A stretch of 44,061 nt of DNA. Origin: Gaiellales bacterium. Its GTDB lineage: Bacteria; Actinomycetota; Thermoleophilia; Gaiellales; JAICJC01. The position numbers were made by a program, and so were the translations under genes. Location: NCBI GenBank assembly GCA_036403155.1, contig DASWRM010000045.1, forward strand, positions 1 through 44,061. The letters run 5' to 3'. The stretch's first letter is position 1. Every line of letters begins with the position of its first letter. Shown here piece after piece: positions 1-44,061 of the stretch. Under the pieces are notes generated by a model. That model was not told the DNA's origin and did no database searches. It worked only from the letters and a program-made list of their open reading frames with translations.

Positions 1-465
1 GGGCTGATGCGCGTCGAGCGGTCGATGGATCAGAAGGGCGCGCTGATCAAGCCCAAATCAGCCGCTGGGACCCGGACGGTGCCGATCCCAGGGGCGCTGC
101 GCGATCTGTTGGTCTCGCACAAGATGCTGACGTGGGGCGACGGGCTGGTGTTCGGCTCGTCCGCATTCACACCGTTCACCCCGACCGCGGTACATCGGCG
201 GGCACGTCTTCGGTGGCAACGCGCCGGGCAGGAACAGATCGGGCTGCACGAGTGCCGACACACCTACGCGAGCCTGATGATCGCCGCGGGGGTCAACGCG
301 AAGGCGCTCAGCGAGTACATGGGCCACAGCAGCATTACCATCACGCTCGACCGGTATGGTCACCTGATGCCAGGCAATGAAAGCGAAGCCGCAGCGCTGC
401 TCGACGCCTACCTGTTGCGAGCGGACACGGCAGCTCGGGTGCGGCAGATCCAGGGCGCCATCTGA
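1..465 (+). CDS. Tyrosine recombinase (phage-type integrase), C-terminal part, 5' end outside window
   Basis: The frame is open from the first base, so this is the C-terminal part of a longer integrase. It contains the second half of the catalytic domain: a beta-hairpin with TRTVPIP, the box II motif HECRH (around residue 80), the downstream GHSS (residues 105-108) and the tyrosine nucleophile in LDRYGH (residues 114-119). These residues cut and rejoin DNA at attachment sites. The stop overlaps the next start by one base (TGATG), so the small HTH gene is probably co-translated. Third-position GC is lower than in the genes after 1800, which suits a mobile element. The tRNA-like fragment at 1702-1744 is probably one of its attachment sites (inference). 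Confidence 0.9.
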   Translation, partial: GLMRVERSMDQKGALIKPKSAAGTRTVPIPGALRDLLVSHKMLTWGDGLVFGSSAFTPFTPTAVHRRARLRWQRAGQEQIGLHECRHTYASLMIAAGVNAKALSEYMGHSSITITLDRYGHLMPGNESEAAALLDAYLLRADTAARVRQIQGAI

Positions 466-683
466 TGCCCCCTCGACCAGCAAAGACCCCGGAGCAGCTG
501 CAGGCACTTGAACAGGCGACAGAGGCGCAGCGGTGCTACGAGGAGGCGAGGCGTGCGTATCGTGACGCCATCCGCGCGGCACATCGGACCGGTTGCTCGA
601 CCCGGCTGATCAAAGAACGCCTGGGCATCAGCCACCAGCGCGTAAGCCAGATTGTCAACGCGAAGGACAGCGGGATGGGATGA
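465..683 (+). CDS. Small helix-turn-helix protein of the integrated element
   Basis: A 72-residue protein whose N-terminal half is charged and helical (EQLQALEQATEAQRCYEEAR). The C-terminal part, TRLIKERLGISHQRVSQIV, fits a helix-turn-helix of the sigma-70 region 4 or Xre kind. The start overlaps the integrase stop by one base and the stop overlaps the next ATG by four (ATGA), so the three genes look like one operon. By position it could be a regulator or excisionase-like factor. No family is recognised with certainty, and the role is inferred from context. Confidence 0.65.
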   Translation: MPPRPAKTPEQLQALEQATEAQRCYEEARRAYRDAIRAAHRTGCSTRLIKERLGISHQRVSQIVNAKDSGMG

Positions 684-1015
684 CCAGCCTCCGTACGATC
701 GGAACCAGCGAGCGACACGCCTTGGAGCGGAAGATCGCAGCCATCTCGCCGGGCGGGTGGGTGACGAGTTGCTCCTGGCGTTGGGAAGAGTACGAGGACT
801 ACGGAAGCGAAACCGATGACGAGCCTGAGTTGGCGTTCGTCACAAACCGGTTCCTCCACAACGTCTATCGGCTGCTAAAGCAGGAGGGTTACGCGGCGCG
901 TATCGAACTCGGCTACTACGAGTCGTCCTGGAAGGATTGGGGCGAGGGGGAGATGGTCGTCCTGACGGGAATCGGCGTACCTTCGGACGTCGGCGATCAG
1001 CCGTGGCGGCGGTAG
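680..1015 (+). CDS. Hypothetical protein of the integrated element
   Basis: A 111-residue acidic protein (a WEEYEDYGSETDDEPE stretch near residues 33-48) with no motif that I recognise, no membrane segment and no signal peptide. The ATGA overlap with the HTH gene decides the start; an upstream in-frame ATG at 593 would run deep into that gene and is less likely. The frame is supported by coupling to its neighbours rather than by homology. It probably belongs to the cargo or regulatory end of the element. Confidence 0.55.
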   Translation: MTSLRTIGTSERHALERKIAAISPGGWVTSCSWRWEEYEDYGSETDDEPELAFVTNRFLHNVYRLLKQEGYAARIELGYYESSWKDWGEGEMVVLTGIGVPSDVGDQPWRR

Positions 1016-1047
1016 GGTCGCATCTCGCCTCGCCTGCCCCATCGCCC

Positions 1048-1053
1048 TAAAAT
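1048..1053 (+). promoter_or_regulatory. -10 box TAAAAT for the lipoprotein gene
   Basis: TAAAAT lies 8 nt before the ATG at 1062. No Shine-Dalgarno sequence fits in between, so transcription probably starts at or just before the start codon. No clear -35 box is seen. Confidence 0.5.
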
Positions 1054-1061
1054 GGACGAGC

Positions 1062-1607
1062 ATGCGCTCGGTTCGACTCCTTTGTTCGCTCTTAGTGGTG
1101 GCGCTGGTGTTTTGCGCCGCTTGTGGCAGAGCCTCGAGCAAAGGCCAGTTCAACGACTACATCAAATCCATGGCGCCCATTCAGGCGAGGTTCCTAACCG
1201 CCCAGAAGTTGGCGCTACACGCACTGGACGAAGCCCGGACAGCCCTCGAGACGGGAGGGGACTCGGCCGCGGCGGTGCGCGACTTGAAAACAGCTCGGGA
1301 TCAACTGAACCAGCTTGCTGCTACGGCAAAGAACATCACGCCCCCCTCCCCGCTCAAGACGGGACACGCGCGTTTCGTGCAGAGCATCCAGTTGGGGGGT
1401 CAGGCCACCGCCAACGCCGCGACCGCCATGGCGGATCCCGATCCCTCGCAGCGGTTGCAGAACATGCAGGCGGCGCAGACCGAGGCGGCGCTCTTCCGCA
1501 CCATGAGATACACGCTCGGGAGCAGTTGGAGGACGGCAGTGGTGGCGGAGGCAAACTGGTACGGTGTTACGTTGCCCGCCTGGGCGAAAAAGGTCGGCAC
1601 GCGGTAA
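1062..1607 (+). CDS. Putative lipoprotein, unknown function
   Basis: A 181-residue protein with a typical lipoprotein signal: basic MRSVR, a hydrophobic core, then CAAC as lipobox with the lipidated cysteine at about residue 21. A cysteine at -3 is slightly unusual. The mature part is rich in Ala, Leu and Gln and looks helical (DEARTALETGGDSAAAVRDLKTARDQLNQLAA), like small secreted helical-bundle proteins. I do not recognise a family. It lies between the integrase operon and the tRNA-like fragment, so it probably travels with the element. Confidence 0.65.
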   Translation: MRSVRLLCSLLVVALVFCAACGRASSKGQFNDYIKSMAPIQARFLTAQKLALHALDEARTALETGGDSAAAVRDLKTARDQLNQLAATAKNITPPSPLKTGHARFVQSIQLGGQATANAATAMADPDPSQRLQNMQAAQTEAALFRTMRYTLGSSWRTAVVAEANWYGVTLPAWAKKVGTR

Positions 1608-1701
1608 GAACGGCTGGGTCTGAGGGCCGTCGGGAGCCTCGGGGGCGCACCGGGGGGCGCAGACACCCCGCTAGCCCGTTCGTAGAACGAAGAAGCTTGG
1701 G

Positions 1702-1744
1702 CTTCCCAAGCCGAAGGTCGCGGGTTCGAGACCCGTCGTCCGCT
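1702..1744 (+). other. tRNA-Gly(CCC)-like 3' half, probable attachment-site (att) copy
   Basis: The sequence folds as the 3' half of a tRNA: U33 then anticodon CCC at 1705-1707, two A residues, a 3' anticodon strand, a 5-nt variable loop AGGTC, and a T arm at 1720-1736 with a 5-bp stem (one G-U pair) around the canonical TTCGAGA loop. A 3' acceptor strand CGTCCGC and discriminator T (1744), as usual for bacterial tRNA-Gly, follow. No matching 5' acceptor strand (GCGGACG) or D arm is present upstream, and the following bases are TCC rather than CCA. A lone 3' half beside an integrase is the usual trace of integration into a tRNA gene, so the intact tRNA should lie at the far end of the element, left of this window. 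Confidence 0.6.
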
Positions 1745-1810
1745 TCCCAGGGATCTGGCGTGATGGCCGCGCAGCCGGGCGACCGCGGAGCTGGCTAGGA
1801 TGCCCTTCCG

Positions 1811-2200
1811 ATGGCTCACGATGTCGCTCGCCTCGACAGCCTGCCGTTTCGGGAGCGACCGTACCGTGAGCAGGACCTGCCGCGGTTTGCCGCCAGCCTG
1901 ACCGAGGCGCTCGGCCTTGAGAGCTCCCGTGCCACCGTATGGCGCTATCCGCCCGGCGCGCGGGGGCGCCGGCACCGCGAGGGCGCGCAGGAGGAGGTCT
2001 TCGTCGTGCTCGAGGGCACCATCACGCTCGCGCTCGGTGACCCGGCGGAGCCGGTCGTCGTGGACGCCATCGGGTTCGCCCGGGTCGGCGCCGGCACCGA
2101 GATCCAGGTACGCAACGAGTCCGGTGCCGAGGCGCTCGTCCTGATCTGGGGTGCGCCGCCGGTCACGGGACAGGGAGAGATCCTCGACGACATCCCGTGA
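1811..2200 (+). CDS. Cupin-domain protein
   Basis: A 129-residue single-domain cupin. Cupin motif 1 lies around RRHREGAQEEVFVVLEGTITL (residues 53-74), with candidate metal ligands His and Glu, and motif 2 around residues 100-118. The second-motif His is not obvious, so metal binding is uncertain. A TAGGAT -10 box at 1796-1801 is 9 nt before the ATG. This is the first gene right of the att-like site and has the GC-rich codon use of the main chromosome. The substrate cannot be told from sequence. Confidence 0.8.
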   Translation: MAHDVARLDSLPFRERPYREQDLPRFAASLTEALGLESSRATVWRYPPGARGRRHREGAQEEVFVVLEGTITLALGDPAEPVVVDAIGFARVGAGTEIQVRNESGAEALVLIWGAPPVTGQGEILDDIP

Positions 2201-2252
2201 GAGCCGCCGTGCCGCGCCTGCCGGGAGTGCGTCGACCTAGCCTCCGAGCACC

Positions 2253-3284
2253 ATGATCCTCGACGACATCACGGAGCCGATCGTCCTCGCGCCGCTCGCG
2301 GGCGGGCCTTCGACGCCGGAGCTGGTTGCGGCGGTGTGCGGTGCCGGCGCCTTCGGCTTCCTCGCCGCCGGCTACCTGTCGGCCGAGCAGCTCGCCACAG
2401 AGCTTCGCGCGCTGCGCGGCCTCACCGACCGGCCGTTCGGCGTCAACCTCTTCTGCCCGCCGGCCGCCCCGGCGCCCCCGGCCGCGTATGCGGGATACGT
2501 CGAGTGGCTCCGCGCGTGGGCACGGCCACGCGGGCTTCCGCTCGGCGAGCCGCGCTTCAGCGACGACGCGTACGCTGACAAGCTCGACCTGTTGCTCGGC
2601 GAGCCGGCCGCGGTCGTGTCCTTCACGTTCGGCTGCCCCGATCGCGCCACCGTCGCGCGGCTCCACGACCGCGGCAGCGAGGTGTGGGTGACCGTCACCA
2701 CGCCGCACGAGGCGGCGCTGGCCGCGAGCGCCGGCGCCGACGTCCTCGTGGCACAGGGCGTGGAGGCGGGCGGCCACCGCGGCTCATTCGTCGACGACGA
2801 TGGCGACCCGCGGCTCGCCCTGATGCCGCTGCTCCAGCTGATCCGCTCCCAGGTCGACGTCCCGACCGTCGCGGCCGGCGGCATCTGTACCGGTGCCGGC
2901 ATCGCCGCCGCTCTCGCCGCCGGCGCTGGCGCCGCCCAGCTGGGCACGGCGTTTCTCCTCACCCCCGAGGCCGGCACGTCGGCCGCGCAGCGCCGCGCGC
3001 TGATGGGCGATGCCCGCACGGTGCTCACGCGTGCCTTCACCGGCCGCACGGCTCGCGGAATCCACAACGCGTTCATCGCGGAGCACGAGGCCCATGCCGT
3101 GCACGCGTATCCCGAGGTGCACTATGTCACCCAGCCGCTGCGCGCGGCCGCCCGCCAGGCCGGGGACCCGTCGATGATCAACCTCTGGGCCGGCCAGGCG
3201 TACCGCCTCGCACGCGCGGAGCCCGCTGCGGACGTCGTCCGGCGCGTCGCAGCGGAGTCGCGGGAGGCGGGCCTGGCGGGCTAG
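2253..3284 (+). CDS. Nitronate monooxygenase / 2-nitropropane dioxygenase family flavoprotein
   Basis: A 343-residue FMN-dependent TIM-barrel protein. Family marks are the N-terminal PIVLAPLAGGPSTPELVAAV, the Gly-rich GAGAFGFLAAGY, the VEAGGHRGS loop that carries the usual active-site His (about residue 175), and the phosphate-binding VAAGGI followed by GAGAAQLGTAFL. Known members oxidise alkyl nitronates or act as enoyl reductases; the substrate here is unknown. A TAGCCT box lies 9 nt before the ATG. It converges with the oxidoreductase on the minus strand, with only about 9 nt between the stops. Confidence 0.85.
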   Translation: MILDDITEPIVLAPLAGGPSTPELVAAVCGAGAFGFLAAGYLSAEQLATELRALRGLTDRPFGVNLFCPPAAPAPPAAYAGYVEWLRAWARPRGLPLGEPRFSDDAYADKLDLLLGEPAAVVSFTFGCPDRATVARLHDRGSEVWVTVTTPHEAALAASAGADVLVAQGVEAGGHRGSFVDDDGDPRLALMPLLQLIRSQVDVPTVAAGGICTGAGIAAALAAGAGAAQLGTAFLLTPEAGTSAAQRRALMGDARTVLTRAFTGRTARGIHNAFIAEHEAHAVHAYPEVHYVTQPLRAAARQAGDPSMINLWAGQAYRLARAEPAADVVRRVAAESREAGLAG

Positions 3285-3293
3285 CGCCGGCCG

Positions 3294-4973
3294 CTACGTC
3301 CCCACGGGCGCCGCGGCCTGCTCGGCGGCCCGCTGCTTGAGGAACTGGTGGACGAAGGCGATCGCCATGCTGCCCTCGCCCACGGCCGAGGCCACGCGCT
3401 TCACCGGGCTGAGACGCACGTCGCCGCACGCGAAGATCCCCGGCGCACTGGTCTCGAGCAGGTACGGGTCCCGGTCGAGGGGCCAGCGGCCGTGCTCGCG
3501 CGCGTCGGCGCCGGTCAGCACGAAGCCCTTTGCGTCGAGCGCGACCTCCGGCGGCAGCCACTCCGTCTCGGCGTCGGCGCCGATGAAGATGAACAGCCCG
3601 CCGGAGTCCACTCGTCGGATCTCCCCCGATTCGCGCGCCCGCACCTCGATCGCCTCCAGCGACTGCTCGCCGCGGACGGCCGCGACCTCGCTGCCGAACT
3701 CGACGCGGACATTCGCGCGCCGGCCAAGCTGGTCGACGAGGTACCGCGACATGCTCTTCTCGAGGTCCGACCCGCGGCAGAGGATGGTGACACTGCGGGC
3801 GTGCGTGGAGAAGAACAGCGCCGCCTGCCCGGCAGAGTTGCCCGCTCCGACGATGTGCACGTCGAGCCCGTGGGTGTTTGGCGCCTCGCTGCGCGCCGCG
3901 CCGTAGAACACGCCCTTGCCGACCAGCGTGTCAAACCCCTCGATCGGCAGCTTCCGCCAGGTGACTCCGCAGGCGAGGATGACCGTCGCCGCGCTGATCA
4001 CGTCGCCGCCGTCCAGGTGAACCCGCCGCGTCGCGGCGTCGATCCGCGTGATCGAGCGCGTCACCAGGATCTCGGCGCCCAGCCGCCGAGCCTGGTGCAG
4101 TGCCCGGCTCGCCAGCTCGTCGCCCGACACACCGGACGGGAACCCGAGGTAGTTCTCGATGCGCGACGACGTGCCGGCCTGACCTCCCGGCGCGTCCCGT
4201 TCGACGACGAGCGTGCGCAGCCCCTCCGAGGCGCCGTAGACCGCGGCCGCAAGGCCTGCCGGCCCCGCGCCCACGACGACGGCGTCGTACTCCGCCGCCC
4301 GCGGCTCGCGGTCGAGGCCGAGCAGCTCCGCCACCCGGCTGAGCTGTGGGCGCACAACCGTCTTGCCTCCCACCACCCGGATCACGGGACAGTCGTCGTC
4401 GGCCGGCGCCTGCTCGCCCCAATCCTCCACCGCGTCCGCCGACTCAGGGCTGACCCAGCGAAAGCTGACCTGATTGCGGTCGAGGAACCGGCGCAGATCC
4501 GAGCACCGCGCGTCCCAGCGGTGGCCGTAGACGATCGCGCGCGGCGGCGGTGGATCCGCCGCGATGCCCTGCAGCCCGCTGATCCGCTCGCGTGCGACCT
4601 GGCCCAGCTGCGTCGCGATGGTGGGCGCCACTGCGGCGATCGCGTGGTAGTCGTTGGCCTCCAACCTGAGCAGCCGCGACGGCTCGGCGGCGCGGAACCC
4701 GAACGGGAATGTGGTCGCAAGCGCGATGGGCACCTCGCCGATCAGCTCGCCGGCACCGCGTCCGCCGACCACGCGCGGGACGCCGTCGACCACGTCGACG
4801 GTCTCGAGGCGGCCCTCCAGCACGGCGAACAGGGCCCGCCCGTCGCCCGCGTGCACGGCGTACTCCCCGGGCTCGAGGCGGATGTCGGCCGCCGCCCTGC
4901 AGACGCGCTCGCGATCCTCCTCCGCCAGCGCCGCGAACAGGCCGATGGTCGACAGATCCTCGGGCGTCACCAT
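3294..4973 (-). CDS. cNMP-binding domain / glutaredoxin-like / thioredoxin-reductase-like fusion oxidoreductase
   Basis: A 559-residue three-part protein. Residues 1-130 form a cyclic-nucleotide-binding fold (FAVLEGRLETVDVVDG, GELIGEVPIAL). About 145-225 looks glutaredoxin/thioredoxin-like (VYGHRWDARCSDLRRFLDRN). The remainder is a two-dinucleotide flavoprotein with FAD motif GAGPAGLAA, NADPH motif VGAGNSAGQAA and terminal GIFACGDVR. The CxxC redox pair of classical thioredoxin reductase is absent: the matching segment reads GVFYGAARSEA. It is therefore unlikely to reduce thioredoxin in the standard way. The start is the ATG with TATGGT six nt upstream. Related fusions in other actinobacteria often sit beside UBP-type zinc-finger genes, and one occurs here at 7670. 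Confidence 0.88.
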   Translation of the reverse strand: MVTPEDLSTIGLFAALAEEDRERVCRAAADIRLEPGEYAVHAGDGRALFAVLEGRLETVDVVDGVPRVVGGRGAGELIGEVPIALATTFPFGFRAAEPSRLLRLEANDYHAIAAVAPTIATQLGQVARERISGLQGIAADPPPPRAIVYGHRWDARCSDLRRFLDRNQVSFRWVSPESADAVEDWGEQAPADDDCPVIRVVGGKTVVRPQLSRVAELLGLDREPRAAEYDAVVVGAGPAGLAAAVYGASEGLRTLVVERDAPGGQAGTSSRIENYLGFPSGVSGDELASRALHQARRLGAEILVTRSITRIDAATRRVHLDGGDVISAATVILACGVTWRKLPIEGFDTLVGKGVFYGAARSEAPNTHGLDVHIVGAGNSAGQAALFFSTHARSVTILCRGSDLEKSMSRYLVDQLGRRANVRVEFGSEVAAVRGEQSLEAIEVRARESGEIRRVDSGGLFIFIGADAETEWLPPEVALDAKGFVLTGADAREHGRWPLDRDPYLLETSAPGIFACGDVRLSPVKRVASAVGEGSMAIAFVHQFLKQRAAEQAAAPVGT

Positions 4974-4979
4974 GGCGAG

Positions 4980-5044
4980 ACCATACAGTCGCCCGGCCGG
5001 CCGAACCAAGCGGCGGGCCACACCGGGCGCCGCCGGGATACCGT
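4980..5044. promoter_or_regulatory. Divergent promoter region between the flavoprotein fusion and exonuclease III genes
   Basis: Two -10 boxes face away from each other. TATGGT on the minus strand (4980-4985) is 6 nt before the ATG at 4973. TACCGT on the plus strand (5039-5044) is 7 nt before the ATG at 5052. Both spacings leave no room for a ribosome binding site, so both transcripts look leaderless. Confidence 0.5.
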
Positions 5045-5051
5045 GCCTTCC

Positions 5052-5927
5052 ATGCGAATCGCGACCTGGAACGTCAACTCGCTCAAGCAGCGGATGCCGC
5101 GGCTGCTGCCGTGGCTGGATGAGCGCCGGCCCGACGTCGTCTGCCTCCAGGAGACGAAGCTGCCCGACGACGCGCTGTCCGAGCTGCTCGGCGACCAGCT
5201 CACGAGCCGCGGCTACGAGATCGCCGCGCACGGCGAATCGGCGTGGAACGGCGTGGCGATCGTCTCGCGTGTCGGGCTCGACGACGTCCGGCCGGGACTG
5301 CCTGACGGGCCCGGCTTCCCGCATCCCGAGGCCCGTGCCATCGCCGCGACCTGCGGGGGCGTGCGCGTCTACTCGGTGTACGTGCCGAACGGCCGCGCGC
5401 CCGATTCCGATCACTACCGCTACAAGCTCGCGTGGCTGGCCGCGCTGCGCGACGCGGTGTCGGCCGAGCCGCCGTCGACCGTCGTCTGCGGCGACATGAA
5501 CATCGCGCCGGCCGACGAGGACGTGTTCGACCCGGACGCCTACGCCGGCCACACGCACGTGACGCAGCCTGAGCGGCGGGCGCTCGGCGAGCTGCTGTCG
5601 CTCGGCCTGCACGACGTCGTGCGCGACCGGTGGCCCGCCGAGCGCGTGTTCAGCTACTGGGACTATCGGGCCGGGATGTTCCACCAGGACCTCGGCATGC
5701 GGATCGACCTAATCCTGGCCGGGGATCCCGTGTCGGCCCGCGTCAAGGCGGCGTGGATCGACCGCAAGGCGCGAAAGGGCAGCGGGCCGAGCGACCACGC
5801 GCCCGTCATCGTCGACCTCGACGACGCGCCGGACGGTGATATCGGACCGGTCGTGCCGCCGCCCAGCAGGCCCGTGACGAACCGCGGCGCGAAGCGGCTG
5901 CCGCAGAGCGCGCCGGCCGACCGCTGA
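5052..5927 (+). CDS. xthA: Exodeoxyribonuclease III (AP endonuclease family)
   Basis: A 291-residue enzyme of the EEP nuclease fold. It cuts DNA at abasic sites and degrades duplex DNA 3' to 5' in base-excision repair. Family residues are visible in order: TWNVNSLKQR (Asn), CLQETKL (metal-binding Glu), SVYVPNGR (Tyr), GDMNIAP (Asp and Asn), and C-terminal GPSDHAPV (Asp and His). MRIATWNVNS at the very N terminus supports the ATG at 5052. The last 30 residues are a loose Pro-rich tail beyond the catalytic core. The gene converges with the SDR gene, stops being 4 nt apart. Confidence 0.93.
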   Translation: MRIATWNVNSLKQRMPRLLPWLDERRPDVVCLQETKLPDDALSELLGDQLTSRGYEIAAHGESAWNGVAIVSRVGLDDVRPGLPDGPGFPHPEARAIAATCGGVRVYSVYVPNGRAPDSDHYRYKLAWLAALRDAVSAEPPSTVVCGDMNIAPADEDVFDPDAYAGHTHVTQPERRALGELLSLGLHDVVRDRWPAERVFSYWDYRAGMFHQDLGMRIDLILAGDPVSARVKAAWIDRKARKGSGPSDHAPVIVDLDDAPDGDIGPVVPPPSRPVTNRGAKRLPQSAPADR

Positions 5928-5931
5928 GCTG

Positions 5932-6726
5932 CTACCGCGGCTTGGCCTGCCAGCGGTGCAGCGCGGCCTTCAGGCTGTCGGGGAGCAGCCGACCGCTCCG
6001 GCCCTGCACCTTGGAGCGCAGGGATGAGGCGACCACGCGCTCCCTGCCCTGCATCATGGCCTCGTAGCCCATCCGGGCAACGTCCGCCGGGTCGTCCTTC
6101 GGACCCTTGCCGAGGTTCGTTCTCGTCATAACCGCCCGCTCGAAGAACGCCGTCTCGGTCGGGCCCGGCATGAGCGAGGTGACGGTGACGCCGCTGCCGC
6201 GCAACTCGTCGCGAAGCGCGATCGCGAACGACTGCACGAACGACTTCGACGCGTTGTACACGGCCGCGTACGGGCCCGGCATGGTGGACGCGATCGAGGA
6301 GGTGAAGAGGATCCGGCCGTGCCGCCTGGCGACCATCTCGCGGACGAGGGGCTTGGCGAGCTGGATGCTGGAGCGGACGTTCAGGTCGACGATCCGCAGC
6401 TCGTCCTCGAGCGGGTTGTCGACAAAGGCACCGCCGCGGCCGACGCCGGCGTTCAGCGCCGCCGCGTCCAAGGGCCGGTCGGCGGAGCGCACGTGCGCGA
6501 TCGGCTCGTCGACGCCCTGCTCGCTGGTGAGGTCGACCTGGACGGGCACGATCCGGGCGTCCAGCGTCTGCAGCTGCGCCGCCGCGTCCGTCACCCGCGC
6601 GTCGTCGGCCGTGATGATCAGGTCGTATCCGTGCTCCGCGAACTGGCGTGCCAGTTCGAGTCCGATGCCGCTCGATGCCCCGGTGACCAGGGCCAGCGGA
6701 CGGCTGCTCGATGCGTCCGTCGTCAC
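5932..6726 (-). CDS. Short-chain dehydrogenase/reductase (SDR)
   Basis: A 264-residue classical SDR. The nucleotide-binding TGASSGIG lies near the N terminus, then ALNAGVG (the NAG motif), the catalytic Ser in LFTSSIAS and the YNASK motif (Tyr/Lys). The GTG start at 6726 is preferred because AAGGGGG lies just upstream at good spacing; the ATG at 6759 has no such site. It probably reduces or oxidises a carbonyl or alcohol group with NAD(P)H. Its substrate is not readable, and no pathway neighbour points to one. Confidence 0.88.
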   Translation of the reverse strand: MTTDASSSRPLALVTGASSGIGLELARQFAEHGYDLIITADDARVTDAAAQLQTLDARIVPVQVDLTSEQGVDEPIAHVRSADRPLDAAALNAGVGRGGAFVDNPLEDELRIVDLNVRSSIQLAKPLVREMVARRHGRILFTSSIASTMPGPYAAVYNASKSFVQSFAIALRDELRGSGVTVTSLMPGPTETAFFERAVMTRTNLGKGPKDDPADVARMGYEAMMQGRERVVASSLRSKVQGRSGRLLPDSLKAALHRWQAKPR

Positions 6727-6921
6727 GATTCCCCCTTCCCCGTGCGAAGGCCCTGCCATACCCGGCTGCCGGCAGGACTAACCCGCTCCCGGCCGTGGGG
6801 GGAGCGCGCCGACGGTTCGTCGAAACCGCCCGCGCCCTGCTCCGGTATTCCCGGTGGCGCCATCGATGCAGCCCGCATCTTCCCGGGGCGCCACCACCCC
6901 ACGAACGGAAGGTCCATCATC

Positions 6922-7596
6922 ATGAGCACCCATGAACAGCCGCGGCGAACGACGCGGCGAGGATTGCTGGCGGTTGCAACGGTCGGAGCGGGGGCGGCGC
7001 TCGGCGGGGTCGTGGCGGTGCCAGTGGCCGGCTACGTGCTGGCGCCCGTCACAGAGGAGCAGCGGTTCCGCCCGGCGTCGCTCGGCGCGGTCGAGCAGTT
7101 CGCAGGAGAGCGCGGCTTCCGGCCCACGGCGGCACCGTTCATCGGCGATCCGGCCGCTCCGCTGACATCTCGCGAGCTGGCATACGTCCATCGCACCGGC
7201 GGCGCGGGCACCGATTGGCTCGGCGAGGACGCCATGTTCGTCGTCTTCTCCAATCGCTGCACGCATGTCGGCTGCCCCACGCAGGCCACCGGGGCAGGGT
7301 TCTCGTGCCCCTGCCACGGCAGCCAGTACGACGAGCGCGGCGCCCGCATCGCCGGGCCCGCGGTGCGGCCGCTCGACCGCTTCCAGTGGGAAGTGCGTGG
7401 CGGCGAGCTGTGGGTGACGCAGCGCTGGAGCGTCCTGCTGGACGGCGATCGCGTCGCCTACTTCCCCGTCAAGGCGCCGGGCCAGCCGCTCGCGGGCGAG
7501 GTGCCGCTCGCCGACGCGCTGTATCCGGCCGTGACCTACGACCAGCCGTCCACGCCCGACACGCCGCCCAACCTGCGGAGAACGGCTCCCGGGTGA
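6922..7596 (+). CDS. Rieske [2Fe-2S] iron-sulfur protein with Tat-type signal
   Basis: A 224-residue Rieske protein. A twin-arginine region (RRTTRRGLL) followed by a hydrophobic stretch (residues 12-38) suggests Tat export with a retained membrane anchor. Cluster ligands are in CTHVGC and CPCHGS (about residues 114-135). GGAAGG precedes the ATG. No cytochrome b, cytochrome c1 or oxygenase subunit is adjacent, so the electron partner is unknown. The form resembles quinol-cytochrome c reductase Rieske subunits more than soluble oxygenase ferredoxins, but a lone redox protein is also possible. Confidence 0.88.
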   Translation: MSTHEQPRRTTRRGLLAVATVGAGAALGGVVAVPVAGYVLAPVTEEQRFRPASLGAVEQFAGERGFRPTAAPFIGDPAAPLTSRELAYVHRTGGAGTDWLGEDAMFVVFSNRCTHVGCPTQATGAGFSCPCHGSQYDERGARIAGPAVRPLDRFQWEVRGGELWVTQRWSVLLDGDRVAYFPVKAPGQPLAGEVPLADALYPAVTYDQPSTPDTPPNLRRTAPG

Positions 7597-7669
7597 CCCC
7601 GGTCCGTCGGTGCGCCGGAGGGCGTCTACGCTGTCCTTGCCCAGGGCCCACTTCCCGGAGCTGCACCGC

Positions 7670-7957
7670 ATGTCCGACACCTGCACCCACCTCGACCAGA
7701 TCGCCTTCACCGACCTGCCCGAATCCATCCCCGGCTGCGAGGACTGCCTGGCGATCGGCGGGCGCTGGCTGCACCTGCGCATGTGCGCGTCGTGCGGCCA
7801 CATCGGCTGCTGCGACTCCTCGCCGAACCGTCATGCCACGGCGCATGCAAACACGACGTCTCACCCGGTGATCCGCTCCGCGGAGCCGGGTGAGGACTGG
7901 TTCTGGTGCTACCGGGACGACATCGCGTTCACGGTCGGCGGCGCGGCAGCCGGCTGA
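7670..7957 (+). CDS. UBP-type zinc-finger protein
   Basis: A 95-residue protein that is essentially one UBP-type zinc finger: CTHLDQI, then GCEDC, MCASCGHIGCC, and RHATAHANTTSHPVI with spaced His residues. In eukaryotes this fold binds the C terminus of ubiquitin; in bacteria its ligand is not established. The ATG at 7670 is chosen because GGAG lies 9 nt upstream and a TACGCT -10 box lies about 40 nt upstream. In other actinobacteria such proteins often neighbour or fuse with flavoprotein oxidoreductases like the one at 3294-4973 (recalled family knowledge). Here the two are about 2.7 kb apart. Confidence 0.85.
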   Translation: MSDTCTHLDQIAFTDLPESIPGCEDCLAIGGRWLHLRMCASCGHIGCCDSSPNRHATAHANTTSHPVIRSAEPGEDWFWCYRDDIAFTVGGAAAG

Positions 7958-7963
7958 GCTGCC

Positions 7964-9484
7964 CTACACGGGGCGAAGGACGGCGGCCCCCTGCGGGCCG
8001 AGGGAGCCTGGCCTATGCATCTCGCCGGTCGCGACCTCGACGGCCCACCCGCGTCCAACGGGCACCTCGGCCGGCCGCCTGCCGAAGTTCACGAGCACAA
8101 GCCGCCGGTCGCGCCCGTCGGCCCGCTCGTAGGCCAGGACGTCGTCCGGCGCGTCGCGCAGCTCGAGCGTCCCGCGCCGAAGCGCCGTCGACGCCCGCCG
8201 GGCCGCGAGCAGGGCGCGGTACAGGGACAGCGTTGACCGGGGCTCGGCGGATTGACGGGCGACGCTGCGCCGGTCGGCGTCCGGCGGCCATGGCAGCCAT
8301 GGCTCCGCCGGCCAGCCGTGGCGCGGACCGGGCTCCCACGGGATCGGCGCGCGGCACCCGTCGCGCCCACCCGGATCCACCCGACGGGCGTCCGGCACCC
8401 GCGCGTCCTCGAGCCCCAGCTCGTCGCCCTGGTAGACGAACGGCGTTCCGCGCAGCGTCAACAGCAGCACGGCCGCCGCCCGCGCGGCGGCGTCACTCCC
8501 CAGCCGCGTCCGCACCCGCGACACGTCGTGGTTCGACAGCACCCATGTCGGCCACGCGCCGGCCGGCAGCTCGTCGGCCACCCGCCGGATCATCTCCGTC
8601 CACGCCGCCTTGGTCCACGGCGCATGCAGCGGCAGGAAGTTGAAGGCCATGTGCAGCTCGTCGTCGGAGCCGTAGAAGCCCGCGATCGACGCCACGTCGC
8701 CGAGGTTCACCTCCCCGACCGTCGTGCGGGCGCCCGGGTAGCTGTCGACCAGCCGGCGGAAGCCGCGGATCAGCTCGTGCGCCAGCGGCTCGTCCTGGAT
8801 GCCGACGCGGTCGATCTGGCCGAGCTCGGCGGGCTGGTCAGGGAACGCCGGATCCTTACCGATGCAGTGCACGACGTCCATGCGGAACCCGTCCACGCCA
8901 CGGTCGAGCCAGAACCGCAGGACGCGGTGCATCGCTGACACGACCGCCGGGTTCGACCAGTTCAGGTCGGGTTGCTCGGGCAAGAACAGGTGCAGGTACC
9001 ACTGGCCGGTACGCTCGTCGAGCGTCCATGCCGGCCCGCCGAAGACGGCGTGCCAGTTGTTCGGCGGACCGCCGTCCCGGCCGTCGCGCCAGTGGTACCA
9101 CTCCCGTTTCGGCGACTCGCGCGACGAGCGCGACTCCACGAACCACGGGTGGCGGTCGGAGGTGTGGTTCGGCACCCAGTCGACCAGGACGCGGATCCCG
9201 CGCTCGTGCGCAGCCGCGATCATCCGTTCGGCGTCGGCGAGGGTACCGAACACCGGATCGACGTCGCAGTAGTCGCACACGTCGTAGCCGAAGTCGGCCA
9301 TCGGCGAGCGGTAGAACGGTGAGATCCACACGGCGTCGACGCCGAGCATCGCGAGGTGGTCGAGCCGCCGTTGGATCCCGGGAAGGTCGCCGACGCCGTC
9401 GCCATCGGTGTCGAGAAACGATCGCGGATAGATCTGGTAGACGGCGGCGTCGCGCCACCAGGGGACGTGTCCGTCGTCGTCCAT
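7964..9484 (-). CDS. GH13 alpha-glucosidase / oligo-1,6-glucosidase-like enzyme
   Basis: A 506-residue glycoside hydrolase family 13 enzyme. It opens with WWRDAAVYQIYPRSFLDTDGDG. The four GH13 conserved regions are present: DWVPNHTS; GFRMDVVH with the Asp nucleophile; TTVGEVNLGD with the acid/base Glu; and LSNHDVSR with the third Asp. This pattern is typical of enzymes that cleave alpha-1,4 or alpha-1,6 linkages in short malto-oligosaccharides. The C-terminal 80 residues form the usual beta-domain. It is divergent from a second GH13 gene, with 78 nt between starts. No signal peptide is seen, so it is probably cytoplasmic. Confidence 0.9.
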   Translation of the reverse strand: MDDDGHVPWWRDAAVYQIYPRSFLDTDGDGVGDLPGIQRRLDHLAMLGVDAVWISPFYRSPMADFGYDVCDYCDVDPVFGTLADAERMIAAAHERGIRVLVDWVPNHTSDRHPWFVESRSSRESPKREWYHWRDGRDGGPPNNWHAVFGGPAWTLDERTGQWYLHLFLPEQPDLNWSNPAVVSAMHRVLRFWLDRGVDGFRMDVVHCIGKDPAFPDQPAELGQIDRVGIQDEPLAHELIRGFRRLVDSYPGARTTVGEVNLGDVASIAGFYGSDDELHMAFNFLPLHAPWTKAAWTEMIRRVADELPAGAWPTWVLSNHDVSRVRTRLGSDAAARAAAVLLLTLRGTPFVYQGDELGLEDARVPDARRVDPGGRDGCRAPIPWEPGPRHGWPAEPWLPWPPDADRRSVARQSAEPRSTLSLYRALLAARRASTALRRGTLELRDAPDDVLAYERADGRDRRLVLVNFGRRPAEVPVGRGWAVEVATGEMHRPGSLGPQGAAVLRPV

Positions 9485-9562
9485 CGCCCGCGTCGTTCCC
9501 GTTTCCCACGACGACGGAACGCCGGACCGGTTCACCGCGGCGTCTGGAAGGGAACCTTCACG

Positions 9563-11227
<1,665 letters not shown>

Positions 11228-12268
11228 TCAGCTGGTGAGCTGAACGGTGAATGCCGTGTTGGAGCCCGGCACCCAGGGGCCGGTCGTCCAGGTGTCGTCG
11301 CGTGCCTGCAGGCCGACGAACGTGCCGAGCACCGTCTTGCCGCCGTTCGTGTACCCGGGCTGGGTGAGCACGAAGTATGCGAAGCCCACCACTTTGACGC
11401 TGCCGCCTCCGCCGGGCCAGGTCGTGCCGCCGCCCATGTCGGTGACGACGGGCAGGATCACCAGCTGCGGGCTCTTGGGCTTGAGAATCGTCGCCTGGCC
11501 GTTCGCGGTGAACTGCACGATGGCGCTGAGCGGGTCCCACGATGTGATGCGGTTGTCGATTCCCTGTGAGGTCGGGCCGGTGTTCTGGCCGCTCTTCACC
11601 TGGATCGTCTCGCCGACGGAGACGTCACAGGCGCTGTTGCCGCCCGCGGACGGCCCCAGGATCGCGCTCTTGTAGTCGCTCGCCCCGGTCGTTCCCTGGC
11701 ACGATCCCGAGCTGTTCTTGATCGGGAGCGCGAGGGCGCCGTTGTTCGGAGACGAGTTGTCCGTGTAGAGGCTGTACTGCTGCCCGAGCACCCATGACGC
11801 GCGCATGACGCCCCACGGCATCACCTGCCCCGTGCTGACGACGGTCGTGTAGGACAGCACCGTTGCCGTCGCGGCGGCCGTGATCGACTTGGTGCCGATG
11901 CCGAGCACATTGGCGAAGTACGAGCTGCTGGGCCGCGTCACGGTGACCTTCACGCTGTCGTTGGCGGTGTTGACGGTGACGTTCTGGTACGTCGCCGAGT
12001 CACCGGCCTTCTTGTTGGTCGTGAACTCGTTCGTCGCCGTGGTCTGAGCGTACGACCAGCCGGCGGGGAGCTGCGCGGCGCCGGCAAGCGCTGATGCGTC
12101 GGCAGACGCCTGGGCCGCGCGCCGAGCCTGGTACCAGGAGCCGACGTCGATTGCGAGCGCGCACACGCCGAGCAGCGCGAACAGGAACACGGCGAACAGG
12201 GCGATGGTCTGCCCGACCTCGGGACTGGAGCCGGCCGTGCGGGGCCGGCCGTGCGGAGCGTGGGTCAC
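11228..12268 (-). CDS. TadG-like secreted/anchored protein
   Basis: A 346-residue protein. GQTIALFAVFLFALLGVCALAIDVG (in part residues 19-43) followed by RRAAQASADASALAGA is the hallmark N terminus of TadE/TadG-type pilus-assembly proteins: one membrane helix and then an Ala-rich, pilin-like helix. The rest is a Ser/Thr/Gly-rich extracytoplasmic part with no recognised enzyme motif. The start is a GTG. No tad ATPase, platform or pilin genes are adjacent, so it is either an orphan Tad component or an independent surface protein. Confidence 0.75.
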   Translation of the reverse strand: MTHAPHGRPRTAGSSPEVGQTIALFAVFLFALLGVCALAIDVGSWYQARRAAQASADASALAGAAQLPAGWSYAQTTATNEFTTNKKAGDSATYQNVTVNTANDSVKVTVTRPSSSYFANVLGIGTKSITAAATATVLSYTTVVSTGQVMPWGVMRASWVLGQQYSLYTDNSSPNNGALALPIKNSSGSCQGTTGASDYKSAILGPSAGGNSACDVSVGETIQVKSGQNTGPTSQGIDNRITSWDPLSAIVQFTANGQATILKPKSPQLVILPVVTDMGGGTTWPGGGGSVKVVGFAYFVLTQPGYTNGGKTVLGTFVGLQARDDTWTTGPWVPGSNTAFTVQLTS

Positions 12269-12338
12269 ATAGAGGAACCGACCGGGCGACGCCGAGCGTT
12301 ACGCCCCGGACGGGGGATCCGTGATCGCGGGACTCGCC

Positions 12339-12830
12339 TCAGCGGTCGACGCGCCACGTCCACACCGCTGCGGCCGCGGCCACGATCGCTCCGATCAGGA
12401 GCACCCACACACCCGGCGCAACGCTGGCGGTCGCGAACAGGCCGTTGTCGTGGTTGGCGGACTGGACGTCGTCGGACGCCGTGTTCCAGTCGACGATCGC
12501 GAGCAGGAGCAGCGCCGCGGCAACCGCAGCGCCGACCCGCGCCGGGCGGTTGAGGGGCGTTCGGTAGTACCACGCGGCGCTTGCCATCACCGCGACCGCG
12601 AGCAGGGCCGTGTAGCGCCCGTCGCCGCCCAGGCGGCCGTCGGTGACCGGGCCGGTCCCGGTCTCGAGCCCGTTCGTCCACGCCATCGCCGAGCCAATCA
12701 GGGCGAGCGCAGCCCCGCCGGCGGTCAGCACCAGCCGCGCGACGAGATGCTCGTGGCGGAGCTCGTACCGGCGCTGCGCGTCAGCCACCGGCAGCTGCTC
12801 TGCCCGTCCATCCGGGTGACCCGGCACCAT
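12339..12830 (-). CDS. Small four-helix membrane protein
   Basis: A 163-residue protein with a hydrophilic N terminus (about 35 residues) and four hydrophobic segments: LVLTAGGAALALIGSAMAW, YTALLAVAVMASAAWYY, VGAAVAAALLLLAIVDW and a final one ending AAAAAVWTW. I recognise no family. An ATG at 12830 is preferred over a TTG 12 nt upstream. It lies between the TadG-like gene and znuA in the same orientation, but a hairpin separates it from znuA, so it is probably its own unit. Confidence 0.6.
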   Translation of the reverse strand: MVPGHPDGRAEQLPVADAQRRYELRHEHLVARLVLTAGGAALALIGSAMAWTNGLETGTGPVTDGRLGGDGRYTALLAVAVMASAAWYYRTPLNRPARVGAAVAAALLLLAIVDWNTASDDVQSANHDNGLFATASVAPGVWVLLIGAIVAAAAAVWTWRVDR

Positions 12831-12901
12831 GGCCGGATTCAAGCACCGGGCGGCGCCGCGCTCAACCGGCGTGCCAGTCGTCCGGGGAGCGGCGCCGGGC
12901 T

Positions 12902-12938
12902 GGGTGAGAAAACACTGCCTGGCACCTTTTTCTCACCC
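12902..12938 (-). terminator. Hairpin terminator after znuA
   Basis: GGGTGAGAAAA at 12902-12912 pairs perfectly with TTTTCTCACCC at 12928-12938 (11 bp). The loop contains a nested GCC-T-GGC. It lies 12 nt beyond the znuA stop, and the A/T tracts on both arms allow termination in either direction. Confidence 0.7.
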
Positions 12939-12949
12939 CGCGTGCGCCG

Positions 12950-13879
12950 TCAGTCCGAGGGTGCGCGGGTTCCCAGGAACCCGGCCACCATGGCGCGCAT
13001 GTTCCATCGCTCCATCCCGATGTACGTCGCCCCCGGCGAGCCCGCCGGCCCGAGCGTATCGCCGTAGAGGTTGGCGTAGACCCTGACGTGGGCGTCGCCG
13101 GCGATCTGCTGCTCGAGTCCCGGGTTCAGCGATGACTCGGTGAAGATCGCGCGCACGTGCAGCGCCCGGATCCGGTCGATCAGCTCCGCGACCTGGCCGG
13201 CACTCGGCTGTCCCTCGCTGGAGAGCGACGGAAGGACGGAACCGACCACGGTGATGCCGTAGTGCGCCGCGAAGTACCGGAAGGCGTCGTGGTTCGTGAC
13301 GAGCAGCCGCCTGGCGGCGGGCACCGTGGCGATCAGCCGGCGATTGGCGCGATCCATCCGCCGGACCGCGCCGGCATACGCGGCTGCCCGGGCGCGGTAG
13401 CCGGCCGCGTGCGCCGGATCGAGCGTGGCGAGACGGTCTCCCAGCGCGGACGCAGCCCGCTCGAAGAGCGTCGGGTCGTGCCACCAGTGCGGGTCGCCGT
13501 CGGGCTGTCCAGAGTCGCCGGCGCGCCGCGGCAGCCCGCGCGACGCGATCCAGACCGGCGTGCCGGGGACAGAGCTCGAGATCAGCCCGTCCGCCCAGGC
13601 GTCGACGCCGAGTCCCGATTCGACGACCAGCTTCGCGCCGCTCAGCTCGATCGCCGTGCTCGGGGTTGGCTCGAAGTCGTGCGGGTCGACGTTCGGCTTG
13701 AGGATCCCGACGACGTGCACCGCTCCGCCGCCGACGTGCCGTACCAGATCCTGCATCTGTGTCGTCGTCGCGACCACGGCGATCCGGCCCGGTTGCGGCG
13801 TTGGGATCTGCGTCGTCGTGCACGCGGTCGCGAGCAGGAGCACTGCCAGCGCCGCCGCGGCGGCCGATCGGTGCCTCAT
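12950..13879 (-). CDS. znuA: Zinc/manganese ABC transporter substrate-binding lipoprotein (ZnuA-like)
   Basis: A 309-residue cluster A-I metal-binding lipoprotein. Its signal peptide ends in LLLATAC. The expected metal ligands are present: His in VDPHDFEP, His in DPHWWHDP, His in TNHDAF, then FTESSLNP and a late Asp in YGDTLG. No long His-rich loop is seen. The protein would capture Zn2+ (or Mn2+) outside the membrane and pass it to the ZnuB channel. It is transcribed away from zur-znuC-znuB, with the 19-bp repeat at 13899-13917 between them. The TATGGT -10 box is 8 nt before the ATG. Confidence 0.9.
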   Translation of the reverse strand: MRHRSAAAAALAVLLLATACTTTQIPTPQPGRIAVVATTTQMQDLVRHVGGGAVHVVGILKPNVDPHDFEPTPSTAIELSGAKLVVESGLGVDAWADGLISSSVPGTPVWIASRGLPRRAGDSGQPDGDPHWWHDPTLFERAASALGDRLATLDPAHAAGYRARAAAYAGAVRRMDRANRRLIATVPAARRLLVTNHDAFRYFAAHYGITVVGSVLPSLSSEGQPSAGQVAELIDRIRALHVRAIFTESSLNPGLEQQIAGDAHVRVYANLYGDTLGPAGSPGATYIGMERWNMRAMVAGFLGTRAPSD

Positions 13880-13898
13880 GGGCGGAGACCATAGCAGG

Positions 13899-13917
13899 AA
13901 CGAAAACCGTTCTCGTT
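13899..13917. promoter_or_regulatory. Probable Zur operator, 19-bp inverted repeat
   Basis: AACGAAAACCGTTCTCGTT is a 9-1-9 inverted repeat with one mismatched pair. It covers the -35 region of the znuA promoter (its -10 complement ACCATA is at 13888-13893) and abuts the zur promoter. Size, symmetry and place fit a Fur-family site, here most likely Zur. Confidence 0.7.
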
Positions 13918-13919
13918 TA

Positions 13920-13948
13920 TTGCGAACTGTGATCATTACCTGTACGAT
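13920..13948 (+). promoter_or_regulatory. zur-znuCB promoter
   Basis: TTGCGA (13920-13925), a 17-nt spacer, then TACGAT (13943-13948). The ATG of zur follows 8 nt later, so the transcript is close to leaderless. The inverted repeat ends 2 nt before the -35 box. Confidence 0.65.
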
Positions 13949-13956
13949 CCACCGCC

Positions 13957-14344
13957 ATGGAACCGGGACGGAACCGACGCGCTCGCCTGGCTCTGCTCGA
14001 CGCAGGTCGGTCGATGGGCCGGGCCTTCAGCGTGCGGGAGCTGCACACGGCCGCACGGCGGGTCGAGCCGAAGCTGGGCCTTACCACGGCGTACCGCACC
14101 GTCGACCGCTGGCGGGAGGAGGGATGGGCCGAGGAGGCGGGCTCGCGCGGGGGCGAGGCCGTTTACGTGCTCTGCGCCGCCCAGGGCCATCACCACCACG
14201 TCGTCTGTGTGGACTGCGGCGCCACCGCCCTGCTCGAGGGCTGCGCACTCGAGCCGGCACGCGACTCCGCTCGGGACGCCGGATTCGACCTGCTCGACGC
14301 CGCGCTGGCTGCGCTTCCCGGCCGGTGTGCGGCGTGCTCCGCCG

Positions 14345-14361
<17 letters not shown>
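13957..14361 (+). CDS. zur: Fur-family regulator, probably Zur
   Basis: A 134-residue Fur-family repressor. Residues 1-75 form the winged helix (TTAYRTVDRWREEGW is the recognition region). Residues 78-130 form the metal-sensing dimer domain with GHHHHVVCVDCG and a C-terminal RCAACS, giving the two CxxC pairs of the structural zinc site. Linkage to znuABC makes zinc the likely signal (inference). The next gene starts 17 nt inside this one, so regulator and transporter are co-translated and probably autoregulated through the 13899-13917 repeat. Confidence 0.88.
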
Positions 14362-15114
<753 letters not shown>

Positions 15115-15115
<1 letters not shown>

Positions 15116-15963
15116 TGCACTACCTGACCGACCCGCTCCAGTTCGAGTTCATGCGCCGCGCCCTGATCGCGGTCGCACTGACAGGCGTCGTCTCCGGGGT
15201 GCTCGGCAGCTACGTCGTGCTTCGTGGGCTCGCGTTCATCGGCGATGCGCTCACGCACGCCGTCTTCCCGGGCATCGTCGTCGCCGTCGCCGTAGGCAGG
15301 AGCATCCTGCTGGGCGCGCTCGTCGTCGGCCTCGCGACCGCTCTTGGCATCGCAGCGATCAGCCGCAACCGCCGGGTCAGCGAGGACACCGCGATCGGCA
15401 TCCTCTTCGCCGCCATGTTCGCGCTCGGGGTCGTGCTGGTGTCGACGCTCGCCGCCTACCAGCGGGACGTGGCCGACCTGCTCTTCGGACAGATCCTCGC
15501 GGTGTCGCGGACAGATCTCTACCTGGCCGGCGGGACGACGGTGATTGCGCTGACCGCGACGGTCCTCCTGAACAAGGAGTTCTCGCTGATCGGCTTCGAC
15601 CGCGAGATGGCGGAGGCCATGCGCTACCCGGTGTTCGTCCTCGACCTGGTGCTCCTGGCGCTGATCACGCTGGCGATCGTGGTGTCGCTGCAGGCGATCG
15701 GCAACATCCTGGTGCTGGCGATGCTGGTCACGCCCGCCGCGACGGCGCGGCTGCTCACGCACCGGCTGGCGCGGATGCAGGCGCTCTCCGCGGCGCTCGG
15801 CGTGCTGGCAGGCGTGATCGGGCTCTACATCTCGTTCTGGTGGAACGTCGCATCGGGCGGCGCCGTGGTGCTCACCTCGACGGCGATCTTCTTCGCGGTG
15901 TTCCTCGCCGTCGAGCTGGCGCCCCGTGCCCGTCGCCGTCCGGTCGCCGCGGCGACCGGCTGA
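15115..15963 (+). CDS. znuB: Zinc ABC transporter permease
   Basis: A 282-residue integral membrane protein of the ABC-3 family with about eight hydrophobic helices. Typical segments are GVLGSYVVLRGLAFIGDALTHAVFPG near the N terminus (in two parts) and LVLAMLVTPAATARLLT, which resembles the cytoplasmic coupling region. It forms the channel for metal delivered by ZnuA. The start is coupled to the znuC stop. It ends 7 nt before the convergent acetyltransferase/synthetase gene. Confidence 0.9.
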
Positions 15964-15970
15964 CCGCCGG

Positions 15971-18625
15971 CTACCAGGTCTTCGCGGCCTGTACCTCTGC
16001 CCGCGGTGCCACGCGCGCTCGGCAGTCCACGATCGTGCAGCCGGCGGGGTGGGCGATCACCGGATTCATGTCGAGCTCCGCGACCTCCGGAATGTCCTCG
16101 GCCAGCGCCGAGAGCCGCATGAGGAGATCGGCCAGCGCGGCCGCGTCAGCGGCCGGAGCGCCGCGGAATCCCGTGACCAGCCGGCCGGTCTTCCCAGTGG
16201 AGAGCAGCTCGGCCACGTCGACGTCGGAGATCGGCGCGATCCGGAAGCCGGCCTCGCCGATCAGCTCGGCCATCACGCCGCCCGGCCCGAACGCCACGAG
16301 CGGCCCGAACACGGGGTCCTGCACCAGGCCCGCAAGCAGCTCGACGCCCGGCCGGGCCATCGGCTGCACGAGCACGCGGCCGTCCATGGCACGCGCCGCC
16401 TCCTCGACCGCGGCGGTGTCGGCGAGCCCCAGGCGGACACCGCCGCGCTCCGTCTTGTGCGCCCCCGCCTCAGCAAGCTTCACGGCGACCGGCATCCCGA
16501 GCTCGACGGCCGCCGACGCCGCCGCTGCCGGCGAGTCGGCCAGCCGCTCGGGGACGAGCGGCAGCCCATAGTGCTCCATCAGGGAGCGCAGCTCGTCCGC
16601 CTCGAGCCAGCCGCGGCCGGCCGACAGCGCCTCGTCGACAATGGCCCGGGCGGCGGGCTGGTCGATGCCCTCCGGCCGGCGCGTCACGCCCGCCGGACGC
16701 CGCAGCCACCGGCGTCGCTCGACCGCTCGCCCGAGCGCCCTCGCGGCCGACTCCGGATAGCTGAACGCGGCGACGCCCGAGCCGGGGTGCGCGAATGCGG
16801 CGGGAACCCCCTGCGCCGTCATGACGACCGCGAGCACGGGCTTGGACGCGCCGGCGGCCGCCTGTCTGACCGCGTCGGCCACCTCGTCGGCGGTCGCGGG
16901 TGCGGCCGGTGCGAACAGGACGATCAGCGCATCGACGTTCGGGTCCGCGAGCACCAGCGGGATCGCCTTCGCGTATGCGGCCGCCGTGGCGGATCCGAGC
17001 AGGTCGACCGGGTTTTTCGTCGATGCCTCGGCGGGCAGCAGCGCCGCGAGCCGCGCGACGGTCTCCGGCGCCGGCGGCGGCAGCTCGATTCCCGCCGCTT
17101 CGCAGGCGTCCGCGCAGAGGATGCCCAGCCCACCGGCGTTCGTGATGATGCCGGCCCGGTTCCCCGCGGGCAGCGGCTGCGTCGAGAGCAGGGACGCTGC
17201 GTCGAGCGCCTCCCCGAGCGTCACGGCTCGAACCACGCCCGCCTCCCGGAAGAGCGCCTCGACGGCTGCCTCGGATCCAGCCAGGGCGGCGGTGTGCGAG
17301 CCGGCCGCGCGCGCGCCGGCGCGGCTCGAGCCGCTCTTGATCGCGATCACGGGCTTCCTCCTCGCCACCCGGCGGGCGACGCGCGCGAACGTGCGGGGGT
17401 TGCCGAACGACTCCACGTAGAGCAGCACGAGGGCGGTGTCCTCGTCCGTCTCCCAGTACGACAGCAGGTCGTTGCTCGAGATGTCCGCCTTGTTGCCGAT
17501 CGACACGAACGCCGACAGGCCGACGCCGCGCGTCGCCGTCTTCTCGAGCAGCGCGAGCCCGAGGGCGCCGCTCTGCGACGAGAAGCCGATCGATCCCGGC
17601 GGAAACGGACGCGGAGCAAACGTCGCGTTCAGGTGGGACCCGGGCACGGCGATGCCCAGGCAGTTGGGGCCGAGCAGACGGGCGCCGTGCCGGCGGATCA
17701 GCTCGAGCAGCTGCTGCTGGCGGCTGAGCCCGTCCGCCCCCGTCTCGGCGAAGCCCGCCGATATCACGCAGACCGCGCGGGTGCCCCGTTCCAGCACCTG
17801 CTCGACGGCCTCGACCACCGACTCGGCCGGGACGCACACGACCGCCATGTCCGCCGGGACGGGGAGCTCGGATACCGACCGTGCGGCCGGGACGCCGGCG
17901 ACCGGGGCGCCGCGCAGGTTGACCGGATAGACGGCGCCTCGGAAGTCGGCGCCGAGCAGGTTGCGGACGACCGAGTTGCCGATCGAGCCCGCCCGGTCGG
18001 ACGCGCCGACGACGGCCACCGACGCCGGCCGGAAGAACCGGGCGAGCGATACCACGGCCGCATCCCGGTCGCGTTCGTCCACCCGCTCGAGATAGGCCTC
18101 GGTGGGGCGGATCGGAAAGCTCATCTCCGCAACGCCGCCGGACACGTGGCGGGTGACCTCGAAGCCGGCGTCCCGGAACACTCCCAGCATCTGGCGGTTC
18201 GCGAGGTCGACCTGCGCGATGAACCGCTCGACGCCCGAGCGTGCGGCCAGCGCCGCCAGCTGTTCGAGCAGCCGCGTGCCGACGCCATGCCCCTGCAGCG
18301 GATCCTCGACAGTGAAGGCGACCTCGGCGGCGGTCGCGTCGCGCAGGCGGTCGAAGCTGCCCAGCGCCACCACCCGCCCGTTGCGCGTGCCGAGCAGCAC
18401 CAGACGCTCGATGCTGTCTCCCCCCGCATACGATTCGGCCGCCGCCAGCGACGGATCGCGCATGTCGCCGAAGCGAAGATGCATGCTCTCCGGCGACAGG
18501 CGCTGGAAGAACTCGAGCACCCGGTCCTGATCCCGCGGCTCTGCGCCTCGCAACCGCAGCGTGCTGCCGTCCCGCAGGATGACGTCACGGACGGGGACGG
18601 ACATGTCGACCTCGCGCCCGGCCAT
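15971..18625 (-). CDS. GNAT acetyltransferase fused to NDP-forming acyl-CoA synthetase (Pat-like)
   Basis: An 884-residue fusion. Residues ~10-175 are a GNAT domain with the acetyl-CoA motif QGHGVGTRLL. Then come a CoA-binding domain (VAVVGASDRAGSIGNSVVRNL), succinyl-CoA-synthetase-like domains with FSSQSGALG, and a C-terminal ATP-grasp part (about 650-870). This is the Pat family, which acetylates lysines of enzymes such as acetyl-CoA synthetase. Here the GNAT comes first, as in the Streptomyces type, whereas enterobacterial Pat carries it at the C terminus. ATG 18625 overlaps the dehydrogenase stop (TGATG); ATG 18604 has GAGG 5 nt upstream and may be the true start. Whether the synthetase half is catalytic cannot be told. 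Confidence 0.88.
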   Translation of the reverse strand: MAGREVDMSVPVRDVILRDGSTLRLRGAEPRDQDRVLEFFQRLSPESMHLRFGDMRDPSLAAAESYAGGDSIERLVLLGTRNGRVVALGSFDRLRDATAAEVAFTVEDPLQGHGVGTRLLEQLAALAARSGVERFIAQVDLANRQMLGVFRDAGFEVTRHVSGGVAEMSFPIRPTEAYLERVDERDRDAAVVSLARFFRPASVAVVGASDRAGSIGNSVVRNLLGADFRGAVYPVNLRGAPVAGVPAARSVSELPVPADMAVVCVPAESVVEAVEQVLERGTRAVCVISAGFAETGADGLSRQQQLLELIRRHGARLLGPNCLGIAVPGSHLNATFAPRPFPPGSIGFSSQSGALGLALLEKTATRGVGLSAFVSIGNKADISSNDLLSYWETDEDTALVLLYVESFGNPRTFARVARRVARRKPVIAIKSGSSRAGARAAGSHTAALAGSEAAVEALFREAGVVRAVTLGEALDAASLLSTQPLPAGNRAGIITNAGGLGILCADACEAAGIELPPPAPETVARLAALLPAEASTKNPVDLLGSATAAAYAKAIPLVLADPNVDALIVLFAPAAPATADEVADAVRQAAAGASKPVLAVVMTAQGVPAAFAHPGSGVAAFSYPESAARALGRAVERRRWLRRPAGVTRRPEGIDQPAARAIVDEALSAGRGWLEADELRSLMEHYGLPLVPERLADSPAAAASAAVELGMPVAVKLAEAGAHKTERGGVRLGLADTAAVEEAARAMDGRVLVQPMARPGVELLAGLVQDPVFGPLVAFGPGGVMAELIGEAGFRIAPISDVDVAELLSTGKTGRLVTGFRGAPAADAAALADLLMRLSALAEDIPEVAELDMNPVIAHPAGCTIVDCRARVAPRAEVQAAKTW

Positions 18626-19578
18626 CAGACCACCAGCACCGCGGAGCCGTCGATCGTCCCGGACGCCAGCCGCTCCAGGGCCGTACCCGCGTGCTCGAGC
18701 GGGAATGCCTCCGTGCGTGGCTGGATCGGGATCTCGGCGGCGACGTCGAGGAACTCCCGTGCGTCGTCGCGCGTGAAGTTGGCGACCGAGCGCAGCACGC
18801 GCTCCCGCCACAGCAGGTCGTAGTCGAAGGCGGGCATGCCGTCGAGGTGGATCGCGTTGACCGCGACCGTTGCCGCCGGGCCCGTCGCGGCCAGGGCGTC
18901 GACGACCACAGCGCCCGCCGGGGCGAACGTCACCGCGGCATGCAGCGGCGCCGGTGGCCGTGCGTCGTACTCGCCGGTCCACGACGCGCCCATCTCCGCC
19001 GCTCGCCGGCGCTCGGCGCGCGAGCGGGCGAAGACGAACACCTCGCAGCCCCAGTGGACGGCCACCTGGATGGCCAGGTGCGCGGACGACCCGAACCCGA
19101 ACAGGCCGAGTCGCTGACCCGGCTCGACCCCGCTCAGACGCAGGGAGCGATAGCCGATGATCCCCGCGCACAGCAGTGGGGCCGCTTCGATGTCGCCGAA
19201 ACGCTCGGGGATCGGGAACACGAAGCCGGCTCGTGCCGACATGTGCTCCGCGTAGCCGCCGTCGACCGTCCATCCCGTGAAGTCGGCGAGCTCGCACAGA
19301 TTCTCGCGGCCGGCGCGGCACTGCTCGCAACGGCCGCAGGCGCCGTGCAGCCAGGCGACCCCGATCCGCCGGCCGGTCGACCGGTCACGGCCGACCACCT
19401 GATGGCCGGGTATCAGTGGAAGGCGCCGCGCGGGCAGGTCGCCCGAGACGATCTGGAGGTCGGTGCGGCAGACGCCGCATGCGATCACGTCCACCAGGAC
19501 GCGGTCGTCCGCCGGCTCGGGATCCGGGACATTCTGCACGTCGAGGCGGCCGGGTCGGGTGAGGACGATCGCACGCAT
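18625..19578 (-). CDS. Zinc-dependent alcohol dehydrogenase (MDR family)
   Basis: A 317-residue medium-chain dehydrogenase. Catalytic zinc ligands are in CGVCRTD and PGHQVVG. The structural zinc cysteines are in CGRCEQCRAGRENLC. The Rossmann motif LGLFGFGSSAHLA binds NAD(P). It resembles the AdhA-like class that oxidises or reduces simple alcohols and aldehydes. Its stop overlaps the start of the Pat-like gene, so the two are probably one transcript; a link between aldehyde/alcohol metabolism and acyl-CoA control is plausible (inference). The N terminus MRAIVLTRPG favours ATG 19578; an in-frame ATG 18 nt upstream is possible. Confidence 0.9.
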   Translation of the reverse strand: MRAIVLTRPGRLDVQNVPDPEPADDRVLVDVIACGVCRTDLQIVSGDLPARRLPLIPGHQVVGRDRSTGRRIGVAWLHGACGRCEQCRAGRENLCELADFTGWTVDGGYAEHMSARAGFVFPIPERFGDIEAAPLLCAGIIGYRSLRLSGVEPGQRLGLFGFGSSAHLAIQVAVHWGCEVFVFARSRAERRRAAEMGASWTGEYDARPPAPLHAAVTFAPAGAVVVDALAATGPAATVAVNAIHLDGMPAFDYDLLWRERVLRSVANFTRDDAREFLDVAAEIPIQPRTEAFPLEHAGTALERLASGTIDGSAVLVV

Positions 19579-19786
19579 CCGGGCAGTCTGCCGCATGCCG
19601 GATCGCGAGGCATCCGTGGTTTCCCCTCGCTGCACGCGCTCGAGCGCCGGCTGCAGGCCGGTCGGGTCAGCCCTCCGTACTTTCCGGCAGCAGCGGGCCG
19701 CGGAAACGCCGATGCGCGCTCCCGCGTCCGGCGCTGCAATGGACGTGCCTGATCGTTTCTGGCTCTTCCTCTTCCGGAGGTGCACC

Positions 19787-21253
19787 GTGTCAACTCCAAC
19801 CGTCATCTCTTCCACGCAAGCCGCTGCCAAGCGTCCCACCCTGAAGCGGTCGCTCGGGTTGTCGATGGCGACCGCGCTCGTGATCGGCAACATGGTCGGC
19901 TCGGGCGTGTTCGGACTGCCGTCCTCACTGGCCTCGACCGGCCCCATCTCGCTGCTGGCCTGGGTGTTCACCGGGGCCGGCGCGATCCTGCTCGCGCTCG
20001 TGTTCGCAAACCTCGGGCGCGCGTATCCGCGCACCGGCGGGCCCTATGCGTACACGCGCCGGGCGTTCGGCGACTTCGCCGGATTCTGGACGGCCTGGGG
20101 CTACTGGATCGCAGCCTGGGCGGGCAACGCCGCCATCGCAACGATCTTCGTCAGCTACGGGACGGTGTTCTGGTCGGACCTCGGCTCGAACAACCTGCTG
20201 GCCTTCTCGGTCGGCCTTGGCGTGATCTGGCTGCTGACGCTGGTGAACATGGCCGGCGTTCGCGAGTCCGGGATCGTCCAGCTCGTCACGACCGTGCTGA
20301 AGTTCGTGCCGCTGCTGCTGATCGGCCTGATCGGCCTCTTCTACATCAAGTCGGGCAACTTCACGCCCTTCGACCCGAACCACACCTCGCTTGTGGGCCA
20401 CTGGCACGCGATCACCTTCGCGGGCACGCTGACCCTGTGGGCGTTCCTCGGGCTCGAGTCGGCCACCATCCCGGCCGAGGAGATCAAGGACGTCGAGAAG
20501 ACGCTGCCGCGGGCGACCATCCTCGGCACCGTCGCCACCACGGCGCTGTACGTCCTGGCCACCGTATCGGTGATGGGCGTCATCCCGGCCGCACAGCTTG
20601 CCGATTCCAACGCGCCGTTCGCGGACGCAGCCCGGCAGATGTGGGGCGCATCGGTGCTCGGTGTCTCGCCGGACAAGCTGATCGCCGCTGTCGCGATGAT
20701 CTCGACGTTCGGCGCCCTCAACGGCTGGATCCTGATCCAGGGACGCATCCCCCTGGCGGCCGCCGAGGACGGGCTGTTCCCACGCCAGTTCGCACAGGTG
20801 AGCGGCACGCGCCGCACGCCGGTGGTCGGGTTGGTCGTGTCGTCGCTGCTGCTGACGGCGCTGATGGCGATGAACTACCAGTCGAGCCTCGTGGACACCT
20901 TCACGAAGGTGATCATCCTGGCGACGCTGACCACGCTGGTTCCCTACGCCTTCGCGGCGGCGGCCCAGCTGATGCTCATGTTCCGTGAGCCGGAGCGCTT
21001 CAGCGGCCGGCGCCTCGCGGTGGACACCGTGGTCGCGGTGCTCGCCTTCACCTACGCCTTCTGGATGATCTACGGCGCAGGCCAGGAGTACATCGCGCAG
21101 GGATTCCTCCTCCTGATGGCAGGCATCCCGGTGTACGTGTTCCTCAAGTGGCGGCAGTCCAAGGACGCGCAGCCGGTGGCCCCTGAGTGGGTGCCACCCG
21201 CCGTCGCGGCCGCCGCCCCGCCGGAGCGCAAGCTCGTGGGATCGGAGCGATGA
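19787..21253 (+). CDS. arcD: APC-family amino acid permease, probable arginine/ornithine antiporter
   Basis: A 488-residue transporter with about 12 hydrophobic helices. [12 protein letters not shown] in helix 1 is the APC substrate-binding GSG motif, and [15 protein letters not shown] follows. A strong GGAGG at 19776-19780 and good spacing fix the GTG at 19787. As the first gene of an arginine deiminase operon it most likely exchanges arginine for ornithine, as AdiC- and ArcD-type APC proteins do. The stop overlaps the arcA start by four bases (ATGA). Specificity is inferred from context. Confidence 0.85.
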
Positions 21254-22524
21254 CGATGCCACGTTCGCTCACACAGACCGGACTCTCGGAGGGGGGCGCC
21301 CTCGACGCCCCCCTCTGCGGGGTCGATTCCGAGATCGGGACGCTGCGGCGGGTCATGCTGCACCGTCCCGGTGACGAGCTGAAGCGGCTCACGCCCACGA
21401 ACAAGGACGAGCTGCTCTTCGACGACGTGCTGTGGGTGAAGCGCGCGCGGCAGGAGCACGATGCGTTCGCCGACACGCTCGTCGAGCGCGGCGTGGAGGT
21501 GCTCTACCTCCAGGAGCTGCTGGCCGAGACGCTCGAGCTGGCCGAGGCCCGCGACGTGCTGATCTCCGGCAGCGTCCGCGCCGCGGACGTCGGCGCCTCG
21601 CTCGGCGCAGAGCTGGCCGACTGGCTGGCGTCGCTGCATCCCCGTGCCCTGTCCGAGACGGCGATCGCGGGCGTGACGTTCGAGGAGCTGCCGTTCACGA
21701 GCCGCTCCCTGGCGGCGGTGTCCGCGGAGCCGGCCGCGTTCGTGCTGACGCCCCTGCCCAACCATCTGTTCACGCGCGACACGTCGGCGTGGATCGGGGC
21801 AGGCGTGAGCATCAACGCGATGGCGAAGCCCGCGCGCCGCAGGGAGGCGATCCACCTTGATCTGATCTACCGGCTGCACCCGCGCTTTGCCGCGGCCGGC
21901 ATGCCGGTCTGGAGCGACGGGGTGCCGGCGCCCCAGACGCTCGAAGGCGGCGACGTGCTGGTCGTCGGCAACGGGTGCGTGCTGGTCGGCATGGGCGAGC
22001 GGACCACGCCTGGAGCCGTGGAGCAGCTGGCCCGTCGCCTGTTCGCCGATGGCGCGGTCTCACGGGTGATCGCGGTGGCGCTGCCCAAGCGGCGTTCAGC
22101 GATGCACCTGGACACGGTCATGACGATGGTCGACCGTGACATGTTCACCATCTACCCGGAGCTCCGCCGCGGGCTCGCCGCCTGGTCGCTGCGGCCGGGA
22201 CCGAACGGGGTTCCGAGCGTCGACCGCACCGACGACCTGTTCGCCGAGCTCGCTGATGCGCTCGCGCTCGACGCGGTTCGCCTGATCGAGACGGGCGGCG
22301 ACCGCTACGAGGCCGAGCGGGAGCAATGGGACGACGGCAACAACGTGCTTGCCATCGCGCCCGGCGTCGTCGTCGCGTACGAGCGCAACGTCGATACGAA
22401 CACGCGCCTGCGCCATGCGGGCGTGGAGGTCATCACCATCGCCGGCTCGGAGCTGGGACGGGGCCGCGGCGGCCCACGCTGCATGTCCTGCCCGATCCTG
22501 CGCGAGCCGCTCACCAACAGCTGA
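21250..22524 (+). CDS. arcA: Arginine deiminase
   Basis: A 424-residue enzyme converting arginine to citrulline and ammonia, the first step of the ADI pathway. Visible motifs are the N-terminal [48 protein letters not shown], the Asn-rich [10 protein letters not shown] and the C-terminal catalytic Cys in RCMSCPI. Length is normal for the family. The ATG at 21250 overlaps the permease stop, with GGAG just upstream. Confidence 0.95.
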
Positions 22525-22535
22525 AACGAGGAGCC

Positions 22536-23495
22536 ATGCCACTCTCGACCCCACAACTCACAGCACCCGCCGACTACCTGCGGGTGAGCGACCTCGACGA
22601 GGGCCAGTTCGCGGCGCTGCTCGACCTGGCCGCCACCATGAAGCGCGACCCGGGCGGCTGGCGCGGCGCACTGCCCTGGCAGTCGGTGGCCTGCTTCTTC
22701 GAGAAGCCGTCGACCCGCACCCGCGTGTCGTTCGCGGCGGCTGCCCACAGGCTGGGCATGCACCCGCAGATCCTGCGGCCGGACGAGCTCCAGCTCGGCC
22801 GCGGTGAGACGGTCGCGGACACGGCGCGGACGCTGTCGGGCTTCTGCGCCGCCATCGTGATGCGGACGTTCGCGCAGGCCACGATCGACGAGGTGGCGGC
22901 GAACGCGAGCGTGCCCGTGATCAACGCGCTCACCGACGACCACCATCCCTGCCAGGCGCTGGCGGACTTCATGACGCTGCGAGAGACGTTCGGCCGCCTG
23001 GACGGCCTCCGCCTCGCGTACATCGGCGACAGCGACAACGTCGCCCGGTCGTTGATGGAGGCCGGGGCGCTGACGGGCACCGAGGTGGTCGTCGCCTCGC
23101 CGGTCGCCTACGAGCCGGAGGCGCTCGAGATGCGCGCCGTGTCCGAGTTCGTCAGCGGCCACCATGGCCACGTGTCGGTCGTTCACGATCCCCGTGAGGC
23201 GGTGGCGGGCGCCCATGCGGTGTACACCGATGTGTGGGTGTCGATGGGGGACGAGGGCGACACCGAGCGCCGCATGCAGGAGCTGCGGCCCTACCGGGTC
23301 ACCGCCGAGCTGATGCGGCTGGCCGCACCGCACGCCGTGTTCATGCACTGCCTGCCGGCCCACCGCGGTCAGGAGGTGGCGGCCGACGTGATCGACGGAC
23401 CGACCAGCGTCGTCTGGCAGCAGGCGGCCAACCGCCTGCCCACGGAGCAGGCCGTGCTCTACGCGACCATCGCGGAGAGGTTCGACCGGCCATGA
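22536..23495 (+). CDS. arcB: Ornithine carbamoyltransferase, catabolic by context
   Basis: A 319-residue transcarbamylase. In the ADI pathway it splits citrulline with phosphate to ornithine and carbamoyl phosphate. It contains the carbamoyl-phosphate site [20 protein letters not shown] and the HCLPAHRG motif around the ornithine-binding Cys. GAGGAG lies just before the ATG. It could also serve arginine synthesis (argF), but its place between arcA and arcC supports the catabolic role. Confidence 0.92.
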
Positions 23496-24427
23496 CACGG
23501 CCGCACGAGACCCACTCGCTGGCCGTCATCGCCCTGGGAGGCAACGCACTGCTCCGCCGCGGCGAGCCGGTCGACATGGCGCGCCAGCGCGCCAACGTGG
23601 AGACGGCCGCCGAGCAGATCGCGGCGGCCGCGCCAGGCCATCGCCTCGTCGTCACGCACGGCAACGGCCCGCAGGTGGGGCTGCTCGCCGTGCAATCGGA
23701 GTCGTCCAGCAGCCCCGCGCCGCTGGACGTCCTCGGCGCCGAGACCGAGGGCATGATCGGGTACCTGATCGAGCAGGCGCTCGGCAATCGCCTGCGGCCG
23801 AGCCCGGTCGCGACACTGCTGACGCAGGTCGAGGTCGACCCGGCGGATCCCGCGTTCGGGCATCCGAGCAAGCCGATCGGTGTCGTCTACGGTGAGGACG
23901 AGGCGCGCCGTCTCGCCGCCGAGCGCGGGTGGGCAGTGGCGCCGGACGGCGACCGGTTCCGGCGCGTGGTGCCCTCGCCGCGGCCGCTGCGGATCGTCGA
24001 GCTGGAAACGATCCGGCTGCTGCTCGCGGCCGGGGTCACGGTGATCTGCGGCGGGGGCGGCGGGGTGCCGGTGGTTCGCGCGCCGGACGGCGAGCTGCGC
24101 GGGGTCGAGGCGGTGATCGACAAGGACCTGTCGGCAGCGCTGCTCGCAGAGCGGCTCGGCGCCGACGTGCTTGCCATGCTGACCGACGTCGACCGTGTCG
24201 TCCGCGGGTGGGGGACGGATGATGCGATGCCGATCGATTGGGTTACACCAGAGGACCTCCGCACGATCGAGTTCGCCGCCGGCTCGATGGGGCCGAAGGT
24301 CGAGGCGGCGTGCCGGTTCGTGGAGGCGACCGGTGGCCGGGCCGCGATCGGCTCGCTCGCCGAGGCGGCCGCCGTTGTCGCCGGCACCGCGGGGACCCAG
24401 ATCGCTCGGGCGGCCGTGCTCGCCTAG
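23492..24427 (+). CDS. arcC: Carbamate kinase
   Basis: A 311-residue amino-acid-kinase fold enzyme. It transfers phosphate from carbamoyl phosphate to ADP, giving ATP, CO2 and ammonia: the energy-yielding last step of the ADI pathway. Marks are [42 protein letters not shown] and the late GSMGPKVEA. The ATG overlaps the arcB stop by four bases. A strong hairpin follows at once. Confidence 0.95.
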
Positions 24428-24432
24428 CAGCA

Positions 24433-24466
24433 GTGCACCGCCGGGCGGGGGCGCCCGGCGGTGCAC
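24433..24466. terminator. Perfect 15-bp hairpin between arcC and the VOC gene
   Basis: GTGCACCGCCGGGCG is followed by a GGGG loop and its exact complement. The hairpin starts 6 nt after the arcC stop and ends 9 nt before the stop of the convergent gene. It lacks a T tract, so it would be a GC-only terminator serving both strands. Confidence 0.8.
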
Positions 24467-24474
24467 GGCATGCG

Positions 24475-24861
24475 TTACGCCGGTGCCGGCCCGGTGACCG
24501 GGGCGTAGCGGCGGTGCAGCATGATCGCGTTGCCGTCCGGGTCATGCAGGAACGCCATGTGGCAGACGCCGGTGTCGATCGTGTCCCCGGTGAACGCGAC
24601 CCCGGCGGCCTCGAGTTCAGCGCGCGCAGCGTCGACGTCGGGCACGCGCAGCGCCGGCGGGTTCAGCGTCGGGACGAAGGGCAGCCCGGCGCTCGCCGGG
24701 TTCCACACCCCGAGCGTCACCTGCCCGGCGGCCACCTCGAACCCGACCGGCGTCTCGCGCTCGAACGGCAGACCGAGCGTCTCGACGTAGAACCGGCGCG
24801 ACCGGTCGACGTCCTGGGTCGGGACGGAGATGAAGTCGATGCGCTCGACGGTGATCGGCAT
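24475..24861 (-). CDS. VOC-family (glyoxalase/bleomycin-resistance-like) protein
   Basis: A 128-residue protein with two beta-alpha-beta-beta-beta modules. It opens ERIDFISVPTQDVDRSRRFYVETLGL and ends HDPDGNAIMLHRR, the usual VOC frame with a late metal-ligand position in the second half. GGAGG lies 5 nt before the ATG, and a TACGCT -10 box lies about 29 nt upstream. Members bind a metal and act as lyases, dioxygenases or antibiotic-binding proteins. The substrate here is unknown. Confidence 0.85.
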   Translation of the reverse strand: MPITVERIDFISVPTQDVDRSRRFYVETLGLPFERETPVGFEVAAGQVTLGVWNPASAGLPFVPTLNPPALRVPDVDAARAELEAAGVAFTGDTIDTGVCHMAFLHDPDGNAIMLHRRYAPVTGPAPA

Positions 24862-24898
24862 GTCAGCCTCCCTGGTGGACGCAGCCAGCGTAGCCAGG

Positions 24899-25657
24899 TC
24901 AGGCGAGGCCGGGGCGGTGCAGCGGCGCCTGCGAGAGACGAGGTGTTGCCGCCGGCGCGGACGCAGGGCCGTCGCCGATGCCCAGCGCGGCGCGCACGCC
25001 CGGCTCCGGCCGCGCGGCCGCGGCCGGGGCATCGAGCCGCGCGAGCAGTCGCGAGACGACGTCCTGCGCCTGCGGCGAGGGGTCGAGGAACGCGCAGCCG
25101 ATCAGCATCGTGCCCGGCGTGTCGCCGGCGCGAGTCGACATCACACGTACCTCGGTGTCGATCGTCCCCTCGAACGCCCGCGCGCGAACCCGGAGCCGGT
25201 CGCCCGTCCGGGCGCGCATGTCTGCCACCGCAAGGGCCATCCCGCCCTGTGAGAGATCGTCCAGGACGGCGCTCAGCGTTTCGCCCGGGACGAGCCGGTC
25301 GCAGACAACCGCGGTGACGCTCGCCGACAGGGCTGCCTCCACCCGCTTGCTCCGCCGCTGCTCTCCGTCCGCAGCGACGGCCGTGACGCGGAGGATCAGC
25401 GCGGCCCGCGACTGGGACTGGAACTCAGCCTGCTCCACGACCGTGCGGATCTCGTGCGGTGTCCCATCGACCATCAGACGGCATCGCAGCTCCATGCCCG
25501 CCCGCACCGCCAGCCGTGGCGCGCTCCCGCGCACCGCGCGGCCGTCGTGGCTGATCGTCCAGACCTCGAGCAGGCCGCCGTCGTCGGTGGTCATCTCGAC
25601 CGCCGACTCGTCCACGAGCGCACCTGCCGCCCGGCTGACCAGCTGATCGTCCGTCAT
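24899..25657 (-). CDS. PilZ-domain protein (probable c-di-GMP receptor)
   Basis: A 252-residue protein with a flagellar-brake-like N-terminal beta-domain (about residues 15-100) and a PilZ domain (about 100-215). The c-di-GMP signature is seen as RRSKRVEA (the RxxxR arm) followed by DLSQGGMAL (the D/NxSxxG loop). The C-terminal 40 residues are Ala/Pro-rich. Known relatives bind c-di-GMP and alter motility, surface attachment or secretion; no such genes adjoin it. The ATG at 25657 has a GGGAG about 10 nt upstream. Confidence 0.82.
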   Translation of the reverse strand: MTDDQLVSRAAGALVDESAVEMTTDDGGLLEVWTISHDGRAVRGSAPRLAVRAGMELRCRLMVDGTPHEIRTVVEQAEFQSQSRAALILRVTAVAADGEQRRSKRVEAALSASVTAVVCDRLVPGETLSAVLDDLSQGGMALAVADMRARTGDRLRVRARAFEGTIDTEVRVMSTRAGDTPGTMLIGCAFLDPSPQAQDVVSRLLARLDAPAAAARPEPGVRAALGIGDGPASAPAATPRLSQAPLHRPGLA

Positions 25658-25734
25658 CGCTATGTGCTCCCTCGAGGAGGCGGCGCGTCGGCTCGCGGCC
25701 CCGTCATCGTCCGCGGGCGGCCGAGGTTGAGCGG

Positions 25735-26373
25735 TCAGCGGCGCTCGGAGCCGACCAGCGCGGTCGCGACGCCGAGCCCGATGAACACGCACCCCGTCAC
25801 CCAGCGCTGCACCCTGCGCACGGCGGAGCGCCCTCGCACCCACCCGGCCGCGGTTCCGGCCAGCAGCCCCCACGCGCTGTCGGTGACCAGGCCGAGCAGC
25901 GCGAAGGTCAGCCCGAGGACGATGATCTGCTCGGGCACCGCGGCCCCGTTCGGGTCGACGAACTGCGGCAGGAAGGCGAAGAAGAACAGCGCCGTCTTCG
26001 GGTTGGTCACGTTGACGAGGACGCCCTGCCGGAAGATCCGGCCGAGGCGGCGTTCGCGCGCGGCGGGTGCCGCGCCGCCCTCGTCGGTGCGTGCGAGGAT
26101 CGTGCGCAGCCCGAGATAGAACAGATAGGCGGCGCCCACGATCCGCACCGCGCCGAACGCGAGGGACGACGAGACAAGGATGGCGGACAGGCCGGCGGCG
26201 GCCGCGGTGATGTGGACGAGCGTGCCCGCATGGACGCCGAGGGTCGCCGTGATGCCGGCGCGGCGCCCATGCTCGATGCTCTGGCTGACGATGTACAGCA
26301 CCGCCGGGCCGGGGATCAGCAGCAGCACCAGGGCGGTGGCGGCGAAGGCGGCAAGCGTTGCGGCGTGCGGCAC
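25735..26373 (-). CDS. LysE/RhtB-family amino acid exporter
   Basis: A 212-residue protein with about six membrane helices. Family marks are IPGPAVLYIVSQSIEHGRRAG near the N terminus (in two parts), a GLRTIL loop, and NVTNPKTALFFFAFLPQFV in the middle. Such proteins export amino acids such as lysine, threonine or homoserine lactone. The GTG start has TAGATT six nt upstream, so the transcript looks leaderless. The divergent neighbour is the ChrA-like gene. Confidence 0.88.
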   Translation of the reverse strand: MPHAATLAAFAATALVLLLIPGPAVLYIVSQSIEHGRRAGITATLGVHAGTLVHITAAAAGLSAILVSSSLAFGAVRIVGAAYLFYLGLRTILARTDEGGAAPAARERRLGRIFRQGVLVNVTNPKTALFFFAFLPQFVDPNGAAVPEQIIVLGLTFALLGLVTDSAWGLLAGTAAGWVRGRSAVRRVQRWVTGCVFIGLGVATALVGSERR

Positions 26374-26379
26374 GTGCGG

Positions 26380-26385
26380 AATCTA
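26380..26385 (-). promoter_or_regulatory. -10 box TAGATT for the LysE-family gene
   Basis: On the minus strand TAGATT is followed by CCGCAC and then the GTG start at 26373. This 6-nt gap implies initiation at the start codon. Confidence 0.5.
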
Positions 26386-26447
26386 GCGAAGGCCGGGGCT
26401 CGGCGTCCGGCGGCGTAGCTCGCCGGGCGGTGCACGATGATGTCCGC

Positions 26448-27731
26448 ATGCACGGCGTTTCCGACCATACGACGGCGGCGCGGGGCGCGGAGAAGCCGAC
26501 CGAGCGGGAGGCGTTCTGGTTCTGGCTGAAGCTCGGCTGCATCAGCTTCGGCGGGCCGGCCGGCCAGATCGCGATCATGCAAGACGAGCTCGTCGAGCGC
26601 CGCCGCTGGATCGGCGAGCGGCGCTTCCTCCATGCCCTCAACTTCTGCATGGCCCTGCCCGGCCCGGAGGCGCAGCAGCTCGCGTCGTACATCGGGTACT
26701 CGCTGTACGGCGTGCGGGGAGCCATCACATCCGGCGGCCTGTTCGTACTGCCGTCGTTCGTGGTGCTGTGCGCGATGAGCGGCGTCTATGTCGAGTACGG
26801 CGACGTCACGGTCGTGCAGGGCGCGGTCAACGGCCTCGGCGCCGCGGTGGTCGCCCTGGTTGCCGCGGCCGTTCTGCGCGTCGGCGGCCGGGTGATCCAC
26901 AGCGTCGCCGGCGTGTCGCTCGCGGCTGCCGCGTTCGCAGCGATCCTGGTGGGCGTGCCGTTCCCGGTCGTGCTCGTCGTCGCCGCGGCGGCCGGGTACG
27001 CCGCCGGGCGGTACGACCCGCATCTGCTGGGCCGGCCGGCGGTGCACGGCGGGGAGGGCGACGACGAGCCCGACACCGGTGGCCCGGGCGTCTCGGTGCG
27101 GCGACGCGCCGTTCGCGCCCTCGCGATCTGGCTCGTCCCCGTGGCGGTGGTCGTCGCCGCCGGTGGTGTCACCGGTGAGCTGGCGGGCTTCTTCACGCTC
27201 GCGGCGCTGGTGACGTTCGGCGGCGCCTACGCGGTGCTGCCGTTCGTGGCCAGCGCCGCGGTGAACCACTACGGGTGGCTGTCGTCGAAGGACATGGTGG
27301 CGGGCCTCGCGCTCGGCGAGTCGACGCCGGGGCCGCTGATCATGGTGAACACGTTCGTCGGGTTCCTCGCGGGCTACCACGCCGAGGGCGGGCTCGCGTG
27401 GGGGGTGGCCGGGGCGGCGGTCGCGACGCTGGCGACGTTCGTGCCGAGCTTCGTGTTCATCATCGTCGGTGCGCCGGTGATCGACCGGATCCGGGCGACG
27501 GGGAGCTTCAGCGACGCGCTGAACGGCATCACGATCGCCGTCGTGGGGGTGATCGCCGGCCTCGCGGTGTTCGTGGCCCGGCATGCGCTGGTGGTGCACG
27601 GCGACGTGCGCTGGGTGCTCGCGGTTCTCGCCGCGGCCGCGTTCCTCGCGGTGTGGCGCCTGCGGGTCGGCGTAATCCCGGTGGTCGTTGTGTGCGCGGC
27701 CGTCGGCGTGGTGGAGCAGCTGGTCTTCTGA
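26448..27731 (+). CDS. chrA: Chromate transporter family protein (ChrA, long form)
   Basis: A 427-residue membrane protein made of two homologous CHR halves. The first has FWLKLGCISFGGPAGQIAIM and CMALPGPEAQQLASYIG (residues 25-90). The second has LVTFGGAYAVLPFV and GLALGESTPGPLIMVNTFVG (about 255-310). A hydrophilic linker (residues 200-220) separates them. Long ChrA proteins export chromate or related oxyanions; the true substrate is not certain. It converges on the broken kinase gene, stops 8 nt apart. Confidence 0.88.
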   Translation: MHGVSDHTTAARGAEKPTEREAFWFWLKLGCISFGGPAGQIAIMQDELVERRRWIGERRFLHALNFCMALPGPEAQQLASYIGYSLYGVRGAITSGGLFVLPSFVVLCAMSGVYVEYGDVTVVQGAVNGLGAAVVALVAAAVLRVGGRVIHSVAGVSLAAAAFAAILVGVPFPVVLVVAAAAGYAAGRYDPHLLGRPAVHGGEGDDEPDTGGPGVSVRRRAVRALAIWLVPVAVVVAAGGVTGELAGFFTLAALVTFGGAYAVLPFVASAAVNHYGWLSSKDMVAGLALGESTPGPLIMVNTFVGFLAGYHAEGGLAWGVAGAAVATLATFVPSFVFIIVGAPVIDRIRATGSFSDALNGITIAVVGVIAGLAVFVARHALVVHGDVRWVLAVLAAAAFLAVWRLRVGVIPVVVVCAAVGVVEQLVF

Positions 27732-27738
27732 GACGCCG

Positions 27739-28430
27739 CTAGCTAGCCGAGGCCGCGTGCCAGATGGTGGTGTAGAGGGTGTGGGCCTCCATGAAGTCAC
27801 GCAACTCGTCCAGATCCTGTCCGCCGTAGGCTCGGAGCACTCCCGCGACGTACTCCTCGCTTCGCCCGAGGGCGCGCGCTTCCACGACCAGCCCCGCGAC
27901 GTCCCAGAGGACAGGTCCACGGCAGACGTCCTCGAGGTCGTTCCAGAGCAGCCGGCCGCCGGCGCGAAGCAGGTTGGATATCGACGCATCACCGTGGATC
28001 GCCTGCACGGGCAGCGTGCTCTCAAACACCATCGGTGTCAGCTCGTGGAGGCGGGAGCGCAGCCCATCCCTCTCTCGCTCTGAGAGGCTTGGAGATTCAG
28101 CGACGAGCATGTCCAGCCAGTCGCGCACGTCGCTGAGCCGGCCGAGCGTGCCGGGGTAACCGCCGGCGCAACGGCCAGCCCTCGTTCCGCCAGGAACGAG
28201 CCTACGGCCACCTCGCGAGCGAGCCACGTCTCGACGTCGTCGTGCAGGTGTGCCGTCCCCGACATCACCCGCGCGATCACCGGCGCCAGCTTCAGGTGCA
28301 CGAGCACGTTGCTTCCGGCGGCCACGATCTCGGCGTGCTCGCAGGCAACGGCGTTGGCAAGCACGACCGCCTGTGCGGCGGCCAGGGCGCGCCGTGATGG
28401 CCGCCTACGGCATGCCGTGGACGATGTCAT
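27739..28430 (-). pseudogene. Aminoglycoside phosphotransferase-like gene, frameshifted with internal loss
   Basis: The sequence is split between two frames. From ATG 28430 one frame encodes a kinase N-lobe-like part (EHAEIVAAGSNVLVHLKLAP, then REVAVGSFLAERG). After about 28155-28170 the reading continues in another frame with YPGTLGRLSDVRDWLD, the Brenner motif IHGDASISNLL and the metal-binding WNDLEDVCRGPVLWD, ending at 27739. Besides the frame change, the usual segment between the lobes (about 40-50 residues, including the hinge) appears to be missing. The protein is therefore probably not made as an active kinase. A sequencing error could explain the shift but not the missing block. Confidence 0.78.
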
Positions 28431-28449
28431 ACCGCAGTGCGCTCCCCCG

Positions 28450-28944
28450 CTACGGGTCGGGAGCGCGCGGCCGCCGGTCGAGCCAGCGGCGCTGCGAGCG
28501 CCAGCGGCGGACGGTGCGGGTGCTCGGCGGCTGCGCGCAGCCGTAGTCGGCCGAGCGGATCGCCGCGTCCACGGGGGCGAGCGGCCGGCCGGCGGCGAAG
28601 AGCTGCTCGGCTCGGGCGCGGACACGGGGCCAGGCGTAGGAGCCTGGCAGGTCGCGGGTGCGGCGGCGGGACGTGAGCGCGTCGAGATGGGCCGTCATGG
28701 CCTTGTGGCGGGCCGCGGTCATGCCGCCGGCGGCATTCCAGAGGCCGGTCAGCGTGACGACCAGATCGCGGCCGCTGCGGCGGGTGAGAAACTCGATGGA
28801 GGCATGGTCGGCGCAGAGCCAGACAGAGACGCCGTAGCCAAAGTCGACGGGCTGGGTGCGGCCACGGGTGCGATCGAGGCAGATGGCGCAGCAGGGTGAC
28901 TTGGTCGGCACATTGCGTGCCTTGTAGAGGGTGTAGAGGCCCAC
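28450..28944 (-). CDS. Conserved-looking hypothetical protein with CxxC motif
   Basis: A 164-residue basic protein. The N-terminal third has CCAICLDRT and, about 25 residues later, WLCADH, a pattern that could hold a zinc ion (CxxC plus CxxH). The remainder is Arg-rich and helical (AARHKAMTAHLDALTSRRRT) and ends in a highly basic tail that could bind nucleic acid. I do not recognise the family. The GTG start has CACACT six nt upstream, a near-match to the leaderless promoter pattern. It lies just upstream of the pseudogene on the same strand. Confidence 0.6.
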   Translation of the reverse strand: MGLYTLYKARNVPTKSPCCAICLDRTRGRTQPVDFGYGVSVWLCADHASIEFLTRRSGRDLVVTLTGLWNAAGGMTAARHKAMTAHLDALTSRRRTRDLPGSYAWPRVRARAEQLFAAGRPLAPVDAAIRSADYGCAQPPSTRTVRRWRSQRRWLDRRPRAPDP

Positions 28945-29499
28945 CGGACGAGTGTGACGGGCGAGAGGTCACAGGTGGGTGACGAGGTGTGGGGGAGGCG
29001 TCACAAGACCCAAGTGGCATTCACACGGCGGGACAAGTGGCCACGCCCGCGCGGGCTGGCGCACGAACCATCTCGGCCGGGGTGGGACTCCGAGTTCCCT
29101 CGGCCGGCCCTCAGGCTGATAACCGGCAACCAGGGAACCCGCATGCCACGGGGTGACGCGGTTCGCGCGGGACACCGTGACGGAACCGTCCTTCATCGCA
29201 CCGTGGCACCCGTTCGCATGAATGTCCCAGACCACCGGGAACCGCACACCCGTGACGCCCTTCCTACCGGCACACCGCGAGAACCTTTCCGGTCGCGATG
29301 GCAGCCGGTTCGTACCGGGAAGTCCTCCAACCAGGATCGCTTACCGGACCGGTGATTCGGTTCGTCAACCCGGGGCAAGGCACACAGTGATCCATACGGC
29401 CAATGGACGCCCGCCGGCGGCCTCGAATCCCTTGCCGAGGGGTTCACGCGCCCGCACACCGCCCCGAGTCCGTCCGACCCCCTGCGTACGCTTGGTTCC
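28945..29499. other. 555-bp stretch without a convincing gene
   Basis: Open frames exist on both strands (for example plus 28954-29355), but none has a recognisable motif, ribosome site or the codon bias of neighbours. The sequence is scattered with imperfect ACCGG, GGAACC and CCGGT pieces, densest at 29090-29370, without regular spacing. It may be decayed coding DNA, an untranslated regulatory region or a non-coding RNA; nothing decides between these. Confidence 0.4.
29487..29492 (+). promoter_or_regulatory. -10 box TACGCT for the 74-residue protein gene
   Basis: TACGCT followed by TGGTTCC and the ATG at 29500. The 7-nt gap suggests a leaderless transcript. Confidence 0.5.
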
Positions 29500-29724
29500 A
29501 TGGCATCGGAGCGCAAGGAATCCCTCGCAATGGCAATCGACCTGCGGCTGACCGACCTCTGGGCCGAGGTGTTCGAGCTCGAGCCGACCAAGATCGACCT
29601 CGAGCTGCTCGGCTGGTTTCTCCGCGCCGCCTACGGTCAGGGATACACCGACGCGCTCCGCGAGACGCAGCGCGGCCAGCTCTGCCTCGACCTCGGCTAC
29701 GCCGTACCCGACGCCACCACGTGA
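29500..29724 (+). CDS. Small conserved-looking hypothetical protein
   Basis: A 74-residue acidic protein (LTDLWAEVFELEPTKIDLEL, then LGWFLRAAYGQGYTDALRE) predicted to be all-helical, with no cysteine pair for metal and no membrane segment. The well-placed -10 box and GC-rich third positions support a real gene. I do not recognise its family. The stop lies within a CCACGT-G-ACGTGG palindrome (29717-29729). Confidence 0.6.
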   Translation: MASERKESLAMAIDLRLTDLWAEVFELEPTKIDLELLGWFLRAAYGQGYTDALRETQRGQLCLDLGYAVPDATT

Positions 29725-29729
29725 CGTGG
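29717..29729. repeat. 13-bp palindrome upstream of the ccm genes
   Basis: CCACGTGACGTGG is a perfect 6-1-6 inverted repeat covering the stop of the small gene. It lies about 28 nt upstream of the ccmE -10 box. It could be an operator; no regulator is known for it. Confidence 0.35.
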
Positions 29730-29756
29730 CTGGCCCGGAGCGCGAAATCCGCTTGA

Positions 29757-29762
29757 TACGCT
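29757..29762 (+). promoter_or_regulatory. -10 box TACGCT for ccmE
   Basis: TACGCT, then GACGGC, then the GTG start at 29769. The exact 6-nt gap implies a leaderless message. No good -35 hexamer is seen. Confidence 0.5.
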
Positions 29763-29768
29763 GACGGC

Positions 29769-30179
29769 GTGACTGCAGCTCCGCGTCTCGTCATCGCCCT
29801 CGCGATCGCGTCGCTGCTGGCCGTCTTCCTGGTCTACCAGGTCGCCCGGGGCTCCGGCCAGCTGATCGTGACCGTGGGCCAGCTGCGGTCCGACAAGAAC
29901 GGCGCGGCGTCGAAGACCGTGCAGCTCACCGGCACCGCCGTCAGCTGCGTGAAGACCGACTGCACCGGCGCACAGGCACCGTTCACGATGGTCGTCAAGG
30001 ATGAGCGCACGGCGCAGACCGTGCCCGTCCGCTACACCGGAGGCTCCGTCCCGGACGCCTTCAAGGCCGGCCGGCGCATCATCGTGACCGGGCACATGGC
30101 GAACGGGCAGTTCCTGGCCAACGCGGACTCGCTGGTGACCAAGTGTCCGAGCAAGTACTCGGGCGGCTCAGGGGCCTGA
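29769..30179 (+). CDS. ccmE: CcmE-type heme chaperone, cysteine (CxxxY) variant
   Basis: A 136-residue protein with one N-terminal membrane anchor and a CcmE-like OB-fold (VQLTGTAVSC, VPVRYTGGSVPDAFKAGRRIIVTG). CcmE carries heme across to apocytochrome c. Classical CcmE binds heme through His in an HxxxY motif; here the matching site reads CPSKY, i.e. CxxxY, as in the Cys-type CcmE known from some bacteria and archaea. It is followed directly by ccmF. Confidence 0.85.
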   Translation: MTAAPRLVIALAIASLLAVFLVYQVARGSGQLIVTVGQLRSDKNGAASKTVQLTGTAVSCVKTDCTGAQAPFTMVVKDERTAQTVPVRYTGGSVPDAFKAGRRIIVTGHMANGQFLANADSLVTKCPSKYSGGSGA

Positions 30180-30180
30180 G

Positions 30181-32175
30181 CTGGCCACCGTCGGCTCCGC
30201 CCTCCTGATCCTCGTCCTCGCGCTCGCCGTGTACACCACCGGCGCGGGCGCGCTCGCCGGCCACCGCCGCGACCGCCGGCTCGCCCGAAGCGCGGCGAAC
30301 GCGGTACTCGTCGCCTTCGCCGCCACGGCGGCTGCCGCGGCGCTGCTGCTGGTCGCCCTCGTGCGGCACGACTTCTCGATCGCCGTCATCGAGGCGCACA
30401 CCAATCGCTCGCTGCCGACGCCGTATCTGCTGACGGCGCTCTGGGCGAGCCAGCCGGGCTCGCTGCTCCTGTGGCTGTTCGTGCTCACCGGCGCGTCATC
30501 GCTCGTGATGCTCCAGAACCGGCGGCGAAACCGGGAGCTGATGCCGTGGGTGACCTCGATCCTCGGCGGCATCACGACCTTCTTCGCGATCATGGCGGCA
30601 CTTGTGTCGTCGCCGTTCGAGCGCACAGCGGGGGCCGTGCCGCATGACGGGCTCGGGCTCGACCCGTCGCTGCAGAACCCCTACATGGTGGCCCACCCGC
30701 CCGCGCTCTATCTCGGCTACGTGTCGTTCGCGGTGCCGTTCGCCTTCGCCATGGCCGCGCTGATCACCCGCCGCACCGACGCGCGCTGGATGGCGTCCGT
30801 GCGCCGGTGGACGCTGTTTGCGTGGGGCTCGCTCGGCGTCGGCATGCTGCTCGGCGCCCACTGGGCCTACGTCGAGATCGGATGGGGCGGCTACTGGGGA
30901 TGGGACCCCGTCGAGAACGCGGCGCTGATGCCATGGCTGGCGGGCACCGCGTACCTGCACTCGGTGATGGTGCAGGAGAAGAAGGGGATGCTGAAGGTCT
31001 GGAACGTCGTGCTGGTGAGCGGCACCTTCGCGCTCTCCATCCTCGGCACGTTCCTCACGCGCAGCGACGTCGTCCAGTCGATCCACAACTTCACCCAGTC
31101 GCCGGTGGGCCCGTCGCTGCTCGGGTTCCTGGCCGTCGTGCTTGCCTTCTCGACCGCCCTGCTGCTCTGGCGCCTGCCGCTGCTGCGAAGCGAGCACCGG
31201 CTCGAGTCGGTGGTGTCTCGGGAGGCGACGTTCCTGTTCAACAACCTGCTGCTGCTTGCGCTGGCGTTCGCCATCCTCTGGGGCGTCGTCTTCCCGGTGC
31301 TCTCGGAATCCGTGCGCGGTGTGCGCAGCACCGTCTCGGTCCCCTACTACAACTTCTTCCTGAAGGCGTTCGGGCTGCCGCTGCTCGCGCTCACCGGGAT
31401 CGGTCCGCTGATCGCCTGGCGCCGCGCCACGCCCGGCAGCCTGTGGCGGACGTTCCGGTGGCCGGTCATCTCGGCGGTCGCGGGCGGTGGCGTGCTCGCC
31501 GTCTTCGGCCTGGGCTCGAGCTGGGCCGGCCTGACGGCGTTCTCGCTCTGCATCTTCGTGACCGTGACGATCGGCCTCGAGTTCGCGCGCGGCGCGTCGG
31601 CCCGCCGGGCGATCGCCGGCGGCTCCTGGCCGCGGGCGGTGGTCGACCTGATCGGGCGCAACCGCCGGCGCTACGGCGGCTACATCGTCCACCTCGCGGT
31701 GGTGCTCCTGGTGGTCGGTGTGGCTGCCTCGGGTGCGTACGGCACCGTCCGCGAGGCGACGCTGCGCCCCGGCCAGTCGATGCACATCGACGCATACACG
31801 CTGACCTACGCCGGCCCCACGCAGTCGGCACAGCAGAACTCGGTCGAGGAGGGTGCGCGGCTGCTGGTCAGCCGGAACGGCTCACGCGTCGGCGTGCTGG
31901 AGCCGGCGCGGCGCGTCTACAGACCGCAATCGCAGGTCACCAACGAGGTCGACATCCGCACGAACTATCTGCGCGGGGAGGATCTGTACACGATCCTCGA
32001 GGCGATCCGGGGCAACCAGGTCACGATCAAGGCGCTCGTCAACCCGATGGTCAGCCTGATCTGGCTGGCCGGGCTGGTGTTCCTGATCGGCGCGGCGGTC
32101 ACGATCTGGCCCGACCCGCGCGAGGCGCGGCAGCTGGCGCGCCGCTACGAGACCGCGCTGGCCAAAGAGGCGTGA
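30181..32175 (+). CDS. ccmF: Cytochrome c heme lyase subunit CcmF, probable CTG start
   Basis: A large membrane protein of about 665 residues that attaches heme to apocytochrome c. The heme-handling WGGYWGWDPVEN motif lies near residue 238, and PYLLTALWASQPGSLLLW precedes it. A long C-terminal periplasmic domain (from about 525) precedes the last helix. The first canonical start in frame is GTG 30229, but that would cut helix 1 in half. The frame is open upstream, and CTG 30181 with AGGGG six nt before it restores ELATVGSALLILVLALAVY-type helix 1. The stop overlaps the next GTG. Confidence 0.88.
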   Translation: MATVGSALLILVLALAVYTTGAGALAGHRRDRRLARSAANAVLVAFAATAAAAALLLVALVRHDFSIAVIEAHTNRSLPTPYLLTALWASQPGSLLLWLFVLTGASSLVMLQNRRRNRELMPWVTSILGGITTFFAIMAALVSSPFERTAGAVPHDGLGLDPSLQNPYMVAHPPALYLGYVSFAVPFAFAMAALITRRTDARWMASVRRWTLFAWGSLGVGMLLGAHWAYVEIGWGGYWGWDPVENAALMPWLAGTAYLHSVMVQEKKGMLKVWNVVLVSGTFALSILGTFLTRSDVVQSIHNFTQSPVGPSLLGFLAVVLAFSTALLLWRLPLLRSEHRLESVVSREATFLFNNLLLLALAFAILWGVVFPVLSESVRGVRSTVSVPYYNFFLKAFGLPLLALTGIGPLIAWRRATPGSLWRTFRWPVISAVAGGGVLAVFGLGSSWAGLTAFSLCIFVTVTIGLEFARGASARRAIAGGSWPRAVVDLIGRNRRRYGGYIVHLAVVLLVVGVAASGAYGTVREATLRPGQSMHIDAYTLTYAGPTQSAQQNSVEEGARLLVSRNGSRVGVLEPARRVYRPQSQVTNEVDIRTNYLRGEDLYTILEAIRGNQVTIKALVNPMVSLIWLAGLVFLIGAAVTIWPDPREARQLARRYETALAKEA

Positions 32176-32489
32176 GCACCGCGCTCGAGGCGGCCGCCGT
32201 CGCGGTCGCCGTCACCTGCGCGGTGGTGGCGGTCGCATGGCCGTTCCTCTCGCCGCAGCGCGGCGCGCCCGAGCAGGCGATGTCCCCGGGGGACCGCGAG
32301 CGCCTGCAGCTGCTCGAGCAGCGCGACGCCGCCTATGCCGGGCTGCGCGACCTGGAGCAGGACCACCGCACCGGCAAGGTCGGAGACGAGGACTACGAGC
32401 GCGAGCGGCGAAGGCTTCGCGCCGAGGCCGCGCAGGCGCTGCGCGGGCTCGATCGGCTAGATTCCGAGCCGCAACGCGAGGAGGACTGA
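32172..32489 (+). CDS. CcmI/CycH N-terminal-like protein
   Basis: A 105-residue protein with one N-terminal membrane helix (VAVAVTCAVVAVAWPFL) followed by LLEQRDAAYAGLRDLEQDHRTGKVGDEDYE (in parts). This is the charged segment typical of the N terminus of CcmI, where Asp/Gly-Lys/Tyr residues are conserved. The tetratricopeptide part that binds apocytochrome is missing, so it is a short form. GTGA overlap joins it to ccmF. The other ccm genes are not in this window. Confidence 0.7.
   Translation: MSTALEAAAVAVAVTCAVVAVAWPFLSPQRGAPEQAMSPGDRERLQLLEQRDAAYAGLRDLEQDHRTGKVGDEDYERERRRLRAEAAQALRGLDRLDSEPQREED
32458..32463 (+). promoter_or_regulatory. -10 box TAGATT inside the ccmI-like gene, for pspA
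   Basis: TAGATT lies 27 nt before the pspA GTG. The resulting short leader would contain GAGGAGGA, a strong ribosome site, so pspA could be expressed independently of the ccm genes. Confidence 0.35.
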
Positions 32490-32490
32490 C

Positions 32491-33276
32491 GTGGGGTTGT
32501 GGCAGCGGTTCACGATGCTCTTCAAGGCCAAGGCGAGCCGGGCGCTCGACCGTGCCGAGAACCCGGCCGAGACGCTGGATTACAGCTACCAGCGCCAGCT
32601 CGAGATGCTGCAGAAGGTGAAGCGCGGGCTGGCCGACGTCGTTACCGCGAAGAAGCGGCTCCAGCACCAGACCCAGACGCTCGAGCAGAGCGTCGTCAAG
32701 CTCGACAGCCAGGCACGGCAGGCGCTTGCCGGCGGCCGCGAGGACCTCGCCCGCACGGCGCTCGAGCGCAAGGTGCTCGTGCAGGAGCAGCTGCAGGGCC
32801 TCGACCAGCAGATCTCGGGGCTCGAGACCCAGCAGCAGCAGCTGGTCGAGCAGCAGCAGCAGCTGTCGCAGAAGGTGGAGTCGTTCCGGACCCAGAAGGA
32901 AGTGATCAAGGCGCAGTACTCGGCGGCCGAGGCGCAGGTGCGCATCGGCGAGGCGACGTCCGGGCTGACATCCGAGCTGTCCGACGTGGGCGCCGCGACC
33001 TCGCGCGCCCAGGATCAGGTCGAGCAGATGCGCGCGCGCGCGGCCGCCGTCGAGGAGCTGGTGTCGACCGGCGCGCTGGACGACCTCTCGGCACCGGGCA
33101 CGTCCTCGCTCGACCGGCAGATCGCGGCGCTGTCCGCGGACGCCCAGGTCGACTCCGAGCTTGCGAAGATGCGGGCCGAGCTGGCGCCCGCCCCGGCCGC
33201 GCCCGAGCTGGGCGAGGGGCAGCCCGCGGAGCAGCCGGCCGCACAGCCGGCGCCGCAGCCGGAAGCTGAGCAGTGA
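32491..33276 (+). CDS. pspA: PspA/IM30 (Vipp1) family membrane-stress protein
   Basis: A 261-residue coiled-coil protein. The amphipathic N-terminal helix GLWQRFTMLFKAKASRALD contacts the membrane. Long heptad helices follow (residues 25-205), including a Gln run (LETQQQQLVEQQQQLSQK). The C-terminal 40 residues are a Pro/Ala/Glu-rich tail. Family members form rods or rings on damaged membranes and support membrane integrity under stress. GAGGAGGA lies just before the GTG. It is followed at once, with GTGA overlap, by a membrane protein. Confidence 0.92.
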   Translation: MGLWQRFTMLFKAKASRALDRAENPAETLDYSYQRQLEMLQKVKRGLADVVTAKKRLQHQTQTLEQSVVKLDSQARQALAGGREDLARTALERKVLVQEQLQGLDQQISGLETQQQQLVEQQQQLSQKVESFRTQKEVIKAQYSAAEAQVRIGEATSGLTSELSDVGAATSRAQDQVEQMRARAAAVEELVSTGALDDLSAPGTSSLDRQIAALSADAQVDSELAKMRAELAPAPAAPELGEGQPAEQPAAQPAPQPEAEQ

Positions 33277-33842
33277 CGGGTCGCACGGGGTGGGTCGTGG
33301 CGCTCGCCGGGGCGGTCGCCTTCGGCGCGGTCGATCAGTATTTCGGCAGCCTGCGGTTCCTCGTGGAGTTCGGCCGGTGGCCGTCGACTGCGGCCCAGGT
33401 GTCTGCGACCTGGCTGATCGTCCCGTTCCTGGCCGGCTGGACACAGCGAAGCGCTCGGTCGGCGCTCGCGATCGGGCTCGTCTCGACGCAGGCGGCGCTG
33501 GTCGCCTACTGCCTGATGACGGTCAGCCCGTTCGAGGGCGTCGCGATCGCCTCGGCGCCCACGGCGGCCGCGGCGATGGCACAGTCGAACCTCGTCTACG
33601 TCGTCGCCGGCCTGGTCACCGGCCCGGTCTATGGTTGGCTCGGCCTCCGGTGGCGCGAGACCCGCTGGGTGGTCAGCGCGGCGCTCGTGATCGGCGCTCT
33701 CTGCTTCGAGCCGCTTGCGCGGGCATCGGTCGGACGGACGTACGACCCGGTGACCGTCTGGCAGATCGAGGTGCTTGTCGGGCTGGCGGTCGCAGTCGCC
33801 TTCGGCGGGATGGTGCTCGCCCGCCGGCGCCAGCCGGCCTGA
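33273..33842 (+). CDS. Hypothetical multi-pass membrane protein
   Basis: A 189-residue protein with about six hydrophobic helices, among them VVALAGAVAFGAVDQYFG and VGLAVAVAFGGMVLA. No charged motif suggests an enzyme or transporter type. The GTGA overlap with pspA implies joint expression, so a role beside PspA in the membrane is possible. It may belong to one of the DUF membrane families, but I cannot name it with confidence. Confidence 0.65.
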   Translation: MTGRTGWVVALAGAVAFGAVDQYFGSLRFLVEFGRWPSTAAQVSATWLIVPFLAGWTQRSARSALAIGLVSTQAALVAYCLMTVSPFEGVAIASAPTAAAAMAQSNLVYVVAGLVTGPVYGWLGLRWRETRWVVSAALVIGALCFEPLARASVGRTYDPVTVWQIEVLVGLAVAVAFGGMVLARRRQPA

Positions 33843-33848
33843 AGCGAT

Positions 33849-33864
33849 GCGAACATATGTTCGC
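33849..33864. promoter_or_regulatory. Perfect 16-bp SOS (LexA) box
   Basis: GCGAACATATGTTCGC is a perfect palindrome containing GAAC-N4-GTTC, the LexA site of Gram-positive bacteria and mycobacteria. It lies immediately upstream of the -10 box of the radical SAM gene, so LexA bound here would block RNA polymerase. Confidence 0.85.
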
Positions 33865-33870
33865 TATACT
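33865..33870 (+). promoter_or_regulatory. -10 box TATACT for the radical SAM gene
   Basis: TATACT abuts the SOS box and is followed by GCCGCG and the ATG at 33877. The 6-nt gap indicates a leaderless transcript under LexA control. Confidence 0.65.
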
Positions 33871-33876
33871 GCCGCG

Positions 33877-34851
33877 ATGCGCTGGCAGCGCGACGACCCA
33901 CAGCTGGAGTTGTTCGGCCCCGAGCAGCGTGACCTGCCGACGGTGGAGTACATGGCGGTCAACGCGCGGCGGATCATCAACACGCTCCCGCCCGCGTCGC
34001 GGATGCCGTTTCGCCACACCATCAACGCGTATCGCGGCTGCCGCCACGCGTGCACGTACTGCTTCGCGCGTCCGACGCACGAGTACCTGGGGCTGAACAC
34101 CGGCGAGGACTTCGAGCGGCGCATCGTCGTCAAGGTCAACGCGGTGGAGCGGCTCGAGCGGGAGTTGGAGGATCCCGCATGGGCCGGCGAGTCGATCGCC
34201 ATGGGGACGAACACGGATCCCTACCAGCCGGCCGAGGGCCACTACCGCCTCACGCTCGGCCTGATCCAGGTGCTCGCCCGGCATGCCAATCCGTTCTCGA
34301 TCCTGACCAAGTCCTCGATGATCCTGCGCGACATCGACGTGCTGTCCGAGGCGGCGCGCCGCACGGCGGTCGGCGTCGCCATGTCGATCGGCACGGACGA
34401 CGACGCGATCGCCCGCGTGACCGAGCCCGGCGCCGCGCCGCCGACCCGGAGGCTGCAGGCGATCGCGCGGCTCGCCGAGGCGGGGCTGCGTCCAACGGTG
34501 CTGATGGCGCCGATCCTGCCTGGCATCAGCGATGCCGAGCCGCAGGTGCGCCGCCTGGTCGACGCCTGCCTCGACGCCGGTGCCGAGCGGGTGACCCCGC
34601 TCCTGCTCCACCTGCGGCCGGGCGTCCGCGAGCACTACATGAGCTGGCTCGAGCGGGCGCGGCCGGAGCTGGTCGGGCTGCACGAGGACGCCTACCGGGC
34701 CGGCGCGTACGGTGCCCGGGATGACCGCGACCGGCTGGCGGGGATCGTGCGCGACCAGATCAGCGCGCGAGCAGGTGGATGTCCGGGAGGTGCCGGAACC
34801 GCTGGCGGTGGTCGAACCCGTAGCCGACGACGAACGCATCGGGCGCCGTGA
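33877..34851 (+). CDS. Radical SAM protein of the Rv2578c / SplB-like family
   Basis: A 324-residue radical SAM protein. The cluster motif is CRHACTYC (CxxxCxxC, about residue 55), followed by FARPTHEYLGL, AMGTNTDPYQPAE and the barrel strand LMAPILPGISD. This group resembles spore photoproduct lyase and actinobacterial Rv2578c; its reaction is not known. An ATG at 33847 in the same frame would place the SOS box and promoter inside the gene, so 33877 is the better start. The last 25 residues are a low-complexity Gly/Arg tail, and the gene overlaps the convergent hpt by 92 nt. Confidence 0.88.
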   Translation: MRWQRDDPQLELFGPEQRDLPTVEYMAVNARRIINTLPPASRMPFRHTINAYRGCRHACTYCFARPTHEYLGLNTGEDFERRIVVKVNAVERLERELEDPAWAGESIAMGTNTDPYQPAEGHYRLTLGLIQVLARHANPFSILTKSSMILRDIDVLSEAARRTAVGVAMSIGTDDDAIARVTEPGAAPPTRRLQAIARLAEAGLRPTVLMAPILPGISDAEPQVRRLVDACLDAGAERVTPLLLHLRPGVREHYMSWLERARPELVGLHEDAYRAGAYGARDDRDRLAGIVRDQISARAGGCPGGAGTAGGGRTRSRRRTHRAP

Positions 34852-35311
34852 AGCCGATGTACCGCGGCTCGACGTCGATCAGCCGCCGGTAGGGCCGGTC
34901 GAGCAGGGTGCACACCTCGACCGAGGCGGCACCGCGGAACCGCAGCGTCTTGAACAGGTAGTTGAGCGTGAGCCCGGTGTCCACGATGTCCTCGAGGATC
35001 AGCACGTCCTCTCCGCGAACGGGCCGGTCGATGTCCTTCAGCAGCCGGATCCGGCCGCTGGAGGAGGTGTCCGATCCCCTGTAGGCGGATATCGCGAGGA
35101 ACTCGTGGCGGTGCGGAATCGTCAGCCTCCGGGACAGGTCGGCCAGGAACATGAACGATCCCTTGAGCACCGTCAGCAGGACGAGGTCGCGGTTGCGGTA
35201 GTCGCCGCTGATCTGCCGTGCCAGCTCGTCCACGCGCGAGGCGATCAGGTCGCTGCGGAAGGCGACCTCGCCCGGCTCGGGGAGGGTCAGGCGCTCCGCC
35301 GCGACGCTCAC
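34760..35311 (-). CDS. hpt: Hypoxanthine phosphoribosyltransferase
   Basis: A 183-residue type I phosphoribosyltransferase for purine salvage, making IMP or GMP from hypoxanthine or guanine and PRPP. The PRPP-binding loop is VLILEDIVDTGLTL. The early LLTVLKGSFMFLADL and the late GFTAPDAFVVGYGFD region complete the family pattern. The GTG start overlaps the upstream stop by four bases (GTGA). Its 3' end overlaps the convergent radical SAM gene by 92 nt. Confidence 0.93.
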   Translation of the reverse strand: MSVAAERLTLPEPGEVAFRSDLIASRVDELARQISGDYRNRDLVLLTVLKGSFMFLADLSRRLTIPHRHEFLAISAYRGSDTSSSGRIRLLKDIDRPVRGEDVLILEDIVDTGLTLNYLFKTLRFRGAASVEVCTLLDRPYRRLIDVEPRYIGFTAPDAFVVGYGFDHRQRFRHLPDIHLLAR

Positions 35312-35673
35312 GACGCGTCGCGAAGCTCGTACTTCTCGGCCAGCGCCTCGACGTCGCGCTTGTAGAACAGCTTGATGCGGATGTCCGGGTGGAGCTCGCG
35401 CAGCCGCCGCATCTTGCGGTTCTTCTTCGTCACGAGCGACTGCTTCATCGTCGTGATCTCGAGATACAGCTCCTGCTCGGGCAGGTAGAAGTCCGGCGTG
35501 AACGCCTCGACCGTGGTGCCGTTCTCGTCGACTTCGAGCGTGAACGTGTGCGGCTCGTACTGCCACGGGATGCCGTGGAAGTCGAGGATCTGCGCGCACT
35601 CCAGTTCGGCCTCGTTCGCGAAGACCGGCGGCTTGTCGCCCGCGAAGGCGTGGAACCGAGGCTGTTGCTGCAT
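35308..35673 (-). CDS. PD-(D/E)XK-like small nuclease-fold protein
   Basis: A 121-residue protein. TPDFYLPEQELYLEITTMKQ has the PD...ExT pattern of the PD-(D/E)XK nuclease fold, with an upstream conserved Glu in ANEAELECAQIL and a following Lys-rich strand. Restriction enzymes, TnsA and many repair nucleases share this core. The size suggests a single catalytic domain without a DNA-binding extension. It is translationally coupled to hpt. A TACACT -10 box lies 11 nt before the ATG. The family name is uncertain. Confidence 0.72.
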   Translation of the reverse strand: MQQQPRFHAFAGDKPPVFANEAELECAQILDFHGIPWQYEPHTFTLEVDENGTTVEAFTPDFYLPEQELYLEITTMKQSLVTKKNRKMRRLRELHPDIRIKLFYKRDVEALAEKYELRDAS

Positions 35674-35730
35674 TCCGCTTGAAAAGTGTACTTCGCCTCG
35701 CGGACGGCGCCGTCTATGATCGCCCTCCGC

Positions 35731-36516
35731 ATGGCCGACGACCGTCCGTTCACCATCGCGCATCTCTCAGACCTCCACTGTGGCTCGCCCTATTTCGTGG
35801 CCAACCTGTTGGAGCGCGCGATCGGCGAGATCAACGACATGCAGCCCGACGTCGTTGTCTGTTCCGGCGACCTGACCACCTTCGGATACAAGCAGGAGTA
35901 CGCACAGGCCCGGACCTACCTCGACCGACTGGACTGCCCCGACGTCATCACGATTCCCGGGAACCACGACTCGAGAAACGTGGGATACGTCCACTTCGAG
36001 GAGATGATCGGCCCCCGCTCGACGGTGCTGCGCAAGGGCGGGATCACGTTCGTGGCGATCGACTCGTCGGAGCCGGATCTCGACCACGGCGTGATCGGCC
36101 GCAGCCGCTACGACTGGATCGAGGAGCAGTTCCGGCCCGAGGCGGAGTTCCGCGTGTTCGTCCTGCACCACCACCTGCTCCCGATCCCGGGCACCGGCCG
36201 CGAGCGCAACGTGGTGCACGACGCCGGCGACACGCTCGAGGTGCTGCAGCGCTCCCGCGTGAACCTCGTCCTCTCCGGACACAAGCACGTCCCCTACGCC
36301 TGGCGCCTGGAGGACCTGTTCGTGGTCAACGCCGGGACGGTCTCCTCGATGCGCGTTCGCGGGCACACCCGGCCGTGCTACAACGTCGTCGAGATCGGCG
36401 CCGATGCGGTCGACATCTACCGGCGCTACCCCTACCACGGCCGCGAGACCATCATCCGCTTCTCGACCTCGACGCTCGCCTACGAGAAGCACCTGCCGCT
36501 GAGGGGCAGCGGGTAG
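35731..36516 (+). CDS. Calcineurin-like metallophosphoesterase, candidate cyclic-phosphate hydrolase
   Basis: A 261-residue two-metal phosphoesterase with all ligand motifs: SDLH, CSGDLTT, PGNHDS, LHHHL and SGHKHVPY. The organisation resembles the class III cyclic nucleotide phosphodiesterases (CpdA-like). Its stop shares a base with the start of the cyclic 2,3-diphosphoglycerate synthetase gene (TAGTG), so both are made together. A role in opening cyclic 2,3-diphosphoglycerate or hydrolysing a related phosphate is therefore attractive, but this is inference. A TATGAT -10 box lies 10 nt before the ATG. Confidence 0.87.
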   Translation: MADDRPFTIAHLSDLHCGSPYFVANLLERAIGEINDMQPDVVVCSGDLTTFGYKQEYAQARTYLDRLDCPDVITIPGNHDSRNVGYVHFEEMIGPRSTVLRKGGITFVAIDSSEPDLDHGVIGRSRYDWIEEQFRPEAEFRVFVLHHHLLPIPGTGRERNVVHDAGDTLEVLQRSRVNLVLSGHKHVPYAWRLEDLFVVNAGTVSSMRVRGHTRPCYNVVEIGADAVDIYRRYPYHGRETIIRFSTSTLAYEKHLPLRGSG

Positions 36517-37817
36517 TGGCGGATCGCGTGCTTGCGCTGGTGGACGGCGAGCACTATCCGCCGGTCGTGCGGGCGGCGATCGATCAGGCGCAGGAGAGCT
36601 ACGACGTCGTGGCGGCGCTGCTGCTGGGCGGAACCGAGAAGCTGGCCGGCGAGCCCGACTACGGCGTGCCGCTGGAGCGGGTGCGCGGCGATGCGGCCGG
36701 CTCGATGCTCGAGGCCGCCGGGCGCCACGCCGTCGAGCGGGTGCTCGACCTTTCCGACGAGCCGGTGCTGAGCGAGGAGCGGCGGATGTGGCTGGCGGCG
36801 AACGCGCTCGCCGCTGGGCTCGCGTACGAGGGTTCCGACTTCGAGCTTCGCCCACCCGCCGCCGAGCCGCTCTCAGTGCCGGCGGTTGCGATCACCGGAA
36901 CGGGCAAGCGCGTCGGGAAGACCGCGGTCTCGGTGCACACGGCGCGCGTCCTGCGCGACTCCGGACGGCACGTCGCCGTCGTCGCGATGGGCCGCGGCGG
37001 GCCGCCGGTGCCGGAACTGGTGGCCGCCCGCGAGCGTCCGATTGGCGTGGCCGACCTGCTCGAACGGTCGCGCGCCGGCATGCACGCCGCTTCCGACTTC
37101 CTCGAGGACGCGGTCCTGACCGGCGTGCCGACCGTCGGCGCGCGGCGCTGCGGCGGCGGGCTCGCAGGAGGCACGTATCTCTCGAATGCCGTGGATGCGG
37201 CACGCGTCGCGGAGCAGCTCGCACCCGACCTGCTGCTGCTCGAAGGATCCGGTGCGGCGGTGCCACCGCTGCGTGCCGACCGCACGGTGCTGGTCACGTC
37301 GGCCAGGCGCCCGGCCGCCTCCCTGACGGCAGGCCTCGGGCCGGTGCGCGTGCTGCGCGCGCACCTTGTGGTGATCACCATGGCGGAGGATGGCGCCGGC
37401 GACGCGCGCGAGGCGATCGAGGCGGTTGCGCCCAACATCCCGACCGTCGCCGTCACGCTGCGGCCGCACCCGCTTGAGCCGCTCGGCGACGCGCCGGTCG
37501 CCTTCTTCACGACGACCCCCGCGCCACGCGCCGAGACCCTCGCCGCGCGCCTTCCCGGCCAGGTCGAGGCGGTGGTCGCGTCGCTGTCCGATCGCACCGC
37601 ACTGGCGGCCGCACTCGACCGTGCCGACGTGCGCCGCGCGGAGACGTTCCTCGTCGAGATCAAGGGTGCCGCGGTCGACGTCGTCTGCGAGGCGGCGGCG
37701 GCGCGGGGCGTCCGGGTCGTGTTCTGCGACAACGTGCCCGAGCCCGCGCCGGGCGAGCCCGATCTCGACGCGGTGCTGATCGAGCTGGCCGCGGAGGCGA
37801 TGGCCGTCCATGCCTGA
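36516..37817 (+). CDS. cpgS: Cyclic 2,3-diphosphoglycerate synthetase
   Basis: A 433-residue enzyme resembling the archaeal cyclic 2,3-diphosphoglycerate synthetase. It uses ATP to close 2,3-diphosphoglycerate into cyclic 2,3-diphosphoglycerate, a solute and phosphate store of thermophilic methanogens. A P-loop ITGTGKRVGKTAVSVH is at about residue 128, and RRCGGGLAGGTYLSNAVD and LLLEGSGAAVPP follow. The GTG start (ADRVLALVDGEHYPP) overlaps the phosphoesterase stop. The end overlaps the 2-phosphoglycerate kinase start by 8 nt. That neighbour makes the substrate, which supports the call. Confidence 0.88.
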   Translation: MADRVLALVDGEHYPPVVRAAIDQAQESYDVVAALLLGGTEKLAGEPDYGVPLERVRGDAAGSMLEAAGRHAVERVLDLSDEPVLSEERRMWLAANALAAGLAYEGSDFELRPPAAEPLSVPAVAITGTGKRVGKTAVSVHTARVLRDSGRHVAVVAMGRGGPPVPELVAARERPIGVADLLERSRAGMHAASDFLEDAVLTGVPTVGARRCGGGLAGGTYLSNAVDAARVAEQLAPDLLLLEGSGAAVPPLRADRTVLVTSARRPAASLTAGLGPVRVLRAHLVVITMAEDGAGDAREAIEAVAPNIPTVAVTLRPHPLEPLGDAPVAFFTTTPAPRAETLAARLPGQVEAVVASLSDRTALAAALDRADVRRAETFLVEIKGAAVDVVCEAAAARGVRVVFCDNVPEPAPGEPDLDAVLIELAAEAMAVHA

Positions 37818-38730
37818 CGCCCGCGAGCCGCGCATCCGGGGACGCGGCCACGCGCTGCCGTTCTCGAAGGGGCGCATGGCCACGACGCTGTTCCTCTCGG
37901 GCGTCGAGGCGGAGCACGCGTACGCGCTCGCGCTCGAGGTCGAGCGTTCGGTGCTCGACACCGGCGTGGAGGAGATCGCCCTCGACGACCTGCACCCGAT
38001 CGTCGAAGCCGTGCTGGCCCGGCGCGACGGCACGGCCGGCGTCGAGCGCTACCGCGCCTGGCAGAAGGTGCTGCGGCGCGAGCGGCCGCTCGTCCTGCTG
38101 ATGGGCGGCGCGACCGGCACGGGGAAGAGCTCCCTCGCCACCGAGCTTGCCTACCGGCTGGGGATCAGCCGGATCACGTCCACCGACGTGGTGCGCCAGG
38201 TGATGCGCGCCTTCTTTGCCCCGGCGCTGATGCCGGCGCTGCACTACAGCTCCTTCGAAGCGGGCGAGGCGATGCGCATGCCGATGCCGGATCCCGACCA
38301 GGCCGACCGGGCGCTGTACGGGTTCATGCAGCAGGCCGAGCAGGTCGCCGTCGGCGCGGCGGCGGTGGTCGACCGCGCGGTGCAGGAGGGCCTGTCCACG
38401 GTGCTCGAGGGAGTGCACATGGTGCCGGGGTTGGTCGACGTGCCGGAGCACACGTCTGCGACCGTCGTGCAGGTGCTGCTCGCGATCGAGGACGAGGAGT
38501 CGCATCAGTCGCATTTCGTGTCCCGCGGCTCGGCCCCGGGAGCCGGCCGTGGGCTCGAGCGGTACCTCAGGCACTTCGGGGAAATCCGGCGGATCCAGGA
38601 CTATCTCGTGGCGCGGGCGGAGCGGGTCGGCGTGCCGGTGATCGACGGGACCGACGGCGACCAGGCGCTGCGCGCGGTGCTGGATCTGATCCTCGAACGC
38701 GCCACCGCCGCCCCCGGCGGGGTACGCTGA
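37810..38730 (+). CDS. pgk2: 2-phosphoglycerate kinase
   Basis: A 306-residue kinase that phosphorylates 2-phosphoglycerate to 2,3-diphosphoglycerate. An ATP-cone-like N-terminal domain (LPFSKGRMATTLFLSGVEAE, residues ~16-85) precedes the kinase core with Walker A GGATGTGKSSLA (about 98) and SRITSTDVVRQVMR. This two-part form is typical of the archaeal enzyme. It overlaps the preceding synthetase gene, so both steps of the pathway are translated together. The symbol is descriptive only; no standard bacterial name is fixed. Confidence 0.88.
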   Translation: MPDAREPRIRGRGHALPFSKGRMATTLFLSGVEAEHAYALALEVERSVLDTGVEEIALDDLHPIVEAVLARRDGTAGVERYRAWQKVLRRERPLVLLMGGATGTGKSSLATELAYRLGISRITSTDVVRQVMRAFFAPALMPALHYSSFEAGEAMRMPMPDPDQADRALYGFMQQAEQVAVGAAAVVDRAVQEGLSTVLEGVHMVPGLVDVPEHTSATVVQVLLAIEDEESHQSHFVSRGSAPGAGRGLERYLRHFGEIRRIQDYLVARAERVGVPVIDGTDGDQALRAVLDLILERATAAPGGVR

Positions 38731-38745
38731 CCCCATGAGCGGAGG
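38723..38745 (+). promoter_or_regulatory. Internal promoter and ribosome site before the glpX-like gene
   Basis: TACGCT (38723-38728) overlaps the end of the kinase gene. A transcript starting about 38735 would carry GGAGG (38741-38745) 11 nt before the GTG at 38757. This gives the downstream genes a possible separate promoter. Confidence 0.4.
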
Positions 38746-38756
38746 TGAATCACCCG

Positions 38757-39764
38757 GTGGCGACTGAGGCGAGCGCCACGGACGAGACCAGGCTCGCTGA
38801 ACGGCCGGAGGAGCGGTGCCCCTGCACCGACCTCGTGCTGGTCAGCGAACGCTCGGCGCTCGCGGCCGGCCGGTACCTGGGGCGGGGCGATCCGCGCGGC
38901 GCCGACGAGGCCGCTAGCGAGGCGATGGTGCAGGCGCTCGCGGCGCTGCCGGTCAGCGGCACGGTCGTGATCGGTCGCAGCGAGGACGGTCACATGCTGT
39001 CCCCCGGATCGGCGCTCGGCGGCGGCGGCCTGGAGCTCGAGCTCGCCTGCGACCCCGTGGAGGGCGCCGGGGTGGTCGCGCGCGGCGGCGTCGGCGCGCT
39101 CTCGATCCTCGCCGCCTGCGAGCCCGGCGGCATCACGCGGGTGCCGCGCATGTACATGAAGAAGATGGCGGTCGGCCCCGTGGCCAAGGGGCACGTCGAC
39201 CTCCACAGAAGCGTGACCGAGAACCTGCACGCGATCGCAGAGGCGTTCGGCCGCCGCATCGGCGACATCACCGCTGTGGTGCTGGACCGGCCGCGCCACG
39301 AGGATCTGATCGCCGAGATCCGGGAGGCCGGCGCGCGCATCAAGGTGATCGCCGACGGCGACATCACGGCCACCATCGACGCGGCCATCCGCGGCACGAA
39401 CGACCACCTGGCGGTGGGAATCGGCGGCGCGTTCGAGGGCATCATCTCGGCCGCCGCGCTGCACTGCCTGGGCGGAGAGATCCAGGGGCAGCTGTGGCCG
39501 ATGAGCCGCACCGAGATCCGCCAGGCCGCGGAGCACGGCATCGACGACATCAACCAGATCTTCGGCATCGACGACCTCGTTCGCGGCCATCAGATGGTCG
39601 TCGGCACGGGGATCTCCAACGGCGACCTGCTCCGCGGCGTCAGGTACTTCGCCGAGGGCGCGCGCACGCAGTCGATCGTCCTGTGCTCGCGGTGCAACCG
39701 CGTGCGGTTCATCGACTCGATCCACCTGTTTTCGCGTGACCGCCACGAGGAGATCCGCCTGTGA
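38757..39764 (+). CDS. glpX: GlpX-like (class II fructose-bisphosphatase family) phosphatase with altered active site
   Basis: A 335-residue GlpX homologue. Conserved parts are SERSALAAGRYLGRGDPRGAD, ACDPVEG, MYMKKMAVGP, LDRPRHEDLI, GDI, GIGGAFEG and a late GTGISNGDLL. However, the usual GEGExDEAPM loop reads GRSEDGHM: the first Glu, a metal ligand in E. coli GlpX, is Arg here, and two residues are missing. The Thr after the DPxEG motif is Ala. The substrate may differ from fructose 1,6-bisphosphate. GTG 38757 is chosen for the upstream GGAGG; GTG 38745 is an alternative. The C terminus carries a CSRC pair. The stop overlaps the next GTG. Confidence 0.87.
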   Translation: MATEASATDETRLAERPEERCPCTDLVLVSERSALAAGRYLGRGDPRGADEAASEAMVQALAALPVSGTVVIGRSEDGHMLSPGSALGGGGLELELACDPVEGAGVVARGGVGALSILAACEPGGITRVPRMYMKKMAVGPVAKGHVDLHRSVTENLHAIAEAFGRRIGDITAVVLDRPRHEDLIAEIREAGARIKVIADGDITATIDAAIRGTNDHLAVGIGGAFEGIISAAALHCLGGEIQGQLWPMSRTEIRQAAEHGIDDINQIFGIDDLVRGHQMVVGTGISNGDLLRGVRYFAEGARTQSIVLCSRCNRVRFIDSIHLFSRDRHEEIRL

Positions 39765-40600
39765 CGGCGGAGCCGCAGCTCTTCGAGCTGCACGACCTGG
39801 CTCGGGAGCGCGGCATCGAGGGATACCGGCGGCTGTCGAAGGCCGAGCTGCTGGGGGCGATCGGCGAGCTGCCGCCGCCGGCGCCGACGACCGTCGAGAC
39901 GTCGGTGAAGGACGGCCTCGCCGTGCTCACGCTCCGTGGGCCGGGCGGCGACAACGCGCTCGCGCTGGAGACGATCGAGCAGCTGGCCGACGAGGCCGAG
40001 CGGCTGTCGGGGGATCAGGCCGTCCGGGTGATCGCGATCACGGGGGCCGGCAATCGGGTGTTCTGCGCGGGGGCCGATCTGCCCCGCGTACGCGGGCTGC
40101 CGGGCACCGAGGTCACGGAGCGGGGAAGCAGGGCGTGCGACCGGATCGCCGCCGTGCCCGTGCCGACGCTCGCGGTGCTGAACGGTCACGCGGTCGGCGG
40201 TGGCATCGACTTGGCGCTCGCGTGCGACTGGCGGATCGCCGCCCAGGGGGCGAAGCTGCGGTTCATCCACAACGAGCTCGGCTACTGCCCGCCATGGGGC
40301 GGCGCGCAGCGGCTGGCACGGCTGCTGGGACCGGGGGCCGCGCTGCGGCTGTTCGCGACGTGCGAGCTGTTGTCGGCGGATGAGGCGCGGACGCTCGGCC
40401 TCGTCGACGCGGTGGTGCCGCACGAGAAGCTGCACGGACGGGCGGAGGCGCTCGCCGGGCGGGTGGCACGTGCCGGCCGGGCGGCGGTCGCGGCCACCAA
40501 GCCGCTGCTCGGAGCGGCAGAGGCGACGGGGCACGAGCAGGCGTTCGCAGCGCTGTGGGATGCGACCGCCTCCGACGACGGGGCTACGATGCAGGCATGA
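39761..40600 (+). CDS. Enoyl-CoA hydratase/isomerase-like protein with N-terminal Rho-N-like domain
   Basis: A 279-residue fusion. Residues 6-36 (LFELHDLARERGIEGYRRLS and the following KAELLGAIG) match the small helical Rho-N/SAP-like module seen at the start of transcription factor Rho. The crotonase fold follows from about 45, with VFCAGADL and NGHAVGGGIDLALACD. The two catalytic Glu positions of true enoyl-CoA hydratases are Asp and a non-Glu residue here (GGGIDLA; RFIHNELG), so classical hydratase activity is doubtful. It is coupled to both neighbours by GTGA and ATGA overlaps. Confidence 0.82.
   Translation: MTAEPQLFELHDLARERGIEGYRRLSKAELLGAIGELPPPAPTTVETSVKDGLAVLTLRGPGGDNALALETIEQLADEAERLSGDQAVRVIAITGAGNRVFCAGADLPRVRGLPGTEVTERGSRACDRIAAVPVPTLAVLNGHAVGGGIDLALACDWRIAAQGAKLRFIHNELGYCPPWGGAQRLARLLGPGAALRLFATCELLSADEARTLGLVDAVVPHEKLHGRAEALAGRVARAGRAAVAATKPLLGAAEATGHEQAFAALWDATASDDGATMQA
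40585..40590 (+). promoter_or_regulatory. -10 box TACGAT for the SufT-like gene
   Basis: TACGAT, then GCAGGC, then the ATG at 40597. The box lies inside the end of the upstream gene and would give a leaderless transcript. Confidence 0.45.
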
Positions 40601-40899
40601 GCGTTACCGAAGAGCAGGTGTTCGACGCGCTGCGCGTGGTCGAGGATCCGGAGTTGGGCATGGACGTCGTCGACCTCGGGCTCGTCTACGACGTGCGCGT
40701 CGAGGAGGGCAGCAAGGTCACGGTCACGTACTCGCTGACGTCGATGGGCTGCCCGGCGGGGGCGATGATCCAGGAGCAGATGCGCGACGTCGTCGCGTCG
40801 CTCGAGGGCGTGGGAGAGGTCGTCACCGACCTCACGTGGACGCCACCGTGGTCGCCCGAGATGATGTCGGACGACGCGAAGTTCGTGCTCGGCTTCTAG
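40597..40899 (+). CDS. MIP18/SufT/PaaD-type (DUF59) iron-sulfur assembly protein
   Basis: A 100-residue single-domain protein. VFDALRVVEDPELGMDVVDLGLVYDV is the conserved DUF59 N-terminal block (in two parts), and SMGCPAGAMI carries the conserved Cys. Relatives help deliver iron-sulfur clusters (SufT, MIP18) or mature the phenylacetyl-CoA oxygenase (PaaD). No suf or paa genes are adjacent, so a general Fe-S maturation role is most likely. It ends the cluster and converges with the reductase gene, with overlapping stops. Confidence 0.85.
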   Translation: MSVTEEQVFDALRVVEDPELGMDVVDLGLVYDVRVEEGSKVTVTYSLTSMGCPAGAMIQEQMRDVVASLEGVGEVVTDLTWTPPWSPEMMSDDAKFVLGF

Positions 40900-41552
40900 C
40901 GAGGCCCCAGCGCCAGCGGCGCCTCACCGCCGATACCGGCGAGCCGCGCACGGAGCGCGTCGAGGTATCCCGAGCGTGCCTCGCCGTCGACGCTGTCCGC
41001 CGCGTAGGCGATGAAGGGGTCGAGCACCTGCATGCCGCAGTACGCGAACGTGCCCCAGAGCAGCGGGTGGAGCACCGCCTCGACCGAACCGGCCCGTCCG
41101 CCGGGCTCGAACTCCGCCTGGTCGTAGGACGAGGTGAACACCGCCAGCGCACGCAGATGCGTCAGCGGCCCCGTCCACGGCTCGTACCCGGGGTACTCGT
41201 AGGCGAGCCCGTTCACCAGCACGCGGTCGATCCATCCCTTCGCCATGGCGGGCAGCGAGAACCACCAGAGCGGCTGCACCATCACGAGCAGATCGGCTTC
41301 TCGCAGCAGCCGGACGTGCCGTGCCACGTCCGGCGCGAAGCTGTCGGTGCGAACGGCATGCAGCTGCTCCTCCATGGGGCGCAGGCGCGAGGCATCCTCC
41401 CGGTCCGTGAAGTCGCCGGCGGCCAGCCGGGGGTCGAACCCCTCCGCGTAGAGATCGAGCAGGGTCGCCCCGAGCGTCTCGGCCGCCGTGCGCCCGAGCG
41501 CTGCGGCGAACGAGCTGGGCTCCGGGTGCGAGAGGACGACGAGTGCGGGCAC
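40896..41552 (-). CDS. NAD(P)H dehydrogenase (quinone), flavodoxin-like fold
   Basis: A 218-residue flavoprotein of the NQO1/MdaB/KefF-like family. It has an N-terminal LVVLSHPEPSSFAAAL for FMN or FAD phosphate binding, LLREADLLVMVQPLWWFSLPAM (in parts) and GWIDRVLVNGLAYEYPG. Such enzymes reduce quinones by two electrons and protect against redox stress. The GTG start (VPALVVLSHP) has TATGCT exactly six nt upstream. The stop overlaps that of the SufT-like gene on the other strand. Confidence 0.87.
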   Translation of the reverse strand: MPALVVLSHPEPSSFAAALGRTAAETLGATLLDLYAEGFDPRLAAGDFTDREDASRLRPMEEQLHAVRTDSFAPDVARHVRLLREADLLVMVQPLWWFSLPAMAKGWIDRVLVNGLAYEYPGYEPWTGPLTHLRALAVFTSSYDQAEFEPGGRAGSVEAVLHPLLWGTFAYCGMQVLDPFIAYAADSVDGEARSGYLDALRARLAGIGGEAPLALGPR

Positions 41553-41558
41553 CGCGGG

Positions 41559-41564
41559 AGCATA
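41559..41564 (-). promoter_or_regulatory. -10 box TATGCT for the quinone reductase gene
   Basis: On the minus strand TATGCT is followed by CCCGCG and the GTG start at 41552, the 6-nt leaderless arrangement. Confidence 0.5.
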
Positions 41565-41639
41565 GGAACTTCGCCGCTCGCCTCGTCGTCCTATCCACTG
41601 CCATCGGGAACCGATATCCCCGACGCCCCGTCGAATACC

Positions 41640-42059
41640 ATGATGAACCGCCTTGCCACCACCGCACTTACCGCACTCCTGCTTGGGGCGAGCGCGTGCG
41701 GCAACGGGGCGGGTGCCACGGGCAGCACGCCGGTGCCCGTGCCGGCACCCGGCACGGTGACGGGCACGGTCGTCGGCTTCATGTCGGGCCACCGGCACGA
41801 GACGAAGCCGCAGAGCCGCGTGGCGGTCGAGGCCTATACGAGGGCCTTCCCGTTCATCGGCCCCGTCGTGGCCGACCAGCCGCCCGTGGTCGCCCGGGCG
41901 GTCACCGACGTCCGCGGTCGCTTCGTGCTGCGCGGCCTGAACCCCGGCCGCTACTTCCTGCTGTTCGGCCGCGCCACGGCGAAGTGGGTCCGCATCGGGC
42001 CGGGGCGGGGCGCGACGGTGACCGTGGCCGTCTGCCGCAACTGTCCGCTGCCGATGTGA
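41640..42059 (+). CDS. Putative lipoprotein with carboxypeptidase-regulatory-like fold
   Basis: A 139-residue protein. The signal peptide ends in LLLGASAC, a good lipobox, followed by a Gly/Thr/Pro-rich linker. The mature part (about residues 38-130) has TGTVVGFMSGH, then VTDVRGRFVLRGLNPGRYFLLF, the pattern of transthyretin-like or carboxypeptidase-regulatory-like beta-sandwich domains. It ends CRNCPLPM. Function is unknown. It stops 1 nt before the convergent FN3 gene. Confidence 0.72.
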   Translation: MMNRLATTALTALLLGASACGNGAGATGSTPVPVPAPGTVTGTVVGFMSGHRHETKPQSRVAVEAYTRAFPFIGPVVADQPPVVARAVTDVRGRFVLRGLNPGRYFLLFGRATAKWVRIGPGRGATVTVAVCRNCPLPM

Positions 42060-42060
42060 C

Positions 42061-44061
42061 CTAGTGCCCGCCGAACCGGCCGACCAGCTGGTTCTGGGCG
42101 CTGTTCGCGTTCGTCAGCAGCAGGTCGCCGTAGGCGTCGACGGCCTCGGGTGAGGTCTCGAGGAACCGCATGTTGTAGTTCGCGATGCCGTCGTCGATCA
42201 CCTCGCGCATCTTCGCGGCGGTGTTGACGATGCCGTTCCCTGCCGTCTGGAAGCCGACGATGCCGCCGTTCTGGAGGGCGATCTGGATCGTCTGCGCCGC
42301 CGGCGGGCTCCACTGGCTCCACGGACCAAGGGTGCCGTCACCGTTCACGCTGGGCTGCAGGTTCGTCGTCATCGACCACAGCCGGTCGCCCCGCTGGGGC
42401 ACCTCGCTGGCGGCGATCCGCTGGGCCGCGGCGTAGCCGTCTGCGAACAGGCCGCCGTAGGCGATCGCCGAGGGCACGGCGGTGAGGTTCGCGAGCTGCA
42501 CCCGGATGGCCGTGTGCCAGGCGGCCTCCAGATCGTCGCGGTTCGACTGCTGCTGCGCTGCAGCCGTCGACCCCGAGGTGGCGTGTGAGCTCCATTCCGC
42601 CTGGTTCACCGCGGCGCGGCTGTAAGTGCCCTGCACGCCGCCGTAGGTGCCGGTGTATGAGCCGGTGCCATAGCCGATCTGCATCTCGCTCCCGAGCACC
42701 GTCGGCATCGCGATCGGAACGAACTCCACGTGGTCGGCCCAGCTGCCGCCCTGTCCGTCGGACTGGACGAGGTGGTCGTTCAGCGCGGACATCAGATTGC
42801 CGTAGTGCCACGCCAGGTCGGCGTCCCAGGGCACCGGCGCGAACAGCTCGCCTGGCCAGCGATCGTTGCCGGCGTCGGTCGAAAGCAGGTCGAGGAACTG
42901 AACCGGGTGACCGGGGTCGGCTGCCAGCCACGACGGCGCGTCCGCACCGCACATGATTCGCACGATCAGCCGGTAGCCGTGGTCACGCGCGTTCGCGAGC
43001 GACCGGTCGAGGCCACTCCAGTCATAGGTCGTCGCGTCGGGCTGGATCTGGAACCAGCGCAGGAGCACGGAGATCGCGCCGAGCTGCGGGTGCGCGGCGT
43101 ACTCCGCCGTGCTGTCGTCAGTGACTTGCCGTGAGGCCACGCCCGCAGGGAACGGCGCGCCGGCCGCCACAGTCAGCGACCACGGCGAAGCATTGCCGGC
43201 CGCATCGACCGCTCGCACGGCGTACGCGGAGCCGGCGGGAGCCTGCTCGGTGAACACGGTTCCCGTCACCGTGCCCGCCGTCGCGCCCGTGCTGCGCACC
43301 TCGTATGCGGCGACGCCCGTACCGGTGTCGCTCGACTGCGCCCACGAGACCGTGTTCGTGCCGCCCGACGCATACGCGAACACGCCGAGCGGGGTGGCCG
43401 GCGGGCCGGCGTCCACCACGACGGTCACCGGCGAGGACTCCGCCGAGCGCCGGCCGAAGCGGTCGACGGCTGCCACCGTGTAGGTGTGCCTGCCGTCCGA
43501 GGCCGACGGGTCGGAGTAGCTGGTGTCCGGGACGGTGTCGAGTGCCTGCCCGTCGCGGCTGACGCGGTAGCTGATCGCGCCGGGCGCGTCATCCGCGACG
43601 GCATCCCAGCTCAGCCCGGGCGGTGCACCGGTCGGCGTTCGTGCCGCTGCCAGACCGGTGGGTACCGGTGGCGGCGTGGCGTCGTACACCACGGTTGCCG
43701 CCGCCGATGCCGATGAGGTGTTGCCCAGGCCGTCGAACGCGACGACGGTGTACGAGTACGACCCCGACGCCGACACGCCGGTGTCGGTGAACGATGTCGT
43801 CGCGGCGGTCCCCGCCTGGATGCTGTTCCGCAGGATCCGGTAGCCGGCGACCCCGGTTCCCGCATCCGTCGAGGCGGCCCATGTCAGTGCGGGCGGCGAT
43901 CCGGTGTCCGCCTGGGCGGCCTGCGGAGTGCCGGGGACGGACGGTGCGGTCGAGTCGACGACGACCGTCGTCGTGGCGGACGGAGCCGAGCGGTTGCCGG
44001 CACCGTCCTCGGTCACGACGGTGTACCCACGGCTCCCGTCCGGTGCGCCGGTATCGACGAA
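42061..44061 (-). CDS. FN3-repeat protein with glycosidase-like domain, 5' end outside window
   Basis: The frame is open to the window edge, so the N terminus is missing; the visible part is 667 codons. From the N-terminal side it has four fibronectin type III-like repeats (the first partial), each with a TP..P.G...A start and a YTVVA.D..GN end. A domain of about 360 residues with LLRWFQIQPDATTYDWSGLD and YRLIVRIMCGADAPSWL follows, resembling the TIM-barrel of glycoside hydrolases. It is probably a secreted surface enzyme or carbohydrate-binding protein. No C-terminal anchor is seen. Confidence 0.82.
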   Translation of the reverse strand, partial: FVDTGAPDGSRGYTVVTEDGAGNRSAPSATTTVVVDSTAPSVPGTPQAAQADTGSPPALTWAASTDAGTGVAGYRILRNSIQAGTAATTSFTDTGVSASGSYSYTVVAFDGLGNTSSASAAATVVYDATPPPVPTGLAAARTPTGAPPGLSWDAVADDAPGAISYRVSRDGQALDTVPDTSYSDPSASDGRHTYTVAAVDRFGRRSAESSPVTVVVDAGPPATPLGVFAYASGGTNTVSWAQSSDTGTGVAAYEVRSTGATAGTVTGTVFTEQAPAGSAYAVRAVDAAGNASPWSLTVAAGAPFPAGVASRQVTDDSTAEYAAHPQLGAISVLLRWFQIQPDATTYDWSGLDRSLANARDHGYRLIVRIMCGADAPSWLAADPGHPVQFLDLLSTDAGNDRWPGELFAPVPWDADLAWHYGNLMSALNDHLVQSDGQGGSWADHVEFVPIAMPTVLGSEMQIGYGTGSYTGTYGGVQGTYSRAAVNQAEWSSHATSGSTAAAQQQSNRDDLEAAWHTAIRVQLANLTAVPSAIAYGGLFADGYAAAQRIAASEVPQRGDRLWSMTTNLQPSVNGDGTLGPWSQWSPPAAQTIQIALQNGGIVGFQTAGNGIVNTAAKMREVIDDGIANYNMRFLETSPEAVDAYGDLLLTNANSAQNQLVGRFGGH

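Follow-up and report, generated by a model that had tools for sequence, protein, structure and literature searches.

A short run of overlapping genes in a Gaiellales bacterium is probably a bacterial operon for making cyclic 2,3-diphosphoglycerate (cDPG) from 2-phosphoglycerate and turning it over again, with a metallophosphoesterase (MPE) as the turnover enzyme. The run includes genes for cDPG synthetase (cDPGS), 2-phosphoglycerate kinase (2PGK) and the MPE; the active site of cDPGS has kept its residues, the order of the three genes is conserved in other genomes, and they are present or absent together. cDPG has been described as a heat protectant and is rich in phosphate. According to a recent paper, it is confined to methanogens (PMC10690619). 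In the literature covered, mostly open papers, work on the pathway (Actinobacteria and Rubrobacter included) was archaeal only, and no report of bacterial cDPGS or cDPG was found: novelty is claimed provisionally, and the first-pass annotation of this DNA was apt in calling such a system not well described in bacteria.

Gene arrangement

Positions 35731 to 40899 of the window (the whole stretch of 44,061 nucleotides that was analysed) hold six reading frames, all in one direction, with ends overlapping or nearly touching:

35731..36516, + strand: metallophosphoesterase (MPE), core gene 1 (PF00149, E 4e-20); candidate cDPG hydrolase or 2,3-diphosphoglycerate (2,3-DPG) phosphatase
36516..37817, + strand: cyclic 2,3-diphosphoglycerate synthetase, cDPGS (PDB 8ork/8oru, E 1e-77; 9sxb, E 5e-70)
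37810..38730, + strand: 2-phosphoglycerate kinase-like protein, 2PGK, core gene 3, with an ATP-cone-like N-terminus (PRK12337, E 2e-86; PRK04220, E 2e-85; both under cut-off)
38745..39764, + strand: GlpX-like paralogue with the class II fructose-1,6-bisphosphatase (FBPase) fold, accessory (PF03320, E 2e-102)
39761..40600, + strand: crotonase-fold protein with a Rho_N-like N-terminus, a local addition (PF00378, E 3e-43; PF07498, 23.5 bits)
40597..40899, + strand: DUF59/SufT-like Fe-S assembly protein, a local addition (PF01883, E 2e-20; TIGR02945, 95 bits, below the cut-off of 143)

The cDPGS frame starts with GTG and overlaps the MPE stop codon (TAGTG), while cDPGS and 2PGK overlap by 8 nt; the first-pass annotation had given this overlap, and had placed the six same-strand frames, correctly. 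The 2PGK start (MPD.REPRIRG) is kept in the nearest relative. Co-transcription of the genes is very probable. That cDPGS, 2PGK and MPE are genes and not chance frames follows from the match of cDPGS to solved structures, the model matches of 2PGK, and the recurrence of the same three-gene order in dozens of genomes. No RNA families were found in the window.

The two predicted biosynthetic enzymes

No Pfam or NCBIfam model matches cDPGS in a profile search. In a search of solved structures, residues 4-425 of its 433 align with residues 6-449 of 8ork, N-terminal domain included; 8ork and 8oru are the crystallised Methanothermus fervidus cDPGS, and 9sxb is a second cDPGS. The first-pass annotation had named this gene from the raw sequence, correctly and not trivially. 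The residues contacting 2,3-DPG, Mg and nucleotide in the M. fervidus enzyme are named in its structure paper (PMC10690619), and were mapped onto the alignment using M. fervidus sequence numbering. The window protein is ~38% identical to archaeal cDPGS, and eleven of the named contacts, Walker A included, are identical in it: E45, K46, K145, R146, K149, T150, D208, E305, T353, E404 and K406. All of these except E305, which is kept in the window and in 65 of 69 bacterial rows, are invariant in the alignment (69/69 bacterial and 14 archaeal rows). At one further contact, P335 (PMC10690619), the paper's numbering and that of the alignment disagree, the aligned 8ork having Phe at 335 and the window protein Leu. 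Loss of active-site residues, which the first-pass annotation had said would speak against its reading, was looked for and did not turn up in cDPGS. The window protein is predicted to cyclise 2,3-DPG in an ATP-dependent reaction.

The best model matches of 2PGK are to the two NCBIfam families of that name, PRK12337 and PRK04220, with scores (291 and 287 bits) that lie under the curated cut-offs (603 and 343) and so do not by themselves place it in either equivalog; the model for mevalonate-3-phosphate 5-kinase is much weaker (75 vs. 290 bits). The ATP-cone scores 24.1 bits, just under its cut-off of 25.8. Identity to Methanobacteriaceae 2PGK is 34-38% over the whole length. A sequence search found no PDB relative; the structure model (pLDDT 86) has a P-loop kinase fold, and a fold search gave nucleotide and gluconate kinases as the nearest folds. 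By sequence and gene position the protein looks like a 2PGK, and we infer that its substrate is 2-phosphoglycerate. In the 2PGKs of bacterial operons the usual lysine of the P-loop (Walker A) is in place (GxGK, 61 of the 61 read), whereas those of methanogens, M. fervidus among them, and of Rubrobacter have Thr at this position (GxGT).

Both enzymes of the route from 2-phosphoglycerate through 2,3-DPG to cDPG thus appear to be encoded, as first proposed, one as a full-length match and the other through best-model matches below cut-off. They would be the same two enzymes as in the M. fervidus pathway, the window cDPGS being a full-length homologue with an identical substrate and Mg-ATP site.

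A conserved three-gene unit

A scan of GTDB genomes gave 459 stretches encoding cDPGS relatives, and neighbourhoods were taken from the best 80 (68 bacterial and 12 archaeal loci). These best 80 of 459 come from Thermoleophilia, Coriobacteriia, Rubrobacter, Euzebyaceae, Geothermocultor, Methanobacteriaceae and one Thorarchaeote. Within them, MPE lies directly upstream of cDPGS in 67 of the 68 bacterial loci and 2PGK directly downstream in 62, short overlaps being common; the six loci without a downstream 2PGK are three contig ends and three Rubrobacter, and the Rubrobacter genomes carry an archaeal-like 2PGK homologue elsewhere. Linkage of cDPGS to MPE or 2PGK was found in none of the 12 archaeal loci from the same best 80, unlike the window, where the pathway genes share one operon with a phosphoesterase; the operon is therefore actinobacterial rather than archaeal, and the label "archaeal-type" given to it at first pass has to be dropped. 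Bacterial and archaeal cDPGS also fall into different parts of the tree, with weak support (SH-aLRT 74). A further difference from M. fervidus is that most bacterial carriers of the cassette are not known hyperthermophiles.

The remaining genes of the run are less constant: among the same best 80 of 459, 25 of the 68 bacterial loci have GlpX, the SufT-like gene belongs mainly to loci of the Gaiellales type, and the window's own family is the only one in which a crotonase adjoins the cassette. The cassette often has housekeeping genes around it (hom-thrB upstream, tal-rho-rpmE downstream), and in many relatives transaldolase or GlpX comes after it, with rho, rpmE, prfA and prmC next in line, so that the GlpX linkage has the look of an inherited gene order. 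The cDPG system consists of MPE-cDPGS-2PGK only, and not of the six genes that the first-pass annotation had grouped together; GlpX, crotonase and the SufT-like protein are passengers or lineage-specific accessories.

The window GlpX shares the fold and the FBPase_glpX model match of class II fructose-1,6-bisphosphatase, but is a variant, as had been noted from the start: compared with the Mycobacterium tuberculosis enzyme, one metal-ligand glutamate (Glu51 -> Arg) and the catalytic threonine (Thr84 -> Ala) are replaced. The Thr84Ala form of the M. tuberculosis FBPase is inactive (PMC5892879). In relatives from other lineages further residues are gone, among them Glu208, which most copies of the Gaiellales type lack, and an intact GlpX (478 bits) is found on another contig of the same genome. 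The window protein is probably a degenerate paralogue and not an FBPase. That it serves in turnover, as a phosphatase of the familiar FBPase kind, was considered and rejected, since active-site residues are lost. The earlier suggestion that the run contains its own turnover enzymes is supported for the linked MPE, a likely turnover enzyme with a complete metal site, but not for GlpX.

Distribution in the class

Among 299 genomes of the class, cDPGS is found in 134, 2PGK in 131 and MPE orthologues in 132, with all three in 126: the system is no peculiarity of this organism, and many relatives throughout the phylum have it as well. cDPGS and an MPE orthologue occur together in 130 of the 299 genomes, four having cDPGS without MPE and two MPE without cDPGS, and both of the latter carry a piece of cDPGS beside the MPE gene. 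cDPGS and 2PGK likewise occur together in 130, with exceptions of 4 and 1. Presence and absence of the three plainly go together, but the Fisher P of ~1e-77 for this co-occurrence counts genomes, which are not independent events, and is overstated. The MPE is dispensable, because four genomes have cDPGS and no MPE orthologue; in one of these (L108) no strong MPE-family protein was found anywhere in the genome.

The metallophosphoesterase

All class III metal-ligand motifs (DxH, GD, GNHD, H, GHxH) are present in the MPE, and D14, H16, D47, N78, H79, H146-148, H184 and H186 are invariant in 24 sequences. The structure model (pLDDT 86) is closest among solved folds to the cyclic-nucleotide phosphodiesterase Rv0805 and the glycerol phosphodiesterase GpdQ. 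The MPE shares fold and metal-ligand motifs with these class III enzymes, but is only ~20% identical to them, and has family-specific signatures (DSSxPD..G..GR and P-TGRER...DAGD) and a genomic partner, cDPGS, of its own. Conservation within the three-gene unit is strongest for the MPE (50-91% identity). Operon MPEs form their own clade in the tree (support 85/90), adjoined by Methanobacteriaceae proteins (86/73), and paralogues, mostly from class genomes without cDPGS, form a separate group; long branches (Thorarchaeota, a Geothermocultor paralogue) are placed unreliably in this tree. Because paralogues occur in genomes without cDPGS, the wider family also acts on something else.

A membrane-bound cDPG hydrolase activity has been described in Methanothermobacter, in a review that names no gene for it (PMC1224877), and in the literature covered neither the step from cDPG to 2,3-DPG nor the breakdown of 2,3-DPG was found assigned to a gene. 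Hydrolysis of cDPG is the reaction predicted for the MPE: the hydrolase is known as an activity only, and the MPE is a candidate for carrying it out. Most cDPGS-bearing methanogen genomes have an MPE-family protein: among 150 Methanobacteriota genomes, cDPGS is found in 126 and the MPE family in 120 (both 111, cDPGS only 15, MPE only 9, neither 15; P 5e-7). The methanogen MPE gene adjoins a nascent-polypeptide-associated complex gene and not cDPGS or 2PGK, and its other neighbours gave no telling family match. The metal site, the related folds, the operon clade and the association in Methanobacteriota mark the MPE as the enzyme one would naturally propose for degradation, whether as cDPG hydrolase or as 2,3-DPG phosphatase.

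Proposed pathway and alternatives

In the proposed pathway, 2PGK would phosphorylate 2-phosphoglycerate with ATP to give 2,3-DPG, and cDPGS would close the ring with a second ATP, by phosphoryl transfer to the 2-phosphate followed by attack of the 3-phosphate. The upstream MPE would most likely hydrolyse cDPG to 2,3-DPG and/or 2,3-DPG to phosphoglycerate, a step that would return carbon and phosphate to glycolysis/gluconeogenesis. We infer that cDPG accumulates in these bacteria, that it or 2,3-DPG is the MPE substrate, and that its physiological role may be that of a solute and a store of phosphate and carbon. Several points speak against this reading: in the literature covered cDPG is reported from no bacterium, the 2PGK scores are under the curated cut-offs, four class genomes have cDPGS but no MPE orthologue, MPE-family paralogues exist where cDPGS is missing, and the methanogen hydrolase is reported to be bound to the membrane (PMC1224877). 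The same review records cDPG in Methanobrevibacter smithii and gives evidence that the compound stores carbon and phosphate (PMC1224877). As the product of an operon conserved in well over a hundred genomes of Actinomycetota, cDPG would become a bacterial compound too, and one of moderate habitats, which favours a role in storage or phosphate buffering. The operon would also tie a specific gene family, that of the MPE, to cDPG degradation, so far described solely as an enzyme activity, and its bacterial enzymes could be used to make a compound that is of interest to biotechnology. It is conceivable, if somewhat doubtful, that cDPG is widely made as a phosphate/carbon store or protectant by deep-branching Actinomycetota, mesophiles among them, and that the MPE family provides the cDPG hydrolase that has long been missing, also in methanogens.

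The main live rival, which we consider rather unlikely, is that the pathway does make cDPG while the MPE has a substrate unconnected with it (for example a cyclic nucleotide, like Rv0805) and is simply co-regulated, or performs quality control on side products of 2PGK or cDPGS. Its nearest solved folds, cyclic-nucleotide and glycerol phosphodiesterases, would fit such a substrate, as would the MPE relatives in genomes without cDPGS and the frequent housekeeping location of the cassette; the gain and loss of MPE with cDPGS in the class (130/134), the separate clade of operon copies and the strong conservation of the protein argue against it. A different alternative leaves the route to 2,3-DPG in place and changes its purpose. 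2,3-DPG is the cofactor of the cofactor-dependent phosphoglycerate mutase (dPGM), and 2PGK could be supplying it, with cDPGS forming a secondary, perhaps reversible, store. Reversibility is indeed on record for the M. fervidus cDPGS (PMC1224877), but a canonical cofactor-independent phosphoglycerate mutase is encoded in the genome (610 bits, cut-off 331). A search for a dPGM there gave no clear match, its histidine-phosphatase proteins scoring far below the dPGM cut-offs. 2,3-DPG is thus not needed as a mutase cofactor; this role was rejected, and we regard the explanation as very improbable.

The bacterial 2PGK/cDPGS pair might also have been repurposed for another vicinal diphosphate or hydroxy-acid phosphate, as the GxGK P-loop of the operon 2PGKs and their scores under the model cut-offs could suggest; with ten of the eleven named contacts of the M. 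fervidus structure invariant and E305 nearly so, and with an archaeal-type 2PGK standing in for the operon type in Rubrobacter, this seems improbable, and synthesis of cDPG itself the better reading. That one actinobacterium recently acquired the genes from archaea, without wider meaning, is scarcely credible: the ~38% identity to archaeal cDPGS might be cited for it, but the bacterial cDPGS rows group together in the tree, if weakly, and the same gene order recurs, among the best 80 of 459, in Thermoleophilia, Coriobacteriia, Rubrobacter, Euzebyaceae and Geothermocultor.

Active-site residues of the GlpX and kinase genes

In the GlpX copies that lie beside the cassette, different catalytic residues have been lost in different lineages (loci L107, L109, L072, L106 and L112 of the compared genomes); judged from the sequences, this lineage-varied loss looks as if these copies were undergoing relaxation or had been repurposed. 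The 2-phosphoglycerate kinases (2PGKs) differ at the Walker A motif: threonine replaces lysine, giving GxGTS, in the archaeal and Rubrobacter enzymes (L124, L126 and L127 from Methanobacteriaceae; L128 and L129 from Rubrobacter), whereas the bacterial operon 2PGKs retain the lysine.

The window's own genome also encodes a second, distant 2PGK-like kinase (C68; L038, 939-1526), at 32% over 205 residues.

Phosphoesterase distribution and neighboring genes

Four genomes of the class Thermoleophilia have both cyclic 2,3-diphosphoglycerate synthetase (cDPGS) and 2PGK and lack an orthologue of the operon's metallophosphoesterase (MPE; L108/L176, L173, L174, L175).

Other members of the MPE family that share similar signatures are encoded at L143-L147, L150 and L151, either in genomes that lack cDPGS or beside an operon copy. 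In methanogens, an MPE-family gene (L153, 5255-6351; L154, 5370-6469) adjoins a gene assigned to the nascent-polypeptide-associated complex, the family of this neighbor having been tested in L153.

The crotonase (window 39761-40600) has a Rho_N-like N-terminus (PF07498, 23.5 bits, slightly below the cut-off), and in many relatives the Rho gene itself lies a short way downstream of the cassette. A short distance upstream of the region, window 33775-34848 encodes a radical SAM protein of the Rv2578c/PA0069 type.
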